Shown piece by piece: positions 1-64,000 of a DNA stretch of 64,000 nt. Every line of letters begins with the position of its first letter. The first letter of the stretch is position 1. The DNA comes from a virus: the IMG/VR virus record IMGVR_UViG_3300023082_000002, positions 1-64,000 of that record; one strand, 5' to 3'. The notes beneath the pieces were generated by a model. The model made no database searches, had not been told where the DNA came from, and worked only from the letters and a program-made list of their open reading frames with translations. Both the position numbers and the translations under genes were made by a program.

Positions 1-563
1 AGCAGCCCCCCGCCGAGCAGCCCCCCGCCGAGCAGCCGGTCCAGCAGGCCGCAGCCGTTCCCCCGGTCCAGCCCGTCGTGCCCGCCGAGACCGATCACAG
101 TGCAGCCGGTGGCGTACAGCTGTTCACTCTCGGCGACGGTCGCCGCGTCGACTTCGCCACGGCACAGGCGCACATCACGACACTCGAGACGGCCAACGAC
201 GAGCGCGAGAAGACTGTTCGCGCCGGCTTCGTCAATCAGCTCGCTTCGGACAACAAGATTCCGGCGACGCAGATCGAAGCACTCACGAACCACGCACAGG
301 GCCTCACGCCCGAGCAGTACGCCTCGTGGTCGGCTTCGTATGATGCCGTCCCCGCGTCGGGACTCTTCGGATCGTACGGTGCGAGCGGTGGAGACGGCAA
401 CACCCCGGCGACGGGTGGACAGCAGTCCGCTCAGGCAGGGGAGATCGCAACGCTCGAGGGAGTCGTCGCACTGCATGCGCGCACGATGACCAGGGAGCAG
501 CTCGAAGAGACCGACTCGTTCAAGCGTCTGACGGCCCTCCGCGCCGCACAGACCAACCAGTAG
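1..563 (+). CDS. Capsid maturation protease/scaffold protein, C-terminal part (5' truncated)
   Basis: The frame is open from the left edge, so the start lies outside the window. It opens with near-copies of a Pro-Pro-Ala-Glu-Gln unit and a Pro/Gln/Val linker. About 150 residues rich in Ala, Thr, Glu and Gln follow, including the amphipathic stretch AQAHITTLETANDER. It precedes the decoration and major capsid genes, where lambda-type phages carry a protease whose C-terminal helical part acts as internal scaffold. No protease catalytic residue is visible here, so that half of the call is inferred from position. GTG at 78 is more likely an internal codon than a start. It could instead be a free-standing scaffold protein. 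Confidence 0.6.
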   Translation, partial: QPPAEQPPAEQPVQQAAAVPPVQPVVPAETDHSAAGGVQLFTLGDGRRVDFATAQAHITTLETANDEREKTVRAGFVNQLASDNKIPATQIEALTNHAQGLTPEQYASWSASYDAVPASGLFGSYGASGGDGNTPATGGQQSAQAGEIATLEGVVALHARTMTREQLEETDSFKRLTALRAAQTNQ

Positions 564-577
564 AAGAGAGAGAACCG

Positions 578-1030
578 ATGCCCAGCTACGCAGGCGGCGG
601 CGCAGCTCGTACCCCCCTCGGGAACAACGAGTACCTCCGCTCCACCAAGGCCGTGAAGAAGGAGTCGTACACCGTTGCGGCATCTTCTGTCCCGGCTGTG
701 ACCATCGACGGAGTTCCGGGTCAGAAGCTTCTTTACCCCGGAACAGTCATGGCGAAGATCACTTCTGGCGCCGATGCCGGAAAGATCGGACCCTTCCAGG
801 CAGGTGTGTCCGATGGTCGTCAGACCCTCGCGAACATCGTCGGCCTCGAGGATACGTTCCTCCCCTGGCAGCTCATGGAGCACGACAACGAGGTCGCTGT
901 CACGTACGACTGCATGGCGAACCAGGGTTGGTGCTTCGAGCTCGATGCAGCCGGCCTCCGGATCGCACTGACCAACACCACCGCCGACGCGATGAGGTCC
1001 GTCAAGGGCCTCGACGTCCTGTTCAAGTAA
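578..1030 (+). CDS. Head decoration protein
   Basis: A 150-residue protein with a small beta-rich composition: a short flexible N-terminus, then a core with Gly/Val/Thr alternation (VTIDGVPGQKLLYPGTVMAK). Size, fold type and place immediately before the major capsid gene match the lambda gpD-like capsid-stabilising proteins, which sit as trimers on the outside of the shell. A GAGAGAGAA purine stretch precedes the ATG. Codons are strongly GC-ending, as in the capsid gene next door, which fits high expression late in infection. The assignment is by position and size; no diagnostic motif is visible. Confidence 0.7.
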   Translation: MPSYAGGGAARTPLGNNEYLRSTKAVKKESYTVAASSVPAVTIDGVPGQKLLYPGTVMAKITSGADAGKIGPFQAGVSDGRQTLANIVGLEDTFLPWQLMEHDNEVAVTYDCMANQGWCFELDAAGLRIALTNTTADAMRSVKGLDVLFK

Positions 1031-1046
1031 GAAGGGAAGAGCCAGA

Positions 1047-2276
1047 ATGACCATCAGCCTGTTCAGCAAGGCCAACTCGGTGGCAAGCTTCGCTTCGCCC
1101 ATCGGACAGGACCGCATCATCCGCAAGGAGGTGTCCCTTGGCTTCGTTCGAGAGATCGCCCCTCCGCAGGATCACATCGGTCTCCAGTTCGCCCCGTTCC
1201 TAGAGGTCGCAGCGGACGACGTGATCTTCCAGTACCTGACACTCGACACCGATGGACTCGCCCCGGCTCGTGCCGAGGACGCCGAGTCGGAACTCGCGCA
1301 GAAGGATGATCGAGTTCTCGGCGAGGGCCGGGCGTCGATCATCGACTGGGCCCTCAAGGATCACTACGATGCCAGCGACGTCAACCGCTACCGGGAGCTC
1401 CTTCGCATCTGGGAGAGCATCCAGAACGGCAGTGTTCCGCTGGTCATCACGACGGCGATGGAAGACTTCGCTGCCAAGGTGACCCGTGACACGGCTCGTC
1501 GTCGTCGGAAGCTCGACAACCGGCACGAGTGGATGGTCATGAGTGCGCTCGCGACCAACCAGATCGCGTACAACGACGGCAAGATCAAGTGGACCGTTCC
1601 GTTCGGTCGCCCTGTCGCCCAGGAGGCTGGCAACGCTGCCAACGACCTCGGAGCGCACGTCGTGGACGGTGTCTACAACGCGAGCTCGTACACCCACGAT
1701 CCGATCGGGTTCTACAACCTCGTGAAGGACATGATGTACGAGAAGTACGGTGTTGTCATCGACCGGGTGCTCTGCAGCCGTCGGTACACGCGTACGATCA
1801 TCAACTCCGACAAGTTCTCGCAGCGAGCCGGCCTCGGTGCAGCGTACAACGGAGCGAATGCACCTGTCGCTCCGGACCTGCGCTACCTGATGGACGGCTG
1901 GGGACCGGACGCCGCTGTCCAGGTTCTCGAGAACGCGACCGACATCACGCACATCGTGTATGATTCGGTCTACCGGACTCGTCCGCCCGGCTCGAACACG
2001 GTCACCAACAACCGGTTCTTCCCGGTCAACGAGCTCGTGTTCCTCGCCTCGGATGCGTCGATCGGAGACCTCGACGACACGGAGATCGGCTTCGCCAAGA
2101 CGCTGACCTCCCCGCACCCCGAGGGCGACTGGACTCCCGGCTACTACGAGTGGGAGCAGTCGACCAAGGACCCGTGGGGTCAGGACGTGGGGACGGGAAT
2201 CAAGATGTTCCCGGTCTTCCCGCACCTTGACCTGACCTACGCGGTCAACGTCAACCTTCCCGCCGTCAGCTTCTAA
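1047..2276 (+). CDS. Major capsid protein
   Basis: A 409-residue protein of the length and composition of lambda gpE-like HK97-fold major capsid proteins. It has an extended N-terminal region, then a long charged helix around residues 80-165 that resembles the spine helix (KVTRDTARRRRKLDNRHEW). A mixed alpha/beta domain rich in Asp and Asn follows, ending in a beta-rich tail. It lies directly after the decoration protein, 16 bases away, with AAGGGAAGAG as a strong ribosome site. Codon use is highly biased to C/G in third position. Position, length and order make this secure, although the family was not confirmed by search. Confidence 0.85.
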   Translation: MTISLFSKANSVASFASPIGQDRIIRKEVSLGFVREIAPPQDHIGLQFAPFLEVAADDVIFQYLTLDTDGLAPARAEDAESELAQKDDRVLGEGRASIIDWALKDHYDASDVNRYRELLRIWESIQNGSVPLVITTAMEDFAAKVTRDTARRRRKLDNRHEWMVMSALATNQIAYNDGKIKWTVPFGRPVAQEAGNAANDLGAHVVDGVYNASSYTHDPIGFYNLVKDMMYEKYGVVIDRVLCSRRYTRTIINSDKFSQRAGLGAAYNGANAPVAPDLRYLMDGWGPDAAVQVLENATDITHIVYDSVYRTRPPGSNTVTNNRFFPVNELVFLASDASIGDLDDTEIGFAKTLTSPHPEGDWTPGYYEWEQSTKDPWGQDVGTGIKMFPVFPHLDLTYAVNVNLPAVSF

Positions 2277-2288
2277 GGAGAACTGATC

Positions 2289-2678
2289 ATGGCAAAGACC
2301 GAGACCACGAAGCCCGCTGACCTGCTCTGGCAGGAGGAGCAGCTCAAGGACGACACCTCGCCCAAGGTTCTGTCGACCTTCGGAGAGGACCCGAACGAGG
2401 GTCTGCAGCGTCCCGATGATGTCGATGGGTACCTCGGTACCGATCCCATCTACCAGAGCGCTGCGAACTTGACGGAGCGTCCGTTCCGTTCGGAGAAGGG
2501 TGCCGAGTCCAAGTTCGAAGAGCGTGCATACGGAGAGAAGTTCTCCGAGCAGCCCTTCAGCGAGGCCGACTACGAGGCTGACGACTCTGCCACAGGCGAG
2601 TCCGACGCCGAGTCGTCCACCACCCCCACCCCTCCCTCGGGTCTGCAGAGCGGCATCACGCCGCCCAGCGGCTCGTAG
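2289..2678 (+). CDS. Hypothetical protein in head gene cluster
   Basis: A 129-residue acidic protein with no recognised domain. The N-terminal two thirds are hydrophilic with repeated Glu/Lys/Asp; the C-terminal 35 residues are low-complexity Ser, Thr, Pro and Gly. It starts 12 bases after the capsid gene with a clear AAGGAG site and shares that gene's codon bias. The position between capsid and connector genes suggests a head-associated or head-tail joining role, but the disordered composition does not look like a known connector fold. Confidence 0.6.
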   Translation: MAKTETTKPADLLWQEEQLKDDTSPKVLSTFGEDPNEGLQRPDDVDGYLGTDPIYQSAANLTERPFRSEKGAESKFEERAYGEKFSEQPFSEADYEADDSATGESDAESSTTPTPPSGLQSGITPPSGS

Positions 2679-2705
2679 CACCAACCTTCGGAAAGCAGAA
2701 GACGA

Positions 2706-3212
2706 GTGGCGAATGTAGATGGAGCCTACTCCGGGGTTGCCGACTTGCTAAAGGGAGACATTCCTTTGCAAGCGCAGCACGGAGATGGGACGCAGATGAT
2801 TCGGTCGCAGGCCGATGACATCGACGCCCAGCTGGGTCACATCTACGTCACCCCGATTGTGGTTCCTTCAGAGCCACAGTATCGACCCACTCGTCTTCTG
2901 CTGAAGAAGATCAACAACCTTCTCGCCAGCGGGCGACTCATGCTTGACATGAGCGCCGCTGGCGAGGACGATGCACCCAACGCTTACGGCTTGCAGATGC
3001 TGCGCGAAGGACTCGCGCTCCTGGGCCAAGTTCAGAATGGTTCGATCGTTCTCGCTGGAGCACCTCGCCTTGATGAGGGTACCGGCTCGCCGGGACTTCT
3101 GATTCACAACGAGGACGCAGTCTCACTAGTCGAGCAGTTCTACAACCCCACACTTCGCCGTCAGATGTCGCTGTTCGGCGTTGACGGCAACGCGTACTCG
3201 GGTAACAACTGA
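2706..3212 (+). CDS. Head-to-tail adaptor
   Basis: A 168-residue mostly helical protein starting at GTG behind GGAAAGCAGAAGACGA. It has two helical stretches with Leu heptads (RLLLKKINNLLASGRLML and GLQMLREGLALLGQV). First of a run of four genes that overlap by one to four bases and lie between capsid and major tail protein. This is where gp6/gp15-type adaptors that bind the portal ring are encoded. Its third-position GC is clearly lower than in the capsid genes, consistent with fewer copies per virion. The specific connector family is inferred from order. Confidence 0.6.
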   Translation: MANVDGAYSGVADLLKGDIPLQAQHGDGTQMIRSQADDIDAQLGHIYVTPIVVPSEPQYRPTRLLLKKINNLLASGRLMLDMSAAGEDDAPNAYGLQMLREGLALLGQVQNGSIVLAGAPRLDEGTGSPGLLIHNEDAVSLVEQFYNPTLRRQMSLFGVDGNAYSGNN

Positions 3213-3757
3213 TGCCTCGCATGAACGGGACCAGCCCGTCCGCAAGTACAGCCGGTCCGACGATGACCGTAGACTTCGGCGTCCAGGCAGATGATGCCGA
3301 GAAGCTGTTTTTGAAGCTTGAGAACTTGCTGTCGCCTGAGATGTTGGCCGTGTTCATGGCCGGTCCCGTTGTTCAGCACTTTCAGCAACGCTTCAACGAG
3401 TTCTTCGAGGATCAGGGTACGCCGTCTGGTGCATGGCAGCCGTTGTCGGAAGTCACCATTGCAGATCGCGTAGAGCAGGGGTTTGGTCCTGGACCGATCA
3501 ACGAGCGCACTGGACAGCTTCGAGACTTTATCACTGACAGTCCCGGCGAGGTTCGAGTCCTAGCAACCCTCGCGGTCCTGACTTACCCTGGTCCGTTGCC
3601 TTCGGGAGAATTGGGTCGCAAGGTGAAGACGGCACAGCAGGGCGGCACATTTTCTGGTCACTCTGTCCCGGCGCGTCCAGTCATGGAAATTGATGAGACT
3701 GACATGCTGTTCACGATGAGTGCATTGAACTTTTATATCGAGCGGGGTATGGAATGA
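3212..3757 (+). CDS. Tail completion / virion morphogenesis protein (gpS or HK97 gp10-like)
   Basis: The 181-residue protein carries the expected order of motifs: a W-x-P-L-S segment (GAWQPLSEVTIADR), then a TGQLRDFITDS segment. The C-terminal VPARPVMEIDETD, with the conserved PARP-like turn, closes the series. These are the landmarks of the phage virion morphogenesis family (P2 gpS / Mu gpG type), which closes the tail or head-tail junction. The ATG overlaps the previous stop (TGATG), indicating coupled translation. A hydrophilic 20-residue N-terminal extension is unusual for the family. Confidence 0.7.
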   Translation: MPRMNGTSPSASTAGPTMTVDFGVQADDAEKLFLKLENLLSPEMLAVFMAGPVVQHFQQRFNEFFEDQGTPSGAWQPLSEVTIADRVEQGFGPGPINERTGQLRDFITDSPGEVRVLATLAVLTYPGPLPSGELGRKVKTAQQGGTFSGHSVPARPVMEIDETDMLFTMSALNFYIERGME

Positions 3758-4251
3758 CGCTCGAAGTACAAGAGACAGTCCTGAGCAAGTTCTGCGATTT
3801 GCTTCTGTCGCGCATCGCAGCTGCCGATGTCGACCTCAAAATCTTTGATCGCATGCTCTCGACCAGTGATCCTAACTTGTCGGTTGGAGTGTTTCCGTCA
3901 GTCTGGATGCCAAACACTGAATCGTATGAAATGGTTGGTTCTGGCGCTTCACCCTCCGAGCCCACGCTACAGCAGTATCAGGTAGGCGTGCATATGCTCA
4001 CTAAGGATTCGGATCGTACTCGCGGACTCGCTATACACACCGCCTATGCAAGGCTCGTGCGTATGGTCCTTTACCGCGACCCCACCCTCCGCGTATTGTT
4101 GGGCTCGCTTACGGTTACGGACAGCTTTGGCACCGAGTCCTACAAGCGAGGCTGGGCCAACAGCCACCGATACTTGAGCAAAGAGTTGGGTCAGAACAAC
4201 CTTGCCTACCTCAGCGTTCTTGACTACACACTGGAAACGGAGATGCGGTAA
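3754..4251 (+). CDS. Tail terminator protein
   Basis: A 165-residue mixed alpha/beta protein overlapping its upstream neighbour by four bases (ATGA). Size and place between the completion protein and the tail tube gene match the lambda gpU-type terminator. That hexamer caps the growing tube and later joins the head. The pattern of a helical N-terminus (SKFCDLLLSRIAAADV), central strands and an Arg-rich region after residue 85 agrees with that family, but the call rests mainly on gene order. Confidence 0.6.
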   Translation: MTLEVQETVLSKFCDLLLSRIAAADVDLKIFDRMLSTSDPNLSVGVFPSVWMPNTESYEMVGSGASPSEPTLQQYQVGVHMLTKDSDRTRGLAIHTAYARLVRMVLYRDPTLRVLLGSLTVTDSFGTESYKRGWANSHRYLSKELGQNNLAYLSVLDYTLETEMR

Positions 4252-4574
4252 TGACCACAGCCAAGACCGATCTCGAGAAGGCAACCGACGAGCAGAACAA
4301 GCTGGTTGCTGACATCGAGAAGTTGCGCCAGGATGCCGAGGAGGCCGAGCGCGCACTCGTGGAGAAGCAGCAGTTCGACAGCGTCAAGCAGCAGACGGAG
4401 GCGCTGGAGCAGGAGAAGGCCCGTCTCCAGGCTCGCCTCGAGGCTGCCAAGGAGTCCGCCAAGCAGTACGCGGAAACCCTGACCCCCCTGGAGCAGGCCG
4501 CAGCTGCCGAAGCCGCAGCCTTGCAGGCACAGCAGGGCCCCACCGATCCCGTCGAGAAGAAGAGGGAGGCGTAA
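4251..4574 (+). CDS. Coiled-coil protein between tail terminator and tail tube genes
   Basis: 107 residues that are almost entirely predicted coiled coil (Lys/Glu/Gln/Ala heptads over residues 5-85) with an acidic, Ala-rich end. Start and upstream stop overlap (TAATG). Codon bias returns to the strong GC-ending type seen in the capsid and tail tube genes. No family recognised. A scaffold-like or chaperone-like role in tail assembly is possible given neighbours on both sides; a structural fibre is less likely at this size. Confidence 0.6.
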   Translation: MTTAKTDLEKATDEQNKLVADIEKLRQDAEEAERALVEKQQFDSVKQQTEALEQEKARLQARLEAAKESAKQYAETLTPLEQAAAAEAAALQAQQGPTDPVEKKREA

Positions 4575-4577
4575 CCC

Positions 4578-5588
4578 ATGGGTTACAGTTCTCAGGCAGG
4601 CGCAGTCCTGTTCGCATCGCAGCCCACCGCCGACACGTTCCCGGCAGGCTTCGGTACGGCCCACACGGCAATGAAGATGCGTTCGGGCAATCTCAGTCCG
4701 AACCGTGATCTTCTCGTCACCGATCCCGAGATCGGAGGCTCGCGTGACACGGCCGACGCGTACCTTGGTGGCGTCTCCTGGTCGGGTGACTACGAGTTCT
4801 ACGTTCGTCTCGAGTCTGTCACTTCGCTTCTGCGAGCTGTCCTTGGTTCGGCGGCATCGGTCACGACAACTGGTGTCACCACCCACACGATCACGCCTTC
4901 GGATTCTTCGACGCTGCCTTTCCTGGCGGTCGAGGAGAAGATCGGTTCTGGCTTGGAGGTGTATCGCTACACCGACGTCGTGGCGAACACCTTCCACCTG
5001 GAGTCCGATGCCAACGGCTACCTCATGGGCAGCTCGGGACTCATCGCCCGCAAGCAGACCGCAGGTATCACGCCGACCGCCTCGCCGATGTGGGACAACT
5101 CGCCCCTCATCGTCGGTACGAACGTCGCGATCACCTACAACTCGGTCAGTCTGCCGGCGAAGTCGTTCAGCCTCGACATCAACAACAACTTCGAGGATGA
5201 CGACTTCCGACTCGGCTCGTTCTACATCGGAGACCTGACGGCCAAGAGTCGCGAGGTCAACGGGTCGTTCTCGATCCGTCCCAACGATTCGCTCCTGTGG
5301 CGCCAGGCTGTCTATGGCGGCTCGGCCCTCACGGCTCCCGGTGGCGTCACCGTCAAGTCCCCGCTGGTCATCACTTGCCAGACGTACGAGGACATCATCG
5401 CTGGCACCCCGGCGACCAAGGGCTCGATCGTCATCACGATCCCGAACGTCGCACTCGAGCCCTACGGACTCGAGCCGAGTGGTGATGACATCATCGAGAA
5501 CGACGTCAGCTTCCGTGCCCTGCGTCCTGCAGTCGGTACGGCAATTGCCTCTGTGGTCGTCAAGTCCGCGCAGGCAACCATCCGCTAA
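4578..5588 (+). CDS. Major tail (tube) protein
   Basis: A 336-residue beta-rich protein with Gly, Ser and Thr repeats and duplicated strand patterns, typical of long-tailed phage tube proteins with two related halves. It is followed by two chaperone-like genes and the tape measure gene, the conserved order in this virus group. Codon use is strongly biased, matching a protein needed in hundreds of copies. GAAGAAGAGGGAGG upstream is an unusually good ribosome site, 6-7 bases before the ATG. Confidence 0.85.
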   Translation: MGYSSQAGAVLFASQPTADTFPAGFGTAHTAMKMRSGNLSPNRDLLVTDPEIGGSRDTADAYLGGVSWSGDYEFYVRLESVTSLLRAVLGSAASVTTTGVTTHTITPSDSSTLPFLAVEEKIGSGLEVYRYTDVVANTFHLESDANGYLMGSSGLIARKQTAGITPTASPMWDNSPLIVGTNVAITYNSVSLPAKSFSLDINNNFEDDDFRLGSFYIGDLTAKSREVNGSFSIRPNDSLLWRQAVYGGSALTAPGGVTVKSPLVITCQTYEDIIAGTPATKGSIVITIPNVALEPYGLEPSGDDIIENDVSFRALRPAVGTAIASVVVKSAQATIR

Positions 5589-5650
5589 GTCCTCGGGGAC
5601 CAAAGCGGCATAACTTAATAGCGGTCAGTAAGCACAAGTTTATTGGTCGA

Positions 5651-5685
5651 GCGGGAGGCTGGGATTAGACACCCTGGTCTCCCGC
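5651..5685 (+). terminator. Hairpin after the tail tube gene
   Basis: GCGGGAG at 5651-5657 pairs with CTCCCGC at 5679-5685, with an inner GGG/CCC pairing. There is no long T run after it. It lies in the 144-base gap between the tube gene and the tail chaperone gene and probably weakens read-through from the highly expressed capsid/tube genes, or protects the mRNA 3' end. Confidence 0.5.
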
Positions 5686-5732
5686 GAAGCACTTTCATTA
5701 ACACTAAAGTCCACACGAGAGGGACAACCGCA

Positions 5733-6269
5733 ATGACGGAGACAACGTACACTGAGCCCATCGACCCCGGCCAGCCGATCGCCCCGGTGACGGGCGTCGA
5801 GCAGGACTTCACCACCGGCTTCGACGACTACTGGGGGACGGATGAGACCAAGCGTATCGTTCTTCCCGACGGCAAGCAGTCCGTCATCATCCAGCTCATG
5901 ACCGAGGGTCAGCGGGCACAGTTCGAGCGTACACAGAACCAGGACCTGCGCGTCGATCGCGAGCAGACGACGACCATCAAGATCGACCCCGGTCGTACTC
6001 GCAAGGCGCTTCTCAAGGCTGCGATCGTCAACTGGGAGGTCAAGCGTCGCACTGCGTCCGGCGAGTGGCAGGATGTCAAGTTCAGTGATGCGAACCTGAA
6101 TGCCTTCATCGACGGCGCGAACCCGCGCATCATCGACAAGATCGAGAAGGAGATTCGCGAGTACAACATCTGGCTCAAGAACGACCTCACGGTCGAGGAG
6201 ATCGAGAAGGAGATCGCAAGCTTGGAGCGCGAGCTTGAGGCTGCAAAGGTGCGCGCAGCGGGGGAATGA
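5733..6269 (+). CDS. Tail assembly chaperone, first frame (gpG-like)
   Basis: 178 residues from ATG 5733, chosen over the in-phase TTG at 5643 because GAGAGGGA lies 9 bases before it and the upstream part has hairpin structure. The protein is hydrophilic with a helical, Glu/Lys-rich C-terminus. Its position just before the tape measure gene and the overlap with a second short gene in the -1 phase are the signature of tail assembly chaperone pairs, which keep the tape measure soluble until tail tube polymerisation. Biased codons suggest strong expression. Confidence 0.75.
   Translation: MTETTYTEPIDPGQPIAPVTGVEQDFTTGFDDYWGTDETKRIVLPDGKQSVIIQLMTEGQRAQFERTQNQDLRVDREQTTTIKIDPGRTRKALLKAAIVNWEVKRRTASGEWQDVKFSDANLNAFIDGANPRIIDKIEKEIREYNIWLKNDLTVEEIEKEIASLERELEAAKVRAAGE
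6260..6266 (+). promoter_or_regulatory. Possible -1 frameshift site at the chaperone overlap
   Basis: GGGGGAA spans the last two sense codons of the first chaperone gene (GGG GAA TGA), and the next gene is in the -1 phase. P-site tRNA-Gly can re-pair with GGG after a -1 slip. A-site tRNA-Glu cannot re-pair perfectly, so this is not a textbook heptamer. Plain stop-start coupling at ATGA is the alternative. Confidence 0.35.
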
Positions 6270-6529
6270 CCTTCCGTTCACAAGTAGATTCATTTGTGAA
6301 CGGTCGCCCCATCGAGGGCCGGGTTCACTCGGCTATCTCGATGTTCGTATTCCTTGAGGGGATCAAGTGGTCGACACTCCCCGTAGCGGGCGGCTTGTAT
6401 GATCAGCATCCTGACTTTGTGAAGAAGATGCATTACATGAAGCAGGAAGTTTACAAGCACGAAGCACACGAAGCTGCAGAGCGAAAGCGTAAGGAAGACA
6501 GCAAGAAGCCGAGAGCCAGGAACGCTTGA
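6266..6529 (+). CDS. Tail assembly chaperone, second frame (gpT-like)
   Basis: An 87-residue basic protein (ends in Lys/Arg/Glu-rich helix) whose ATG overlaps the stop of the previous gene. In comparable phages this segment is made as the C-terminal part of a frameshift fusion that contacts the tape measure. It could also be translated separately by coupling: the nearest AAAGG lies about 15 bases upstream, rather far for independent initiation, which favours frameshifting or re-initiation. Less biased codons than the first frame. Confidence 0.65.
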   Translation: MTFRSQVDSFVNGRPIEGRVHSAISMFVFLEGIKWSTLPVAGGLYDQHPDFVKKMHYMKQEVYKHEAHEAAERKRKEDSKKPRARNA

Positions 6530-6532
6530 TTG

Positions 6533-6581
6533 GCATACAACGGGGGATGGTCCTTGATAGGGATCGTCCCCCGTTGTATGC
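6533..6581 (+). terminator. Long perfect hairpin between tail chaperone and tape measure genes
   Basis: GCATACAACGGGGGA (6533-6547) is perfectly complementary to 6567-6581, a 15-bp stem closing a 19-base loop that itself contains pairing. No T run follows, so a partial terminator, an RNA processing site or a structural barrier fits better than a classical terminator. It separates highly expressed from low-copy tail genes. Confidence 0.55.
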
Positions 6582-6644
6582 TTGGCATCAGATGGACACT
6601 TTGAGGTCCGACCGAAACTCCAGCTAGACGGATAAGAGGTGGAC

Positions 6645-9600
6645 ATGGGTCCAGGCATCATGAACATTCAGGTGAGAGTCCTCGCCGCGAATGCTCGTCG
6701 CACCCTTCGTAGTGTCCGAGCGGAAATGGCTGCTGTGCAAGCGCAGTCGCAAGCTACTTCGGCTGTTTCCCCGGTAGGTAAGCGGTCCTTCGCTGACATG
6801 ACGAAGGCCGGAAACCAGATGCAGTGGGTTGGTCGTCAGCTTCAGTACAACTTTACGTTGCCACTTGTTCTAGCAGGTGCCGCTGCGACAAAGTTCGCGC
6901 TAGACCAGCAAGCCGCGATGGTGCACGTCGCCAAGGTCTATGGTGACAGCGATGCCGCTGTCAAGTCTTTTCAGGCAACCCTAGACGCCGGTGGCGAGCA
7001 GGCTAAGAACCTCCGCTCTGAGTATTCTCAGGTCATGGGTAAGGACCTCACTGGTAACATCGAGGCTGCCAAGAAGGAAATGGCGGCTTACAACCAGGAG
7101 ATTGAGAAGCAGGAGCTCGCAGCACTGGAGCGCAACTTCGACGCACTGTCGGTGAAGTTTGCAATTCAGAAGAAGGAGGTCATGGAGGTTGCGGGCGCTT
7201 GGGCCGCAGCTGGAGTCTCGGGCAAGGAGCTTGCCAAGTCAGTCGAGAACACTCTGATCGCCACGAACATCGGTGACATGCCTGCTGCTAAGGCGACCGA
7301 AGCACTCATCTCGATTCAGGCTCAGTACAACATGAGCGCCAGCAAGCTGAAGCGTACGCTTGCTGACTTGAACGCAATTGAAAACGCCACCGCCGTTGAC
7401 ATGGGTGGACTTATTCAGTCCATGGCAAAGTCCGGTTCGGCGGCTGCAGCATCAGGCACTTCGGCTAAGTACTTGGCTGCAATGACAGCTTCGATTACTC
7501 CTGCGGCTGGTTCGGCCTCGCAGGCCGGTAACGCACTTAAGACCATTCTTTCTCGCATCAGCAAGCCCACCGAAGAGGGCGCGGCTGCGATGGAGCGGCT
7601 CGGAGTCAATGTCGACTCTGTGGCATGGAAGTCCCTGGGTGGAGCCGAGAAGCTTGAGGTTCTTCAGAAGGGCTTCAACAACCTGAGCGAGAGCGAGCAG
7701 CTGGCAAACGCATCTGCCACTGTCGGTATCTACCAGTACAACCGCTACATCCAGCTTCTCAAGGACATGGGTCGCGAGCACGGCAACTACAACAAGTCGC
7801 TCGACGCGACGATCAGCCGTGACAAGGTCTTCAATACCATGAACAAGGAGCTCGGCACCATCCTGGAGTCGAACCCCAAGCGACTCCAGCGAATGGGCAT
7901 CGCGCTCCAGAACAGCCTCGCTGACATCATTACCCCGCTGATCCCGCAGTTGATCTACCTTGCGGGCGAGGTTGCGAATCTCGCTAAGGCGTTCAACAAC
8001 CTGCCTGCTGGCGTCCAGAAGGTTGCGCTCGGGATCGCGGTTCTCCTGGTCGTCATGCCGCTTCTGCTTCGGTACCTCGGCTCGCTGAAGACTCTGTTTG
8101 TCGTCACTAAGATCGGTGTCGGTGGACTCGCTCGCGCTATCGGCATCCTGTCCACTGCCACTGCAGTCAACACGGTCATAGACGGCGAGTCGGTAGTCGT
8201 CACCGAGATGAAGCGCAAGGGCCTTATTGGTCTGTTCTTGACGATGCTGCGAGCTCCGTTTAAGTGGTTCGCCGCCGCAGCCTGGGCATCGGCAACGCTT
8301 ACCTCGAAGGCATTTACGTTCATCGCGTGGTCTGGTGTAACTAGCATCCGAATGCTGATTGCTAGGACTGCCGCACCGTTCGCTGCATGGGTCGCATTCC
8401 TCACCCAAACTGTCTTGATGGGCGGTTTCGCCGCCGCCTTTAAGTGGGTGTGGGCATCTATCGTCGGATTGTTCGCTCGGGGAAGCGCGACCACCCTGGC
8501 GATCACACGAGGCACGAACGCCGCCCTCGTCGCGGGCAATGTGACCACCCAGCGCGCCCTTGCAGCGGGGACCGCCACAGGCGCCGCTGCTCAGATAAGT
8601 ATCTGGAGTAGGTTCGGCGGAATCATTAGCGGAATCATGGCCGCGACGCGACTTCGCCTAGCAGCTATCTGGCTTTCGTTCATCGGCTTCCTCGCTAATC
8701 CGGCTGCGATCATGGCTGCACTCAAGGCAGTGTCTTTGGTGATCGGTCAGTTTGCCGTGCGGCTTATTCCGATCTTGTTTGGGCCTTGGGGTATCGCTAT
8801 CGGTGCGATCATTGGCCTCTTGTATATTTTCCGCAGTCAGATCGCGCAGGTCTGGAATAACATTGTCAGCTACTTCCAGAGTAGTGGTGATCTCGGACGC
8901 GTCTTCAACTGGATGGTTGGCGGAGCACTGAGCGCGTTCAACGCACTTCCGCAGGGCGTTCAGAATGCGATGCTCGCTGTGGTCAAGGTTGTTCGTGACG
9001 CGGCCCTTGCGGTTTACGAGTGGTTCAGCTACATCAATCCTTTTGCCCACCACTCGCCGTCACTGGTGGAGAACGTCACCGCTGGTATGGGGGAGGTTGT
9101 CAAGCAGTTCAGTACACTTGGTCAGATCAAGCAGTACACCGATGCGGCATACAAGGAACTGAATCGCTTCGGCAAGGCAACTTCAAACATTACCGGCAAG
9201 TCTGCACGCATGGACGTTGCCGACGATCGTAAGACTTTGCAGAAGGGTGGAGCAAGTAAGGCTGCCCTTAAGTCTTATGATGATCTTCAGGGCAAGCTGC
9301 GATCCATGCGTTCCGAGTACGCGGGCCTAGGCGCCGAGATTGATCGCTTGAAGAATAAGGACATCGAGGCCCGTCGAGAGATGGACCACGCCATTTTCGA
9401 GAATGAGTTTGCTCAGAAGAAGCTCCGTCTCGAAATGCTTCGCATGGAGCAGGGCGGAATCTCTATCGACAAGGTGAAGGATCAGCTGTCTGGTCTTGAC
9501 GATGAGATTAAGAAGGTCGATGATCGTTTTGGTCAGTTGACTGAAGCGATTGACGGAATGAAGGAGATTACGACCGGACTTCGTGCTGCTGGAGCCGGTT

Positions 9601-12600
9601 CTGATATCACCGGATTTTATGACGAGCAGCTTAAAGCACTAGAGGGTCAGCGTGCTGGTCTTGATCAGCAGAAGGCTGGCCTCGAAGCACAGAAGAAGCC
9701 ACTCGAAGATTCACTCGCCGTTCTCGATAAGATGAGTGCGCAGATGGAGAACCTTCAGCGCCAGGGTGAGATTCTTGATCTCGAGAAGGCGATGAAGTTC
9801 GACGAGGTCGATCATCAGATTGATCGTATGCAGCAGAAGTACGATCTCATTGGCGAGACCATTTCCGACATTGAGGCTGGAATTAGCGCGGCTGTTACTG
9901 CTCAGGAGAACCTTAATCGGGCAGCCGAGGAGCGCAAGCAGGCCAAGGAGGCCGCGAAGAATCTTGCGAAGGAAAAGGGCAAGGGCGCGACTACACCCGA
10001 GACGGCGGGTGCCAACTTCCCCGACGTCACTGGCAAGGGCTTGAAGGGGCGCACGGACTTCTCTTCTGAGGTTGATGCGATTAACGCGCTTACTGACGAG
10101 ACGCTTGCATCCACGTCAGACTTGTTCGCACAGGTCAACCCATTTAAGTCGATGGGCAAGTGGTTTAAGAAGACTTGGGACAATGACGTACTTCCCACTC
10201 TTTCAGGTGCTGGTGACTGGGTTGGTAACTTCTTCAGCACAATCTTTGATGGGGTTAAGCTCCCTGATAGTGTCACCAATACTGGCAACTTTCTCGGGAA
10301 TGCTTTTGACCCCAAGGAGATCAAGGCTAAGGTGGATGCTGTTGTTGCAATTGTCACCGGCATCTTCGACTTGTTCTGGCCTGACCTGAAGCGAATCTTT
10401 ACAGCAGGCTGGAATGGCCTCGTTTCCATTTGGGATCAGATCGGTCCCGAGCTTGTAGAGTTCGCGACACTACTGGCACCCCTTAAGGATGCACTGATTG
10501 GGACGGCCAAGGTCGTCGGTGGGGTTCTCGTCATCGCGTTTGGCATCCTCCTGGCTGCCCTCAAGGTTGTCGGTAGCGTTATCGGTCACACGATCGGGCC
10601 AGTCTTTGAAGCCATGGGAGGAGTTATTGCCGGCTTCCTGAAGATTCTTCGTGGTGCTATTCGGATTGTTGCTGGCGCAGTAAAGGTTATCATGGGTTTA
10701 TTGACCCTTGATCCGAAGATGGTTCTTACCGGACTCGGTGACATCGGCAAGGGTATTTGGGAAGTATTTTCGGGGCTTCTCAACACCCTTGGCGCTGTCT
10801 TCAAGGGTGCCTGGCAGATTCTTGTCGGGATTGCACAGGGTATCGTCGGCGGCATCTTCGGATTCTTTAAGTGGCTTTACGATCTATTGCCGACACAGGT
10901 TCACGACACTGTCAATGCGGTTATCGGTGCGTTCCAGTTCCTTGCAGGGGTTCCGCAATGGATTTGGGAGAACGTACTCGATCCTGTGTTTAAATTCTTT
11001 GCAAACTTCTTCAAGGATTACATTCTTCCGGTTGTTGATGTTTGGTGGAATCTTCTTCTGGTGCCGTTCGCGGTTATCGCTCAGATGGGTATCTGGTTCT
11101 GGGACCACGTTCTCAAGCCTGTCATCGGTCGATTCAAGGACGCTTGGGACTGGGTTGTTGGACACCTCAAGGGCTGGTGGGGTGGCATCCAGAATGCGCT
11201 CTCCGCAGTCAAGGGAGCTGGCCAATGGTTCTGGAACAATGTTTTGTCACCGATCGTCTCCTGGGTTGGGCGCACATGGAGCGAGCACATCCAGCCAAAG
11301 CTTGCGAGCTGGTGGGGTGGAATCACTGGAGCGTTTGACAGCCTCAAGGGACTTGGTCAGTGGGTTTGGAACAACGTCCTCAAGCCGATCAAGGACAAGT
11401 TCGAGCAGCTGTTTAACGACATTAAGACTTGGATCGGCAATAACACGAGTAAGATCGTTAACCCGATGATCGGTATGGTTAACGGGATCATCGGCGCAAT
11501 TAACAAGATGATCGACGGCCTTATGATGCTGAACAAGCTGCCTGGTATCAACTTTAAGGTCGACCACATTCCGCCGATTAAGGCACTCGAAGAGGGTGGT
11601 GCGATCCCGAACCGTCGCGTAGGTAATGGCTGGGTGACGAACGGAGCTCGTGCAATCGTTGGCGAGGGTAAGCCGAATCACCCCGAGTTTGTCATTCCGA
11701 CCGATCCGACTTATCGTAACCGGGCAACCATGCTGTTCAACACCCTCGGCCAGAAGCTCGGACTTCTTGAGGGCAAGAAGCAGACCCCGCTCGATAACGT
11801 GCATGGCGCGATGAACGACAAGGGTGTCCCGATGTTCTTCGGAGGCGGCATTCTTGACGGAATCAAAAAGACTGCTGGTGGAATTAAGAACGTCGCAAAG
11901 GGTGTGACTGGCACAGTCATTAATGTTGGTGGGGAAGCGTTTGACTGGGCTAAGGGTGCGGCTGGAAATGTTGCATCGCGCATTTACACGCCTGTTGGAA
12001 AGATTGTTGATCGAATCATCGGCAAGCTGTGGAACGAGATTCAGCCTGGCGCTCGCACTGCCCACACACAGGTCAAGGACGTAGTCTTTGGCACTGACGA
12101 GTACATGGAGCAGCTTCGAAAGGAAATTGCCGATAAGTGGGTCAAGCCACTTATGAGTGGATACTCGATCGGCGGCGGCATCGGATCGTATGCTGGTCAC
12201 AACGGCAGAGACTTCCCTGTAGCGAAGGGTACGTCTGTTCACGCAATCAGTGGTGGTACTGTTACAGCGTCACGAGACATTGCAGCAAATGGTGGAAAGT
12301 ATAACGGCGGCGGCTATGGCTCGTACGGTCGTATGATCGAGATTGCCCACAAGAACGGCATCAAGTCGCTGTACGCACACAACAGTCAGCGTCTGGTTAG
12401 TGCTGGCGATACCGTTATGCCGAATGATGTCATTGCGAAGTCTGGCTCGACTGGTAACTCGTCTGGTCCTCACCTTCACCTGTCGATGTGGCAGAATGGC
12501 TCACTCACAGAGCCGCTGGACTTCCTGCGAACACATGGAGTTAAGCTGGCGAAGGGTGCGATAGTTCGGTCGCGTAGCGGCGGAGTGGATGCTACAATCG

Positions 12601-12779
12601 GCGAAGGCAATCGTGACGAGGCAGTCTTGCCTCTCCCGAGGGGCTGGCGTGGAGATGATCCGTTCAGGGGTGGAGACACTAACATTACGGTGACAGGTGA
12701 TCTCGTCTTCCCGAACGTCGAGAATGGCGATGACGCAGAAGACTTCATTAACAACCTCGTTTCAGTAGTGAAGGAATAA
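6645..12779 (+). CDS. Tape measure protein with C-terminal M23 peptidase domain
   Basis: 2,044 residues from ATG 6645 (GTG at 6639 is in phase, but AAGAGG at 6634-6639 is better placed for the ATG). The tape measure sets tail length and enters the host at injection. Visible parts: an N-terminal minor-tail/TP901-like helical region (about 1-420), several hydrophobic segments (470-760), coiled coil with Lys/Glu/Gln (860-1100) and a second hydrophobic block (1290-1430). W-x-x-N repeats lie at 1440-1600. Near the end is a LytM/M23 zinc endopeptidase domain, with His and Asp in HNGRD (residue about 1852) and HLH near 1943-1945. The peptidase likely cuts cell-wall cross-bridges during DNA entry. 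Confidence 0.92.
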   Translation: MGPGIMNIQVRVLAANARRTLRSVRAEMAAVQAQSQATSAVSPVGKRSFADMTKAGNQMQWVGRQLQYNFTLPLVLAGAAATKFALDQQAAMVHVAKVYGDSDAAVKSFQATLDAGGEQAKNLRSEYSQVMGKDLTGNIEAAKKEMAAYNQEIEKQELAALERNFDALSVKFAIQKKEVMEVAGAWAAAGVSGKELAKSVENTLIATNIGDMPAAKATEALISIQAQYNMSASKLKRTLADLNAIENATAVDMGGLIQSMAKSGSAAAASGTSAKYLAAMTASITPAAGSASQAGNALKTILSRISKPTEEGAAAMERLGVNVDSVAWKSLGGAEKLEVLQKGFNNLSESEQLANASATVGIYQYNRYIQLLKDMGREHGNYNKSLDATISRDKVFNTMNKELGTILESNPKRLQRMGIALQNSLADIITPLIPQLIYLAGEVANLAKAFNNLPAGVQKVALGIAVLLVVMPLLLRYLGSLKTLFVVTKIGVGGLARAIGILSTATAVNTVIDGESVVVTEMKRKGLIGLFLTMLRAPFKWFAAAAWASATLTSKAFTFIAWSGVTSIRMLIARTAAPFAAWVAFLTQTVLMGGFAAAFKWVWASIVGLFARGSATTLAITRGTNAALVAGNVTTQRALAAGTATGAAAQISIWSRFGGIISGIMAATRLRLAAIWLSFIGFLANPAAIMAALKAVSLVIGQFAVRLIPILFGPWGIAIGAIIGLLYIFRSQIAQVWNNIVSYFQSSGDLGRVFNWMVGGALSAFNALPQGVQNAMLAVVKVVRDAALAVYEWFSYINPFAHHSPSLVENVTAGMGEVVKQFSTLGQIKQYTDAAYKELNRFGKATSNITGKSARMDVADDRKTLQKGGASKAALKSYDDLQGKLRSMRSEYAGLGAEIDRLKNKDIEARREMDHAIFENEFAQKKLRLEMLRMEQGGISIDKVKDQLSGLDDEIKKVDDRFGQLTEAIDGMKEITTGLRAAGAGSDITGFYDEQLKALEGQRAGLDQQKAGLEAQKKPLEDSLAVLDKMSAQMENLQRQGEILDLEKAMKFDEVDHQIDRMQQKYDLIGETISDIEAGISAAVTAQENLNRAAEERKQAKEAAKNLAKEKGKGATTPETAGANFPDVTGKGLKGRTDFSSEVDAINALTDETLASTSDLFAQVNPFKSMGKWFKKTWDNDVLPTLSGAGDWVGNFFSTIFDGVKLPDSVTNTGNFLGNAFDPKEIKAKVDAVVAIVTGIFDLFWPDLKRIFTAGWNGLVSIWDQIGPELVEFATLLAPLKDALIGTAKVVGGVLVIAFGILLAALKVVGSVIGHTIGPVFEAMGGVIAGFLKILRGAIRIVAGAVKVIMGLLTLDPKMVLTGLGDIGKGIWEVFSGLLNTLGAVFKGAWQILVGIAQGIVGGIFGFFKWLYDLLPTQVHDTVNAVIGAFQFLAGVPQWIWENVLDPVFKFFANFFKDYILPVVDVWWNLLLVPFAVIAQMGIWFWDHVLKPVIGRFKDAWDWVVGHLKGWWGGIQNALSAVKGAGQWFWNNVLSPIVSWVGRTWSEHIQPKLASWWGGITGAFDSLKGLGQWVWNNVLKPIKDKFEQLFNDIKTWIGNNTSKIVNPMIGMVNGIIGAINKMIDGLMMLNKLPGINFKVDHIPPIKALEEGGAIPNRRVGNGWVTNGARAIVGEGKPNHPEFVIPTDPTYRNRATMLFNTLGQKLGLLEGKKQTPLDNVHGAMNDKGVPMFFGGGILDGIKKTAGGIKNVAKGVTGTVINVGGEAFDWAKGAAGNVASRIYTPVGKIVDRIIGKLWNEIQPGARTAHTQVKDVVFGTDEYMEQLRKEIADKWVKPLMSGYSIGGGIGSYAGHNGRDFPVAKGTSVHAISGGTVTASRDIAANGGKYNGGGYGSYGRMIEIAHKNGIKSLYAHNSQRLVSAGDTVMPNDVIAKSGSTGNSSGPHLHLSMWQNGSLTEPLDFLRTHGVKLAKGAIVRSRSGGVDATIGEGNRDEAVLPLPRGWRGDDPFRGGDTNITVTGDLVFPNVENGDDAEDFINNLVSVVKE

Positions 12780-12780
12780 C

Positions 12781-15700
12781 ATGAGCAGCCTTACGACCTC
12801 GCAGGCCAGTTTCACTTCACGGGGTGGCGGAACCAAGTACAACGGTGGCGTACTTGCTTCTGGAAAAGTTGTCAGAGTTGTTCCGACCAGTGCAACAACT
12901 TTTGTGGTTCTCGAGAACCCAGCTGACGGAAGCATGAGTGTCACTACGGTTGCCACGATCACGATCACGACCCTCAAGTTCACTCCTCGCTGGCAGGCTG
13001 TTGTTGGGCACGATGGAACCTACGTCGTTCTGGCTTACATTTGCTCTGATAATACTGTTCGCAGTAGGATCATTCGTTACACTGCTGGTACTGGAGTTTC
13101 GTACGTCAGTACGGATGCAGAGCAAACTGCGGCACCTGCAGTTTCAGGCGCTGAGCCCGATATCATGGACATCGACGTCAGCGTCGGTGGTGCGGTTGCT
13201 CTGACTTATCTTTTTTCTCAGTCCGTCAGTCCTTTCATCGGCTACGTGACTCGTATTCGTACGACTGCCGGAACCTGGGTTGCTGGAGAAACATTCTCAC
13301 TTGAGACCGCAGCGTACCCGTGGCGTGCTTGGAACACCGGTATTAATGTCTCGTGGTCTCAGGGCGGCGGCGCGGCGGCGCGGCGCTTTGACGTCATGGC
13401 AAGTTACGGAGGCAACTCTTCAGACAAGGGAACAGTCTGGAGGCACTGTTCGATTAACGAAACGACTGGCGCTTCGTTTAGCGCACAGAGTAAAGGACTG
13501 CTTCCGTACGGTAGTCTAAACTACTACTCGAACAGTTATGCATTCAGTAACAGGCCTCGTGTCGTCCGAGGTTACGCACTGCCTGATGGTCTCAACACAG
13601 TCATTGCCCTTGCAGCTATTGTAACTGTCATTCACCCAAACGACATCATAGGTGACAAGTCCACAGAGTTTGTTCCTCGTAAGTGGGTGGGAGTCTTGAA
13701 GACAACTACCCTCGGTGCAAACGCTGCTGCAGACGTCGTTGATGTGACAATGAAGTTTGTCGACACGGGAAGCTATTCCAACCGGAAGTATAATTACTCT
13801 GGAACAACGGCTATCGGGTTTAACACTCACCCTGACGGAAGCTTTATTGTCAACTTCATCGAGCCGCTATACAGGCCGGCTGCATACTCTACTGGAGATG
13901 TAGCTGGATACGATGGTGTACTGAATGTCGCTAAGATCATTGATCCTGCCGGGAGTTTTACTCTCAATGGAGCTGATGTAGCGTCAGGAAGAATGAATGG
14001 AACCATCGAGCCGCAGGTGCGTCCGGGTCGCGCTAGTGGTGATCAGCTAGGTGACTTCTGGACGACCACACAGTCGCCTGCTTCGGGTTACCCGTCAAGG
14101 CGCCAGGACTGGATGTCGGTAGAGCTTGCCAGTGGTAACAACAAGGTAGTTTTTGGTAACGCTCTTATTACAGTCACCTCGAGTGATCTACAGCCCCTTG
14201 CTTCTTCTGTAGTGACCACGTCGCTGCCGAAGGTCAACGTGTTTGCAAAGAACAGTACTCTTCAGTACAGCCCTCCCGTCGTGCGTCCGATTTATCGGAT
14301 TGCAGACAACGTAGACCTTACGCTAAATGCGATTGAATTTACTGACACGTTCTGGGAGCTGAGGTCGCTTAGTTTTCAGAGCTGGGAGCGCACTTGGAAG
14401 TCGGCCTGGGTGCCTGCTGGAGTCAGGTATATTGGCGTAAAGTTCGAGGACCCGTACGGCAACCAGTACACCCACCCCTCTGTCAATACTTTCACGGTCT
14501 CGCACCCGTCTGGTGTCTATGTTGTCGTGCCTGGATATTCTACTACTGATCCCGGTCCTGTTTTTTACTCAGACCCCAATGCTTTGGGTTACTCTGTACA
14601 CGACATAAGCTGGGCAATCAGTGATGCGTTCAGTGAGGACTATCAGACAGCGTATCGACTTTTGGTGACTGATCCACTTGGAAGCACTGTCTACGATACT
14701 GGCAAGGTTATTTCACAGGCAGTCAACTCGGGTACCGGCAAGATTCGTATTCCGTTCGCGAACCGCAACCAGAACCTGACTGTTACCGTTTACACTTGGG
14801 ACGTCTACGACACCAGTGCAACGCCAGGCAGTAATGCTCGTGGCTCGATTATTGCCTATGCTGGTCCGAATGTTACTGCCGTAACAGCAAGCCCACTGAA
14901 TGCTTCAGATTTGACTGCGGCAAACCCGACGATCACAGTTACTCATACACCAGGTTTCCGTCCGTCGACAGCTCTAGATGTAATCATCAGCAAGGCCGGA
15001 GTTACGCTAAAGACAATTCATGTCGACAACCCAACAAACACACAGGCCGTTACTTTCCCGTCGTTCCTCGATAACAATACGAATTACACTGTTACGGCTG
15101 TGGTCACTGACCAGGGTGGACTGTCTCATAGTCTTGCGACCAACATTCACACCCTATGGACGCCTCCGGGTGCTCCGATTGGCGTAACGGTTTCAGCTGC
15201 TAACTACAACACTCCCAATCAGAATTCAATTGACATCTCATGGAGTACTAACCTTTTGAGTGGGGGTGACCAGGAGGATGCTATTACGCCTGGTCCCTAC
15301 GGTGCTGGAACATTAACTTGGGATACGGTGGAGTCACATTCGCCTACACATTCCGCAAAGGTTGTTACGCATGGTGCTGTTGAGGGTGCAGTCTTCTATA
15401 CCCCAACCCTCCTGAGTGCAAATCAAAAGGTCGTTAGCTCTGTATGGATCAAGGGTCCTGCTGGAACAACTGTAGGTATTGCCGGTCGAGTCGGTAGCGT
15501 TTCTGGTGCTTATCTCGGTGAAGGTGCCGGTGCTAGAAACTTTGTTCTTACAGGAGCTTGGCAACGGATTTATACTGACCCTTGGACATATGCAACCAGT
15601 GAGTTTCAGCCTTGGTTCCAGGTGACAACTTCAGCTGCTGTAACATTTTGGCTTGACGATGCTCAGAGTGAGACTGGTACCGTCCTGACACCCTGGGCGC

Positions 15701-16350
15701 CTGGCAAGGATGCGAACTGGATCGAGTGGACAATCTATCGACAGATTAATCAGATCAATCCAGAAACTGGCGCGGTTCTCGCTTACGGCGATTTGACCTA
15801 CATCGGGTCATCGCAGAGTAACGCTCCTATCGTCAGCTATAGCGACAGGACAGCACCTTCGGGTGTGCAGGTCGGATATGTCATCCGGCAAAAAGTGAAT
15901 CGTTCAGGGTCGTTGATCGAGTCAGTTAACAACACGCCTGTAGTCGTAAACACCGTCTCGGAAGGCTATTGGCTGGTGGACCCAGACCCAATCGACCCGC
16001 TGTTTGGATCATTCCAGCTTTACAATGTCACTTCAGATAACTACTCACAGAAGTACGAGTCGGAGACGATGCATCTCATCGGACGTGGCAACCATGAAGA
16101 CCAGGGCGACTACCTCGGCGTCGAGGGTTCTCTGGTGGCAAAGTTCCGCAACAGTGGCGGAACAACTGCACGACAGAAGAAGCTTCGTATCGAGGCTATT
16201 CGCAGCGAGGCGCGTCCACTGATCATGCGTACTCCGTTTGGAGATATGTTCTACGTGTCAATTCGAGATATCGAAGTGGATCGAATTGCAGGCCAAGGTC
16301 TCAATGAGTTCTGTGATGTAACCATTCCGTACAGCGAGGTGTATCGCTGA
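12781..16350 (+). CDS. Large minor tail protein with Fn3-like and carbohydrate-binding-like modules
   Basis: 1,189 residues starting one base after the tape measure stop. The first half is repetitive beta structure with Gly/Thr/Val, possibly a beta-propeller. An Ig/Fn3-like linker begins near residue 793 (TPPGAPIGVTVSA). Residues about 837-960 resemble a CBM4/9-type carbohydrate-binding fold, ending with FWLDDAQ. The final 80 residues (RTPFGDMFYVSIRDIEV) resemble ends of distal-tail proteins in actinophages. Likely a tail-tip component contacting cell-wall glycans. An odd GGC/GCG microsatellite at about 13364-13385 encodes Gly-Gly-Gly-Ala-Ala-Ala-Arg-Arg. Confidence 0.75.
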   Translation: MSSLTTSQASFTSRGGGTKYNGGVLASGKVVRVVPTSATTFVVLENPADGSMSVTTVATITITTLKFTPRWQAVVGHDGTYVVLAYICSDNTVRSRIIRYTAGTGVSYVSTDAEQTAAPAVSGAEPDIMDIDVSVGGAVALTYLFSQSVSPFIGYVTRIRTTAGTWVAGETFSLETAAYPWRAWNTGINVSWSQGGGAAARRFDVMASYGGNSSDKGTVWRHCSINETTGASFSAQSKGLLPYGSLNYYSNSYAFSNRPRVVRGYALPDGLNTVIALAAIVTVIHPNDIIGDKSTEFVPRKWVGVLKTTTLGANAAADVVDVTMKFVDTGSYSNRKYNYSGTTAIGFNTHPDGSFIVNFIEPLYRPAAYSTGDVAGYDGVLNVAKIIDPAGSFTLNGADVASGRMNGTIEPQVRPGRASGDQLGDFWTTTQSPASGYPSRRQDWMSVELASGNNKVVFGNALITVTSSDLQPLASSVVTTSLPKVNVFAKNSTLQYSPPVVRPIYRIADNVDLTLNAIEFTDTFWELRSLSFQSWERTWKSAWVPAGVRYIGVKFEDPYGNQYTHPSVNTFTVSHPSGVYVVVPGYSTTDPGPVFYSDPNALGYSVHDISWAISDAFSEDYQTAYRLLVTDPLGSTVYDTGKVISQAVNSGTGKIRIPFANRNQNLTVTVYTWDVYDTSATPGSNARGSIIAYAGPNVTAVTASPLNASDLTAANPTITVTHTPGFRPSTALDVIISKAGVTLKTIHVDNPTNTQAVTFPSFLDNNTNYTVTAVVTDQGGLSHSLATNIHTLWTPPGAPIGVTVSAANYNTPNQNSIDISWSTNLLSGGDQEDAITPGPYGAGTLTWDTVESHSPTHSAKVVTHGAVEGAVFYTPTLLSANQKVVSSVWIKGPAGTTVGIAGRVGSVSGAYLGEGAGARNFVLTGAWQRIYTDPWTYATSEFQPWFQVTTSAAVTFWLDDAQSETGTVLTPWAPGKDANWIEWTIYRQINQINPETGAVLAYGDLTYIGSSQSNAPIVSYSDRTAPSGVQVGYVIRQKVNRSGSLIESVNNTPVVVNTVSEGYWLVDPDPIDPLFGSFQLYNVTSDNYSQKYESETMHLIGRGNHEDQGDYLGVEGSLVAKFRNSGGTTARQKKLRIEAIRSEARPLIMRTPFGDMFYVSIRDIEVDRIAGQGLNEFCDVTIPYSEVYR

Positions 16351-18086
16351 TGGTTATGCCAAGTCAGGATGTCGTCAATGCGATCGAGGCGGGCATTACT
16401 CGTGTCACTCGTCGCGTAGAGCTGTATGAAGCGGATGGAGTGACTCCATTCTACCCTAATGGATCAGTTGAAGACCAATTTCGACTGATTGGTGGAAACG
16501 TAAGCGTTGACTCTACACGCGATGAGCGGCGGGCGATTGATATAACGCTCGACAACAAAGACGGCAAGCTTAAGCCGAACGCAAACGGCGGTTTGTGGTA
16601 TGACAAGATCATTAAGCCTTATCGCGGGGTTCGGTTCCCAATGAGTCAAACCAAGCCGAAGATTCTCATCATTGAATCGCCGACTCAGCTTACTGCTACC
16701 ATTCTGCGCTCTGCTTTTGCAGCAATGGGATTCACTGACGTTACAATCGACCTTACCGTGACGACGCTTTCACAGCTCTCGGGATATACCATCATTGTAT
16801 CTGATGTCGCTGGAAATACGCCGACAGCAAAGGCCACCCTTCTTCAAGCCGCATTTAATGCCGGATACAAGATTTTCACGAAGGGTCCATATAACGGAGT
16901 GAACGAGCTTCCGTGGGTTATCGCTGAGACTGCGACGACAAACGCGGCAGGGTTCTTCATTACTCCGTACAACAAGGACACCCCGATTACGGGTGGCTGG
17001 TCGTCGGAACAAGAGGGGTCAATCTCCTCGATGGCTCATACGACGATCAGTCCAAAGGCTATCACCGTCGCATACAGCGTAAACAACTCAATTACGCATC
17101 CCACTGCGACCATTTACGAGGTGGGCGCGGGTCGATGGTTTGACTACAAGCCAATCACTTATGGCACCCAGGCGAAAGCGCTAATGGCTCGCGCACTTTA
17201 CTGGCTCTGGAATTACCAGCCGTATGTCGAGTGGGAAACGCCGCTCGGCGTGTTCATGATCGACAACTTCAAGACTTCAAACTTTCCTCACACTGTCCCT
17301 TTGTCCGGAAGAGACTTTACGAAAAAGGCTTTGCTTGCAAAGATTCGCAAGGCAATGGATTTCGATTCCGGCACTAAGATCGTAGACTTCATCACGGCAC
17401 TAGGTGCCAATGCAGGCATAACAAAGTTTCGCTTTGATCCGACCATGACGACAACGATCGGTAGTTCCTTCTCGGCGACAAGAGGTGATCCTCGTTGGTC
17501 ACTTATGAGCAAGGCAGCGAACATTGCAGACAACAATCTGTATTTTGATCTTGACGGGACACTTACTATGTCTCCGTACCCTGACCCAACACTGGGCTCT
17601 CCGCTTGCATCCTTTCGTACTGGAGCAGAAGGTGGCAACCTTGCTTCTTATGAAAAGTCTGCAAACGATTCGTTCATCTACAATATGATCGTAGTAACAG
17701 GCACGCCCTCGTCTGATACTTCTGATGTCGTGTCGCTAGGCTTTTACGGCGAGGCTTCGAATACGCGAGAGTCTTCGCCCACTCGCATCTCTCGTATCGG
17801 TGAGCGTACGATGTTTTATGAAAGTCCCTTCTTTACAAGTGACGCGCAGTGCGTGAATTACGCAAACAGTCTGCTTAAGATTCATGCCAACGAGCAGTAT
17901 GACTTGAACTTGAGTGGTATCGTTTACCCCTGGATCGAAGCCGGGATTGTTGTAGATTTCAAAGACCCCGAGGATAGTGAAGGTCTTGATCCTGTGCGAT
18001 TCGTCGGACAGTCTTTCGGTGTGCCTCTTGACCTTACTCCAATGACCGCCTCGGCGAAGCGCCTCGTCATTATTGCAGGGAGTTGA
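16350..18086 (+). CDS. Tail hub/minor tail protein with an inserted Rossmann-like domain
   Basis: 578 residues; ATG overlaps the upstream stop (TGATG), and an in-phase ATG at 16356 is also possible. The N-terminus (RRVELYEADGVTPF, then DITLDNKDG) and the C-terminal half (ANSLLKIHANEQYDLNLSG) match actinophage tail-hub proteins that load the fibre complex at the tail tip. Between residues about 102 and 290 is an unrelated alpha/beta segment with hydrophobic strands (PKILIIES, YTIIVSDVAG) and an AKALMARALYWLWNYQP helix, as in ThuA/GATase1-like folds. The insertion has no visible catalytic Cys triad. Confidence 0.7.
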   Translation: MVMPSQDVVNAIEAGITRVTRRVELYEADGVTPFYPNGSVEDQFRLIGGNVSVDSTRDERRAIDITLDNKDGKLKPNANGGLWYDKIIKPYRGVRFPMSQTKPKILIIESPTQLTATILRSAFAAMGFTDVTIDLTVTTLSQLSGYTIIVSDVAGNTPTAKATLLQAAFNAGYKIFTKGPYNGVNELPWVIAETATTNAAGFFITPYNKDTPITGGWSSEQEGSISSMAHTTISPKAITVAYSVNNSITHPTATIYEVGAGRWFDYKPITYGTQAKALMARALYWLWNYQPYVEWETPLGVFMIDNFKTSNFPHTVPLSGRDFTKKALLAKIRKAMDFDSGTKIVDFITALGANAGITKFRFDPTMTTTIGSSFSATRGDPRWSLMSKAANIADNNLYFDLDGTLTMSPYPDPTLGSPLASFRTGAEGGNLASYEKSANDSFIYNMIVVTGTPSSDTSDVVSLGFYGEASNTRESSPTRISRIGERTMFYESPFFTSDAQCVNYANSLLKIHANEQYDLNLSGIVYPWIEAGIVVDFKDPEDSEGLDPVRFVGQSFGVPLDLTPMTASAKRLVIIAGS

Positions 18087-18087
18087 C

Positions 18088-18915
18088 ATGTCTAAACTGT
18101 TTAAAGATATGGCAACGGCGCTTGCGTTCCGGGATGTCATGGAACGCGTTGCTACTGGTGTAGTGAATCGTCTTCGGCCAGCTTCGTTCGTCGGCGAAGT
18201 CACAACAGTCAATATACTGACTCGTACTGCTACGGTTCGCAGGGCGGGACAAGAAGAAGACGAGCCGGACACTAGGGTTAACTATCTGCCACACCTTGCC
18301 CCGAACCAAATCCTTGTCCAGGACGTCCAGAGGGGTAACATTGTAGAGGTCTCCGGTACCTCGGGTGATCTTTATATTACCAAGATATACTCTGGTCTTT
18401 ACACCGACGAGATTGCAACACCAGCAGGTATGCGTGCGGACTTCGATCTTCCAGCCCCACCGATCGGCTGGGCACTAGAGAACGGACAGGCACTAAGTCG
18501 CACCGTTGCGTTCCGATTGTTTGCAGCTATCGGAACTACTCATGGAGTCGGCAACGGCACAACAACCTTCAATGTCGATAACACCATGGGTCGAAGCTCG
18601 GTCGGCTGGGACCCGCTTCAGACAGAGTTTGACAATCTGACCGACAAGGGTGGCACGAAAACTAAGTCGCTGTCTTCGGACGAGGGTCCGGTTCACGCTC
18701 ACGACTTCGAAGGTCAGACGTTTTCCTGGGGAGCCAATAACGGAAACGTCTATGCAAACGTAGACGCAGTGGGAGGCGCTTCCCCCAGCGGCACGAACAG
18801 GCTGTTTACTTTTCAGAACGTGGGCGGATGGACTACTACTTATAACGCTGGTAGTGGCAATGCGTTCAGTCTACTTTCGCCTTACTATGTCTCACTGAAA
18901 TGCATTAAGTTGTGA
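18088..18915 (+). CDS. Minor tail protein with phage tail collar domain
   Basis: 275 residues from ATG 18088, preferred to TTG 18073 because AGGGAG lies 6-7 bases before it. After a 115-residue N-terminal part that probably forms a small beta barrel, the sequence has the collar domain signature: PPIGWALENGQALSR, a LFAAIGTTHGVGNG turn, then FNVDNTMGRSSVG. The Gly/Asn/Ser-rich end carries His (GPVHAHDFEG), possibly metal binding. Collar domains cap tail-fibre trimers used in host recognition. Last gene of the tail block, followed by a 120-base gap. Confidence 0.8.
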   Translation: MSKLFKDMATALAFRDVMERVATGVVNRLRPASFVGEVTTVNILTRTATVRRAGQEEDEPDTRVNYLPHLAPNQILVQDVQRGNIVEVSGTSGDLYITKIYSGLYTDEIATPAGMRADFDLPAPPIGWALENGQALSRTVAFRLFAAIGTTHGVGNGTTTFNVDNTMGRSSVGWDPLQTEFDNLTDKGGTKTKSLSSDEGPVHAHDFEGQTFSWGANNGNVYANVDAVGGASPSGTNRLFTFQNVGGWTTTYNAGSGNAFSLLSPYYVSLKCIKL

Positions 18916-18933
18916 CTACTCAAATAGGGACGT

Positions 18934-18988
18934 TTGACCCTAGACAGGATGGGGTATCCTTGACTACGAACGTCCTACGAATTACTCT
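18934..18988 (+). promoter_or_regulatory. Possible promoter in the gap before the lysis genes
   Basis: The 120-base gap holds two TTGAC elements (18934-18939 and 18960-18965). TATCCT is 15 bases after the first and a weak TACTCT lies 17 after the second. GGACGTT (18928-18934) and AACGTCC (18968-18974) are complementary. A separate lysis-cassette promoter is plausible but both -10 elements are imperfect. Confidence 0.3.
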
Positions 18989-19035
18989 GTGTCAAGATGC
19001 GACGAGGCATCCTGTCAATTTGGTAGGAGTAAAAG

Positions 19036-19245
19036 GTGCCTAGCAGCCAGAAGTTTTGGGAGAGGCTGGCCGTAGGCATTCTGGTTATCATTCTTATTGC
19101 CCTTGCGGTTGGTGTGTATCGAGACAAAGTCGATTACACACAGGTTATCGTTGCGGCAATTGGACTTATTGGTTTGCTTAGGGGAGCAGACTCTTTTAAG
19201 AAGATGACCGATAAGGATGACGACAGCGACAAGAGCTCGACATGA
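19036..19245 (+). CDS. Small membrane protein, holin-like
   Basis: 69 residues from GTG, with AGGAG 6 bases upstream. Two hydrophobic segments (about 9-27 and 36-48) and a charged Lys/Asp C-terminal tail facing the cytoplasm fit a small two-pass holin or holin modulator. First of a chain of overlapping membrane-protein genes leading to the lysin; overlaps the next gene by four bases. Confidence 0.6.
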   Translation: MPSSQKFWERLAVGILVIILIALAVGVYRDKVDYTQVIVAAIGLIGLLRGADSFKKMTDKDDDSDKSST

Positions 19246-19370
19246 GTATGAGCACAGAAACCTTGGGTCTTGTGAGCAGCGTTGTTTACGCCGTTGGCAT
19301 GTTCTCGGGAGCTGCGCTCGAGCGATTCATTCTTGCACCACGCCGTAAACGACTCGATAAGGAATCCTGA
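19242..19370 (+). CDS. 42-residue membrane-associated peptide in the lysis block
   Basis: A short gene with ATGA overlap at its start and TGATG overlap at its end, so both neighbours are translationally coupled to it. It encodes one weakly hydrophobic stretch (GLVSSVVYAVGMFSGAAL) followed by a basic tail (APRRKRLDK), the arrangement of a single-pass peptide with a cytoplasmic C-terminus. Function unknown; it could tune holin timing. Confidence 0.6.
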   Translation: MSMSTETLGLVSSVVYAVGMFSGAALERFILAPRRKRLDKES

Positions 19371-19816
19371 TGGTCGTACAGTTTCTGCACAACCGCCTCC
19401 CTGAAAAGGTTAGGCAGAAGTGGCCGATCAATCGACTGATCAACGATGTCCTCATTCTCCTGATCGTTCTTCTCGGGTGGCTCGTTGTTGATCAGCGGAA
19501 GAACCTTGGCGATACTCAGGATTGCATTCGCGAGTATCTCGTTAGCCAGTCAGCAGCGCAGCAGCCGCGCAACCAGGCGAACATCGAGACCGATAATGCC
19601 TTAGCCGCGGCTATCAGTACCATCCCCCCACTCCTTCAAACGATCCTCTCAGCTGCCGCTGACTCGAACAACCTCCAGCTTCAGCAGCAGTCCCTGGACG
19701 CCGTTCGTAACACCAACAGAGCTTTCAGTGACTTCAATGTGAACTTTGCCGAGCTCAAAAAGGCTCGCGCAAACTTCCCCATCCCTCCGGCCCCTGAGAA
19801 CCTTTGCAAGGACTGA
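19370..19816 (+). CDS. Single-pass membrane protein with helical external domain
   Basis: 148 residues: a 24-residue basic N-terminus, one transmembrane helix (about 25-42, DVLILLIVLLGWLVV), then about 100 residues of Gln/Asn/Ala-rich amphipathic helix probably outside the membrane, ending PPAPENLCKD. The topology is reminiscent of spanin-like or anti-holin proteins, although a Gram-positive host needs no outer-membrane fusion. No family recognised. Coupled on both sides within the lysis block. Confidence 0.65.
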   Translation: MVVQFLHNRLPEKVRQKWPINRLINDVLILLIVLLGWLVVDQRKNLGDTQDCIREYLVSQSAAQQPRNQANIETDNALAAAISTIPPLLQTILSAAADSNNLQLQQQSLDAVRNTNRAFSDFNVNFAELKKARANFPIPPAPENLCKD

Positions 19817-19817
19817 T

Positions 19818-20168
19818 ATGGAATTGGATTACGCGGAGTTCTTCCGCACGCTCGTTGGCACTGTGTTACTAGTAGCATGGTACGTCATTAGCCGACGCAC
19901 GCGAGGACGATGGGCACACATGACCCGAGTCGGAAAGCGTCTATGGATCGGCTACTACATTCTTTTGTTCGCCGTCATATGGGCGACAATTGATTCTCTC
20001 AACGCTGATTCACCAATCACCAGCAAGAATTACGTCCTCGCTTTTGCGGCGGCGTTCCTGGCGATTGGTGGGCTGTTGAGGCTAGAGGGTGACGAGAGCA
20101 CCGAACCCGTTTACTGGGTAAACCTGAAAGGAAGGCCGAGCACATGGCGAATTATCAAGCTGAGGTAG
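19818..20168 (+). CDS. Three-pass membrane protein, holin-like
   Basis: 116 residues from ATG 19818 with CAAGGA upstream. Hydrophobic segments at about 8-25, 46-62 and 73-89 are separated by basic loops (RRTRGRW, RVGKR). Three helices and this size match class I holins, but similar small actinophage membrane proteins of unknown role also exist. It immediately precedes the lysin gene, which favours a lysis role. Confidence 0.65.
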   Translation: MELDYAEFFRTLVGTVLLVAWYVISRRTRGRWAHMTRVGKRLWIGYYILLFAVIWATIDSLNADSPITSKNYVLAFAAAFLAIGGLLRLEGDESTEPVYWVNLKGRPSTWRIIKLR

Positions 20169-20171
20169 GGG

Positions 20172-21743
20172 GTGGCACCCATGGGAGCTAACACGCTGAT
20201 TCGTACCAGTAGCGGAGCTCGCATCCCCGACGAGTTGCTCGAGATGAATCGAGCAGTCGAGAAGATCATGAAGTGGGGCAAGGACTCCATGACAGTCACA
20301 CAGGGCTCACGCTCTGTGGCTGTTGGTGCTTCCGGGAACACACACGGAGGCGACGATGCGGAAGACCTCACTGCCAATGAGGCTGCTGCGAAGGAGAAGT
20401 ACTTTCGCCTCCAAGGTGGCATGTTCTACGAGCGTGCACCGATCAAGGGTGTCTGGTCTCGCCATGTTCACGGCGGGCGTGACTACTCGACTGTCGGCTC
20501 GAAGGCGTACGCGCAGCAGCTTGTGCAGTACCACAAGCGCAACAACGCGCTTGCGAACTTCGGCCCTGACACTGGCTACCGGATGCTTGTCTTCCCCAAG
20601 CACGTCTACAAGGGATACATCGGGTATGTGCAGGCACGAGGCGCCACGAACGCTTACGAGCAGCCGACCGGCAAGTCCAAGAAGATCACGCCGATCAAGC
20701 GCAAGCAGGTTACGTACGTCGTAGCCGAGATGGAAGTTGCCGGCTCGCGCTGGTATCTCACGCTGACCGGCAAGTGCATCAAGGCTTCTCGATTCAACAA
20801 GATCGCCAAGCCGAAGACTGTCGCTTCGACTCGTCCCGCTCCTGTGGTTGCCACACCTGCTCCGACTCCGAGTGCACCCGCATCGAAGCCGACGTCGACG
20901 ATTCTGAACATTGGTACTCGAAACGTCATCGTCAATCGTCTGACATCGTCGGGCAAGAACGGACGCTTTACCAATGTGAAGAAGGGTCTGTCGTGGCACG
21001 AGCGCAAGCCGCTTCTTGCCAAGGATGCGGCCCAGGCAAACCTGGACCTTCTCGGCACCCAAGAGGCTGGAGAGCGGTCAGACATGGCAGAGTTCGCGAC
21101 CAACCTTGAGCTCGCCACGAAGCACGACTGGGACTTTGTCTACGGTGGTGACAACTTCGACATCAGCCAAGCGAACCTGTGGGATCGTTCGACGCTCGGA
21201 GAGCTGGAGTCTGGTGTTGTTGATCTTGAAGGCAGCGATCACGACAAGCTCGTGTGGTCCCGTCACCGAGTGAAGGCTACTGGCGGTTCGCTGTTGATTG
21301 GCAACCTGCACTCCGAATGGCGCGAGGGAGGCAAGTCGGCGAAGGGCAACCAGTACGACAGGCTTCGCGAGCGTCAGTCCAAGAAGGCCATGGCATGGCT
21401 GATCGCAAAGGCCGAAGGTACTGACGACGTTGTCGTTCTTCTTGGCGATTTCAACTCCACCGCACAGAATCCGTACGATGGTCCCGGCAAGGCTGCCGCC
21501 GCTACAGGATTCCGTGACTGCGAGTCGGCAGCGAAGTCACAGGTTCGCACCGAGTGGAACAGTTACCACGGCTTTGAAAGCCCGAAGGCTGATAAGCAGT
21601 TTGATCGGTTCTTCGTTCTGCAGTCGCAGATCGACTCCGGTCAGCTGGAGGTCACGCACTTCGCGGTCGATCCGAACGCCGCAACCAAGGCTGGCAGTGA
21701 CCACTACCAGACCCGCATCCGTATCATCGTCCGAGTCAAGTAA
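20172..21743 (+). CDS. Three-part lysin: M15-like peptidase, SH3-like region and DNase I-like (EEP) domain
   Basis: 523 residues; start is GTG 20172 or ATG 20181, both with nearby AGG/GGG sites. Residues 40-140 resemble a zinc D,D-carboxypeptidase/endopeptidase (M15 type): His58 and Asp61/62/65 in NTHGGDDAEDL, then His98/His100 in WSRHVHG. Residues 135-215 look like an SH3-type wall-binding unit. A Pro/Ala/Thr linker (217-242) leads to a full-length endonuclease/exonuclease/phosphatase domain. Its landmarks are GTRNV (Asn251), TQE (Glu298), NLHSEW (His380), GDFN (Asp426, Asn428), DRF (Asp478) and SDH (Asp510, His511). Located among holin-like genes, so it is the likely endolysin. The nuclease part could cut host DNA or extracellular DNA at lysis. 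Confidence 0.8.
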   Translation: MAPMGANTLIRTSSGARIPDELLEMNRAVEKIMKWGKDSMTVTQGSRSVAVGASGNTHGGDDAEDLTANEAAAKEKYFRLQGGMFYERAPIKGVWSRHVHGGRDYSTVGSKAYAQQLVQYHKRNNALANFGPDTGYRMLVFPKHVYKGYIGYVQARGATNAYEQPTGKSKKITPIKRKQVTYVVAEMEVAGSRWYLTLTGKCIKASRFNKIAKPKTVASTRPAPVVATPAPTPSAPASKPTSTILNIGTRNVIVNRLTSSGKNGRFTNVKKGLSWHERKPLLAKDAAQANLDLLGTQEAGERSDMAEFATNLELATKHDWDFVYGGDNFDISQANLWDRSTLGELESGVVDLEGSDHDKLVWSRHRVKATGGSLLIGNLHSEWREGGKSAKGNQYDRLRERQSKKAMAWLIAKAEGTDDVVVLLGDFNSTAQNPYDGPGKAAAATGFRDCESAAKSQVRTEWNSYHGFESPKADKQFDRFFVLQSQIDSGQLEVTHFAVDPNAATKAGSDHYQTRIRIIVRVK

Positions 21744-21751
21744 GGAAGACC

Positions 21752-22216
21752 ATGTTTATCATTGAACAGCTGGCGCTCGCCGAGCCCGGCGCACTCGACA
21801 CCAAGGGGATCGAGGTGTCGATCAGCACTGTCTGGTACACCTTCATCCTCGCCACTCTCGCCCCGCTCATCGTGGGTCTCATCACGAAGCGGTTCGTTGA
21901 GTCACGAACCAAGACACTCCTCCTGGTTGCCGTCACGGTGCTCATTCAGGTACTCACCGAGCTTGGCTCGACGTTCAATCTGTGGGAGTTTCTCACGAAG
22001 GCGTTCATGGCTTTTGTCCTCGCGGTCGGCATCCACTACCAGTTCCTGAAGAAGGCCGGCATCACTTCCCAGGATGGAGCTGTCAATAAGTTCTTGCCCG
22101 ACATCGGCATCGGCCACGACTACGGCGGCGATGACCTGCTGCCCGACCCGGAGCTGATTCGCAAGACCAACGAGGCGAACGGCATCACGGCGGAAGACTA
22201 CCCAAGCGAAAAGTAG
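21752..22216 (+). CDS. Holin
   Basis: 154 residues with AAGGAAG before the ATG. A periplasm-facing N-terminus is followed by three hydrophobic helices (about 26-47, 54-72, 82-98). The C-terminal part (KKAGITSQDG, then NKFLPDIGIGHDYGG) matches the cytoplasmic tail of actinophage holins found after lysin genes. It would form the membrane lesion that releases or activates the lysin. Last gene of the + strand block, directly before a strong terminator. Confidence 0.75.
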   Translation: MFIIEQLALAEPGALDTKGIEVSISTVWYTFILATLAPLIVGLITKRFVESRTKTLLLVAVTVLIQVLTELGSTFNLWEFLTKAFMAFVLAVGIHYQFLKKAGITSQDGAVNKFLPDIGIGHDYGGDDLLPDPELIRKTNEANGITAEDYPSEK

Positions 22217-22227
22217 TCCCCACAAGC

Positions 22228-22264
22228 GCAAACCCCCCGCAGATACGCTCTGCGGGGGGTTTGC
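22228..22264. terminator. Strong bidirectional terminator between late and early regions
   Basis: A perfect 16-bp stem (22228-22243 with 22249-22264; core AAACCCCCCGCAGA) closes a 5-base loop, with TTTCTTCT following on the + strand. It ends the rightward late operon and stops the leftward - strand operon, since both converge here. Confidence 0.9.
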
Positions 22265-22273
22265 TTTCTTCTA

Positions 22274-22405
22274 TTACTCCATGTACTCCGACGGGTCGGG
22301 CTCATCTTCAGGCCATGTGTTGTCACGCTCGAAGGCTGCAGCGCTTTGCTCGTCGCGGGACTCGAGGTCCTCGGCACCAGAATGAAAAGCGTTCGGCCCA
22401 CTCAC
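22274..22405 (-). CDS. Acidic 43-residue hypothetical protein
   Basis: GTG start overlaps the upstream stop (GTGA). The product is acidic (many Glu and Asp) and ends in a Trp-Pro-Glu-Asp-Glu-Pro region with no recognised fold. It is the last gene of the long - strand operon before the convergent terminator. Coupled translation is the main support for its reality. Confidence 0.5.
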   Translation of the reverse strand: MSGPNAFHSGAEDLESRDEQSAAAFERDNTWPEDEPDPSEYME

Positions 22406-22557
22406 AGGTCGATTCCGATCGACTCGTTCACGTTGTTGATGTCAGTCGCGCAGCAGGCGCACGTCTTGACCAGGGCGGGCCTGTGCATGTGTCCACACCG
22501 ATCACAAGCTGTCCTTGATTCGACGGGCGTCTTTACGCTAGATGATTCGTCCATCAT
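22402..22557 (-). CDS. 51-residue zinc-ribbon-like protein
   Basis: AAGGGGAC lies before tandem ATG codons. The sequence has paired cysteines (CDRCGHMHR and CACC) spaced as in small treble-clef or ribbon folds. No known partner. Coupled to the genes on either side. Confidence 0.6.
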   Translation of the reverse strand: MMDESSSVKTPVESRTACDRCGHMHRPALVKTCACCATDINNVNESIGIDL

Positions 22558-22563
22558 GTCCCC

Positions 22564-22770
22564 TTAAAAGGTTGTGGCGTTGTTGCGCGGATGACCCGGA
22601 GGGGTGGCGCTGCGGTGTGGCCGCACCCCGGCGCTGTGGTTCACGGTCGGGTCCGGCGACGCGGCGTCCGCGCAGTTCTGAGAACAGTAACCTGTCCCGA
22701 CCTGAGCCATGACTTTGATGTCACCCTTGCATGTCCTGCACTTTGTCAGTGCAGACTTAATCCTTGCCAT
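22564..22770 (-). CDS. 68-residue Cys-rich protein
   Basis: The N-terminal half carries CRTCKGDIKV and YCSQNC, a four-Cys arrangement that could bind zinc, like zf-FCS/HNH-type knuckles. The C-terminal half is Pro/His/Arg-rich and probably disordered. Starts inside the end of the upstream gene (14-base overlap). Confidence 0.6.
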   Translation of the reverse strand: MARIKSALTKCRTCKGDIKVMAQVGTGYCSQNCADAASPDPTVNHSAGVRPHRSATPPGHPRNNATTF

Positions 22771-23251
22771 TTTCTGAATTCCCTTCGATCGAACGGTCGA
22801 TACCGGACTCCATAAGCTTGTAAGCTTCTGATCCTCCGGCTGCTGCTGCCTTCATGATCTCGCCGACGACGCAGCCAGCAAACTCCCAGTCCATAATGAA
22901 GTTCGCTTCTACAGTCGACTCGGCCTTGTTGATCTTTCCACGCAGTCCCATGACGGCGAGTCCTCGATCATCACCGAGCATTGCGACTGTGTGAACGGAT
23001 GCTGTCAGGATCGCGTCGGTTGTGTCGACGATCGCGTCAGTGCGTCCTGGTGCCTCGCCAAGTTCGAAGCCACTGTCGATGAGGGTGCCGAACTGATAGT
23101 GGCTGGTCAGGGCTGCCACGGCTTCTAGTCCAGCACGGGTGCGATCACCTGACTCGCCCTGGTAGGGCGTGCCAAGGTCATCCAGCATCTCAGCATTCTT
23201 CGCCTCCCACGCCGACTTGAACGCGTCGACCTGCGCTTGTGTGACCTTCAT
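22757..23251 (-). CDS. Hypothetical protein, 164 residues
   Basis: A soluble mixed alpha/beta protein without recognised motif. ATG overlaps the preceding stop by four bases. The middle (ILTASVHTVAMLGDDRGLAVMGLRGKINKA) looks like buried strand-helix structure and the C-terminus has an Ala/Gly-rich helix. No function can be assigned. Member of the distal part of the replication operon. Confidence 0.65.
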   Translation of the reverse strand: MKVTQAQVDAFKSAWEAKNAEMLDDLGTPYQGESGDRTRAGLEAVAALTSHYQFGTLIDSGFELGEAPGRTDAIVDTTDAILTASVHTVAMLGDDRGLAVMGLRGKINKAESTVEANFIMDWEFAGCVVGEIMKAAAAGGSEAYKLMESGIDRSIEGNSENGKD

Positions 23252-23481
23252 CCTTTAGTCGCCTCCGGGTCATTGCCGTAGGAGTTCTTCTCGACAATGA
23301 CTCCCTTGCGGTTCTTGATGATGAGTTCACAGCGCATAATCAGTGCCATGCCGATACCGACACTGATTGCCTGATGCTTCATGCGAGAACGACGCTGGAC
23401 CTTGGTTGCGCCTTGGAAGGCCGTGCTGAACCAGCCACCATCTCCGTCCGGCCCGACCTCGACCGAGTTTGTGTTTGCCAT
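23248..23481 (-). CDS. Hypothetical protein, 77 residues
   Basis: AGGAGGACGG is a near-perfect ribosome site. The product begins with a Gly/Asp-rich flexible part and continues with a basic region (KVQRRSRMKHQAISVG) and strand-like MALIMRCELIIKN. No family recognised; the basic patch may bind nucleic acid. Lies 12 bases after the nuclease gene. Confidence 0.65.
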   Translation of the reverse strand: MANTNSVEVGPDGDGGWFSTAFQGATKVQRRSRMKHQAISVGIGMALIMRCELIIKNRKGVIVEKNSYGNDPEATKG

Positions 23482-23493
23482 ACCGTCCTCCTA

Positions 23494-24657
23494 CTAGATG
23501 ATAGGTTTGCTAGAGACCTTTGGCGAAGGGTCTCCGTACCCTTGGGTAATCATCGACTCGATCTGCAAAGCAAGTTCGTCGCTGATTTCGCCAGACTTGA
23601 GTAGCGCATCAATCTGTCCGAGAGTCAGATTTGCGTAACGGTCCTTGACTTCTTCGGGCAAGATGCGAAGGATGCCCTGAATGTCAGGGGTCCTCTTCTT
23701 GGATGCCGTGATCTTCACTTCGATGTCTCCGACGCGCCATTTGAAGGTGTCGTCGGCCTGGGACTTGGCGAGGATGATGCCGTCCAGTTCGTCGTTGAGA
23801 GAGCGCAGTGCCTTGAGTGCGGACTGAACCTTGTACTTCAGTTCGACCGCCTGGTCTGGAGTCTTTCCGAACACGCCGCCACCTGCAGCGTGCTTGATAA
23901 GTGTCTCACACTCAGATTTACGAACACAGTACATGCACTCATTGTTGAGAGTCTCGGGCAACCGGGCAGTCTCGTCAGCCGCGATTATCTTCTCGACCTC
24001 TTCGATAATGCGATACCAGGTCGCGGCGTTGTCTTCGCGAGTGAAGATAGTACTCGGGTTGCGAGTGTCATGACGAACCATGTCAAACTCGACGTGAATT
24101 TCTTGGGCATCAGGCTGCACGATTTGGACGGCCAGGGCATAGGCACGAGCCTGAATCTTCGACCGAAGGTCTTCGCTGCTAATGAAAGCTCGAATCGACT
24201 TGTAGTCGACTACTCGATAGATGCCAGGTCCGATGCGATCGAGCCGGTCGATAATGAAGGTGAACGGGATAGACCCGACCGAGGTAGCAACCTCGAACTC
24301 CTGGCGCAATTCCAAGCTGACGACCTCGACATGCGGCTCACGAACGTCGGTCCGGTTGAACCAGCGCCACGTCATCTCGCGAACGTCTTTCCACTGCTCG
24401 CTATCTAGGTCGGAGATGTCGAATGTCTCCTTGAAGGAGACCATGAGCATCGCTTCAAGAATCTCCCACTCCCAGTCCAGGGATTTTTCGACAACAGCCT
24501 TGCGGACAAAGACTTCCAATGCCCCGTGCACCGTGGACCCACGCAAGGCCGCGTCGCCGGATGGAGTGGGTGTGCGCTGGAACTTCTCGGCATGATAGCG
24601 GGCCATACAAGTCATAGCCGTGTCGAGCGCCGTGGCCGAGAGTGATTTCGGGATCAC
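23494..24657 (-). CDS. Cas4/RecB-like PD-(D/E)XK exonuclease with Fe-S cluster cysteines
   Basis: 387 residues from GTG, coupled to the upstream gene. The RecB-nuclease order is visible: His44 in STVHGALE, Asp137 in FIIDRLD, Asp151 and Lys153 in RVVDYKS, and Gln169 with Tyr173 in QARAYAL. One N-terminal cysteine (Cys17) and three C-terminal ones (Cys241, Cys244, Cys250 in CMYCVRKSEC) match the [4Fe-4S] staple of Cas4 and AddB nucleases. Such phage enzymes resect double-strand ends for recombination and concatemer processing. About 120 residues follow the last cysteine, longer than Cas4. No Cas1/Cas2 or CRISPR nearby, so a replication/recombination role is favoured. Confidence 0.85.
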   Translation of the reverse strand: MIPKSLSATALDTAMTCMARYHAEKFQRTPTPSGDAALRGSTVHGALEVFVRKAVVEKSLDWEWEILEAMLMVSFKETFDISDLDSEQWKDVREMTWRWFNRTDVREPHVEVVSLELRQEFEVATSVGSIPFTFIIDRLDRIGPGIYRVVDYKSIRAFISSEDLRSKIQARAYALAVQIVQPDAQEIHVEFDMVRHDTRNPSTIFTREDNAATWYRIIEEVEKIIAADETARLPETLNNECMYCVRKSECETLIKHAAGGGVFGKTPDQAVELKYKVQSALKALRSLNDELDGIILAKSQADDTFKWRVGDIEVKITASKKRTPDIQGILRILPEEVKDRYANLTLGQIDALLKSGEISDELALQIESMITQGYGDPSPKVSSKPII

Positions 24658-24791
24658 CGCTTACCTCTGGAGTTTCGATTCGCAGTAGCGACAAGATCGC
24701 GACGCTGTTTTTCTTCTCGAATGTAGTCGATCGTGTCCTTCTTCTCGGGCCACACGGTCTCGACCAACCTGTACCAGGATTCATCTTGCAT
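24654..24791 (-). CDS. 45-residue basic hypothetical protein
   Basis: Overlaps the WhiB stop by one base (TAATG) and the nuclease start by four (GTGA). Charged helix with Trp residues near the start (WYRLVETVWPEKK) and an Arg/Lys-rich end. The bracketed coupling between two convincing genes supports it as coding. Function unknown. Confidence 0.65.
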   Translation of the reverse strand: MQDESWYRLVETVWPEKKDTIDYIREEKQRRDLVATANRNSRGKR

Positions 24792-25033
24792 TACTTGTCA
24801 TCCTTCTTGAGAATTTCCCCGCCCCACATACCTTCACGGGAGCCTGTCTTGTCGCGGTACGCTTTGCATTCCTTGCGAACCGTGCATGAGATACAAATCC
24901 GCTTTGCCGGATCGGTTGGCTCACCCCTCTCGGGAAAAAAGATGTCGGGAGATAGATTCCCGTCTTCATCACGAGTTGGAGCAGACCCTCCGCAAGCGGC
25001 GTCCTTCATCCAGTGGTCGTCTTCACTGTACAA
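24791..25033 (-). CDS. whiB: WhiB-family iron-sulfur transcription regulator
   Basis: 80 residues with the four cluster cysteines Cys14, Cys47, Cys50 and Cys56 (AAC then C-x2-C-x5-C) and the G-M-W-G-G turn at 68-72, followed by a short basic tail. WhiB proteins bind [4Fe-4S] and the RpoA/SigA region 4 to alter promoter choice. Phage copies can repress host whiB and block superinfection. The start is uncertain: TTG at 25033 keeps the conserved DDHW segment but has no good ribosome site, while ATG 25009 would lose it. Family restricted to Actinomycetota and their phages. Confidence 0.9.
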   Translation of the reverse strand: MYSEDDHWMKDAACGGSAPTRDEDGNLSPDIFFPERGEPTDPAKRICISCTVRKECKAYRDKTGSREGMWGGEILKKDDK

Positions 25034-25083
25034 AAACTTCGCTAGAAGGTTTCGTTCAGTTTTTTTCTCGCGTGTCCACTCGC

Positions 25084-25398
25084 CTAACTTGCAGGCAGCT
25101 GGACACCCGTCATTAACTTGGGCAGCCCGGTGTTCAGCGTCACGTCCGGCGACGACGCAGACGCCGGTACAGAGACGTCTCCATCTTTTCCCAGCTCATC
25201 CAGCACCTCCCCTACCGTTTGTACGTCGTCGGGAAGTTCGGGCTCGTCGGGATCACCCGCGATCGGCCTGAAGTCCAGATAGGTCGGAGCGTTGTCGAAT
25301 CGAACAGGAAAGATTTCTCGAACGCCGTCGTCAAACACCTCCGGAGTCGGCTCGATCTCATCACTGGTCTGGTTCGTCAAGTCTGGATCGGTGCTCAT
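25084..25398 (-). CDS. Acidic hypothetical protein, 104 residues
   Basis: Very acidic and Pro-rich N-terminal two thirds (Asp/Glu/Pro), then a Ser/Ala/Val stretch; little predicted structure except around IFPVRFDNAPTYLDF. AAGGAGC precedes the ATG. Such acidic early proteins sometimes mimic DNA or bind host factors, but nothing specific supports that here. Confidence 0.6.
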   Translation of the reverse strand: MSTDPDLTNQTSDEIEPTPEVFDDGVREIFPVRFDNAPTYLDFRPIAGDPDEPELPDDVQTVGEVLDELGKDGDVSVPASASSPDVTLNTGLPKLMTGVQLPAS

Positions 25399-25483
25399 TT
25401 TGCTCCTTGTTCGTGGGTGGTCCTTGACATACTAGCCGATGCGGACGACCCGGCATAGCGCTTCGCCCCATCCCACCTATCGG

Positions 25484-25717
25484 CTACTTCTCATTGGGAA
25501 AGAGGTGAGGGTATCCCCACGGTTCTTGAGTGAGCACCAGGACTGCGCCCCCGCCGATGCGACGGAAGTCCTTGCTGTGCTCCATGTCGTACGGCCCGAT
25601 GACAGAGCGACGACCCCCCGGAGGTGTGATTCGGGGAACCGAGTCCGGCACCTCCCATTCTTCCTCCGTGTAGTACTTGCCGGACTCCTTGAACAGGATG
25701 ACCTGCGCCTTAGCCAT
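25484..25717 (-). CDS. Hypothetical protein, 77 residues
   Basis: Start placed at ATG 25717, which has GGAAGGAAG about 8 bases upstream; a longer in-phase start at 25750 lacks one. Small beta-type protein (AQVILFKESGKYY, then AVLVLTQEPWG) with a Pro/Gly-rich middle. No family recognised. The 85 bases on its downstream side and the 159 bases upstream hold no convincing gene. Confidence 0.6.
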   Translation of the reverse strand: MAKAQVILFKESGKYYTEEEWEVPDSVPRITPPGGRRSVIGPYDMEHSKDFRRIGGGAVLVLTQEPWGYPHLFPNEK

Positions 25718-25876
25718 TGCGACCAACTTCCTTCCAGTACCACCGAACATCTTCAGTGGAGAATGACGGGATGAGTGCTAGAACTGCATGACAGTGTCGA
25801 CACACACGCAAAGTCCAGCGAAACCTGCGACGCGGCTGAGGCATTCCATTATGGAAGCAGTGGACCGGAGGTCTAG

Positions 25877-26596
25877 TCATCCGAAGAGTCCTTCCTCTCG
25901 TGAGTTGAAACGATCCGTTGCGAGCTTCCAGTTTGTCTCGTCGTACTCGATGCAGACTGCGGGACGATCAAGGGTCCGAGCCGCGATCGCTAGAGACCCC
26001 GACCCACCGAAGGGATCGACAACGGACTCACCCTCGTTGGTGCTGGTCTTGAGAAGCAGTTCCAGGAGCCATTGGGGTTTCTCGTGTGGATGGATAAGAT
26101 CAGAGGGTCGCACTTGCGGACCTCTGATAACAGCATTGCGACGCTTCGCAGACTTGGGTCGTCGACCCTTCTGGAAGAAGAGAATGAACTCGCTTCCCAT
26201 TCCCCACGGGCATTCAAGGTCGCCCATACCCGGACCGTCTTTTTCCCATACAAGTACAGCCTTGCGCTTGAAACCGTACCCAGCAAGAAATTCATCTGTC
26301 ATTACCATCCAGTCAGCCAGGACCTGATACGACGTGAAGATATAGAGGTCGCAGTCAGGCGTTGTCTTTGGTAGAAGGCTGTTCATAACATTCTTGAACA
26401 CCTCAATTGCAATTTCGGGAGACTCGTCGTTCGCAATCTTGCGTGCGTACTTCTTGCCGGCCTCGGTCTTCGCCATGTTCGACTGGTTGTCGACGCCGAA
26501 CGGTGGGTCAGTGATTATGCAGTTGACTGATGATTCGTTGAAGAGCTTTGTCATCTCCACCGAATCCCCAAGCCATATCTGCTGGGATGCCGTCAA
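25877..26596 (-). CDS. DNA methyltransferase (N6-adenine/N4-cytosine, beta-type order)
   Basis: 239 residues. Catalytic motif IV is DPPF (30-33), preceded by the WLGDSVEM start typical of these enzymes. The SAM-binding motif I comes later (VVDPFGGSGS, about 192-201), giving the beta-class order with the target-recognition segment between them. No restriction partner is visible, so it is an orphan methylase that probably protects phage DNA from host restriction or tags origins. The first 89 bases overlap the end of the upstream gene, and both frames look genuine. Confidence 0.85.
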   Translation of the reverse strand: MTASQQIWLGDSVEMTKLFNESSVNCIITDPPFGVDNQSNMAKTEAGKKYARKIANDESPEIAIEVFKNVMNSLLPKTTPDCDLYIFTSYQVLADWMVMTDEFLAGYGFKRKAVLVWEKDGPGMGDLECPWGMGSEFILFFQKGRRPKSAKRRNAVIRGPQVRPSDLIHPHEKPQWLLELLLKTSTNEGESVVDPFGGSGSLAIAARTLDRPAVCIEYDETNWKLATDRFNSREEGLFG

Positions 26597-26849
26597 GGTC
26601 CATCTCCTCCTCTGTGAGTTGTTCTAGTACAAGCTTGAGTAGTGCTAGTGAGTTGTATTTCTTGCGCCGGAATCCACTGACTACTCGCAGATAACGAGCG
26701 ACCGAGTTACCATGATCTACTGCAATCTTGGCTGTGTAACTACCAACCTCGGGGTCGCCCTCCATCGTGTTCTCTATCCGCAAGACCGCCAAGGTCTTCT
26801 CGCGGAGTGGCCCGCTCGGAGGCTTGACCTTGATTGTTATCTCGATCAT
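26508..26849 (-). CDS. Hypothetical protein, 113 residues
   Basis: Begins at an ATG overlapping the resolvase stop (TGATG). Strand-rich N-terminus (MIEITIKVKPPSG) then helices, with an acidic Glu/Asp patch (LTEEEMDLDG). Its last 30 residues are encoded across the start of the methylase in another phase. No family recognised. Confidence 0.6.
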   Translation of the reverse strand: MIEITIKVKPPSGPLREKTLAVLRIENTMEGDPEVGSYTAKIAVDHGNSVARYLRVVSGFRRKKYNSLALLKLVLEQLTEEEMDLDGIPADMAWGFGGDDKALQRIISQLHNH

Positions 26850-27379
26850 CAGAAGCTAGGCGTGTTGTCGTCGTTCGGGCCGCGCCAGATTTGGAGCTGT
26901 GGCTCGGGTGCCTCAGTGCACTCATCGAGCTTGTCCCAGACAAATTGAGGCAGCTCATCAGGATTGAAGCCAACCCAAACAGAAGCACGAATAGCAATCC
27001 GGGGAGTGACATCTGCGTGTTGTTCCACAACGACAGTGCGAACGTCGCGTACGCTCCGATCATTGCCAAAAAGCACACCCTGAAGAGCATCTTCGAGCCC
27101 CTTCTGGATATTGGTTGCGTCGACCTGTGACTTCTTGACCTTCTTGCGGGTACCCTCATAGGTGTCGCGACTCCTCCAGATGTAGAAGGTGAGTGAATAC
27201 TCACCGGGTGGTAGTGGCTCGACGTCCAAAAGCGCTTCGCGTACGGCCTCCTGGAAGGCGACGAGCTGTAGGTTAGGGCCGATCCTTGGGAACACACCAC
27301 CGTTCTTGCGACCGATGTCAAGCGGACCAATTGCCCACTGCTCAGCATTGAGTCCAAGAGTAAACCAGCGATCAGTCAT
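26849..27379 (-). CDS. RusA-like Holliday junction resolvase
   Basis: 176 residues from ATG 27379, which overlaps the previous stop (ATGA); longer in-phase starts lack coupling. The RusA landmark is clear: Asp87, Asn90, Lys93 and Asp97 in QVDATNIQKGLEDAL, then GNDRSVRDV with Asp107. RusA dimers cut four-way DNA junctions formed in recombination and packaging. It works logically with the Fe-S nuclease and SNF2 helicase in the same operon. Confidence 0.8.
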   Translation of the reverse strand: MTDRWFTLGLNAEQWAIGPLDIGRKNGGVFPRIGPNLQLVAFQEAVREALLDVEPLPPGEYSLTFYIWRSRDTYEGTRKKVKKSQVDATNIQKGLEDALQGVLFGNDRSVRDVRTVVVEQHADVTPRIAIRASVWVGFNPDELPQFVWDKLDECTEAPEPQLQIWRGPNDDNTPSF

Positions 27380-27765
27380 GACGGTTCCTTGATCTCGCCC
27401 ATGATGAGAACGGTAATGCCTGCCTTGCGTGCTCGCTTTATGCAGTCCCATGTTCCACTAGACTCGGCGTCAGGAAACGCGACACACAGGTCAGCCCCGG
27501 CATCCACCATCTCCTGATTGCGGATCGGACCAGCGCCCTTGCCGTAGGTCTTCCAGAGTGCTTCGTGCGGCTCGGTCGGAAGTCCTTTGGATTCCCAGAT
27601 GCGCTTAGCCTGAATGTCGATACCCGGCGCTGCGCCGTGAACTAGAGTGACCGGCTGCCCCGGGGTGCCAGGATTGAGTACAGAATATGCAGCGAACAGT
27701 CCGGCCTCGACCAGCTTCTCATCGGGCCAGCCGCGTCGAGTACCTGTGACAATAAGGCGCTTCAT
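27376..27765 (-). CDS. SLOG-fold nucleotide-binding protein (YspA/DUF2493-like)
   Basis: 129 residues with the family pattern: IVTGTRRGW near the N-terminus, LVHGAAPGIDIQA, then ALWKTYGKGAGPIRNQEM and a final AGITVLIM strand. SLOG proteins bind nucleotides or nucleotide-derived signals, and relatives are linked to phage-defence signalling and to DprA-like functions. It neighbours a second nucleotide-related protein (DUF4406-like), suggesting processing or sensing of modified nucleotides. Confidence 0.8.
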   Translation of the reverse strand: MKRLIVTGTRRGWPDEKLVEAGLFAAYSVLNPGTPGQPVTLVHGAAPGIDIQAKRIWESKGLPTEPHEALWKTYGKGAGPIRNQEMVDAGADLCVAFPDAESSGTWDCIKRARKAGITVLIMGEIKEPS

Positions 27766-28007
27766 TGCTTACGCTTCTCTCGCTCGATGTATTCGAGTGC
27801 GGCAGCCAAGGTTGCCGCAGCCTTCTCAAGGTTACGCTCTGTTGCACGGGCGTCGGGCGAGCGCACCCCCTTGTCGATATAGAACTTGCTCACCTCGGTC
27901 AGATGTGCAAGCCCTTGGGCGTCGTCGTGACTGACGGGGTATCGCTTCTCCTGCTCGTTACGCGCCTTCCAGATTCGGAGAATGACACCCGGCGTGTGGC
28001 GGCTCAT
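27762..28007 (-). CDS. Helical hypothetical protein, 81 residues
   Basis: Overlaps genes on both sides by four bases. Mostly helix with an Arg/Asn/Glu-rich middle and a C-terminal coiled coil (NLEKAAATLAAALEYIERE). Sits between two nucleotide-binding-type proteins and could be a small partner of either. No motif. Confidence 0.6.
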   Translation of the reverse strand: MSRHTPGVILRIWKARNEQEKRYPVSHDDAQGLAHLTEVSKFYIDKGVRSPDARATERNLEKAAATLAAALEYIEREKRKQ

Positions 28008-28390
28008 GCGAGCCGTCCCTCATAGAACAGCTCGAAGTCATCAAGGGGCGCAAGCAGCCTGTTGCTTAGCATCTCTGGGGCGTATCGCAAGAGTCTGTAA
28101 CCGAGAGCGTTGGCAAGGTGAAGCTCTATAAGAGCACCTTTGCTTAGCGTCCAACCAGGAAGCATGACGATGACGTTGCACTCCATCTCCATCTTGATTG
28201 CGTGCTTCATATACCATTGCCAGCCCATATTGTCTTCGGGCTTAATGTCCTGCTCGAGATCAATCTCGTGAGGCGAACGAACCTTCATCCCAAGCTCTCG
28301 GAGCTGGTTTGTCACTCGTTCGAAGGTATCGTAGTTGAACTTGGGCAGCCCTGTCATCGGGCCAGACAAGTAGTAGATTGACTCTTCCAT
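28004..28390 (-). CDS. DUF4406 / nucleoside deoxyribosyltransferase-like protein
   Basis: 128 residues opening with IYYLSGPMTGLPKFNYDTF, the hallmark of DUF4406 and of the nucleoside 2-deoxyribosyltransferase-like superfamily. A catalytic-region-like INVMLPGW equivalent (NVIVMLPGWTLSKGA) and an acidic helix follow. Family members act on nucleosides or on N-glycosidic bonds of nucleotides. The pairing with the SLOG protein downstream suggests a nucleotide salvage, modification or signal-removal job. Catalytic residues cannot be confirmed by eye. Confidence 0.75.
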   Translation of the reverse strand: MEESIYYLSGPMTGLPKFNYDTFERVTNQLRELGMKVRSPHEIDLEQDIKPEDNMGWQWYMKHAIKMEMECNVIVMLPGWTLSKGALIELHLANALGYRLLRYAPEMLSNRLLAPLDDFELFYEGRLA

Positions 28391-29514
28391 TATCGTCCTT
28401 CGTCGGTAGCGGTTGGTGATTCCTTCTGCTCTGCATTCGATCGGGCAGCAATCCAGACTTCGTAACCCGATCCTCCATCGACGTGAAGAATTGTTCGAGG
28501 CTTAGTTGGATCGTACCCGATAGTCACATGTTCATTGGGGCTGTGGCGCAGCGCGCTCAAGATGTTTTGCGGAGTGAATTCAAGCATGGCGCGAGGATGA
28601 AGACAGGAACCCGGAACTTCCAGGACGTCACCAAGAGTGTTCTGGTCCTGGTCCTTCATGAAGACCGCAACCTCCTCTTCGCCGATGTAAAGTTCCAGAA
28701 GTGGGGTTCGATTGTCACCCGAGAACACCATCGCACGCTCGATGACTTCAATCATCTCGGTCTTTGTTACCTTGACATGTTCTGCATGGTCACGCTTCAT
28801 GATCTTCTGTACGGCAGGATATGCGCCACCGTACGTAATGACCTTGATTTGAGTCGTATCGTCGGGCATCAAGAGCATGTGACCACCCTCGACAGCGACG
28901 TTCGTCTCCTTGAGATGAGACGTAAGCGACGCAAAGGCAGACTTCGGAACCATGATCGGGTCGTCAATGTCAGGCGCAAGACAGGGTGCGACGGCCAGAC
29001 AGATGCGATTCGTTGCCATGACATGAGTGCCGTCGAGATAGATAGCATTCAGTGGAGGGTTCGGGTCGGTAGTGGCTGCCCATGAGACCATGTTGATTCG
29101 CTCACCGAGGTTGGTGATTGGAGACATGTCCTCTACATCGAACGGCTCCCATACCGGGTAGTATGTTGGATCGAGCATGCGGAACGATGCACGCGTGCGT
29201 CCCGACTTTGCCATGATCTTAGAGCCTTCATCTTCGAGTGTGATCTGCTTGCCTGAGCCAATGTTGAGCTTAGCCATGAACTCACCAAATAAGACAGAGG
29301 GGATGCGCCACTCGCCGTCACCCTCGATCTCCACCGCATCCACAATCTCGTGATAAAAGACCAGGTTGTCAGCTGCACGCAGATTCACCTGTCCATCTTC
29401 GACAGTTACAAGAAGGCCAGCAGCCTTGTCAAAGGCTTCGCCACGGGTGGGTGCCACCTTTGCGGCTTTGCTGACGGCGTCCTGGATGGTAGCGTTCTCG
29501 AACGTCAACTTCAC
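28390..29514 (-). CDS. DNA polymerase III beta subunit-like sliding clamp
   Basis: 374 residues, the size of bacterial DnaN. Three repeated strand-helix modules are visible: an N-terminal KLTFENATIQDAVSKAAK, a middle domain with PTYYPVWEPF and ATNRICLAVA, and a last domain with TEMIEVIERAMVFSGDNRTP. These match the tripartite clamp that encircles DNA. It probably tethers the host polymerase, a phage polymerase outside this window, or clamp-binding nucleases and methylases. It is in one coupled operon with the helicase and exonuclease. Confidence 0.85.
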   Translation of the reverse strand: MKLTFENATIQDAVSKAAKVAPTRGEAFDKAAGLLVTVEDGQVNLRAADNLVFYHEIVDAVEIEGDGEWRIPSVLFGEFMAKLNIGSGKQITLEDEGSKIMAKSGRTRASFRMLDPTYYPVWEPFDVEDMSPITNLGERINMVSWAATTDPNPPLNAIYLDGTHVMATNRICLAVAPCLAPDIDDPIMVPKSAFASLTSHLKETNVAVEGGHMLLMPDDTTQIKVITYGGAYPAVQKIMKRDHAEHVKVTKTEMIEVIERAMVFSGDNRTPLLELYIGEEEVAVFMKDQDQNTLGDVLEVPGSCLHPRAMLEFTPQNILSALRHSPNEHVTIGYDPTKPRTILHVDGGSGYEVWIAARSNAEQKESPTATDEGR

Positions 29515-29957
29515 TGCAGTTTCACCTTTACTTGGAATGGGTCTACATACCAGAACACTTCCATACTGCGCTCCTTGACCTCTGTGAACTCATAGGCATC
29601 CATGGTGACCTGACCGCCTTGCTGGAATACAATGACTCGCAGAAGCAGCTCGAGCTCATCGCGTCGCATCATGCCAAGAGTGGAGTTATTTACAGACGGT
29701 AGCTGGTTGGGCTCTTGTGGGGTCTTGAATCTGCCTGCAATGATCCTAGCATCCCCACCCTGTGCTGATACACTCACACCCTCCATTCGCATCTCTTCGT
29801 CGCCGAGTCCTTTGGGGACAACAGTGGACTTCGCTTCGATGTTCATGAACTCCCCAGTAGGAATCCACAGGTCTCCGCAGCGTGCGACTTCGACTGTCGT
29901 ACCGTCGATGACACCCCCCGAACGAGGGGTCGGGGTTTCTATGATGATCTGTCCCAT
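29511..29957 (-). CDS. Hypothetical protein, 148 residues
   Basis: Start at ATG 29957 just after the preceding stop; the upstream in-phase extension lies inside another gene. Beta-rich (VEVARCGDLWIPTGEFM) with a helical middle (RRDELELLLRVIVFQQGG) and a strand-rich end. It precedes the clamp gene with a four-base overlap and may be a clamp-associated factor. No family recognised. Confidence 0.6.
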   Translation of the reverse strand: MGQIIIETPTPRSGGVIDGTTVEVARCGDLWIPTGEFMNIEAKSTVVPKGLGDEEMRMEGVSVSAQGGDARIIAGRFKTPQEPNQLPSVNNSTLGMMRRDELELLLRVIVFQQGGQVTMDAYEFTEVKERSMEVFWYVDPFQVKVKLQ

Positions 29958-29958
29958 A

Positions 29959-30126
29959 TCAGAGATGCTTCTGACGCTCGTACTCGGTAAGCTCTTCGAG
30001 GGACCGAGCGATCGAGACAAGTGTACGTGTCTGGATGCTGCGACTGATTTGATCACTCATCGTGCCCCGAGCGGGAAGTTGCGCCATGGCCTCTTCAAGC
30101 TCCTTGCTGTATGCGCCCTTTGCCAT
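29959..30126 (-). CDS. 55-residue helical hypothetical protein
   Basis: ATG 30126 overlaps the exonuclease stop by one base. Two short amphipathic helices rich in Glu, Leu and Arg; no Cys and no membrane segment. Coupled translation supports it. Confidence 0.6.
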   Translation of the reverse strand: MAKGAYSKELEEAMAQLPARGTMSDQISRSIQTRTLVSIARSLEELTEYERQKHL

Positions 30127-30743
30127 TACGCGATCATTCCTGTCGAGATGTAGAACTTGTACTCCTCGATGGACCACAAGATGTCCTCCATGGCACGGTG
30201 AGGCTTATCGCCCTTCGCGTCACAGATTTGATCCCAGGCCTTGGCGATGTCAGGATGACGGCGACGCACGAGCTCCTTCGTCGAGCTCATGTCGATCGTA
30301 CGATGACCGAACTGCGAGCGGAACTGCGGCAAGCGGTTGTCGCACATGCGCTGATCGAAGTTGACCGTGTTCCCGCACATAGGCGCTCGGCCTAGATCAT
30401 CAAGCGGAACTTCCGTGTAGGTGAGAAACGTCATGAGCTGCTCGTCAACCGACTCGTAGGAGTTTGTCGAGGCAAGCACCTCATCCCACAGGCCAGAGGC
30501 CTTGTGCATACGGTAGACGAGCTGGTGGCCCGGATCGTCTGAGATTGCATACCAGTCCATCAGGTCTCGAACGGCGCTATGAGTCGTCGGCATCATGACA
30601 CGCTCAAAGCTGTCGAGCAACTCGCCTTCGAGGTCGGTAATGCCGATTGCGATCTCCAGGAGATTGTCACGAGTTGTGTTGAGACCAGTCGTCTCCGTGT
30701 CAATCCAGATCAAAGCTTCAGCTGCCGGCTTGTGTGTGCTCAC
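30126..30743 (-). CDS. Oligoribonuclease-like DEDDh 3'-5' exonuclease
   Basis: 205 residues from GTG. All active-site residues of DEDDh nucleases are present: Asp15 and Glu17 (WIDTETTG), Asp130 (GNTVNFDQRM), His182 and Asp187 (HRAMEDI). HRTIDMSSTKELVRR matches the R-x-x-D-x-S-x-x-x-E-L segment of oligoribonuclease rather than DnaQ. Orn degrades dinucleotides and nano-RNAs, including pGpG and other signalling linear dinucleotides. In a phage it may recycle nucleotides or remove defence signals; a proofreading role is also possible. Confidence 0.8.
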   Translation of the reverse strand: MSTHKPAAEALIWIDTETTGLNTTRDNLLEIAIGITDLEGELLDSFERVMMPTTHSAVRDLMDWYAISDDPGHQLVYRMHKASGLWDEVLASTNSYESVDEQLMTFLTYTEVPLDDLGRAPMCGNTVNFDQRMCDNRLPQFRSQFGHRTIDMSSTKELVRRRHPDIAKAWDQICDAKGDKPHRAMEDILWSIEEYKFYISTGMIA

Positions 30744-31429
30744 AAGTTCTTCCCATCGTGTCGGTAACTACGGGTCTGGTTGTACTTCATCTTTGCTTCG
30801 TACTCCTCGACAATGTTGATATCGAAGTGGTGGCAGACCGAGATGATCTCGTTCATGATATCCCAGTAGGCTTCACTGAGAATCGAGGTCCATGCATTAC
30901 TTTCGTAGAGGTAAGCATACTGCTTACGCAGTGCCCATACGCGGGCGATCTTGTGATGCAGTGCCGACGCTGCATCACCCCAGTTTTCATAGGGATTGGA
31001 GCCGGTCCGATCAGGCTCAATTTCAGGTGCGCCAAGACCGTATTGAGCGTAGTTGTCCAGCAAGCGAATCAGTGTGTCGATGACTTCCGACGCGACACCC
31101 TCTGGCTTGTTGTCACCGTAATCAAAGGACTCCGAATCGAGAATTGTAATTACGCGTTCTGATCCGTCACCCGGATAAGTGACGATCCAGCGATCTAGCA
31201 TGTGCAGACGATACGCCTCGGTCGCCTCGGCCACCTCGGTATGCAGGAGAGCAACCTCCTCGCCCATGGTCCGCTCGTCTACACCATTCTCACGCCACCC
31301 CTTCTCGACGGTCCAGGCACGAACTTCCTTCTGCCGATCGACCATCGTCTTGTTCTCTGGCAAGATTGGTTCAGGCTCTTCGGTCGGGGGGTCAGCGGGG
31401 AAGATTGGCTCTTCTGGAAATGATGTCAT
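30740..31429 (-). CDS. MazG-like nucleoside triphosphate pyrophosphatase
   Basis: 229 residues. The metal-binding signature of the all-alpha NTP-PPase superfamily is visible: E-x-x-E in EEVALLHTEVAEA followed later by E-x-x-D in KPEGVASEVIDTLIRLLD. An acidic Pro-rich N-terminal 30 residues is extra. MazG relatives in phages are thought to hydrolyse alarmone or damaged nucleotides. Overlaps the preceding and following genes by four bases. Together with the exonuclease, SLOG and DUF4406 proteins it makes a nucleotide-metabolism set. Confidence 0.75.
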   Translation of the reverse strand: MTSFPEEPIFPADPPTEEPEPILPENKTMVDRQKEVRAWTVEKGWRENGVDERTMGEEVALLHTEVAEATEAYRLHMLDRWIVTYPGDGSERVITILDSESFDYGDNKPEGVASEVIDTLIRLLDNYAQYGLGAPEIEPDRTGSNPYENWGDAASALHHKIARVWALRKQYAYLYESNAWTSILSEAYWDIMNEIISVCHHFDINIVEEYEAKMKYNQTRSYRHDGKNL

Positions 31430-31626
31430 CCGATTCTCTCCTGTAGTATGCGGTTTAGTTCTGACTGTGTGACGCGCCAGTGCTTGCCTTCGCCGATCTT
31501 AACCCCGTTAATCGTCTCGTCTCGTAGCCAGCGGCGAACGGTGTAGATATGCACTCCAAGGATTTCTGACACTTCCTTCGGGGAGTATGTCTTGTCCCGG
31601 GGTGGGGTGGGCTGCGAGGTAGTCAT
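31426..31626 (-). CDS. Excisionase-like helix-turn-helix DNA-binding protein
   Basis: 66 residues from ATG 31626. After a Thr/Pro tail, the sequence has the excisionase/MerR-type winged helix: TYSPKEVSEILGVHIYTVRRWLRD, then a wing and the recognition of GEGKHWRVTQSEL. Proteins like this act as Xis directionality factors or as small regulators. The genome has one tyrosine integrase, 8 kb away. The gene starts 118 bases inside its upstream neighbour in another phase. Confidence 0.75.
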   Translation of the reverse strand: MTTSQPTPPRDKTYSPKEVSEILGVHIYTVRRWLRDETINGVKIGEGKHWRVTQSELNRILQERIG

Positions 31627-31876
31627 CGGTCGCCTCCTGGTGGGCGATATCGGCCTGGATTGATGCCGTCCATGCATCCCTTGACATGCGGTCGTGAACG
31701 CCGCACATGTGGATAAAGACCGTGGCTCCCGATCTTCCGTGCAGCTCGGAGCGGTAGTATTCCCACATGGGATAGCGAGCGATTTGACCAGTGCGCGGAT
31801 CGCTGTCGACGCGACGCCGTGGCCAGTTGTAAAGTAATTCGGGCACCCAGGAGCAGTTCGTGTCGATTGAACACAC
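31508..31876 (-). CDS. Hypothetical protein, 122 residues
   Basis: GTG start lies directly after the stop of the preceding small gene, with GGAGGAA upstream, so expression is well supported. Aromatic, Arg-rich N-terminal part (WVPELLYNWPRRRVDSD), then MWEYYRSELHGRSGATVF and HMCGVHDRM with Cys and His that could bind metal. The C-terminal 40 residues overlap the HTH gene in another phase. No family recognised. Confidence 0.55.
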   Translation of the reverse strand: MCSIDTNCSWVPELLYNWPRRRVDSDPRTGQIARYPMWEYYRSELHGRSGATVFIHMCGVHDRMSRDAWTASIQADIAHQEATDDYLAAHPTPGQDILPEGSVRNPWSAYLHRSPLATRRDD

Positions 31877-32041
31877 TCATTCCTCCAGCTGCAGGGCGCG
31901 ATCAATCTTGGCACGGGCCTCGTCAAGCAGCTCTATGAGCTTCGCTCGGTTGTCCTCGAGATTCCAGATCTCCATGGACTTCTCCTCGACGTCGATGTCT
32001 CCGAGTGTCGAGCTGTTAACCGTGATCTTGACTTCAATCAT
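31877..32041 (-). CDS. 54-residue hypothetical protein
   Basis: N-terminal strands (MIEVKITVNSSTLGDIDV) then a long amphipathic helix rich in Leu and Glu ending LQLEE. The size and shape resemble small antitoxin-like or dimerising modules, though no toxin partner is evident. ATG overlaps the preceding short gene; its GGAGG end serves as ribosome site for the next gene. Confidence 0.6.
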   Translation of the reverse strand: MIEVKITVNSSTLGDIDVEEKSMEIWNLEDNRAKLIELLDEARAKIDRALQLEE

Positions 32042-32123
32042 CGTCGTTACTCCTAGGCCAGAACAGGTGATCGTTCTCGCGGCAGTTGGGGTTTCCGCAT
32101 GGGCAGATGTCGGGGTCAGTCAT
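32034..32123 (-). CDS. 29-residue Cys/His peptide
   Basis: ATG overlaps the helicase stop (8 bases) and its own stop overlaps the next ATG. The sequence holds CPCGNPNC and a following His, a compact metal-binding knuckle. Very short, so the evidence is the double coupling and the motif shared with other small proteins in this genome. Confidence 0.5.
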   Translation of the reverse strand: MTDPDICPCGNPNCRENDHLFWPRSNDDD

Positions 32124-33693
32124 CAATCTCATCCTCTGCTTCTTCGGCCAGCAATGCAGCGATGAGTCGCTTCTTGAACGACCCGTCGTCGTTGATGATC
32201 GAGTTAAAGGTCTTGGTCTTGGTAGCCAGAATCTGCTCGACGCGGTTCTCGATGGTCTTGCGTACAATGTACTCGAAGACCTGGACGGGCTGTGACTCTG
32301 AGGCGCCGATGCGGTGGAGTCGGTCAATTGCCTGCTGATTAAGACCAGGCACGAACAACTTGTCGATGAAGAATGCGTGACGAGATGCGGTCATGTTGAG
32401 TCCAACACCTGCGACCTGCAGCATGCAAACGATCGCGCCAGCCTTAGGCTGACCCTTCTCGTTTACATTGTTACTCCACTGGTGTACGATGGGCTGGCGC
32501 GTTTCAGACTTGATGTCACCGTGCAGTTCCCAGATATCAAAGTCCTCGTCCTTGTGCTTCTTGCCGTGCGCTTCGAGTCGCTGACAGAAGGCTTCTAGGA
32601 CTGGCCTGAACTGAGTGAACACGACGATCTTGTGTCCCTCCTTCATGACAGCGATAGCGTCCTCGATCGCAAGGTCGAGTTTCGTGGAGATATCCTCGCC
32701 AGTGAAGGGAAGGGTAGTGCCACAGATTTGCTTGAGACGCAGGAACTTCGTGAGAGCGTTCTCGATCTCCGTCTCGTTATCATCACCGTGCATGGTGATC
32801 TTGAGGTTGTCCTTAGCCTCGTCGTAAAGCTTCTTCTGTTCAGGCGACAGGTCAACCTTGCGCTGGACAATCTGAACGTCGGGAAGATCGAGGACCTCGG
32901 ACTTGAGACGACGAATCATGTAGTTCTGGAGTCTTGACATCAACTCCTTTTCGTTCTTGACGCCGACGATAGCCTTGTCCTTGAAGCCACCGAAGACGCA
33001 GTAGCGGTTGATGAAACGCCAGTAATCAGGGAACGCGACCGGGTCCATCTTGTTCAGCAGTGACCACAGCTCGTTAACCTGGTTAAGGAGTGGGGTGCCA
33101 GTCAGCAGCATGGTGCGCTTGGTCTTGAGCATGTGCGCCGCGTGAGCCCTGGCTGCCCCCTTGGGCTTACCCTTGGCATCCACGCCCTGGTAGTTCTTGA
33201 TGTAATGCGCCTCGTCGAAGATCGCTACATCAAAGCCAATGCGGTTCATTTCTTTGACATGCGGAATGAGTTGCTCGTAGTTGCAGACAAGCATTTTTGG
33301 CCCGGTCCACTCCTTGAACTCGGCCAGTTGAGCCTCGCGAGCTTTTGGACCAAGCTTCTTCTTGCTTCCGTCGTCCTTGATCTCTTCACCAAACATCATG
33401 AAGCGAATCGGTTCTGCTGTGACAGTGCTTCCGCCCGTGAACTTCTCGATCTCGTCAGCCCAGTTGCCGCGCAGTGTAACTGGGGCAACGATGATGACCT
33501 TGCTGATCCAGTTGCGGTAGAAGTCGATCGCACAGACGGTGAGTGCCTGCAAGGACTTACCAAGACCCATGTCGTCAGCGCAAAGGAAGTTCGTCATGTA
33601 AGCCATTTGACGAACGCCAGTAATCTGGTGCTCGTAGTATTTGACTGAGTCCTTAATGAACGGCTCAAGGCTGCCGCGTGGCTCAGTGGTCAA
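32116..33693 (-). CDS. SNF2-family DNA helicase/translocase
   Basis: 525 residues with the SF2 set in order: a Q/K-rich start with YYEHQITGVRQM, Walker A variant DDMGLGKS (40-47) and motif Ia VAPVTLRGNW. DEAH follows at 160-163, then motif III LLTGTPLLNQ. In the second RecA lobe come IVVFTQFRP, VAGVGLNMTAS and QAIDRLHRIGASE (motif VI). Swi2/Snf2 proteins translocate on double-stranded DNA; small phage forms assist origin melting, branch migration or removal of host proteins. Ends in an acidic tail. No nuclease or HARP domain fused. Confidence 0.9.
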   Translation of the reverse strand: MTTEPRGSLEPFIKDSVKYYEHQITGVRQMAYMTNFLCADDMGLGKSLQALTVCAIDFYRNWISKVIIVAPVTLRGNWADEIEKFTGGSTVTAEPIRFMMFGEEIKDDGSKKKLGPKAREAQLAEFKEWTGPKMLVCNYEQLIPHVKEMNRIGFDVAIFDEAHYIKNYQGVDAKGKPKGAARAHAAHMLKTKRTMLLTGTPLLNQVNELWSLLNKMDPVAFPDYWRFINRYCVFGGFKDKAIVGVKNEKELMSRLQNYMIRRLKSEVLDLPDVQIVQRKVDLSPEQKKLYDEAKDNLKITMHGDDNETEIENALTKFLRLKQICGTTLPFTGEDISTKLDLAIEDAIAVMKEGHKIVVFTQFRPVLEAFCQRLEAHGKKHKDEDFDIWELHGDIKSETRQPIVHQWSNNVNEKGQPKAGAIVCMLQVAGVGLNMTASRHAFFIDKLFVPGLNQQAIDRLHRIGASESQPVQVFEYIVRKTIENRVEQILATKTKTFNSIINDDGSFKKRLIAALLAEEAEDEIDD

Positions 33694-33943
33694 GACTCTT
33701 CACCTCCTTGCCGTCAAACTCGAACTGCATGAAGTGGTACTTGGTTTCGCCGGCTTCGCGCTTCTCGATGAAGACTACTCTTTCATCCTTCATCCAATCC
33801 TGGACGAGGTTGAAGTAGTGTAGCGCCTGGGTGTCGTTACTAGGCGCAGACGTCGTGTGAAGAACTTCAAGGTCTGCGTTCCGATACCTGTACGCCGGTC
33901 CGGGCTCGGTAACGATAGGGGCTGGGCCAAGGTCGAGTGTCAT
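33683..33943 (-). CDS. Hypothetical protein, 86 residues
   Basis: ATG 33943 overlaps the preceding stop (TAATG) and the gene runs 11 bases into the helicase gene. An N-terminal Pro-rich segment and a compact alpha/beta part (ALHYFNLVQDWMKDERVVFIEKR, then strands) without motif. Possible helicase accessory by position only. Confidence 0.65.
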   Translation of the reverse strand: MTLDLGPAPIVTEPGPAYRYRNADLEVLHTTSAPSNDTQALHYFNLVQDWMKDERVVFIEKREAGETKYHFMQFEFDGKEVKSLDH

Positions 33944-34137
33944 TAGAAGAGCTTCTCCTGATCGGGTGCCTGACCATCCTTGAGTAGAACGATGCAGGCT
34001 TGATGTGCAACTTTGCCAGTACGAGATCGCGCCGTAGCGCCGTCTTGCTTGGGACCATGGACCCACACTCTGACTTCGTAGTAGTTGGTCGGATCATCCG
34101 AGACTACAGAATCTCCACAAAGTTCACACGTTGCCAT
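33943..34137 (-). CDS. 64-residue Cys/His protein
   Basis: AAAGGGGGAG precedes ATG 34137. The motif CELCGDS near the start and HQAC later form a possible C2HC zinc site around a strand-rich middle (YYEVRVWVHGPK). Coupled to both neighbours. Belongs to a set of Cys-rich micro-proteins scattered in the - strand operons. Confidence 0.65.
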   Translation of the reverse strand: MATCELCGDSVVSDDPTNYYEVRVWVHGPKQDGATARSRTGKVAHQACIVLLKDGQAPDQEKLF

Positions 34138-34285
34138 GATGCTCCCCCTTTGTGCAGCGACAGAGTGTCGGTCCATTGATACCAAGCCGCGCACGCACAG
34201 CGTCCATGCAGTCCTTGCATTCGTGTTCTTTGCACCTGGTGCAGACGAATCGGTTGACTTGAGGACGCTGTGCGTGGCGAGCCAT
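34124..34285 (-). CDS. 53-residue zinc-ribbon-like protein
   Basis: GTAGGAGT precedes ATG 34285. Six cysteines in CTRCKEHECKDC and LCRC, with His at the end (GEHH), suggest one or two metal sites. Basic overall, so nucleic acid binding is possible. Overlaps its downstream neighbour by 14 bases. Confidence 0.65.
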   Translation of the reverse strand: MARHAQRPQVNRFVCTRCKEHECKDCMDAVRARLGINGPTLCRCTKGEHHGNV

Positions 34286-34292
34286 GGTACTC

Positions 34293-34637
34293 CTACTTCT
34301 TGCCGATGTTGCCGAGCTGTGCGGCCTGTGCGGCATTCGGGATGACGAGCTTCGGCTTACTGGCAGCCGCAGCCTGCTCGTCGTAATCCTTCCTCATCGC
34401 AATGAGCTGGTCCTGGATCGTCTCCGCAAACTTGATCTCGAAGTCAAGCTTCTGATCTTCTGTGATGATACCCCACTCGACCAGGTGGATGATGAATGTA
34501 TTGAGCCGCAGCTCAACAGTATTCATCGCCGTGCCGGGTGGGAGCGCTGCTTTCAGAAAGTTCCAGCGCTCGTCGCAATCCTTGAATAGCGACTGAAGGT
34601 ACTCGATCTTCTCTTCTGGTGTCTTGTTCTTGGTCAT
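34293..34637 (-). CDS. Helical hypothetical protein, 114 residues
   Basis: Start at ATG 34637, overlapping the previous stop by four bases. Predominantly helical, with charged N-terminus (EEKIEYLQSLFKDCDERW) and a C-terminal Ala/Gln-rich tail. No motif; could be a dimeric helical bundle. Confidence 0.65.
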   Translation of the reverse strand: MTKNKTPEEKIEYLQSLFKDCDERWNFLKAALPPGTAMNTVELRLNTFIIHLVEWGIITEDQKLDFEIKFAETIQDQLIAMRKDYDEQAAAASKPKLVIPNAAQAAQLGNIGKK

Positions 34638-35212
34638 CCGAACATCGCCTTCTGCTGGCAGCCGTCGCAACCCTTGACGCCGGGCTCCTTGACCATTCTG
34701 TCCTTGAGTGAAACGTATGGCTTCGTGCAGTTCGAGCACCTCACAGAAGGGTACTGATACTCGATAAAATCGAGACCATACTCATCCATGAGCTGCTGCT
34801 CTTCAGCAGGAACATTGGCAAGAAGCTCTTCGCCAGACATCTTCTCGAAGGACGGCTGGTAGTCAGTCCCCATCGGCGTTCCCGAGCCGGGGTTGTCGTA
34901 CACCAGACCCTCGTGCGAACTCTCCTTGCCGAGTAGAACGCTCGGATCAAGCTCGGCGTGATCCTTGCCGCACGCAGGACAGATGTTGAACTTGTGGTAC
35001 AGCATCGCTGCTGCAATCCCTGACAGATAGGACGCCGAGGGGTGCTCGTCATAGTTGAACAGCAAGGCGCGAAGCATTCGAAGCCCCTGCGCGTCCATGC
35101 TTTCAACCCACTCATGCATGTCGTGACGATGCGCCTCAGCATTGAGACGATGCTCCTCCATGTGAGCTTCGTACTCTTCGGGGGTCATACCAAAAGCAAA
35201 CATAATTCTCAT
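34634..35212 (-). CDS. Multi-CxxC hypothetical protein, 192 residues
   Basis: First gene of the coupled replication operon, with its start 20 bases downstream of a strong hairpin. An N-terminal helical region rich in His and Glu is followed by CPAC, and C-terminal pairs CSNC and CDGC that probably hold one or two zinc ions. In-phase ATG codons at 35203 and 35188 are alternatives, as no start has a strong ribosome site. No family recognised. Confidence 0.6.
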   Translation of the reverse strand: MRIMFAFGMTPEEYEAHMEEHRLNAEAHRHDMHEWVESMDAQGLRMLRALLFNYDEHPSASYLSGIAAAMLYHKFNICPACGKDHAELDPSVLLGKESSHEGLVYDNPGSGTPMGTDYQPSFEKMSGEELLANVPAEEQQLMDEYGLDFIEYQYPSVRCSNCTKPYVSLKDRMVKEPGVKGCDGCQQKAMFG

Positions 35213-35232
35213 TTCGTAGTAGATAAAGAGAA

Positions 35233-35260
35233 GCCCCGGCACTCTCCACTATGCCGGGGC
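35233..35260 (-). terminator. Terminator after the candidate ssDNA-binding gene
   Basis: GCCCCGGCA (35233-35241) pairs perfectly with 35252-35260 around a 10-base loop. On the - strand it is followed by TTCTCTTTATC, a reasonable U-rich end. It closes the unit that contains the ssDNA-binding candidate. Confidence 0.75.
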
Positions 35261-35268
35261 GTCTCAGA

Positions 35269-36681
35269 TCAGAACGGCAGCGGCTTGCCTGCGCCAGGTG
35301 CGGACTGCTGGACGGGCTGCTGCTGAGCGACAGGCTGCTCAACAGCGGGCTGCTCGACCGGGGCGGGGGTCGGTTCGGGCTCAGCGGGTGCCGCATCCTC
35401 CGGGGCCGCTCCGACCTGCGCGGACCATCCGCCGACGAATGCCGGAGCGTCCGTCACGGGGGCAGCAGCGGCCTCCTGTGCTACCGGCTCGGGGGTCGGG
35501 TTGACCTCGAACGGCGGCGCGGCGGGCTGCTGCTGTGCCACGGGCTGCTGAGGCAGCTGCTCCTGTGGTGCAGCCTGCACGACGGGCGCCTGCTGAACCG
35601 GCTGCTGAGCAGGCGGCTGGTACTGCTGCTCAGCGGGGGTGCCCACGCTCGGTGCGGGTGCCTGCTGCTGGATCGGCTGAACCGGGGGCTGCTGAACCGG
35701 AGGCTGTTGGAACTGTGGCTGCTGCTGAACCGGCTGCTGCACGGGAGCGGGCGGCTGCTGCGCCACGGGCTGCTGATTGACCTGACCCTGGATCGGCTGC
35801 TGATCCCACTGGGGCTGTCCCGGCGCCTGCTGTCCACCCCACGGGTTGTCCTGGGTAGGAGCCTGCTGTCCGCCCCACTGGTTGTTCGAGGGCTGCGGTG
35901 CGACAGCCTTCTCCTCTTCCTTGCGCGGCGGGACGATCAGGAAGTTGGACATCGAACGCCAGTGATCAGCGTACGAACGCCACTCGTTCGGATCGGACTG
36001 CGGACCCATCGAGAAGAGCGGCACGCTGTACGGCGACTGCGTGTTGGCGTTCTCGATCTTGAGCGACACCTGCGTGACGACCTGGAACGGCGGCGTGCCC
36101 TGACGCTGGAACGACGACAGGTAGGAGCGCAGCGGCTTGAGCTGTGTCTTCTGGAAGGAGATGAGGGCGGGCACATACTCGCCCGTGCTCATCGGGTCAT
36201 ACATCACGGGCAGCGTGAACATCTCCGCACAGAAGGGCTTGTTGCCGTCGGGGTGGCTGCCCCACTCCTTGAGCTCGCACGAATCGCACGGCAGGGTCAG
36301 GCGTCCATCCGGGTCGAGCGTCAGCGTGCTCGGGTCGAAGTTGCTCTTGCCCCACGGGAACTGCTTGTCGGCGGGCTTGTCGCGGAGAGCGAGGTTGACG
36401 AAGCCGGTCTTGTGGTCGTTGCTCTTGCAGATCGGCATGTCGCCCGTGGTCTGACGCTCGGGCCACAGGATGCGCTGCTTGACCAGACCGAGCACGATGA
36501 GGTTCAGGCTCTGGTAGGTCTGGTTGGTGAGGCTGTCCTGAAACAGACCTTCGCGGTGAAGAATCTTCAGGCGAGGCGTGACAAGGTCGGACGAATCGAA
36601 CGACGCGAGGCCGTCGTATCCGTCGTAGTTGTCAGACGGGTTCATCGGAACCTGCGTGGGCTCTTGGGGGCTGATTGTCAT
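35269..36681 (-). CDS. Candidate ssDNA-binding/replication protein with long Gln/Pro tail
   Basis: 470 residues. Residues 1-245 form an ordered part with aromatic and charged strands (TPRLKILHREGLFQDS, WRSMSNFLIVPPRK) and CDSCELKEWG, a possible zinc knuckle. From about 260 the chain is a Gln/Pro/Ala/Val low-complexity tail ending in KPLPF, which recalls the hydrophobic tip of SSB proteins though without the acidic residues. Strong codon bias, its own terminator, a good AGGAGAAG site and place in the replication block suggest an abundant DNA-binding protein. The family is not confirmed; a recombination mediator is an alternative. Confidence 0.55.
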   Translation of the reverse strand: MTISPQEPTQVPMNPSDNYDGYDGLASFDSSDLVTPRLKILHREGLFQDSLTNQTYQSLNLIVLGLVKQRILWPERQTTGDMPICKSNDHKTGFVNLALRDKPADKQFPWGKSNFDPSTLTLDPDGRLTLPCDSCELKEWGSHPDGNKPFCAEMFTLPVMYDPMSTGEYVPALISFQKTQLKPLRSYLSSFQRQGTPPFQVVTQVSLKIENANTQSPYSVPLFSMGPQSDPNEWRSYADHWRSMSNFLIVPPRKEEEKAVAPQPSNNQWGGQQAPTQDNPWGGQQAPGQPQWDQQPIQGQVNQQPVAQQPPAPVQQPVQQQPQFQQPPVQQPPVQPIQQQAPAPSVGTPAEQQYQPPAQQPVQQAPVVQAAPQEQLPQQPVAQQQPAAPPFEVNPTPEPVAQEAAAAPVTDAPAFVGGWSAQVGAAPEDAAPAEPEPTPAPVEQPAVEQPVAQQQPVQQSAPGAGKPLPF

Positions 36682-36699
36682 GCTTCTCCTGGCTTCGTG

Positions 36700-37143
36700 T
36701 TAGCGAGTTGGCGTTGTGTTGGCGTTGTTTTCTGCATTCTTGCATGCAGCCAGGAAGGTTAGATACCCACCCAGCTGGTTCATCCTCGCGGTATATGCGT
36801 TGAGCAGGAATTCCTGCACCTTCGCATCTGCCTCGAGCCCTGCGATCTCCCCATTGAGGGAATTGAGCTCACGCTTAACACGCATGATCTCAGGGTCGTT
36901 GTGGCGTGCTTCCTTCTGGTAGTCGTTGACCGCAGTCTTCGACCAGTCAGGATGCATCTGCCGAGTAGCGACAAGCTTGGCAACCTCGCGGGTCTCCAAC
37001 TCGAGGTCCAGGTTGCGACGCTTGTCCGTGCACCTGTCGAGGTCGGAGATAATCGCGTCGTACTCTTTATGCGCGGCTAGAGCATCTTCGTACACCTTGT
37101 GCACACCGAGGTTCTGCTCGGCGTAATCTACTGGTGACGGCAT
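36700..37143 (-). CDS. Coiled-coil hypothetical protein, 147 residues
   Basis: Residues 15-115 are nearly continuous charged helix with heptads (DLDRCTDKRRNLDLELETREV and VKRELNSLNGEIAGLEADA). No catalytic motif. Located 18 bases upstream of the ssDNA-binding candidate and probably cotranscribed with it; may be its assembly partner. The 104 bases upstream contain the hairpin ending the preceding unit and probably a promoter, not resolved. Confidence 0.65.
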   Translation of the reverse strand: MPSPVDYAEQNLGVHKVYEDALAAHKEYDAIISDLDRCTDKRRNLDLELETREVAKLVATRQMHPDWSKTAVNDYQKEARHNDPEIMRVKRELNSLNGEIAGLEADAKVQEFLLNAYTARMNQLGGYLTFLAACKNAENNANTTPTR

Positions 37144-37233
37144 GAGTCTGATCCTCGGTTCGGCGTGAATCGGTCGGCGTGGTCCATCGTAACCTATCGT
37201 GACCGTATTAGGGTAGGCTAATTAGTGGGCTGC

Positions 37234-37258
37234 GCTATCGGTCTGACTTACCGATAGC
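37234..37258 (-). terminator. Hairpin ending the upstream HTH operon
   Basis: GCTATCGGT (37234-37242) pairs with ACCGATAGC (37250-37258); the stop codon of the HTH gene lies in the loop and right arm. A perfect 9-bp stem with 7-base loop and no U run. It separates the integrase-side operon from the ssDNA-binding unit. Confidence 0.6.
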
Positions 37259-37652
37259 CTGGAGTGTGGAAGCGAATACCCTTGAAGCGTAGGTACTGAA
37301 TGAAGTGTCGATCCAGTACTCGCCACTCGGGCGTCTGTCCTTCAGGGGCAAGATTGGTAGCAACCAGCTTACCCTTTGATGCTACACCAGTTGATCGGCC
37401 CATGTAAAACAGCATCCGCGAAAGTCCGGTCTCGGATATCTGAAGCATGGTTGCCACCTGCTCGATGGTAAAGAAGAAGGGTGTAGGAGGCAGGCCGACC
37501 TTCTCGGCGTCGCGATGTGACATAGAGTCTTGACCTTCCTTGAATCCAGCAGCGAAAGCTTCGCTCCAGACCGTACGCTTTCCGTCACCCATTACTGAGT
37601 GCTTGGCCGCTTCGGATGCACGCCAGTGTCGATCTTCGAGCGAAGCACTCAC
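37248..37652 (-). CDS. Helix-turn-helix DNA-binding protein
   Basis: 134 residues. A central winged-helix-like segment (FFFTIEQVATMLQISETGLSRML) looks like a MerR/excisionase or replication-initiator-type HTH, followed by a basic wing (MGRSTGVASKGK) and a C-terminal helix. Probably a regulator or a small DNA-binding partner. Overlaps the upstream gene by four bases and ends inside a hairpin. Confidence 0.6.
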   Translation of the reverse strand: MSASLEDRHWRASEAAKHSVMGDGKRTVWSEAFAAGFKEGQDSMSHRDAEKVGLPPTPFFFTIEQVATMLQISETGLSRMLFYMGRSTGVASKGKLVATNLAPEGQTPEWRVLDRHFIQYLRFKGIRFHTPGYR

Positions 37653-38038
37653 GACTTTGCCTCAATGTCGCGCACGTGCTCAAGCTTGATGAAACCACGC
37701 TCCCGCTCGCTGACATAACGCGGCACAGCGTCCATCGTCTGTTCGTCGCGAGTCTGGGTGTGGGTCGTAGTGTGAGTACGCCAGTGCTGAATCCACGGCA
37801 CGACATCGGCCTCGAGCTCGACCTTATCGAGGGCTGTAGCGACTTCAACTGCCGAACTTGTCGACACCTTCCACGCCTCCTCCTCGGTGCGACAATACTC
37901 CTTGACCATTACGGGAGTCTTCTGGTCGACCTGATATCCGGCCCTCCAGTACTCTTCCCACGATGTCGAACGCTCACGCTCTGCGGCGTTCGGCTTGTCC
38001 CAGTACTTCGGATCATACGGCTTGCGTTCGCGAACCAT
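37649..38038 (-). CDS. Hypothetical protein, 129 residues
   Basis: Trp- and Tyr-rich N-terminus (DPKYWDKPNAAERERSTSWEEYW), then alternating helix and Thr-rich segments (HWRTHTTTHTQTRDEQ). No motif. Coupled start (TAATG) and four-base overlap at the end. Confidence 0.6.
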   Translation of the reverse strand: MVRERKPYDPKYWDKPNAAERERSTSWEEYWRAGYQVDQKTPVMVKEYCRTEEEAWKVSTSSAVEVATALDKVELEADVVPWIQHWRTHTTTHTQTRDEQTMDAVPRYVSERERGFIKLEHVRDIEAKS

Positions 38039-38244
38039 TACATCTCCTCGATCATGAGCCAGAACGTCGGGCCGGTCGAGGTTGCATTACCCTCGCCGTC
38101 GTCCGATGTCGGCTCGTACTCCAGAGGAGCGAGCAGGGTATACATCTTTCCTGTCGCTATATCTTTGGCGATGACCGGCGTGTCGGTCTGGTTGGTCGAC
38201 TGCATCTGGTGCTTGACCTGACGGTGTAATCCGAAGATGTCCAT
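38038..38244 (-). CDS. Hypothetical protein, 68 residues
   Basis: ATG overlaps the preceding stop by one base (TAATG). Small beta-type protein with Thr- and Gly-rich loops (SDDGEGNATSTGP). No motif. Supported by coupling on both ends. Confidence 0.6.
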   Translation of the reverse strand: MDIFGLHRQVKHQMQSTNQTDTPVIAKDIATGKMYTLLAPLEYEPTSDDGEGNATSTGPTFWLMIEEM

Positions 38245-39020
38245 TACTTCCTCCTGATTGCTCGGCGCGCTTCACCCTGTGCGGAGCGAGTGCTGTTCTT
38301 GAACTTACGCTTAGCCTCTTCGAGGTCAGCGATAGTCTGGTTTTTCTTGGCCGTATAGTCGACGAATCGCACGGGCTTAGTAGCAGTCTCTGCGAACCCC
38401 ATCTGCACCCAGCGCTTCCAGACAGCGTCAATCGCGCCGGTCGAGGGCTCCTGGCCGCCCTGCTTTCCGCCGATATACTTAGCGATCTCCTTGGGAGTGA
38501 CCAGCACCTCGTCGGGCCAGATATCCATAGCCTTGTTGCACGCCTCAAGTACTTGATACTCGAGCTGCCCCTTGGTTCGTCGACCAGAGTCGGTCTCATG
38601 GAAGACGTGACCCTTAAGAATGCTGTCGGGAGTTAGTTCCTCACCAACGATAGCCTTCTTGTCGATCGGACCCTGACGCTTGGACGGTCCACCGAAGTCA
38701 GTATGCGCGGTCGGGTCGGGGCGCAAGTAGCTTCCCATGTCGGGGCGATACTCGGGATTTTCTACAAGCCTGCGCTCCTCGCCAAGCATTGCAAAGATTT
38801 CATCTTGCTCGATGTGGCAGACACATGTGCACGTAGTCCAGAAGGCACAGGTCTTGAGTGACTTGCCTTCGAAGTTGCGAGGACGGGTACCTTCGCAGTG
38901 GCCGTTTCCGCAGAACCCTGTGAAGTGAGTCCGATCGGGGTGGTCTTTCTGCTTCTTCTTGATGCGGGTCTTGAGCCATGCCCCGCGATCGAAGGTCTTA
39001 GTCTTTGTCTTCGTTGGCAC
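38244..39020 (-). CDS. Zinc-finger and winged-helix DNA-binding-like protein
   Basis: 258 residues from GTG 39020, chosen because GGAGGAG lies 7 bases upstream; an in-phase ATG at 39047 is also possible. A basic N-terminus (KTKTKTFDRGAWLKTRIKKK) leads to a cluster of Cys and His (CGNGHCEG, TCAFWTTCTCVCH) that should bind zinc. The last third has a helix-turn-helix-like module, TPKEIAKYIGGK followed by EPSTGAIDAVWKRWVQMGF. That P-S-x-G-A-I element recurs in two other proteins here (53,357 and 59,505). A role in replication control or regulation is likely but unproven. Confidence 0.6.
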   Translation of the reverse strand: MPTKTKTKTFDRGAWLKTRIKKKQKDHPDRTHFTGFCGNGHCEGTRPRNFEGKSLKTCAFWTTCTCVCHIEQDEIFAMLGEERRLVENPEYRPDMGSYLRPDPTAHTDFGGPSKRQGPIDKKAIVGEELTPDSILKGHVFHETDSGRRTKGQLEYQVLEACNKAMDIWPDEVLVTPKEIAKYIGGKQGGQEPSTGAIDAVWKRWVQMGFAETATKPVRFVDYTAKKNQTIADLEEAKRKFKNSTRSAQGEARRAIRRK

Positions 39021-39237
39021 GACGAGTCTCCTCCATGTAAAGATCAATCTCGGCTACGTGAAGCTCGGCATGACCCGTGACGAATGCGTAGTGCTGCTCT
39101 GGCTTCTCGTCGGTAGTCAGAACCATCTGCTCTACGACAACGTACCCAGCGCGTGACAGATTTGCAATCACTGATCGCACGGCGTCTAGAGTGTCGTCGT
39201 GGTCCGTGTCCATCTCGATGATAACTTTTCGAGTCAT
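38998..39237 (-). CDS. Hypothetical protein, 79 residues
   Basis: ATG 39237 overlaps the preceding stop by four bases. Compact alpha/beta protein (KVIIEMDTDHDDTLDAV, then YVVVEQMVLT) with an acidic patch, resembling ferredoxin-like small domains. Overlaps its downstream neighbour by 23 bases. No function assigned. Confidence 0.65.
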   Translation of the reverse strand: MTRKVIIEMDTDHDDTLDAVRSVIANLSRAGYVVVEQMVLTTDEKPEQHYAFVTGHAELHVAEIDLYMEETRRANEDKD

Positions 39238-39443
39238 TCTTTCTGTGCCCACTTTCCAAGCGCAAAGACTCCGTAGCCGAGCAGTCCGACCGGCCATGCG
39301 ATGACCGTGGCAAGAACCAAAAAAGCTGCCTCTATCTCGCTTACGCTACCGGAGTAGAAGGTGCTATTCTCTCGCAGCCCGAAAACTATGAACACACCAG
39401 CGATCACCCACAGGATAGCGGCTGGCACAAATAGCCAGATCAT
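39234..39443 (-). CDS. Two-pass small membrane protein
   Basis: 69 residues with hydrophobic helices at about 3-22 (WLFVPAAILWVIAGVFIVFG) and 38-62, joined by a Ser/Glu loop, ending in a short basic tail. Early membrane proteins of phages often alter host permeability or block superinfection. Nothing further can be said from the sequence. Confidence 0.6.
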   Translation of the reverse strand: MIWLFVPAAILWVIAGVFIVFGLRENSTFYSGSVSEIEAAFLVLATVIAWPVGLLGYGVFALGKWAQKE

Positions 39444-39655
39444 CGCAGCGGCCTCGGCTTCCTGGTGATCTCATCGACATTGAGACCCAGGTTTGTGCGC
39501 CGACACTTGGGGCACCAAGGCGGACGGGCATCGCGATGCTGGCGAACCTCGTGCGGACCGACGCACGACTCGGCCACCGCCTTTGCCAACTCGTCCTGCG
39601 CCTTGAGGTACTTCTTTCTCAGACGATCGACCTCGGTCTGCTGTTCGACAGTCAT
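39440..39655 (-). CDS. 71-residue protein with coiled coil and CxxC
   Basis: An N-terminal charged helix (EQQTEVDRLRKKYLKAQDELA) is followed by a Cys and His region ending in WCPKCRRTN, a probable zinc knuckle when combined with the upstream Cys30. Coupled on both sides. Confidence 0.6.
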   Translation of the reverse strand: MTVEQQTEVDRLRKKYLKAQDELAKAVAESCVGPHEVRQHRDARPPWCPKCRRTNLGLNVDEITRKPRPLR

Positions 39656-39813
39656 GCGTCCACCGCCATTGCCAGAGCATCAAGGTCGACACGTCCGTCT
39701 ATGACTGCATGACACTTGTCGTCATCGAATGCCAGCCAACCAAGGCCCAGGCCCCGATGATTCTCGTCATACTGACGTTCAAGTTCTGCGACGATCTTCT
39801 CGAGGGTTTTCAT
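39652..39813 (-). CDS. 53-residue hypothetical protein
   Basis: Short coupled gene (ATGA overlaps at both ends). N-terminal helix (TLEKIVAELERQYDE) and a C-terminal strand-helix with acidic loop (FDDDKCHAVIDGRVD). No motif. Confidence 0.6.
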   Translation of the reverse strand: MKTLEKIVAELERQYDENHRGLGLGWLAFDDDKCHAVIDGRVDLDALAMAVDA

Positions 39814-39971
39814 GAGAATGTCACGTAATCTGACGTGTCGATCCCGATGACATTCGACCCCTTGCGGCCTGCAAACTCCTTGTCGAACTCGGCCTTGTCG
39901 GTCGTGTCCGTCATGAGAATCCAGCTCCCGTCATCGGGATTCTGAACAAGCATCAGGTAGTGGGTTTCCAT
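39810..39971 (-). CDS. 53-residue hypothetical protein after the integrase
   Basis: ATG overlaps the integrase stop by one base. Strand-rich small protein (HYLMLVQNPDDGSWILM) with a charged middle. Coupled to the integrase, so produced together with it; could be a small accessory or simply the next gene in the operon. Confidence 0.6.
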   Translation of the reverse strand: METHYLMLVQNPDDGSWILMTDTTDKAEFDKEFAGRKGSNVIGIDTSDYVTFS

Positions 39972-40807
39972 TAGAACTGAACCGCCTCTCGCAGCGCCGC
40001 TTCATTGACGCCTGTGTAGATTTCTGTCGTGGTGACGTTGCCGTGACCCAGGAGCTCCTGGACCAGTCGAATGTTGCGCGTTCTCTCAAACACCAGGGTG
40101 GCGAATGTGTGACGCATGTCGTGTGATGCGATCGGTCGTGACAGCTTTGCACGCTCGCCCAGTGCTGTGATGACCCGACGGGCTGGTCGATCAGAGTAGG
40201 TAATGAGACAGGAGTCATTACCTCTAAGGATCGCCTCGGCGTAGCACTCCGAGATAGCGGCCCATGCTTCATCGGACACAGGTACGATGCGGGTCTTGTC
40301 ACCCTTGCCGCGAATCGAAACGGTCATATCGTGCAGATTGAACCACGAAGGACGAGTGTCACGTGCCTCACTGATGCGGCATCCGATAAGTCCGGTCAGG
40401 CTAACAAGGGCCTTTTGCTCGGGGTTGGACGCCGCATCAATCATACGAAGCAAACCATCCTTGCCCTCGCTGATCGGGTGTGCGATGCCACGAGCGGTGT
40501 GCGGCGGCATGTAGTCATCGAGGATCAGCGGGTCACCCGCCCACTTCGCCCACACCTTGACCGAAGTGAGGCGGCGTCCAGTTGTCTTGGGCGAGAGGAG
40601 GGGTCGACTCAGGTTCAGCCACTTCTGTGCTGCTTCCTCCAGGGACTCCATCGGAATCGCCGTCTTCCCCGACTCCGCTAGAAGAATCAGAAGGTCCGAC
40701 CGATACGCCTTGCATGTATGCTTCGACAGCCCCCTTCCTAAACACCACGCGTGGAACTGCTCGATAGACTCTGTCGAAAGAGTCGTCGCCCGCTGCAAAC
40801 GCTTCAT
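39971..40807 (-). CDS. int: Tyrosine site-specific recombinase (integrase)
   Basis: 278 residues. A core-binding SAM-like domain lies at about 10-95 (QFHAWCLGRGLSKHTCKAYRSD). The catalytic domain has all six active-site positions: Arg144 (GCRISEA), Lys168 (GKGDK), His229 and Arg232 (HDMRHTF), His255 (LGHGN) and Tyr264 (TEIYTG). No N-terminal arm-binding domain is present, so it resembles XerC/D-type minimal recombinases. It may integrate the phage or resolve multimers. Its first 275 bases are also read in another phase by the upstream gene. No attP core was identified in the flanks. Confidence 0.9.
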   Translation of the reverse strand: MKRLQRATTLSTESIEQFHAWCLGRGLSKHTCKAYRSDLLILLAESGKTAIPMESLEEAAQKWLNLSRPLLSPKTTGRRLTSVKVWAKWAGDPLILDDYMPPHTARGIAHPISEGKDGLLRMIDAASNPEQKALVSLTGLIGCRISEARDTRPSWFNLHDMTVSIRGKGDKTRIVPVSDEAWAAISECYAEAILRGNDSCLITYSDRPARRVITALGERAKLSRPIASHDMRHTFATLVFERTRNIRLVQELLGHGNVTTTEIYTGVNEAALREAVQF

Positions 40808-41102
40808 CTGCTATCTCGTCTCTCCGTCGTGCGACGGGTAAGGCCAACTCGAATGCGTGGTCGATAACCTGCTTGATTGCAAGCAGCTCTGCTTCAGTCA
40901 TTGTCGTAAGGTTGAGCATCGACCCACCAACCCTGCCCATTTGACCTGTTCCGAGGATCAGGTCATCGTTCACTTCCTTGGTGCTCGCCTGGGCAATAAT
41001 CGTAACCTTGCCAGACTCAACCGTACACCATGCGATATTGTCTGCGGGCGTGCGGTCAGCGTTTGCTCCGTACTTTCGTCCACCGACGCGAGGCTTAGCC
41101 AT
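40533..41102 (-). CDS. Hypothetical protein overlapping the integrase start
   Basis: 189 residues. An ordered first half (ADNIAWCTVESGKVTIIAQAS, then a helix TEAELLAIKQVIDHAFEL) precedes a Ser/Gly/Asp/Pro-rich disordered end. The last 92 codons lie within the integrase gene in a different phase. The ordered N-terminal half is outside the overlap, so the integrase gene has constrained the tail composition. No family recognised. Confidence 0.55.
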   Translation of the reverse strand: MAKPRVGGRKYGANADRTPADNIAWCTVESGKVTIIAQASTKEVNDDLILGTGQMGRVGGSMLNLTTMTEAELLAIKQVIDHAFELALPVARRRDEIADEAFAAGDDSFDRVYRAVPRVVFRKGAVEAYMQGVSVGPSDSSSGVGEDGDSDGVPGGSSTEVAEPESTPPLAQDNWTPPHFGQGVGEVGG

Positions 41103-41103
41103 G

Positions 41104-41928
41104 TCAGCGCTCCCACGGAGGAGGGGCCGGAGTGTTACCGGCTGGTGATTTTCCAGGTCCAGCCGCCGGGGATGCAGCGGGCGCAGTCGCAGGTCGCTGG
41201 GTGGCCGGACGCGTGGAAGGTAGTGTTGATGGAAACAGTGGCTGCTGAGGTGGTGGTCCAGACCGGCGCGGCCTGCTGCCCTGCGCTACCCCAGCCATTC
41301 CGAAATTTCCGCTCGTCACGTCCTGGCCCATTGTCTGCTTGTAGCAGATAGTGCAGCACCCTTCGAGAACCACGCACGCAATCTCTGCGTTTAGAGTCTC
41401 TCGTTCAGAGCAGTGACTGACAAATAGAACCTTGTCAGCCTGATCCAACCTTTCATGAATTCTGTTGGGGCATCGAAAGCCGCCACTGTCTGCGGTAGGT
41501 TGACGCTTGAGAAGCTCGACTGTCAACCAATCCCATACCATCCCACGAATTACTTCTCGTCTATCTTCTGGCATGATAGTTCCGATGACAGCTTTCGTGT
41601 TCGAGTAAAAGTCGGACTCGTAAGCCAACTGTACCTCCATCATGTCGCCAAGATCGGCCTGGTGGGTGCCAAGATTTACCTCGATCCACAGCGACCAGGG
41701 GTCGAGGCAAAGAAATGAACCGACCGGCGAGAGATTGAACTTGTAAACCTGACCGCCGTTGAGTGACGGATCACTGTAGTCCATGATCTCGGTCTCGATG
41801 TGATAGCAGGACTTGTTCCAGCTCATCGCAAACAGACGTTCGACAGGGGCCGAATAGTTCGGCTTGTCCGGGCACTCATCACAGACAAGAACGCGTGCAC
41901 CCTCAAGGATTTTTTCAGTCACTGCCAT
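41104..41928 (-). CDS. Hypothetical protein, 274 residues, with Cys clusters and Pro-rich tail
   Basis: Start at ATG 41928, which overlaps the preceding stop (TAATG). Residues 10-200 look folded, with CDECPDKPNY near the start and VVLEGCCTICYKQ near 190. The last 75 residues are Pro/Ala/Ser/Arg-rich and disordered. Cys spacing suggests zinc binding rather than redox. No family recognised. Confidence 0.6.
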   Translation of the reverse strand: MAVTEKILEGARVLVCDECPDKPNYSAPVERLFAMSWNKSCYHIETEIMDYSDPSLNGGQVYKFNLSPVGSFLCLDPWSLWIEVNLGTHQADLGDMMEVQLAYESDFYSNTKAVIGTIMPEDRREVIRGMVWDWLTVELLKRQPTADSGGFRCPNRIHERLDQADKVLFVSHCSERETLNAEIACVVLEGCCTICYKQTMGQDVTSGNFGMAGVAQGSRPRRSGPPPQQPLFPSTLPSTRPATQRPATAPAASPAAGPGKSPAGNTPAPPPWER

Positions 41929-42215
41929 TACACAAGCCACCTAGCATCTTCCGGGGATAGGCCGTGTTTCACGGCTTGCTTCTCGAGCCACTTCATGTCA
42001 CGCCTCAACCTAGCATATCGACGTGGGTCACTGGCGCTGATTGCGGAAATGATCGCGCCCCTAGTCTTGGGGGGTTGGCGACGAGTCGCTCCACGATTCC
42101 ACTCTTCACGATCTTCGTGTGATAGGTCTCGTGGCGGTGCGCCGAACGCTCTCGCATCTCGAACCTGATCGTTGAACCTGCCGAGCTTGCGTTCGACATC
42201 ATCAAGCCAGCCCAT
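41928..42215 (-). CDS. Basic helical hypothetical protein, 95 residues
   Basis: ATG 42215 lies 14 bases inside the upstream gene. Rich in Arg with an N-terminal helix (GWLDDVERKLGRFNDQVRD) and a C-terminal helix pair (YARLRRDMKWLEKQAVKHG, then SPEDARWLV). Overall positive charge suggests nucleic acid contact. No motif. Confidence 0.65.
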   Translation of the reverse strand: MGWLDDVERKLGRFNDQVRDARAFGAPPRDLSHEDREEWNRGATRRQPPKTRGAIISAISASDPRRYARLRRDMKWLEKQAVKHGLSPEDARWLV

Positions 42216-42498
42216 TGCGAACCTTCCATGCCTGCATTTCCGACTGGGCATCGGCGTCCAGTCCAGGGCGGATGATGTGCAGGTTCTCCTGATAGTCTTC
42301 GGGTCGCAGCATGCCAGCGTTACCGAGGTTGCGGATCGCGAACTCGATACCGAAGTCGCGCTGGCCAGCGCGTGCCTGGAATGTCGGGCGACTGGGCTGT
42401 ACTGCTTGTGCGGCGACCGGCGCACTCGCTGCGCGGCGACGTGGCTTGTGCTTCTTTACTTGCGGCACCTCGTCCGCGTCCCACAATGACTCGCTCAC
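42202..42498 (-). CDS. Hypothetical protein, 98 residues
   Basis: GTG start with GGGGAC upstream, about 50 bases downstream of a good promoter. Basic, Pro/Ala-rich N-terminal 45 residues (KKHKPRRRAAS) then a folded C-terminal part (RDFGIEFAIRNLGNAGMLRPEDY). First gene of the operon that carries the integrase. Confidence 0.65.
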   Translation of the reverse strand: MSESLWDADEVPQVKKHKPRRRAASAPVAAQAVQPSRPTFQARAGQRDFGIEFAIRNLGNAGMLRPEDYQENLHIIRPGLDADAQSEMQAWKVRNGLA

Positions 42499-42546
42499 GA
42501 TGTCCCCAATTCTCGTACGGTCTGCACGGTGACTGTCCCTATAACC

Positions 42547-42575
42547 ATAGTACGCTATCTCGCATCTAGAGTCAA
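42547..42575 (-). promoter_or_regulatory. Sigma-70-type promoter for the integrase operon
   Basis: On the - strand TTGACT (-35; 42575-42570) and TACTAT (-10; 42552-42547) are separated by exactly 17 bases. The start of the first gene lies 49 bases downstream. The -35 box overlaps the stop codon of the upstream gene. Best promoter match seen in the window. Confidence 0.65.
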
Positions 42576-43321
42576 GACTTATCTGCGAGGGCTTTTACGT
42601 ACGCAACGTCAACCTTGAACGAGACAGCAATATCTTCGGGTTCAAAGAATCCAGTCGCCAAGGCGTTGATGATCTTCTGGTCAACCTCAACTCCGAGTGA
42701 GACCATAGAAGCGACAGGAGTTTTTGCGACACGCTGCTTCGGAGCCCTAGTGGTCTTCTCGGGATCGAAGTTCGACGACCCCTGCTTGTTGGCCTTCTCG
42801 TACTCCCTGGAGCCAGGCAGGGGTGGGTTGTACTTGTACCCTGGCGTAGGCTCGAACTCGCGCTCACCCTTGCGAATCGCGGCACGCTTCATCTCCTCAA
42901 CAACAACCTCGTCGGCTGTAATGAAGTAATGAGACGACATCATCTGAATGCTTTCAGCGATGCCTCGCATGCGACCCTTGTAGTACTCGAGCTCCATCTG
43001 ATCGCGCTTTGTTTGGAACTCATCGAACGAGGAATCAAGACTGTCCCACAGCTTTTCAAGTAGCGACTTGCCGACACGCAGCATGGTGTACCTCTGTCCT
43101 CGTTCGTCTCGTTCTTCCATGAATTCATTTGACTTACCCTCGTCAGGGCAGCGCGTGAGATGCTCGTCCCATGCGTACTGCGCCATAGTCACAGAGGCGT
43201 GCGCGGTGCTGTAGAAGCAGTCGAAGCGGGGGCACTTGAGACTGAACGGATGGGTGCCGCGAGTCATTGTGAGGTTGGGCTCGATCGGCGCCTCTGTCGG
43301 TGCGTGTGCCACGTAACTCAT
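42572..43321 (-). CDS. Hypothetical protein with zinc-finger-like start and HTH-like end, 249 residues
   Basis: A C2HC-like pattern (LKCPRFDCFY, then DEHLTRCPD) lies at residues 28-60. A helical region follows (SLLEKLWDSLDSSFDEFQTK), then a basic stretch and a C-terminal HTH-like segment (GFFEPEDIAVSFKVDVAYVKAL). The arrangement suggests a DNA-binding protein. Coupled by four bases to the gene after it in the transcript's upstream direction. No family recognised. Confidence 0.6.
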   Translation of the reverse strand: MSYVAHAPTEAPIEPNLTMTRGTHPFSLKCPRFDCFYSTAHASVTMAQYAWDEHLTRCPDEGKSNEFMEERDERGQRYTMLRVGKSLLEKLWDSLDSSFDEFQTKRDQMELEYYKGRMRGIAESIQMMSSHYFITADEVVVEEMKRAAIRKGEREFEPTPGYKYNPPLPGSREYEKANKQGSSNFDPEKTTRAPKQRVAKTPVASMVSLGVEVDQKIINALATGFFEPEDIAVSFKVDVAYVKALADKS

Positions 43322-43575
43322 TCCTTCACTTCCGATTCAAACACAAGGAATGATTCGTGCTCTGAGTACTTGCGTGTCCATGTCTTTTTCTTTTCGACAG
43401 AAAGATTGTAGCCAGCATCTTCTACCCACGGTTCGCCTTCGAGCTTTTTTTCAGACGGCGTACGCTTGAGGCACTCTTTGTCGAGCTCGGTCTTTGCTAC
43501 CTCCAGGGTTACATAGACCTCATAGAAGTGTCGACCATCCCAGCCCATATCTACGACTGCAACATAGACCTTCAT
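43318..43575 (-). CDS. Hypothetical protein, 85 residues
   Basis: Start at ATG 43575 with AAGGGAAG upstream; an in-phase extension to GTG 43734 would cross a 14-bp hairpin and is less likely. Strand-rich start (KVYVAVVDMGWDGRHFYEVYV), then a Lys/Glu-rich helix and a WTRKYSEHESFLVFESE end. No motif. Confidence 0.6.
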   Translation of the reverse strand: MKVYVAVVDMGWDGRHFYEVYVTLEVAKTELDKECLKRTPSEKKLEGEPWVEDAGYNLSVEKKKTWTRKYSEHESFLVFESEVKE

Positions 43576-43972
43576 GCTGGCGCTTCCCTTCTTGTCATTG
43601 TCTAGGTAGAGCTTCACCCCCGGCCAAGGACTAGCCGGGGGTGAAGCGGTGAGGGGTTTGGAGTACAGGTTGTCTTGCTGCCAGCTCCTGGTTAGCCTTA
43701 CCCGCACGCCGGTGATCAGGACACCGGGGGTCACATGCAGAGCAATCGCTGGCCCCTCTGTTAACGAGGCAGGGACTCGGGCCTCGAACGGTTACCTAGT
43801 TAAGCGGGTACGAGTCGCCCCTAGTTCTCGTACCCTGTTGGCACGCACCCGATGATGAGCACGTATTGACTGACTGCGCAAGCTCTTCCCAAGCACAGGC
43901 AGTCAAGCGAGACACACTTTCAGTGGGTCATGACTCCACTGGTTACCACGGCAGTGTCTCGCTCGCTTGGGA
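43576..43972. other. Structured non-coding region with four hairpins
   Basis: No convincing gene in about 400 bases. Stems: 43611-43624 with 43634-43647 (14 bp, GCTTCACCCCCGGC); 43709-43714 with 43722-43727 (CCGGTG); 43806-43814 with 43827-43835 (GGGTACGAG). The fourth is AGCGAGACAC at 43906-43915 with 43954-43963, enclosing CAGTGG/CCACTG. The last directly follows the stop of the gene at 43973 and probably ends its transcript. The rest could be a structured RNA. No tRNA cloverleaf or T-loop could be fitted. Confidence 0.6.
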
Positions 43973-44461
43973 TCAGTACTCGGCGGGCTCGGGAGCGTCG
44001 CCGCCGAAGCCGTCCTCGTCCGCACCAGGCTGGGGTGCCTCGCCGGCGGCCTCACCCACGGGCTCGGCGTCTTCCTTGAGGTGGTTGTGACCGAGGTCCG
44101 AGTGGTCGATCTTGCCGTGCAGCTCCGCGGCCTGGTCGGGCGACATCGCGTTGACCTGCGAGAGGGGCGCACCGTGCCGGTCGATCAGGTGCTTCTTCAC
44201 GCGGGTTGCGTCGACCGGCTTCATCTTGACCTGCTTGAGCTTGACGTCCGGGACCGGAGCCTCCTCCAGCTCGAGGACATCATCGAGCTCCAGGAGGTCC
44301 ATCTCGCGACGACCTCGCGGCTTGAAGCCGACGCCCGCAGTGGACGCGACCTCGATCTTGCCCTGGACCTGCTCGGTCGAACCGTCCTCGCGCTTGACGG
44401 TGAGGAGAACGACGTCCCCGGACTTGGCCTTCTCCTGCAGTGTTTCGATTGCGACGGTCAT
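43973..44461 (-). CDS. Highly biased hypothetical protein, 162 residues
   Basis: A beta-rich N-terminal domain (DVVLLTVKREDGSTEQVQGK) precedes an acidic segment and the region LIDRHGAPLSQVNAMSPDQ with HGKIDHSDLGHNH. That last region could bind a metal through its histidines. The C-terminal tail is acidic. Codons are strongly C/G-ending, unlike neighbours, and a hairpin follows the stop, indicating an abundant, separately expressed early product. No family recognised. Confidence 0.65.
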   Translation of the reverse strand: MTVAIETLQEKAKSGDVVLLTVKREDGSTEQVQGKIEVASTAGVGFKPRGRREMDLLELDDVLELEEAPVPDVKLKQVKMKPVDATRVKKHLIDRHGAPLSQVNAMSPDQAAELHGKIDHSDLGHNHLKEDAEPVGEAAGEAPQPGADEDGFGGDAPEPAEY

Positions 44462-44554
44462 TTGATGCTCCTGGTTGATGTGTACCTGTTGGCGGGTCGG
44501 GTCGACCGTATCACGGATGGACGTCCCCTGTACAGCCCTTGTTCAACGATTCCG

Positions 44555-47473
44555 TTATCGGTCCGTCAATTTTTTCTCAAGGTGATGAATGACCTTGACC
44601 AGGTCTTCGTCTCCGTCGACTCGAACGGTATCCATCCCGAACTCTTCAGGCGAACTGGTTCGGATACCGACGCCCATGAGGGTGATGTTCTGCTGCCTAC
44701 ACTTGGCGATCTGAGTCTGAAGAACTTCGAGCTCCTCGTCATAGTTTGCCGCAGGCATTGCGCCGTCAGTGTAGTACAGAATGATCTTGTCGGTTGCCGG
44801 AGTCCGCTCAACAGCCTTGCGATAGTACTCTAGCGTATGACCGTCGACGTTCGCCTGAAGTGGTCCAATGTTCTTCAGAGATTCGCGAGCACGGTCATCC
44901 CATTGATCCTGAAATGACTTGATCTCATATATTTCCATGCTGAGATTCTCGTACGTACCATCTCCACTGTCGAGTGCACTATGTGCATACACAGCGAAGT
45001 CAATACCAACTCGTGAACACAGTTCGGCCTGAGCCGTGACCGCCCGTTTCGCGAGCTTCATATTGCGAGCACCAGTGAATGACATGCTGGCCGAGATATC
45101 AACCCCGATGACGACGGCGTACGACTTCTTGCCGGGCAAGATAGTCTTCTTGAACATGCGTGGATCGTTGAATGGAGCGCGCTTGGCGAGCGACCCACCC
45201 CGAATCTTTCCCGACTTCAAGTTCTTCTGATGACGAGCACGCTTGTTATCATCGAAGACACGACGCGTAACCTGCAATGCTTCACCTAGCAAAGACTCAT
45301 CAGGCTCAAAGTCACCACGCAAGCCGATGTTGCGAAGGGACTTTTCGCTGTAAAGAACCTTGTCCCCATTAGTGCCACGCCATGCGTTGTCAGAGTCAGG
45401 GACATCGGTGTATCGGTGAACATTGACACCGACAATGTTCACAGGAGCTGTATCAAAGTACAGGCCTTGCTCGATCGCAACTTCCATTGCGGCCTCTGCG
45501 GTACCATCGTCCACTGATTCGCCAAGCGAATACTCCGCAGACTCCTCGGCGTGATGGTCGCCGTGATGACCAGTCACTGCCTCCACGTACTGCGGAACAG
45601 AATCAGCGGAGCCATAATCTATTTCCGCTTCCAATTCCTGGCCCCAAGGATCGCTGCCTGTGTCGGATGAGCTATCCTCCATGTCATTCGGCTTGTCGGT
45701 GCCGAGCTCATTACTTCGTGTCTCAGATGCTGGGTCAGCATCGTCAGACCGATCCGCCTCCAGGGAATCCTCGCCGCCGACTGCTCCCTGATCTTCGGGC
45801 GCCTCGTCAGTGGCGAGTCCACTATCTGTGTCAGTGTCACCCCCAGACCCGTCGGGCTCTCGTGGATCACCGTAACCACTTTCAGTCTGGAACTCTTGTG
45901 AATCATCCCCACTGCTACGACTGTCTTCGTCATCTAGTCCTCCTTCTTCCTCCGAGCTGTCTGTCTCGCCAGTTCCTGATCCGCCGGACTCATCTTCGAT
46001 ACCTTCTGGATCGACCTCCGCTGCTGACTCTTCGGTCGACGAATCTTCCTCAGTCGCGTCACTGGTTACTCCCCTGTTAGCTTCCGCTGTGTCTCCAGGT
46101 ACGCTCTCGCCTGCTCCCTCTGGATTCGGTGACGATCCTCCGTTGTCAGGTTGATCGTCACCGGACTCGCTGTCGTCTTCGGGTACTCCTGTGCTGTCGC
46201 CGGAGCCAGAGGGAGAACCGTCATCATCTGTGTCAGGCTGTTCGTCCGTCTCGCCTGCGCCGCTGTCAACATTCGACGCATCGCTCGGAGTGTCGTTCTC
46301 TGGAAAGGCCTCCTCAGTCTCAGGGGAATCCTCGGCATCATCAGACTGAGCATCCGATAAATCTGAATGGTCAGACGATCCAGAATCGCCTGCCACCTCC
46401 CCTGTATCCTCGCCCTTGCCAGCGCCTTGGTCATCGTCAGCTTCATCCTCGGTATCTCCTTGTTCTTGGTCGGAAGATTCTTCCGATGATTCGTCATTGT
46501 CCTGACTATCGGACTCTTTGTCCGGTTCAGTTCTATCCTGCTTATCTTCGGACTCCTGGTCCTGCGGCTCAGGCTGCGGCTCGTCATCCTCTGTAATGTC
46601 GTCGGCCTCAGCAAAGAAGCCGAGCTCTTTGCCGCGCATCAAGGCATCGAAGGACAGGTTGAACACGTCACTCACCGAGCGTGCAGTCTTGGCACCTTCG
46701 GCAGTAGCAGTAAGCTCCGAGTCATAGCATGCCGCGACCACCTCGGGTGCAAAGAAGTCGTTGACCTCCCAGCGGGACGCTACTGCATACAGAGCAACAA
46801 TCAGTTGAGCATTGAGGGGCGCGTCGATCCATCGCGCAACCGAGCCGTCTGCCTGCTCGACACCCTCGGTAAAAGCTCGGCGTGCTCTGACCTCTCGCAT
46901 CTTGCGTGTACCCTTGCGAGCCAAGAACATGCGCTCGTCGATGCGAACGTCCTCAAGAATGTTCATGATCTGACCCAGGTACTCTGAAATAGAGTTAGCC
47001 AGTAGTATGAACGAATCGCCACCCTGCTTCCCCTGGTACTTCTCCATGCGCCTGTTCATCTTAGCAACAAAGTCGTCACCCTTGAATGCGACAGCAGCGG
47101 AGAGGGCCTTTGCTCGATCCTTGTCTGTGAAGGGAGCGAACGAGTGGTAAGCAATGTGTGCGATCTCGTGATAGATGCCAGAGAGAATATCTTCACGCAC
47201 TCTACACGCAGGGCATAGCTGCTGAAGGGTGACGTCATCTCTCTTGTCACACACGCTGCGGTCATGCTTTGTGTCGTCGGCTAGTGACAACGGGGGACGG
47301 TAGAAGATCGTCGTGCCGTCCGTGTGGGGAAACCCTGCGGTCACCTGGATGCGGACGGCGGGCTCCCCCGTAACGGCGCGAGCGTAGGAGGTGAGGCCGG
47401 GCTGCATCGTGCGAAAAGCTGCCAGAGCTTTTTGGGCTCTAGCAACATGGTCGCGGTCAACTGTCTGACTCAT
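44555..47473 (-). CDS. CobT-like VWA protein with N-terminal HExxH domain
   Basis: 972 residues. Residues 1-290 contain HEIAH (102-106), a zinc metallopeptidase motif, followed by NILEDVRIDE near 172, the companion acidic helix of this family. CPAC at 87-90 adds a likely metal site. Residues about 293-650 are an extremely acidic Asp/Glu/Ser linker. The C-terminal 190 residues are a von Willebrand A domain with MIDAS D-I-S-A-S (Asp792) and YTDG (Asp903). The layout resembles CobT of cobaltochelatase and MoxR-partner VWA proteins. Its ATPase partner is encoded at 49,966. Substrate unknown; chelatase activity is not implied. Confidence 0.8.
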   Translation of the reverse strand: MSQTVDRDHVARAQKALAAFRTMQPGLTSYARAVTGEPAVRIQVTAGFPHTDGTTIFYRPPLSLADDTKHDRSVCDKRDDVTLQQLCPACRVREDILSGIYHEIAHIAYHSFAPFTDKDRAKALSAAVAFKGDDFVAKMNRRMEKYQGKQGGDSFILLANSISEYLGQIMNILEDVRIDERMFLARKGTRKMREVRARRAFTEGVEQADGSVARWIDAPLNAQLIVALYAVASRWEVNDFFAPEVVAACYDSELTATAEGAKTARSVSDVFNLSFDALMRGKELGFFAEADDITEDDEPQPEPQDQESEDKQDRTEPDKESDSQDNDESSEESSDQEQGDTEDEADDDQGAGKGEDTGEVAGDSGSSDHSDLSDAQSDDAEDSPETEEAFPENDTPSDASNVDSGAGETDEQPDTDDDGSPSGSGDSTGVPEDDSESGDDQPDNGGSSPNPEGAGESVPGDTAEANRGVTSDATEEDSSTEESAAEVDPEGIEDESGGSGTGETDSSEEEGGLDDEDSRSSGDDSQEFQTESGYGDPREPDGSGGDTDTDSGLATDEAPEDQGAVGGEDSLEADRSDDADPASETRSNELGTDKPNDMEDSSSDTGSDPWGQELEAEIDYGSADSVPQYVEAVTGHHGDHHAEESAEYSLGESVDDGTAEAAMEVAIEQGLYFDTAPVNIVGVNVHRYTDVPDSDNAWRGTNGDKVLYSEKSLRNIGLRGDFEPDESLLGEALQVTRRVFDDNKRARHQKNLKSGKIRGGSLAKRAPFNDPRMFKKTILPGKKSYAVVIGVDISASMSFTGARNMKLAKRAVTAQAELCSRVGIDFAVYAHSALDSGDGTYENLSMEIYEIKSFQDQWDDRARESLKNIGPLQANVDGHTLEYYRKAVERTPATDKIILYYTDGAMPAANYDEELEVLQTQIAKCRQQNITLMGVGIRTSSPEEFGMDTVRVDGDEDLVKVIHHLEKKLTDR

Positions 47474-47666
47474 CCGACCTCACTCCTCTCAGCAGCATCT
47501 CTAGTCCGGGCATGTATCTCTGTCGACTCATTGCCAACTGGTAGCAGGTCGGATCATCGTCAGTGTCGTGACAATACCACTTCTCACCTGACGAATCTGT
47601 GATCGAAGCAAACCCAGCAGCCGGGTCACGATCACAGTCAGCACAGGGCTCTGGTGCGACGGACAC
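47457..47666 (-). CDS. 69-residue Cys-rich protein
   Basis: CADCDRD near the start and YCHDTDDDPTC in the middle form a probable zinc site. Overlaps the VWA gene by 17 bases and follows the 335-residue gene by one base, so the three are cotranslated. Function unknown. Confidence 0.65.
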   Translation of the reverse strand: MSVAPEPCADCDRDPAAGFASITDSSGEKWYCHDTDDDPTCYQLAMSRQRYMPGLEMLLRGVRSDESDS

Positions 47667-48673
47667 TAGTCGTTCTTCCAGAACGGATTCGGGATGGTCT
47701 CAGTTGGCTGCTCGTCCAGCGGTGCGACAGCCTCGTCGAGGGCGGTCTTCTCAATCTCGGTCTCTTCGGCTTCTTCCTGCTGGGCCGCACTCATGCGACG
47801 ATGCAGCTCTTTACGACTGATTCCTTCGACACGCATGATCTCCTGCTCGTTGAGCTCGATGACCTCCTCCCAGTCCTTGAAATTCGAGTGGACGCCGAAC
47901 ATCGGAGCGTCGGGATTACCCTCCTCGTCGGCAGCAACCTCGACCTGAATCACGCCGGTCTCAACGCCGACCTGGATCGCCTCACTGATGTCCACGAGTG
48001 AAGGCTGCGGCTCCTCGTCGGCATCTTGCATGCTGTACGAAGGGACGTGGTACATCTTGATGGGGGACGCCTCGTACATATCACGAGCTTTGTCGAGAAC
48101 GATCTGCGGCGTGAGCTCGGACTGACTGTAGTTCTCCACGTCCTTGAGGTCTTCGATCGCCTGAGACATGAGGTCCTTGAGCTGAAACTCGTTAAGCTCG
48201 TCGAAGGTTTTCACCCTGGGCGCGTCGCCGAAGATTACGTCCATGACAGTGTCGAGTGCCTTGTTGCTCTTCGGGGCAGCCATGAGGGCCATTGCCTTGG
48301 CGATCGTCTGACGCTCGGGCTCGGTGTGACGACCCTCGTACCACTCGTCGGGCTGGTCCTCGGGAAGGATGACCATGCTGCGGTTGCGGAGCGCATCGAG
48401 TACACCCTCGATCGCGGTGGTCTTGAGGCTCTCGCTGTGACCCAGCCACGGTGCCAGCTGCTCAGCACCGACGTCTGCGGAGCGGTGGTAAATCATCCAC
48501 TCCTTCATGAACGACGTGTCGAAGTCGTTGAACTCGGGGAGCGGCTCACCCGTGAAGTCGTGACCGTCATCGTTCATCCAGACGACGGTGAACAGGTCGA
48601 AGCCTTCACGCTCCTTGAACTCGCGTGCGACCGTGTCGAAGATGGGTGTGGCTGTAGGTCCGTACATTGTCAT
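47666..48673 (-). CDS. Hypothetical protein between VWA and AAA+ genes, 335 residues
   Basis: AAGGAGACA lies before ATG, with a second ATG two codons later. The N-terminal 170 residues look globular (FDLFTVVWMNDDGHDFTGE, DWYEGRH-like turns). A helical middle and an acidic C-terminal coiled coil follow (KELHRRMSAAQQEEAEETEIEK). No motif recognised. Position within the cluster suggests a substrate or adaptor of the AAA+/VWA pair. Confidence 0.6.
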   Translation of the reverse strand: MTMYGPTATPIFDTVAREFKEREGFDLFTVVWMNDDGHDFTGEPLPEFNDFDTSFMKEWMIYHRSADVGAEQLAPWLGHSESLKTTAIEGVLDALRNRSMVILPEDQPDEWYEGRHTEPERQTIAKAMALMAAPKSNKALDTVMDVIFGDAPRVKTFDELNEFQLKDLMSQAIEDLKDVENYSQSELTPQIVLDKARDMYEASPIKMYHVPSYSMQDADEEPQPSLVDISEAIQVGVETGVIQVEVAADEEGNPDAPMFGVHSNFKDWEEVIELNEQEIMRVEGISRKELHRRMSAAQQEEAEETEIEKTALDEAVAPLDEQPTETIPNPFWKND

Positions 48674-48685
48674 TGTCTCCTTGGT

Positions 48686-49009
48686 TTAAGGGTGTACCCA
48701 TGACTCGCCGATGAGCCATGCTGCGAGAAATCTGATCTTGCTTGGCGGGTCGCCCGCTTCTTCTTCCTCGACCTGATAGAAGATGTCAATCGACTCAACC
48801 ATCTTAGATACGAGGGTGTCATAATCAGGATACACCGCCTGTGTCGAGACTGCAAGGGCTTGGGCAAGGCAATTATTGCCACAGTAATGAGTCGTTACGC
48901 CGGACCTTGTAAGGGTAAGCCATGGTACGATACTCGTGCTTGGTGTAAGCGCCGAAAGCATGAGCTGATTCTCACAGCCCGGACCATCGCATCGCAAGTG
49001 CTGACTCAT
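48686..49009 (-). CDS. Cys-rich hypothetical protein, 107 residues
   Basis: Start at ATG 49009, overlapping the preceding stop (ATGA). CDGPGCENQL and YCGNNCLAQ form a four-Cys arrangement typical of small treble-clef zinc domains. The second half is helical and acidic. Part of the AAA+/VWA gene cluster. Confidence 0.65.
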   Translation of the reverse strand: MSQHLRCDGPGCENQLMLSALTPSTSIVPWLTLTRSGVTTHYCGNNCLAQALAVSTQAVYPDYDTLVSKMVESIDIFYQVEEEEAGDPPSKIRFLAAWLIGESWVHP

Positions 49010-49323
49010 CGGACTACCTTGACCCCCTGCTTCGGCACGCACGTGTCAACCATGCCGTAGTACCCGACCTCGCGAAGCAGCTCAAACAGCCACTGAGGCA
49101 CGGGTCGATACTGCTCATAGCCGTACAGCTTGAACGTAGCCGAAGTCGAACCGGGCACTAGTCTGCCGTAGTTGCGACCGAACAACTGAACCTTGCCTCG
49201 ATTCCCGAAGTCCGTAATCTCAGCCTTGTATGGCTCGAATTCTGGGCCGAGCGACGATATCACCCTGGGTGCCCCTTTGATTGAGAATACGGTTACAGTC
49301 TTGCGTGCTGATACCTCAATCAT
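49006..49323 (-). CDS. Hypothetical protein, 105 residues
   Basis: ATG 49323 overlaps the preceding stop by four bases. Strand-rich (KTVTVFSIKGAPRVISS, then KVQLFGRNYGRLV) with a C-terminal helix. Possibly a small beta-barrel; no motif. Coupled to both neighbours. Confidence 0.6.
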   Translation of the reverse strand: MIEVSARKTVTVFSIKGAPRVISSLGPEFEPYKAEITDFGNRGKVQLFGRNYGRLVPGSTSATFKLYGYEQYRPVPQWLFELLREVGYYGMVDTCVPKQGVKVVR

Positions 49324-49613
49324 ACCTGCACCTCCACTACTAGAGTCCCAGCTACTGTCATGGTCGCATGGACGAATGCAAAGGCGGCAACGTCGTACGG
49401 AACTGGTCCCCATCTGCGCTCGTACTCCTTAATCAGAGCCATCTCCAGCATGCGATGTGCCTGCTGGCGCTCGATACGCATGCGGCGCTCGAAGGTCTTG
49501 ACTCGACCGTGATTGGCCGGACGCAACGCTGCTGACATGGTGACCGCACGCTCGCGCTTGAGTCCACTGCTGTACGTGTAGTCCTCGTGTCCCGGCTTGT
49601 CTAGGATTGGCAT
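49320..49613 (-). CDS. Hypothetical protein, 97 residues
   Basis: Start at ATG 49613, two bases after the preceding stop. Basic N-terminal half with a long Arg-rich helix (RVKTFERRMRIERQQAHRML) and a hydrophobic C-terminal segment (YDVAAFAFVHATMTVAGTLVV), possibly a membrane or packing helix. No family. Confidence 0.55.
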   Translation of the reverse strand: MPILDKPGHEDYTYSSGLKRERAVTMSAALRPANHGRVKTFERRMRIERQQAHRMLEMALIKEYERRWGPVPYDVAAFAFVHATMTVAGTLVVEVQV

Positions 49614-49615
49614 GG

Positions 49616-49804
49616 TTAATCCTCCGGCTTCGGAAAGGGTGTCTTCTTCTTCCACTCTTCATACCAGTCAGGTATGTGTTCGGGACACCACGAATCACCA
49701 TTCTTTTGAAAGAACCAGCCAGACTTGATGTGTGAAAACTTGTTAGAGGGGATAGTCTCCTCGCAGTCAGGATTGCTGCAACGAGTATCTACTCCGTACG
49801 ACAT
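49616..49804 (-). CDS. 62-residue Cys/His protein
   Basis: RCSNPDCEE and WCPEHIPDW make a CxxxC/CxxH site similar to small zinc domains, followed by a Lys/Glu-rich end (EEWKKKTPFPK). Lies one base from its upstream neighbour. Function unknown. Confidence 0.65.
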   Translation of the reverse strand: MSYGVDTRCSNPDCEETIPSNKFSHIKSGWFFQKNGDSWCPEHIPDWYEEWKKKTPFPKPED

Positions 49805-49805
49805 G

Positions 49806-49964
49806 TCACTCAGCCCTCTTTGTCACTGTGACCGGACCCGCCAGCTCTTCGGCACGTCGATCAAGCGCCTCGGCCTCAGCCTTCTTGCGCTTGCGATACT
49901 CGGGATCACGGTAACGATTTGCCTGGGTGTCCTTGTTGCGACCTGAGTCAGGGTTGCCAGCCAT
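49806..49964 (-). CDS. 52-residue basic helical protein
   Basis: ATG one base after the AAA+ stop. Charged single helix (PEYRKRKKAEAEALDRRAEEL) with Arg/Lys-rich N-terminus. Coupled to the ATPase gene, so it may be a small adaptor. No motif. Confidence 0.6.
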   Translation of the reverse strand: MAGNPDSGRNKDTQANRYRDPEYRKRKKAEAEALDRRAEELAGPVTVTKRAE

Positions 49965-49965
49965 G

Positions 49966-51501
49966 TCACAGCTCCACGTTCGATCGAACGATGTCAAGGA
50001 CCTGGTCAGCCTGCTTCGGCTCGAGGTAGTCAGCGGCAGCCATGCGATACGCGGTGAGGAAGTCGAACCATCGCAACGCTCTTGCGACCTTGATCTGCGG
50101 GCGGATAGCCCAACTGATCTGCAGACTGCCTGACTGAATGTTGGTTCTGATGTCATCAGCAATCGCCATGAGTGCATCCATCTTGTCACGCGGAATATCC
50201 CAGCCGTCGTGCTTGCAGCGGGTCTCGATGATCTCACGCTCCAGCTTATCGTCGGGCAGTCCGACACTGAAGTGCATGAGACGGTTGGCATCGGCGTCAC
50301 CGATCATCTGAGTACCGATGTTGTTCATATCCCAGGCAGGGTTCATCGCGAGACCTAGGTACGCGTCACTGTGGCGTGTGATCCGCTGACCCTTTGCCAT
50401 GTCGAGAACCAGCTGCTTGCTGTTATCGGTGAGCGGGCGGATGAACTGCCACACGTCAGCGGGTGCAGTGTTGGGCTCGTCGAGGATGATGACACACGGC
50501 TTACCCCAGGCACGAGGGAGGCGACCGAACTCGAACACGGTCTCGCCATTCTCATACAGCCACTTGCCAGCGATGTCATCGAGCTCGGTCGATCCGGTGA
50601 ACGACAGACGCTCGAATGGCAGGCACATCAGCCATGCCATGAACCTGAAGAACTCGGTCTTGCCCGTACCGGCCTGACCCCAAAACGCTGGGGTCTCGTC
50701 GAGCTCTGTCCATAGCACGACCACCTTGTAGAGATAGAAGGCGTGATCGACATAGTCCTCGGGGTGCTCGTCGTCGCCGGTCCGTGGAATCTTGGCCTGC
50801 TCCTCGGGCGAGAAGTGATTCAGGTCATAGATGGGAAGCCAGACCGAGTTGTCGGACATCGGGTCTTTGATCTCCCGCCATGCCCTGATGCCGTGAGCGG
50901 CGTCCTCGGCAGACACTTCCTTATCCGTCTCGTACTCGGTCGGATCAACAAAGTTAGCCTTGGCCTTGGCGTGAGCTGCGACCGGATCACCAGCAACGGT
51001 GAAGTTCTCAGCGTACTCGGGAATGAAAGTCATGCCCGCCATGTCGGGGCGAGGCGTACCGAACGAACGGTAATCGCAGTTACGAGCCTCGAGTGTGGTG
51101 CGATTACCGAGGATCAACTTACCCTGCGCAGCACACATGCCTGCACCCCAGCCCGGACCCTTAACAACAACTTCGAGGTCGATGTAGTTACTGCAGTTGA
51201 GGCAGGTACGAACAGCCTCGGGCATGTTACCAGCACCGGGCAGTGTAGACTGGGGGTCGGGCAGCATCACCTGAAAGTCTGCGGTCTTCCAGTCGGGCGT
51301 GATAGGAGCAGGCTTGCCATACGAATCACAGTTCTTCGCGAACGTCTTCGATATCTCGGTAACCTCCGGAAGAGAAGACTTGATGCGACCGAGGGGCTTA
51401 CCGAACCGAGCACAGACTGGAACACCGATGCTCTTGTTAAAGAACTTTGTTGCCTGCTGGGTCGTGAGCATCGAGGGGCAGTCTAGGCATGACTGAGACA
51501 T
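49966..51501 (-). CDS. MoxR/CobS-like AAA+ ATPase with duplicated N-terminal four-Cys modules
   Basis: 511 residues. Residues 260-511 are a MoxR-type AAA+ module: Walker A GQAGTGKT (275-282), a SFTGSTELDDIAGK pore-loop-like region, Walker B CVIILDEPN (336-344) and sensor DANRLMHFSVGL. The N-terminal 150 residues hold two copies of a Cys pattern: 5, 8, 30, 58 and 100, 103, 123, 142. These could bind zinc or iron-sulfur clusters. MoxR ATPases work with VWA proteins to remodel or load metal into partners; the VWA gene is 2.5 kb away in the same operon. CAGGAGAG precedes ATG. Confidence 0.85.
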   Translation of the reverse strand: MSQSCLDCPSMLTTQQATKFFNKSIGVPVCARFGKPLGRIKSSLPEVTEISKTFAKNCDSYGKPAPITPDWKTADFQVMLPDPQSTLPGAGNMPEAVRTCLNCSNYIDLEVVVKGPGWGAGMCAAQGKLILGNRTTLEARNCDYRSFGTPRPDMAGMTFIPEYAENFTVAGDPVAAHAKAKANFVDPTEYETDKEVSAEDAAHGIRAWREIKDPMSDNSVWLPIYDLNHFSPEEQAKIPRTGDDEHPEDYVDHAFYLYKVVVLWTELDETPAFWGQAGTGKTEFFRFMAWLMCLPFERLSFTGSTELDDIAGKWLYENGETVFEFGRLPRAWGKPCVIILDEPNTAPADVWQFIRPLTDNSKQLVLDMAKGQRITRHSDAYLGLAMNPAWDMNNIGTQMIGDADANRLMHFSVGLPDDKLEREIIETRCKHDGWDIPRDKMDALMAIADDIRTNIQSGSLQISWAIRPQIKVARALRWFDFLTAYRMAAADYLEPKQADQVLDIVRSNVEL

Positions 51502-51519
51502 ATCTCTCCTGTCGGGAGG

Positions 51520-52131
51520 TTAGTTGGTGCGGGTACGTCGGCTGTAAGATGACGCGTTAAACGCCTTGAAATGTACTGGGCAGAACCAGTAGTCGATCCC
51601 GCTGAGTGTGGTGTGCTCGATCGCCTGCTCGGTGCAGGTGTACGGAGTGTCCGAGAAGGATGCAGCACATGTGTGCTTGTTCTCGAGTGGCACCCATGCC
51701 GTCCGCCCGTGGGTGCCCTCGTAATCACTCATCGACAGACGCCACGACAGGTCATGCTTCTTCATGAGGTTGCGAGCGCGACGAAGCTGCATTCCCCAGT
51801 AACCCTCTAGGGTTTCGAGGTCGTCGCCCTGCCAGAGGATGACACGCACGTCTACTAGTGGTGCAAAGCCGTCAGCAAAGACGGTGTTGAAGTGTGCTGC
51901 AGGCGATAGCTCGCCGTAGAGCCAGTCGTCTCCGGTCAGCATGCTCTCGGCAGTGAACTCGATGAGCGGACCATACTTGGCCGTTGTCCACCGCAGTTCG
52001 TCGACGTCGCGCTTGACGACGGGCTCGCTACTGACGGGCACAGCGTCGACGTAGACGGACAGGATAGGCCGCTGTGGCGGGTCCAGTAGCCGAAGGTCGG
52101 AAACCTTCGCGTCGACAATGTTGACATTCAC
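51520..52131 (-). CDS. Hypothetical protein, 203 residues
   Basis: GTG start without a strong ribosome site. Strand-rich N-terminal half (RPILSVYVDAVPVSSEPVV), a helical middle (WGMQLRRARNLMKKHDL) and a Cys/His-containing C-terminus (HTCAASFSDTPYTC, then FCPVHFKAF) that could hold zinc. It precedes the AAA+ gene by 18 bases and is probably cotranscribed. No family recognised. Confidence 0.6.
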   Translation of the reverse strand: MNVNIVDAKVSDLRLLDPPQRPILSVYVDAVPVSSEPVVKRDVDELRWTTAKYGPLIEFTAESMLTGDDWLYGELSPAAHFNTVFADGFAPLVDVRVILWQGDDLETLEGYWGMQLRRARNLMKKHDLSWRLSMSDYEGTHGRTAWVPLENKHTCAASFSDTPYTCTEQAIEHTTLSGIDYWFCPVHFKAFNASSYSRRTRTN

Positions 52132-52156
52132 GGGTGCGTGCTCGATTCTTGAGTAG

Positions 52157-52633
52157 TTACTTGAGGTCAGAGTTGCACTGCATAGCAGCCTTATCGAGGT
52201 TGCGCTCGACAGTAAGGATGGTGTCTACTGTCTCGTCATAAGCCTCAGAGATGTCGTTGAGTTTGTTAGACCCAGCGATCATACCATTGTTGTCGTCGCG
52301 GGCGTCGGCCTTGCGAATGTCTGAGACGATCACCTGCACATCGTCGGGAGCGGATGCGAGGTCACGCGCAAGGTTAGACAGTACCTCTGTAAGCTGCGTC
52401 ATCTGCACGCACGAATCAGGGTAATCAACCTTGGTCTTTGTGACCACCTTTGTCTCGACCTTGGGTGCCGAGGTAGTAGGTCCCTGGTTAATCGGCTTAA
52501 CCTTCTCCTCTTCGGGAGAATTGAGCGAGCCAAGGATATAGAGAGCGACCATGACTCCGACTACCCACGCGATGATCTTGTGGGACCGCTTAGCGTTGTA
52601 CCACTTCTTGAAGTTAGCTCGGTGCTTGCTCAT
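52157..52633 (-). CDS. Single-pass membrane protein, 158 residues
   Basis: Start at ATG 52633, overlapping the preceding stop by four bases. A basic N-terminus (KHRANFKKWYNAKRSHK) and one transmembrane helix (about 23-38) precede an extracellular Pro/Thr/Lys region and a helical domain with two Cys (CVQMT and QCNSD) that may pair outside the cell. It looks like an early-expressed envelope protein. No family recognised. Confidence 0.65.
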   Translation of the reverse strand: MSKHRANFKKWYNAKRSHKIIAWVVGVMVALYILGSLNSPEEEKVKPINQGPTTSAPKVETKVVTKTKVDYPDSCVQMTQLTEVLSNLARDLASAPDDVQVIVSDIRKADARDDNNGMIAGSNKLNDISEAYDETVDTILTVERNLDKAAMQCNSDLK

Positions 52634-53079
52634 CCTTCGTACGGCCCCTCGGTCTCGTCGATCGTGGCAACGTACTCGTCGTCCTTCTTCTCGCACTCCG
52701 GGCCGATGCCGTAATAGCGCGAACGAGGATCGGTCAGCTCCTTGCCGCACGAGCAGCAACGACCGATGACGTTGGCGTACTCCCGCTGATACTTCACGGG
52801 GTTCAGGGCAGCCATGAGGAGGGCGGGCTCGGCGAGGAGGTTGAACCAGTACATCTGCCCGTCAGGGTAGACGATGAACGCGATACGGTACTCTTCACCG
52901 TGCTGGGTCTGCACCTTGAGGCAGTCCTTGAACCGTCCGTAGGTGGGTCGCGTCACCCGAATGAAGACATAGTCCTCGTCATCACTGTCCCGGCAGGCGA
53001 AGCGTGCGCTCGGGATGGTGTCGAGAATCATGGCTGGAATCATGGTCCGCGTACGGTTGGCAGGCAGTTCAGTATTCAT
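52630..53079 (-). CDS. DUF6011-like Cys protein
   Basis: 149 residues from ATG 53079 with GAGGAGAAG upstream. The C-terminal segment GRCCSCGKELTDPRSRYYGIGPEC matches the DUF6011-type C-x2-C ... G-I-G-P-x-C zinc signature seen in many actinophage proteins. Upstream is a beta-rich domain (DEDYVFIRVTRPTYGRFKD). DUF6011 proteins have no established function. A 13-bp hairpin lies in its 5' leader. Confidence 0.7.
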   Translation of the reverse strand: MNTELPANRTRTMIPAMILDTIPSARFACRDSDDEDYVFIRVTRPTYGRFKDCLKVQTQHGEEYRIAFIVYPDGQMYWFNLLAEPALLMAALNPVKYQREYANVIGRCCSCGKELTDPRSRYYGIGPECEKKDDEYVATIDETEGPYEG

Positions 53080-53109
53080 ATTCTTCTCCTCGGTGTAGAG
53101 GGTTAGGGT

Positions 53110-53142
53110 GTCGGCTCGTGTACTTCCCATACACGAGCCGAC
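53110..53142 (-). terminator. Hairpin in the leader of the DUF6011 gene
   Basis: GTCGGCTCGTGTA (53110-53122) pairs perfectly with 53130-53142 around a 7-base loop. It lies 31 bases upstream of the ATG on the - strand, in a 277-base gap that also holds the terminator at 53294-53330. It may be a second terminator stage or an attenuator of the AAA+/VWA operon. No promoter is evident between the two hairpins. Confidence 0.5.
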
Positions 53143-53293
53143 GCAACGGCGTTCAGTCCATTGCACAGAGCAGCCTATGTCTGCTGCTCATGACTCGGCA
53201 CACAGGTTCTCGGAGCCATGATTCTGGCGAGGGACAATGACGAACCTCGCTACATGACCAGCGCGCCAGCGCTCCCGTGTGCCGAGACATGAG

Positions 53294-53330
53294 CCCCGGT
53301 CCAGCTGAAACGTAGACAGCTGGACCGGGG
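53294..53330 (-). terminator. Terminator after the GC-rich DNA-binding-like gene
   Basis: CCCCGGTCCAGCT (53294-53306) pairs perfectly with 53318-53330 around an 11-base loop. No U run on the - strand (CTCATGTC follows), so it may rely on stem stability. It isolates the gene at 53,357 from the operon beyond. Confidence 0.65.
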
Positions 53331-53356
53331 TGACATGCGACCTAGCTGAGACTAGA

Positions 53357-54253
53357 TCAGGCCTTGCGAGCGCCTCGCGACTTGCCGTCCGGGTGCTCCT
53401 CCGCCTTGACGGCGACGATGCCCTCGATTGCCGTCGGGCTGTTGAAGAGGCGGGCGCTGATCGCACCAGAGCTCGGCTTGTCGTCGCCGTACTCCTCGCT
53501 CTTCTTGTTCGCGATCTCGTTGACGGTGAGGAAGTCACCGGACTGCAGGTCCGCGAACGCGCTCAGGATGTGCTTCTCGGTGGACCGACGCGGGCCGCTG
53601 TACGAGGGGCCACCCGAGCTTGCGACCGTGCGACCGGCGGCGAGCTTGGCGACCTTCTTCGCGTCAGCGGTGATCGACTCGGGCACGTCGACGCCGTCCT
53701 CGAGGGCGATGAGCTGGTTGGCCTGCTCGACCAGCTGGGGGACCAGGTCGTTGACCTGCTCGACCCAGTTCTCACCGACACCCTCGGGGACCTTGGCCGA
53801 CGCGACCGACTGCGCCGCGACGAGCGTCGCGATCTTGCTGACGAACGCCTCGGTCGGGTCGGTCGGCTTGGCCGGAGCCTTGGTCGTGCCAGCCGACAGC
53901 GACTTGCGGATGAGGACGTACGACTTGCCGAGCGGGCCGTTGTCGTTCATCAGAGCCTCGCGCATGGCGGTCTCGATGCTGTCACGAGCTGCGTTCTTGT
54001 TCTTCTGACCGTCGAGCGCACGGTACGCCTCGGTGGTCTTGGCGAGCGCCTCGACGCTCAGATCGCCGGTCGTGGTGTCGGCCTCGGGAAGGATCGAGTC
54101 GACCACAGCGGTGAAGGACGAGATGTCGACCGGAACCTCCGGCTTGGCCTCGGCAGCAGGTGCCTCGGTCGAGGGCGTGTCGGTCGGAACAGCCTCGTTC
54201 GACTCGACGGGAGCGGACTCGGAGGCCGTGGCCTCGGGATTGCGACGTGCCAT
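53357..54253 (-). CDS. Highly biased DNA-binding-like protein with PSSGAI winged-helix end
   Basis: 298 residues from ATG 54253 with AGGAGAATC upstream. The N-terminus is acidic and Ala/Pro/Thr-rich; residues 45-110 and 140-210 are helical. The last 70 residues (KHILSAFADLQSGDFLTVNEI, then KPSSGAISARLFN) look like a winged helix. The leader around the ATG (GAGAATCATCATG) is shared with the gene at 59,505, whose product also ends in a P-S-x-G-A-I module. Strong GC codon bias and private promoter and terminator suggest abundant early expression. Role as nucleoid-type or regulatory protein is inferred. Confidence 0.6.
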   Translation of the reverse strand: MARRNPEATASESAPVESNEAVPTDTPSTEAPAAEAKPEVPVDISSFTAVVDSILPEADTTTGDLSVEALAKTTEAYRALDGQKNKNAARDSIETAMREALMNDNGPLGKSYVLIRKSLSAGTTKAPAKPTDPTEAFVSKIATLVAAQSVASAKVPEGVGENWVEQVNDLVPQLVEQANQLIALEDGVDVPESITADAKKVAKLAAGRTVASSGGPSYSGPRRSTEKHILSAFADLQSGDFLTVNEIANKKSEEYGDDKPSSGAISARLFNSPTAIEGIVAVKAEEHPDGKSRGARKA

Positions 54254-54334
54254 GATGATTCTCCTGTGTGTGAAGGGTGGCGCACTAGGCAAGGTGCCTC
54301 GTGATCGGGTGGGTTGGCGTTCCCACCTAGAACC

Positions 54335-54363
54335 ACAGTAGCGGTGCTGGTTCTAGGTTGCAA
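54335..54363 (-). promoter_or_regulatory. Promoter with CTAGAACC palindrome for the gene at 53,357
   Basis: On the - strand TTGCAA (54363-54358) and TACTGT (54340-54335) are 17 bases apart. CCTAGAACCA (54326-54335) and TGGTTCTAGG (54348-54357) form an inverted repeat covering the spacer and -10, as an operator would. The promoter candidate at 60,820-60,847 has the same CTAGAACC in its spacer. Confidence 0.5.
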
Positions 54364-54438
54364 GGGGATTGGGAAGCTTTTTTCTTAGGTCGTTATCGGT
54401 CCCAAAAATTTGACTGAAAACAACCTGACATCCCATCA

Positions 54439-54472
54439 CCGCACCCAGGCATTCTTCAATACCAGGGTGCGG
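54439..54472 (-). terminator. Terminator after the LPXTG protein gene
   Basis: CCGCACCC (54439-54446) pairs with GGGTGCGG (54465-54472), extended by a CAGG/CCTGG-type inner pairing. It directly follows the stop of the surface protein gene on the - strand. Confidence 0.6.
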
Positions 54473-54480
54473 CAAAAGAA

Positions 54481-55782
54481 CTACAGGTTGCGCTTCGCGT
54501 TGACCTTGCTCGTAGCAGCTCCGATCAAAGCCAGACCAACCAAAAGCAGTAGACTGCCGATGATGATGATAGCGATGCTCGGACCACCCGTTGCAGGAAG
54601 AACAGCAGATTGGTCTGTGTACGACCTTTCTGTTTCCTCGCTGATCGGCGTAGCGATCTCACCCTTGTCCTTGGGCGCGTCCACCTTCGGAGGCGTGACA
54701 ACGACTGGAGGCGTGACAACCGGAGGAACTGGAGGAGTGACGACTGGAGGCGTAACGACCGGAGGAACCGGGGGCGTAACGACCTCTTCACACTCGGCAT
54801 CGGCCAACTCTTCTGGAGTAGCAGGCCGCGTGCCGGTAGGTGCCGTAGTCAGAACCTCTTCACCTTCCACCCACTGGTTGCCAATCGGCTCGTAGACAAA
54901 AGGCGTAGTCCAGGTGTACGTGTAGTACTCGACCAGCTTCGTGTCGCAGACGAGGTCTTCGTCAACTTCTGTACGCACAAGCGCCGGGGGCTGGGGCGGA
55001 ACTACGGGCGGAGGGCAGGTCTTGAGCTCTGCGTCTGTCGCCCATCGGTCCGACTTGACTTCGCGTGTCGAGGTGCTCTCGATCCACTCGTTCTTGTCCT
55101 TGTCGAGAGTGTAGTCGTACGTCGTGTACGTAGTGACGATGTTGACCTTTTCGGTATCACAGACCAGAGTCTCCTTGACCTCTGTTGTCTGATCCTTGTG
55201 AGGCTTCGGCGGCACAACAACCGGCTTCTTGCAATCATCGTACTGCAGCAGGGATGTATCACCCTTCGCGGCGACGGTCTGGGTGTCACCCTTCTTGGTG
55301 TACGTGAAGCCTTCGTAGATGTCGCCTGAGTGGTCGACATGTCCCGAGTTGAAGAACGCTGCAACACTCACAGTGATCTTGGTGAAGGGGTTCGACTCGC
55401 TACCAGTCGCGTGACAGAGAGTGACCTTCTTGCTCTCTGTGTCATCAGCCGGCTCGCCACAGGGCCCGACCGAACCGGACTTTGACTGCTTGAAGCCACC
55501 GTCCTCGGCTTGGATCGTAGCGGACCAGCTGGTTGTCTTCCCGTTTTGCGGAACGGGAATGACCTTGTTCAGCGAACTGCCAAACGTACCGGAGTCGGTC
55601 TTGCCGTCGACCGTGACGGTCCACTTGTTTGACTTGTTGCCTTCATACGAGTCCGCCTTGAGAACGACACCCTGGCACGAAGCGCTGATGTCTGGCGTAT
55701 GCGCCGGTGCAGGGCTGGCGAGAACCGTGGCTGGCGCCAGAATTCCAATCAGCATCGCGACGGCGATGAGTGTGCGTTTCAT
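54481..55782 (-). CDS. Secreted LPXTG-anchored cell-wall surface protein
   Basis: 433 residues from ATG 55782 with AGGAGACAG upstream. Signal peptide at 1-26 (KRTLIAVAMLIGILAPATVLA). A Cys-containing beta domain follows, with LCHATGSESNPFTKITVS, as in actinobacterial surface proteins. Next come two related repeats of about 60 residues that start near V-x-E-x-L-V-C-D-T and end in a Cys. A Pro/Val/Thr wall-spanning segment leads to LPATG at 395-399, a hydrophobic helix and the basic tail NAKRNL. This is a complete sortase class A signal, so host sortase should attach it to peptidoglycan. Candidate functions: receptor masking, superinfection exclusion or adhesion. Very unusual in a phage genome. 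Confidence 0.85.
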   Translation of the reverse strand: MKRTLIAVAMLIGILAPATVLASPAPAHTPDISASCQGVVLKADSYEGNKSNKWTVTVDGKTDSGTFGSSLNKVIPVPQNGKTTSWSATIQAEDGGFKQSKSGSVGPCGEPADDTESKKVTLCHATGSESNPFTKITVSVAAFFNSGHVDHSGDIYEGFTYTKKGDTQTVAAKGDTSLLQYDDCKKPVVVPPKPHKDQTTEVKETLVCDTEKVNIVTTYTTYDYTLDKDKNEWIESTSTREVKSDRWATDAELKTCPPPVVPPQPPALVRTEVDEDLVCDTKLVEYYTYTWTTPFVYEPIGNQWVEGEEVLTTAPTGTRPATPEELADAECEEVVTPPVPPVVTPPVVTPPVPPVVTPPVVVTPPKVDAPKDKGEIATPISEETERSYTDQSAVLPATGGPSIAIIIIGSLLLLVGLALIGAATSKVNAKRNL

Positions 55783-55838
55783 GAACTGTCTCCTGTTTTG
55801 CGGTTGACTGGCCGGTTGACTAGTCAAGAATGTGAGTG

Positions 55839-56033
55839 TTACAACTCTCGAAGCTGCAACTTGGTATCGCCCTCAAGCTTTCCAGCGAGGGTAATACGAT
55901 GACTGTCCTTCACGGCCATGACCAGGTAGTTACCTGCGATCCGTGGATCGCCGTCACGAGCTTTCTTGATTGCTGACACGAGCGCATCGAGTGCTTCGAC
56001 CGGCCCGTCGATCGTGAGTGTGACTCTAGCCAT
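55839..56033 (-). CDS. Hypothetical protein, 64 residues
   Basis: GCAGGAGGAAG precedes the ATG. Compact alpha/beta protein with a Val/Leu-rich strand, an Ala-rich helix (EALDALVSAIKKARDG) and final strands, resembling small ferredoxin-like domains. Overlaps the upstream 31-residue gene by eight bases. Confidence 0.65.
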   Translation of the reverse strand: MARVTLTIDGPVEALDALVSAIKKARDGDPRIAGNYLVMAVKDSHRITLAGKLEGDTKLQLREL

Positions 56034-56121
56034 GCTTCCTCCTGCAATCGACGCACACTAACACACATGACGTCTCGCCTGTGTGAATGATCTTGACGTG
56101 ACCTCCGCAGTCGCATGTCAT
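56026..56121 (-). CDS. 31-residue zinc-ribbon-like peptide
   Basis: CDCGGH at residues 3-8 and CVDC at about 23-26 give four cysteines in a ribbon arrangement. ATG overlaps the preceding stop (ATGA) and the stop overlaps the next gene. Very short; support is the motif and coupling. Confidence 0.5.
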   Translation of the reverse strand: MTCDCGGHVKIIHTGETSCVLVCVDCRRKHG

Positions 56122-56432
56122 CCGTCGACCTCGCGATCACTCATGTGCGGGTCGTCCGAGCGAGTCCCGACAATGACAGCCTGCGCGAAGGCGCGAGCCT
56201 GAGCCAGCTTGTCGGCGTCAGCCTTCTTGCGGGCCTGACGCTCACGCTTCTCCTTGGCCTTGGCCTTGTACTCTTCGCTGTTCCTGCGCTTCTCTTCGAG
56301 GGCCTCGTGCTCCTTCTCGGCGGCACGCTTGATGCGAGACTGCTCGAGTAGTCGAGCGTTACGCTCGGCCTCGGCTGCTTCAAACTCAGCACGCTTCGCT
56401 GCTGCCTGCTCGCGCTTCTGCTTCTTGTTCAC
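56118..56432 (-). CDS. Charged coiled-coil protein, 104 residues
   Basis: Residues 2-85 are continuous Lys/Glu/Arg/Ala helix without hydrophobic core breaks (KKADADKLAQARAFAQAV at the end). Composition resembles ribosome- or nucleic-acid-associated single helices. No family. Confidence 0.6.
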   Translation of the reverse strand: MNKKQKREQAAAKRAEFEAAEAERNARLLEQSRIKRAAEKEHEALEEKRRNSEEYKAKAKEKRERQARKKADADKLAQARAFAQAVIVGTRSDDPHMSDREVDG

Positions 56433-56668
56433 TTGACACTCCTGAGATGACGTTTCGGTTTGACTGGTCGATAGACCTCTCGAAGGTGAGAGGAAAGCAT
56501 GGCGTCTAGGGCTCGGTCGCGGGATTCGAGCACTACTGGGATCAAGGCACTGTTCTCTAGGAATGCGGCCCTGTCGCCGTCCAGGAGCGCCTGTGCCTGG
56601 CGCGCAACCAGGTCACGGTACTGGGTGCGGGTCTCGTCGTGCGCGGGCCGCATATCGCGATTAAGCAT
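56429..56668 (-). CDS. Basic helical hypothetical protein, 79 residues
   Basis: ATG 56668 overlaps the preceding stop. Helical with Arg-rich patches (MRPAHDETRTQYRDLVARQ) and a basic end (VKPKRHLRSVK). A longer in-phase reading would cover the whole upstream gene and is rejected. No motif. Confidence 0.6.
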   Translation of the reverse strand: MLNRDMRPAHDETRTQYRDLVARQAQALLDGDRAAFLENSALIPVVLESRDRALDAMLSSHLREVYRPVKPKRHLRSVK

Positions 56669-57200
56669 CGTGACCAGACCAGACACACTCGGTGGTGTCG
56701 GGAGTGCAGTGACACTTCGCCTCACACGCAGGGCAGTCGATGAGGTGGCCAGGGTGATGCGGGTAGTCGACGTGCTCGAACTGATCGTGCCCGGGAGCTC
56801 CCTTGTCCGCTTGACCACACGAACATCCCTCGACCTGGCGATCGTTCTCCCACGACTCGTAAGCCTTCTCGAATCGAGCGTAAGCAGCACGCGCTGCTTC
56901 CTCGGCAAGGGTGCCCGTGCCGTAGTAGGTGAACACGAACACGAAGCCAGCCGAGTCGCGCACGTCGATGTACCAACCAGCATCAGGCTTGTTGATCGCT
57001 TCCGTGCGATCCTCGGCGAGGAAGTCATCACTCACGAAGCGGAGGTAGGCGTAGCCGTGCGTGAAGTCGTTCTGGTCGCCGGTCGAATCGACCTCGGTCT
57101 GCTCGCTGTCGTGCCACCTGAACCAGTGATCGTACTTCTGGTTCATCAGGTCGACCTTCTCGCCCTGGGGCAGGCCCATGATGTCGATAAGCGAAGTCAT
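56661..57200 (-). CDS. Hypothetical protein with C-terminal Cys/His cluster, 179 residues
   Basis: The first 110 residues look like one globular domain (KYDHWFRWHDSEQTEVDS, then AGWYIDVRDSAGFVFVFTY). The end holds CSCGQADKG, HPGHLIDCPAC and CHC, enough ligands for two zinc ions. GAGAATG region before the ATG. No family recognised. Confidence 0.65.
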   Translation of the reverse strand: MTSLIDIMGLPQGEKVDLMNQKYDHWFRWHDSEQTEVDSTGDQNDFTHGYAYLRFVSDDFLAEDRTEAINKPDAGWYIDVRDSAGFVFVFTYYGTGTLAEEAARAAYARFEKAYESWENDRQVEGCSCGQADKGAPGHDQFEHVDYPHHPGHLIDCPACEAKCHCTPDTTECVWSGHDA

Positions 57201-57258
57201 CTCATTCTCCTAAGTGTGTAGGGTGTTAGTCGAGTCTAGCGTGACTGGGAACGTCTGT

Positions 57259-57438
57259 CTATGGTTTGCGTGAGGGAATGTCGTCGTCACTCCACATGAG
57301 GCAGATGACTAGACACCACACCGAGCCGATCGCGAAGATAGCTCCGACAACTACTGGTGTCCACTCGTATGTGACTGCCAGTATCCAGAACACAAACGAC
57401 ACCGCGAAGATGATGCGCAGGAGAATAATGGTTCTCAT
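57259..57438 (-). CDS. Two-pass small membrane protein, 59 residues
   Basis: Start at ATG 57438 overlapping the preceding stop by four bases. Hydrophobic segments at about 3-21 and 28-47 and an acidic-basic tail (WSDDDIPSRKP). Possible early membrane modifier. The 58 bases downstream to the next gene show no clear signal. Confidence 0.6.
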   Translation of the reverse strand: MRTIILLRIIFAVSFVFWILAVTYEWTPVVVGAIFAIGSVWCLVICLMWSDDDIPSRKP

Positions 57439-57584
57439 CGGAACTTCATCTCCGAAATGCGCTTGTTGGAAGCGTCGATCTCGCGCTGCATGCGCCTGAT
57501 CTCGGCAATTTTCTCTGCCGTTGTCATCTCGGATGCAGACTTGACTGGGGTAGGCAGTTCTTGGTGGCAGGTGTGACACTTCAT
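57435..57584 (-). CDS. 49-residue CxxC protein
   Basis: KCHTCHQELPTP at the N-terminus is a zinc-knuckle start, followed by a charged helix (MTTAEKIAEIRRMQREIDAS). ATGA overlaps at both ends. Function unknown. Confidence 0.6.
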   Translation of the reverse strand: MKCHTCHQELPTPVKSASEMTTAEKIAEIRRMQREIDASNKRISEMKFR

Positions 57585-58126
57585 GACTGGTACTCCCAGG
57601 TCTCGTAGAAGTTGGCTGGCATTGCGTTGCGCGTGGACTTGAGGTGACTGTTCACGTACTCGTCGGCGTTAAACTCCTGGTCACGCCACTCGATGCGCTC
57701 GCTAGGGAGGAGGCGCGATGTCGTCCGGTCAAACGAGAGCAGGCGGACTGTGGCACGACGCTGCTCTAGGCGGCGAACAAAGTCCGTTCCACGCTCTACC
57801 TCGGTAATGACTCGCATCACGACATAGACTCGCGTGGCTGTTACGTCTACACGGATCATCTCGTGGCATGCAGCGATTGCGAACGGACGGCCTAGGGACA
57901 CGCGCAGCGACCTACGGAGGGCCAGCTGGGGGTCGAGGTCATCGTCGGCCACCGTGGCGTCCGCGTGGCCGTAGACGTCGCTGAAACGTGCCATGCCACC
58001 CTCGTAGTGCGTCTCGATCATGGCAGCGAGTTGGTCAGTACGCATGGCGTCAATGATCGAGGCGATGTCGGGCATGATGCGGTTGAGCCACCAGCGCATG
58101 TCGGCACGCAGACTCAGTGTACTCAT
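57581..58126 (-). CDS. Hypothetical protein, 181 residues
   Basis: Mixed alpha/beta with an Arg-rich middle (LALRRSLRVSLGRPFAIAA), strand-rich core (IRVDVTATRVYVVMRVITE) and Asn/Glu-rich end. No motif recognised. Coupled on both sides. Confidence 0.6.
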   Translation of the reverse strand: MSTLSLRADMRWWLNRIMPDIASIIDAMRTDQLAAMIETHYEGGMARFSDVYGHADATVADDDLDPQLALRRSLRVSLGRPFAIAACHEMIRVDVTATRVYVVMRVITEVERGTDFVRRLEQRRATVRLLSFDRTTSRLLPSERIEWRDQEFNADEYVNSHLKSTRNAMPANFYETWEYQS

Positions 58127-58320
58127 TCTCCCACCAACGTCTCGAACAGGACCTCGTCGCCGTCAATGAGTTGGATAGTTACGCCCCCGTCGACTGAATC
58201 GGACTGACGATACTTCGCGACAGTCGAGGTGAAGTGCGCCTCGGCGATGTTCCTATAGTCGGCGTGATCAGTTACCTCAAGAATCTCGCTCTCCCAGAAA
58301 ACTCGCACACTCAAACTCAT
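58123..58320 (-). CDS. Hypothetical protein, 65 residues
   Basis: ATG 58320 overlaps the preceding stop by four bases. Strand-rich (SVRVFWESEILEVTDHAD, then GGVTIQLIDGDEVLF); probably a small beta-barrel. No motif. Confidence 0.6.
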   Translation of the reverse strand: MSLSVRVFWESEILEVTDHADYRNIAEAHFTSTVAKYRQSDSVDGGVTIQLIDGDEVLFETLVGE

Positions 58321-58631
58321 GACGTCCACCCCCAATCAGCGACGTATCCTGGAACGCTGTTGATCGAGATGTGACCGACATCGGTAACTACCCTGATCCA
58401 GTAGTCGAGCGCCCACTCGCCGATACACTCGTCACACATGGTGAACCCGTGCGGCTCCAGGTCGGCTCCCGGTGCCTCGTCGCATGTTCGGACCATCTGC
58501 CAGTCGGTGGTTGAACCGAGATACATCATCTGATCTAGTGTGTACGAGCCGTCCTTGATCAGGACCTCGATGTGCTGGACGGTCGGCTCGTTGACTAGCC
58601 GGGTCACGGCGTCGGACGGAAACTCAGGCAT
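58317..58631 (-). CDS. Hypothetical protein with CDEC motif, 104 residues
   Basis: Start at ATG 58631. Cys43-region and TMCDECIGEWALD give possible zinc ligands within an otherwise beta-rich fold (HIEVLIKDGSYTLDQM). Coupled with the next gene. Confidence 0.6.
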   Translation of the reverse strand: MPEFPSDAVTRLVNEPTVQHIEVLIKDGSYTLDQMMYLGSTTDWQMVRTCDEAPGADLEPHGFTMCDECIGEWALDYWIRVVTDVGHISINSVPGYVADWGWTS

Positions 58632-58632
58632 G

Positions 58633-59025
58633 TCAGATCCTCTCGATCGTGACACGGGCGTACGGCTCGCCACCGAGCTCGAACGTCACGGCACCGTCGG
58701 ACTCGGGGGTGACGTGCCACGATCCCGAGTTGTCCTGGATGCGACGCGCAATATCCAGGGCCAGATCGGCTGTGTACTGGGGGACTAGTTGGTGTGCATG
58801 AGCCAGACTCATGGGCTCGGACTGTTCGATAATCTCGCCGTCGATAAACCAGCGCTGGATTGTGTACTGGTCATCGTCGTTGGTCTCGATGATGATGTCA
58901 TCTCGATTGACGCCTCCGAGGGTGCGGATGACTCGACGCACGACGTCCTCGGTCACGACAAACTCGGTGCGGGGTCCGGCGAACCCATCGCGCTCGATGG
59001 TAATTCGATTGTCAGTCATTGTCAT
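58633..59025 (-). CDS. Hypothetical protein, 130 residues
   Basis: ATG 59025 or 59019. N-terminal strand, a helix-strand core with Asp/Ile/Val (NRDDIIIETNDDDQYTIQRW) and a C-terminal region with conserved-looking WHVTPESDGAVTFELGG. No family recognised. First gene of the run of six coupled small genes and follows a 419-base region without genes. Confidence 0.6.
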   Translation of the reverse strand: MTMTDNRITIERDGFAGPRTEFVVTEDVVRRVIRTLGGVNRDDIIIETNDDDQYTIQRWFIDGEIIEQSEPMSLAHAHQLVPQYTADLALDIARRIQDNSGSWHVTPESDGAVTFELGGEPYARVTIERI

Positions 59026-59443
59026 GTGTCCAATCTAGTAACCAGGCCGAGATGCCTGGCTGGGTCCGTGTGACCCGATATAGATAGTCAATCACGGCTC
59101 GTGCGGGGCTGTCTATAGGTTTCCCTAGCCAATTTTAGAAATGTTGTGATGCGCGTTAGACGAACGAGAACGCGCCCTAACGGACGCACGTAGCGCGATG
59201 GAACTAGGGTGCCGATCAGTCATGTGCGGCCCGTAGCGGGCAACGTGGCGCGGCTGGGGGTGATGGGGGGTCGTGGCGTGGTGCTAGATGGTAGCTGATC
59301 GGGCCACGGTGGGGCGTCGCTGGGATTAGGCGCGTGTGGGCCGTCCGATTGCCCGGACGACATAGAGCGGGGTCGTGCGGGGCGAGGCGACTGGTTGTTG
59401 TTTGTATCACGCAACTAATACAATGGCTGGTACAAACTAGGAG
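59026..59443. other. Gene-free region upstream of the small-gene run
   Basis: No convincing reading frame on either strand; the few open frames lack ribosome sites and have Pro/Arg-rich shadow composition. Features: a CCAGGC/GCCTGG hairpin at 59042-59059, AT-rich stretch near 59130, and on the + strand a possible promoter (TTGTTG near 59396, TACAAT near 59419, 18 bases apart) that would run straight into the following hairpin. Confidence 0.5.
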
Positions 59444-59491
59444 CCCAACCAGCCTAGGCTACCCTAACTAGGGCAGCCTAGGCTGGTTGGG
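59444..59491 (-). terminator. Large palindromic terminator after the gene at 59,505
   Basis: CCCAACCAGCCTAGGCT (59444-59460) pairs perfectly with 59475-59491. The loop contains CCCTAACTAGGG, itself a palindrome, so the stem can extend further. Two CCTAGG sites are included. It follows the stop codon of the gene at 59,505 by 13 bases. Confidence 0.7.
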
Positions 59492-59504
59492 TCGTGCGGG
59501 ACTA

Positions 59505-60122
59505 TCAGGCGATGCGGAACGCCGCCGTGCCCTTTCCGCCCTCGCCGTTGCGACCGGCCTCGACGCCGTCGACGACGAATCCCTTCGAGACCATCTTCGC
59601 GTAGACGGCACCGATTGCGCCGGTCGACGGGGCGTCGACCTCACCACGGGCCAGGTCGGACGCGGTGTGCCACCCGGACCCGAGGGCCGCGACACGCTCG
59701 GAGATGAACGTCGGGACGTCGCGCTGTCCGGCGATGCGGACCGACGCCAGGCGGATCGACTCGTCGCGGGTACGGTCGTCCGGCTCGGGCAGGTCGGTCA
59801 GGTCGACATCGGCGGGCGTCCCGGACGGGCGGACGTCGCCGGACTCGAGGGCGTCGGCGGCGCGGCGCAGGGCGTCGATCCGGTTGGACACCAGCTGGCG
59901 CCAGTCGATGACGACCGTCGATCCCGTGGACTTGGTGGACTTGGCCGCGTCGACGGCCTGGGCGTAGACCTTCGCGGTGTCGATGTCGCCGGACATGGCG
60001 GCATCCATTCCGGCCTTCATCCACGAGTCGCGGAGGGTGCGACGCTTCGCGCCCGGCGTCGCCTCGTGCTCGGCGATCAGGTCGGCGATGGTCAGGACGG
60101 GGGTTGCGGTGTTCTTCGACAT
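59505..60122 (-). CDS. Highly biased DNA-binding-like protein with PSTGAI winged-helix end
   Basis: 205 residues from ATG 60122 with CGAGAATCATC upstream. Helical N-terminal two thirds (TLRDSWMKAGMDAAMSGDID, WRQLVSNRIDALRRAADAL). A C-terminal module follows (WHTASDLARGEVDAPSTGAI, then YAKMVSKGFVVDG) resembling a winged helix as in the gene at 53,357. Codons are the most GC-biased on this strand. Flanked by hairpins on both sides, so expressed as its own unit. A regulator or DNA-organising role is inferred. Confidence 0.6.
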   Translation of the reverse strand: MSKNTATPVLTIADLIAEHEATPGAKRRTLRDSWMKAGMDAAMSGDIDTAKVYAQAVDAAKSTKSTGSTVVIDWRQLVSNRIDALRRAADALESGDVRPSGTPADVDLTDLPEPDDRTRDESIRLASVRIAGQRDVPTFISERVAALGSGWHTASDLARGEVDAPSTGAIGAVYAKMVSKGFVVDGVEAGRNGEGGKGTAAFRIA

Positions 60123-60212
60123 GATGATTCTCGATTCTGCCCGGTGTAGGGCGTAGGTTGCAACTATCCGAGTCGGATGTGTTGCGGTCGGTCCGACTAT
60201 CGGGCCGTGACA

Positions 60213-60234
60213 CGAGCCTAGCAGACTAGGCTCG
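60213..60234 (-). terminator. CTAG-containing hairpin upstream of the gene at 59,505
   Basis: CGAGCCTAG (60213-60221) and CTAGGCTCG (60226-60234) form a perfect 9-bp stem with a four-base loop. It lies between the stop of the gene at 60,271 and the start at 60,122; it may end the upstream transcript or act as an operator. No U run. Confidence 0.5.
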
Positions 60235-60270
60235 ATCATGGTGCGATAGGTGGGTGTGATCTAGGTCACA

Positions 60271-60492
60271 CTAATCAATGACGGGACTGAACGTCACATC
60301 GCCGTCCGGGGTCGTGATGACATATGTCACATCACTCAGGTCTGCGTGTGACGTGATGACCCGGACGGGCGTTTCGCACATTTCGCCGTCATCGAACTGA
60401 GCCGCCACGCGCAATTCGTGGATGAATTCAGCATGGTCAACTATCGTGGGCAGGTGCTCGAAAGATGCCGAACGAACGTATTTGGTGAACAC
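60271..60492 (-). CDS. Hypothetical protein, 73 residues
   Basis: GTG start with AGGAG upstream. Compact alpha/beta (VDHAEFIHELRVAAQFDDGE, then TYVITTPDGDVTFSP). Separated from both neighbours by hairpins. No motif recognised. Confidence 0.6.
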   Translation of the reverse strand: MFTKYVRSASFEHLPTIVDHAEFIHELRVAAQFDDGEMCETPVRVITSHADLSDVTYVITTPDGDVTFSPVID

Positions 60493-60548
60493 GACGTCTC
60501 CTAGGTGTGTAGGGATGGGACTAACTATGGACTAGGTAGCCTAGGCGA

Positions 60549-60567
60549 GACTCTACTGGGTAGAGTC
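60549..60567 (-). terminator. Tight hairpin between small genes
   Basis: GACTCTAC (60549-60556) pairs perfectly with GTAGAGTC (60560-60567) around a three-base loop, 30 bases after the stop of the gene at 60,597. No U run. The surrounding 104 bases contain several CTAG tetramers but no clear promoter. Confidence 0.5.
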
Positions 60568-60596
60568 CACCTGGGTCAACTAGGCGGGTTGTGGGA

Positions 60597-60770
60597 CTAG
60601 TTACCGAGTCGGTGCCCGTTGGTTGCCCGGTAGTCGTGCATAAATGCGGCCCGGTTGACTTCGGCCATGACTTCATCCGGCGTCATATCCGACGTGTCCG
60701 TCATGGTAGCACGAATCGAGTCGTTATCGGCGTTGAATGCGGCCCATGCGCGATCGTAATCTAGTGCCAT
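60597..60770 (-). CDS. 57-residue hypothetical protein
   Basis: Start ATG follows ACTCAATATC, with no strong ribosome site. Helical, with Asp/Met/Thr-rich middle (DTSDMTPDEVMAEVNRAAF) and basic end. First gene left of the large gene-free region, 50 bases from a candidate promoter. No motif. Confidence 0.55.
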   Translation of the reverse strand: MALDYDRAWAAFNADNDSIRATMTDTSDMTPDEVMAEVNRAAFMHDYRATNGHRLGN

Positions 60771-60819
60771 GATATTGAGTCCGTTCTAGTTTTCTAGGTC
60801 CGTTTGACCCGATGTAGAA

Positions 60820-60847
60820 ACAATAGCACGGTTCTAGTCGTTTGCAC
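60820..60847 (-). promoter_or_regulatory. Candidate early promoter leaving the gene-free region
   Basis: On the - strand GTGCAA (60847-60842) and TATTGT (60825-60820) are 16 bases apart with CTAGAACC in the spacer, the same layout as the promoter at 54,335-54,363. The shared element may be an operator for one regulator. Confidence 0.45.
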
Positions 60848-61155
60848 CCATCGAACACCCGATTATTTCGATGTGATCCACGTCACATCGGATCGAGTCG
60901 TCGCGTGATTAGACACCCATCGGTCGGCATGTGTCAACCGGTATGGGCAAACCAGTTCTAGATATCTCACGTATCACGATCACACGATGTGATGTCTAGT
61001 CAAATTCAGTAGTCCAGTATGTGGGATTCGCGTCTAACGGACGAACGGCACCGAGTCGATAGGGATAGTCCGTCGTGGTGCTAGTAGGCCGTTAGATCGC
61101 AATTTCGGGCATCCAGGTGTGGGGGTTGTTGTCAATACGTTTGATGGATTGATGT

Positions 61156-61199
61156 TGTCCACAGCTTTATACACAGCTGTGCATAGACATGTGGATAGA
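61156..61199. promoter_or_regulatory. Cluster of three DnaA-box-like nonamers
   Basis: TTGTCCACA at 61156-61164 is the actinobacterial DnaA box. TTATACACA at 61168-61176 fits TTATNCACA exactly. TGTGGATAG at 61191-61199 is the reverse complement of CTATCCACA, one base from consensus. Three sites in 44 bp is far denser than chance. Confidence 0.65.
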
Positions 61200-61275
61200 G
61201 ATGGTACATACGTTGGTACATAGCAGTCATAGTGAGACATTGTGTATGTGACATCGTGAGTGTCACATGGATGTA

Positions 61276-61332
61276 GACATGTCGATATGTCGACAAATGG
61301 ATTTAACGACATGTCGATTTGTCGACAATTGG
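61276..61332. repeat. Two 25-bp direct repeats, 32-bp period
   Basis: Copies at 61276-61300 and 61308-61332 match at 23 of 25 positions and each contains TGTCGACA, a perfect palindrome. The 32-bp spacing is three helical turns, so a protein would bind on one face of DNA. Confidence 0.75.
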
Positions 61333-61760
61333 CCTATGTTACACCATCAATGGCTCATACGAGATGTTACATCGTTGATGACACATGCATGGTGTCACAT
61401 GGTCGTTTCTGGTTGTACCAAGCATTGTAGTGCTCGAGACAAATCGCCCAAACCTAGTTGGATGAAAACTCGTTTTGTCAATCGGAATCGCGAATTAGAA
61501 ATTTTTCTATATCACACGTCAAAACCGACTCGTTTGACTGGATATGTGGTATAGGTCCGATAGGTGCCATTATCGGACCGGCATGTCTAGCCGTAATCGA
61601 ACACGTGTTCGATACCCCTACCCCCGAAAAAAATCCGAGCCCCCCCGTCAGTTCGCAGCTACTTCCATCTCCGAGTGCACAGAACTTTTTTACCAGTCTC
61701 ATATGATATTCGGGTCAGATAGTACTGACATGGCACCCATCGGGCGAAAATGTCATCTAT

Positions 61761-62292
61761 GGCAGAAATACACAATAAATAACCATATATTTGACAGTAA
61801 TTAATTCATTGGAATCGTAGGCTTTTCTTACCGTTCTAGCATTTTCAGCCTTTTTTGCCATGACCTTCTGGCCTTCGGCGGAATGGATGCCCTGGACTCT
61901 GCGCTACGCTGGCCGGGTGTGTGTAGCTGACAAGATTCCATCAGATTTTCTGCCATAACATTTCATGTATCCCTGAGCCAGGGTCGATGAACACCCTGTA
62001 GACCCCCCTCTGCCCCCTCTCCCCATGGCAAAAAAGGCAGAAATACAGAAAATACGATTTTCGTTGGAATCACGGCGTTTTAATATTGCCTGAATATTTG
62101 CCTGGCCATGGCGGAAAATAGGCGAACGGTGTGTTTTTCACCAGAGTTGGGTCCACTTCAGATTTTCTGTCAAACATTTGGCAATAATTCCTGACCGTCC
62201 CAAATCGGTGTCGATTTGTCATGGCAGAAAATCTGAAGCGGTACTTGCGGGGTGAATATTGCGTATGTCACAGGGGTTTGGCAGAAAATCTG
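61761..62292. repeat. Iteron-like GGCAGAAA / CAGAAAATCTG motifs
   Basis: GGCAGAAATACA occurs at 61761-61772 and 62036-62047. CAGAAAATCTG occurs at 62225-62235 and 62282-62292, and its reverse complement CAGATTTTCTG at 61942-61952 and 62159-62169. AAAATCTGA recurs at about 62297-62305. TTGGAATC follows the first two copies (61809 and 62064). Each 11-mer has CAGA/TCTG ends, so a dimeric protein could bind. Confidence 0.65.
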
Positions 62293-62336
62293 ACAAAAAA
62301 TCTGATAGAGGTAGAAGTAGTACGGTTTTACACAAA

Positions 62337-62371
62337 GAAACACCCCGCTCGGCCAAAGAACAGGGTGTTTC
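62337..62371 (-). terminator. Terminator after the gene at 62,392
   Basis: GAAACACCC (62337-62345) pairs with GGGTGTTTC (62363-62371) around a 17-base loop. On the - strand TTTGTGTAAAA follows the stem. It ends the replication-gene transcript before the origin-like region. Confidence 0.65.
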
Positions 62372-62391
62372 TACCTAGAAGTTGAGCACTT

Positions 62392-62787
62392 TTAAGGGCT
62401 TGTATAGAGCGGCAAACGCTCTGCTGCGGCCACTTCTGCGCGACCAGCTTCGAGCATTTTGGCCCAATTCTCGGCCTCTAGGCGGCGTAGCGCCGCCGCC
62501 CTCTGTTCGAGGATGGTACCGAACCAGACAAGAACTGGCTCACAGCGCGCCCAGTATTCGCTGGCCTGGGCGCCCGTTCTCTCTCGCGCCTTGATGCGAT
62601 GTGCCGCCATGCACAGGGGTCCGCGGCATCCGTCCATGTAAGTCGCCTCGCTACCGTGCTTGCGGCGACCGAAGTCCTCATGCTCGTACTCGGCAATACA
62701 GGCGTTGATCTTCAGCAAGCAATCGTCTACGAATGCGACTTTGTCGTCGTAGAACTCGAACTCGGGTATGAGGTGTAAGGGGATCAT
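62392..62787 (-). CDS. Hypothetical protein with HGSEATYMDGC motif, 131 residues
   Basis: ATG overlaps the DUF3987 gene stop by four bases. The central HGSEATYMDGCRGPLCMAAH is a common actinophage pattern (H-G-T-x-x-x-Y-x-x-G-C-R-C-x-x-C) thought to form a small zinc domain. It is flanked by acidic helices and a C-terminal Ala/Glu/Arg helix. Function unknown; encoded between the replication ATPase and the origin-like region. Confidence 0.65.
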   Translation of the reverse strand: MIPLHLIPEFEFYDDKVAFVDDCLLKINACIAEYEHEDFGRRKHGSEATYMDGCRGPLCMAAHRIKARERTGAQASEYWARCEPVLVWFGTILEQRAAALRRLEAENWAKMLEAGRAEVAAAERLPLYTSP

Positions 62788-64000
62788 GATGCCACCTTTC
62801 GGAAGCGTTTTGCCGGTCGACCGCGTCCCGGCTGCGGGTCTTCAACCTCAAGCATATCCAATGCTACGAGGAAGTCGATCGTCTGCTTCAGCGCTCCCGG
62901 TGCTGGATTCTTGCCCCGCAGGTAGCGGCTCAACTCTGACGATGTGGCTCCGCGTCCGGTCTTTGCAAGGTGCTTTTCGGCGTAGTGCATAACGTCATCT
63001 GCAAGCTCGTGCTGTGCAGTGACCCCGATACTGGCGGAAACAAGGCCGTAGCAGTAAACAAGATAGTCCACGATCGGCATAGCACGCTCATGGACTTCCA
63101 AGTCGATCTTCGTTTTCTTCTGATTGATCGCAATGAGCAGCATAACTTTCTTGTAGATAAGGTTGAGACGTTGCAACATCTCAGTGTCATCCTTGTCCAT
63201 CATGGGCTCGATCTTGGTCTTGAAGAAGCTGTAGATCGTCGGCATAGCGGCGTCGTCAATCATGAGAAGACGCTTGGTGTTGCCACCCCAGCCTTTGATC
63301 TTCAGCAGCTCGTCCTTGGCTCGAGCCATGTCGACCTTGACCTCGCTGTGGTCTCCGCCGAAGACTTCACGCTCCTTGCGCGGTCCGCCCGCGAAGACCC
63401 AGCGATTCAGGAAGCCGTTGACCTGATCGTTCTTGCTCAGGATCGCACGAAGTGCTCGCGGCTGCGTAGATGCCGTGATAGAGCAGAAGGGTTCGAAGGC
63501 GAGTTGATCGCCGTTGGTCTTCGAGCCCGTCGTGATCTCTGGATGACAGTCAGCAAACTTCATGATTGTCTGCTGAAGTGTTGATCCGATGTTCTTCGAC
63601 TTCGAGATCATACCCGAGAACTCGTCCCAGTCCACTATTCCGTTGACCGGAGCAAACTGTCCATTCGGCTTTCCGGTGATCGGATCGCGCTGATGGTACT
63701 CGAACTGCCCGATCAGGTGCTCGCCAGAACCTGGAATCGTGAGCGCTTTAACTCCCACGGTGCGATCCGGCTCGGCTTTAAAAGGGACTACCTCACGCAG
63801 AAGCGTGTCCAGATAACGACGTGACTTCGACTTGCCGAATCCCGTACCACCCAGCAAGCACAGCATGAGGTTGGCGTTCACGGGAGGTCCGTCGTTAATC
63901 TGTACGTTCTTGCCGACCGTGTGTCCCAGTGCCAGCATAGCATGCCAGAAGTGGTATTCTTCCGGGCTGTCATCGCGCGATGTCGCTACCATGTACTCGT
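62784..64000 (-). CDS. DUF3987-type replication ATPase (helicase/primase-like), C-terminal part
   Basis: Open to the right edge; the ATG at 63992 is internal, as the frame continues without stop. Visible: FWHAMLALGHTVGKNV, a P-loop GGTGFGKSK, then the conserved STQPRALRAILSKND and NGFLNRWVF segments. The C-terminus carries a winged-helix-like end (TSSELSRYLRGKNPAPGAL). These match the DUF3987 family of phage and plasmid ATPases used in DNA replication. It lies next to the origin-like repeats, so it is the likely replicative helicase or its primase-fused form. The N-terminal part cannot be judged. Confidence 0.8.
   Translation of the reverse strand, partial: EYMVATSRDDSPEEYHFWHAMLALGHTVGKNVQINDGPPVNANLMLCLLGGTGFGKSKSRRYLDTLLREVVPFKAEPDRTVGVKALTIPGSGEHLIGQFEYHQRDPITGKPNGQFAPVNGIVDWDEFSGMISKSKNIGSTLQQTIMKFADCHPEITTGSKTNGDQLAFEPFCSITASTQPRALRAILSKNDQVNGFLNRWVFAGGPRKEREVFGGDHSEVKVDMARAKDELLKIKGWGGNTKRLLMIDDAAMPTIYSFFKTKIEPMMDKDDTEMLQRLNLIYKKVMLLIAINQKKTKIDLEVHERAMPIVDYLVYCYGLVSASIGVTAQHELADDVMHYAEKHLAKTGRGATSSELSRYLRGKNPAPGALKQTIDFLVALDMLEVEDPQPGRGRPAKRFRKVAS

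Follow-up and report, generated by a model that had tools for sequence, protein, structure and literature searches.

The window analysed here is a 64,000-nucleotide part of the virus record IMGVR_UViG_3300023082_000002 (76,093 bases), whose kin, by tblastn matches of the gene pair discussed below, are phages of Gordonia, Tsukamurella and Rhodococcus. The window encodes a MoxR-type AAA+ ATPase and a VWA protein of the kind called CobS and CobT in cells. A 2021 study took viral "cobST" genes for helpers of a cobaltochelatase and called the peptidase label a mistake (PMC8651126). Marine T4-like cyanophages have cobS among their core genes (PMC3037559), and cobS and cobT are listed as auxiliary metabolic genes in many virome papers. 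This raises the question of whether the viral pair takes part in vitamin B12 synthesis or acts on proteins in another way.

Rather than making B12, the module probably acts on proteins by remodelling or cutting them, since the HExxH motif is kept nearly without exception in the viral copies and all cellular B12 enzymes examined are without it. Judged from sequence, and with a probability of about 0.58, the pair would be a two-component, ATP-driven protein-remodelling AAA+/VWA machine with an active N-terminal gluzincin-like metallopeptidase. The gene family is already known; it is the functional reading that is new. Peptidase labels are already in the databases (PHROG 459), and the novelty therefore lies in the test across lineages and not in the word 'peptidase'.

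The gene pair and its distribution

Both open reading frames are intact and lie 2,492 nt apart, with the VWA gene downstream of the ATPase gene (Table 1). This agrees with an earlier note on this DNA, which placed a MoxR-type ATPase and a MIDAS-bearing VWA protein about 2.5 kb apart on the same strand. Each protein matches a dedicated PHROG family, and the pair is therefore not a chance reading. Encoding PHROGs 5298 and 5424 together, the window carries the same two-gene module as the rest of the viral cobST cluster (PHROGs 5298/5424, 459/249 and 1576). Two features set the window family apart from other viral cobST, a pair of N-terminal Cys4 modules in the ATPase and a His/Cys cluster (H70/C75/C87/C90) in the VWA protein; both had been overlooked in the earlier note.

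Table 1. Positions of the features discussed, in window coordinates unless a related locus (L) is named
Feature	Position	Strand	Remark
CobT-like VWA protein, 972 aa	44555-47473	-	PHROG 5298, E=9e-162
N-terminal domain aa 1-290, predicted gluzincin-like	46604-47473	-	AlphaFold pLDDT mostly 80-96
His/Cys cluster H70-C75-C87-C90	47204-47266	-	restricted to window family
HEIAH motif aa 102-106, predicted helix 88-108	47156-47170	-	H102/E103/H106 34/34
EDVRID motif aa 174-179, predicted helix 166-185	46937-46954	-	E174 33/34, D175 34/34
Acidic low-complexity linker aa 290-655	45509-46606	-	predicted mostly disordered
VWA domain aa 725-972	44558-45301	-	nearest solved folds Rea1/midasin MIDAS, NorD
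MIDAS DISAS aa 792-796 (+ D877, D903)	45086-45100	-	34/34 invariant
Intervening ORFs (335 aa + about six small)	47457-49964	-	judged outside module
MoxR-type AAA+ ATPase, 511 aa	49966-51501	-	PHROG 5424, E=3e-180
First Cys4 module C5, C8, C30, C58 (C5-x2-C8-x21-C30-x27-C58)	51328-51489	-	nearly invariant
Second Cys4 module C100, C103, C123, C142 (C100-x2-C103-x19-C123-x18-C142)	51076-51204	-	nearly invariant
Walker A region aa 275-282	50656-50679	-	invariant
Walker B Asp-Glu aa 341-342	50476-50481	-	invariant
DUF7192 proteins	L188:5834-6679; L189:5761-6606; L190:2215-3060		follow CobS-like ATPase

The two genes travel together. By tblastn, 116 phage records match the VWA protein and 116 match the ATPase, many of them annotated as CobT-like or AAA-ATPase, and the two lists, compared by genus counts, split identically (Gordonia 105, Tsukamurella 6, Rhodococcus 5). 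The VWA gene is present in 30/30 IMG/VR contigs found via the ATPase, and the ATPase gene in 21/21 found via the VWA protein. These scans used the AAA+ and VWA motifs as query and left HExxH unused. They yielded 36 distinct contigs, in one of which the genes sit at opposite ends. The constant co-occurrence looked for by the earlier note is thus borne out, and neither gene was found alone within the family. In many isolates the genes abut or overlap; a gap of up to 2.3 kb is seen in Rhodococcus phage Mbo2 and in many relatives from metagenomes. Phage Mbo2 also has an annotated SaV-like (AbiV sensitivity) gene on the same arm as the pair (L006:17328-18191).

An anti-phage defence system was considered and rejected, as the PADLOC-DB defence models gave no match to the VWA, AAA+ or 335-aa proteins.

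The intervening genes

Between the pair lie a gene for a 335-aa protein and about six small open reading frames, three or four of which contain CxxC-type Cys clusters, in keeping with the three or more Cys-rich small genes first noticed. The earlier note took the whole for a nine-gene phage system, with the Cys-rich proteins as substrates or cofactors of the pair, a role that could be extended to the 335-aa protein. The common strand and tight spacing in the window fit this proposal, but conservation makes it highly improbable, and it was rejected on that ground. In 61 related loci, no counterpart of the intervening genes was seen but for one 69-aa reading frame in one locus (L011). In many relatives the pair is adjacent, and among 50,697 phage records nothing matches the 335-aa protein. 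Thus, of the three genes proposed for a check of co-occurrence, the AAA+ and VWA genes stay together and the 335-aa gene drops out, and the role given to the small Cys proteins falls with their absence from related loci. The functional unit is accordingly two genes, not nine.

Further out, PHROGs 6708, 6032, 6646 and 5406 are kept in 39-46 loci and look like general neighbours in these phages. The PHROG 6032 member in the window (52630-53166) is a 178-aa protein with a zinc-finger-like motif, CCSCGKELTDPRSRYYGIGPEC, and is found upstream of the ATPase in 44 loci. A tyrosine integrase (39971-40807; PHROG 1, E 3e-32) suggests a temperate phage.

Domain structure of the AAA+ ATPase

The Walker A GxxGxGKT, Walker B DE and sensor Asn residues are all invariant in the AAA+ family, and PF07728 scores 40.1 bits against a cut-off of 22. 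An AlphaFold2 model built from 34 homologues has a mean pLDDT of 91, with NorQ and CbbQ as its best Foldseek matches (E about 1e-16). The protein thus combines an AAA_5/MoxR-like P-loop, both Walker motifs and a NorQ/CbbQ-like fold, the features of a MoxR-type AAA+. When the family profile is compared with solved structures, midasin ranks best (2.7e-15), and CbbQ and NorQ also rank above CobS. The second Cys4 module overlaps a match to the rubredoxin-like PknG_rubred model that, at 16.6 bits, is under the cut-off.

In the ATPase tree, the window family and cellular CobS fall into groups of their own, as does every other viral type, all with good support; the tree is unrooted and several of its branches are long, which makes the deep joins unsafe.

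Domain structure of the VWA protein

AlphaFold2 predicts confident N- and C-terminal domains flanking a disordered linker. The features listed by the earlier note are all found: HEIAH, NILEDVRIDE (aa 171-180), the MIDAS motif, and, where an acidic linker of roughly 350 residues had been described, a stretch with 35% D+E and 3% K+R. The linker varies from 52 to 389 aa among relatives, and its exact length is therefore unconserved.

The C-terminal domain has a VWA fold with DxSxS and two further Asp, which makes this a VWA/MIDAS protein; D792, S794, S796, D877 and D903 are each kept in 34/34 homologues. Foldseek and VIA match lists of the model are filled by VWA-domain matches. The top VIA-align match is the Rea1 MIDAS domain (Z 21.5, rmsd 2.4, 203 aligned), and in a sequence search the solved cobaltochelatase CobT 9uka ranks ahead of NorD.

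Of major interest is the N-terminal domain. Seven of its positions are invariant in 34 sequences (C75, C90, H102, E103, H106, D175 and Q223), with E174 and R177 next. The pattern is that of a gluzincin motif: a conserved HExxH with its catalytic Glu and a downstream Glu ligand. The metallopeptidase-type domain proposed earlier thus holds at the level of sequence, with the HExxH residues in 34/34; loss of the MIDAS or HExxH residues in close homologues, named as a ground for doubt, was not seen, both sites being kept throughout. In the predicted model, the HExxH helix and the E174 helix, both modelled with confidence, appear to have the gluzincin layout, in which E103 would be the general base and E174 a candidate third zinc ligand. 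A site that only bound structural zinc would not need E103, and the presence of this residue in 34/34 therefore points to more than a structural role. The H70/C75/C87/C90 cluster, specific to the window family, is itself a probable structural zinc site.

Three zincin families are among the Pfam matches of the N-domain, namely WLM (0.0032), SprT-like (0.023) and M48 (0.032); all are sub-threshold and stand among other chance-level matches, and the N-domain sequence profile has no match in the PDB.

Conservation of the HExxH site in other viruses

The cyanophage 'peptidase' (PHROG 459), the phage-plasmid CobT (PHROG 1576; SSU5, Rhizobium, Aeromonas and Acinetobacter elements) and the VWA protein of halovirus HVTV-1 have the same domain order as the window family, and in each, HExxH is followed by an ED..[IV][DE]-like motif. 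In an 18-sequence N-domain alignment of three viral lineages, the invariant columns are solely H102, E103, H106, E174 and D175, while identity over the rest of the domain drops to 11-45%. The window family and the phage-plasmid type are joined by hhalign at 97.1% (E 5e-11) over this domain.

Among distinct viral proteins, HExxH is present in 34/34 of the window family, in 79/79 of the cyanophage type, a tally biased by the HE inside the scan pattern, and in 67/70 of the phage-plasmid type, where the count is partly biased. It is also present in HVTV-1. The three losses are two Nickievirus-like proteins, which read DSEISK and DSEVSK, and one that reads HEVAR. The Nickievirus-like CobT (L067:3756-5837; L302; L312) has lost HExxH and kept both the MIDAS and the pair, and is a natural pseudo-peptidase suited to comparison; the motif is thus dispensable in some viruses. 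A literature search of limited reach found no earlier report of HExxH in viral CobT.

Comparison with CobT and CobS of bacteria

Cellular CobS-CobT shares the domain order of the viral pair (N-domain, acidic linker and CobT-type VWA, together with an AAA+ partner), but differs in that CobS forms its own strongly supported group in the AAA+ tree and that CobT is without the site described above. From a CobS motif scan, 80 bacterial loci were obtained, and 54 CobT were read. In none of the 54 does the homologous domain contain HExxH. Readable sites resemble RGLGDSMALR, and the ED motif reads like EQARVEAIG (DSMAL...EQARVE). CobT 9uka follows this pattern; a HEPAH upstream in one cellular stop-to-stop reading frame is unrelated to the site. 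Viruses conserve the HExxH/ED site and cellular CobT does not have these residues, which favours the peptidase label over the reading of PMC8651126.

The homology of the N-domains is reached stepwise. Comparison of the phage-plasmid type with cellular CobT by hhalign gives 92.7% (E 4e-7), and PF06213 matches the SSU5 CobT at 2e-37. Compared directly with cellular CobT, the window family gives a weak 19.7%, so that its homology rests on the phage-plasmid intermediate. The cellular set in these comparisons consisted of 46 N-domain extracts, of which one (L128c) was wrongly cut; this extract served as the template row on display, and its letters carry no weight.

The proposal that viral CobST joins a host CobN, inserts cobalt and raises cobalamin (PMC8651126) has the VWA domain in its favour. 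Although the window protein scores 18.3 bits against the 21-bit cut-off of CobT_C (PF11775), 30/34 relatives match this model at E<=0.1, several above the cut-off and the best at 2.8e-14, and 9uka is matched at E=9e-11. Viral cobST is also reported from viruses of eight host orders.

What defines a CobT is that it works with CobN on hydrogenobyrinate a,c-diamide. No CobN was found in the whole 76-kb record; it may be supplied by the host, and Mycobacteriales such as M. tuberculosis encode CobN. The specific models also argue against a chelatase role. The window protein has no match at E<=0.01 to NCBIfam TIGR01651 CobT (cut-off 759), to which a cellular CobT control scores 1040.6 bits, nor does the ATPase match TIGR01650 CobS (cut-off 558). 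With the AAA+ profile preferring midasin, CbbQ and NorQ to CobS, and the conserved viral site missing from every cellular CobT read, help to a cobaltochelatase is improbable. The doubt about such a role voiced in the earlier note is supported.

A possible mode of action

The best Foldseek matches for the window AAA+ and VWA are the NorQ-NorD and CbbQ-CbbO pairs. NorD resembles the viral protein in its make-up, with a disordered linker between an N-domain and a VWA domain with MIDAS. In NorQ-NorD, the pore of the AAA+ hexamer receives a finger of the VWA domain, and the MIDAS metal binds to an acidic residue on the surface of the target, to which the effect of ATP hydrolysis is passed on; target specificity is tentatively ascribed to the N-domain, which hangs on its disordered linker (PMC9976466). 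NorD differs in that its N-domain is credited with specificity and not with peptidase activity, and its target is nitric oxide reductase. Rea1/midasin offers the MIDAS domain nearest to the window VWA, and midasin is nearest to the AAA+ profile, but it is without a zincin-like domain. Rea1 is a single giant chain in which the AAA+ modules and MIDAS are fused.

These likenesses allow another reading, namely that the pair is purely a MoxR-VWA chaperone, as are NorQD, RavA-ViaA and Rea1, and serves the remodelling or maturation of some complex of the phage or its host, and that the HExxH domain binds metal for docking and is without peptidase activity. The nearest folds (NorQ/CbbQ and NorD/Rea1), the specificity role proposed for the NorD N-domain (PMC9976466) and the absence of HExxH from Nickievirus-type proteins and cellular CobT are all in line with it. 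However, E103 and E174-D175 stay invariant or nearly so while the rest of the domain diverges, and docking would not need a catalytic Glu. A docking-only domain is therefore disfavoured, and the pure chaperone is unlikely, if less so than the chelatase helper.

For the remodelling metallopeptidase, we infer hexamer formation, zinc binding, proteolysis and the order of these events as follows. By analogy with NorQ-NorD, the AAA+ hexamer would have its pore plugged by the VWA domain, whose MIDAS metal would bind an acidic residue of the target protein, and ATP hydrolysis by the AAA+ motor would pull on or open the target. The zincin-like N-domain, tethered by the flexible acidic linker, could then cleave the target once the motor had opened it. 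Cellular CobT would be built alike, but with its peptidase site dead and with CobN as the partner to which it is adapted; it is probably a catalytically dead relative of the proposed viral metallopeptidase.

A broader and more tentative proposal, somewhat short of an even chance, is that of a pan-viral AAA+/VWA metallopeptidase, perhaps acting at the replisome or against nucleoprotein roadblocks, with cellular CobT as a pseudo-peptidase that arose from this fold. That the target is a nucleoprotein or linked to the replisome is speculation drawn from neighbourhoods in other viral lineages and not from the window. The pair is flanked by gp46/47-type and gp45/44-type genes in Syn19 and Ochrobactrum phage OC, and has DNA ligase or polymerase III alpha genes as neighbours in phage-plasmids. 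The weak WLM and SprT-like matches of the N-domain recall, again speculatively, replication-linked proteases.

Two observations on these other lineages may be added. CobT/CobS pairs are found in or near replication-recombination clusters of T4-like cyanophages and SSU5-type phage-plasmids (L186, L191, L192, L063-L067). In halovirus HVTV-1, a SprT-like gene (L187:1941-2657) lies upstream of the gene for the CobS-like ATPase, at a distance of about 2 kb.

Implications

CobS-like ATPases match 819 phage records. In Staphylococcus and Listeria phages and Gordonia phage Octobien14, the gene after that of the CobS-like ATPase encodes a 281-aa DUF7192 protein in place of CobT. Weak matches in BFVD link DUF7192 models to the window VWA model (E 0.007-0.06), and on this basis these proteins may represent a pared-down VWA partner.

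Cultivable relatives, the Gordonia phages grown on G. terrae 3612, encode the pair, so that the question lends itself to a direct test. If viral CobT is a metallopeptidase, inferences on vitamin B12 metabolism drawn from viromes would need revision. The pair would then represent a very widespread viral protein machine, and the origin of the CobT N-domain would be explained as that of a dead peptidase.
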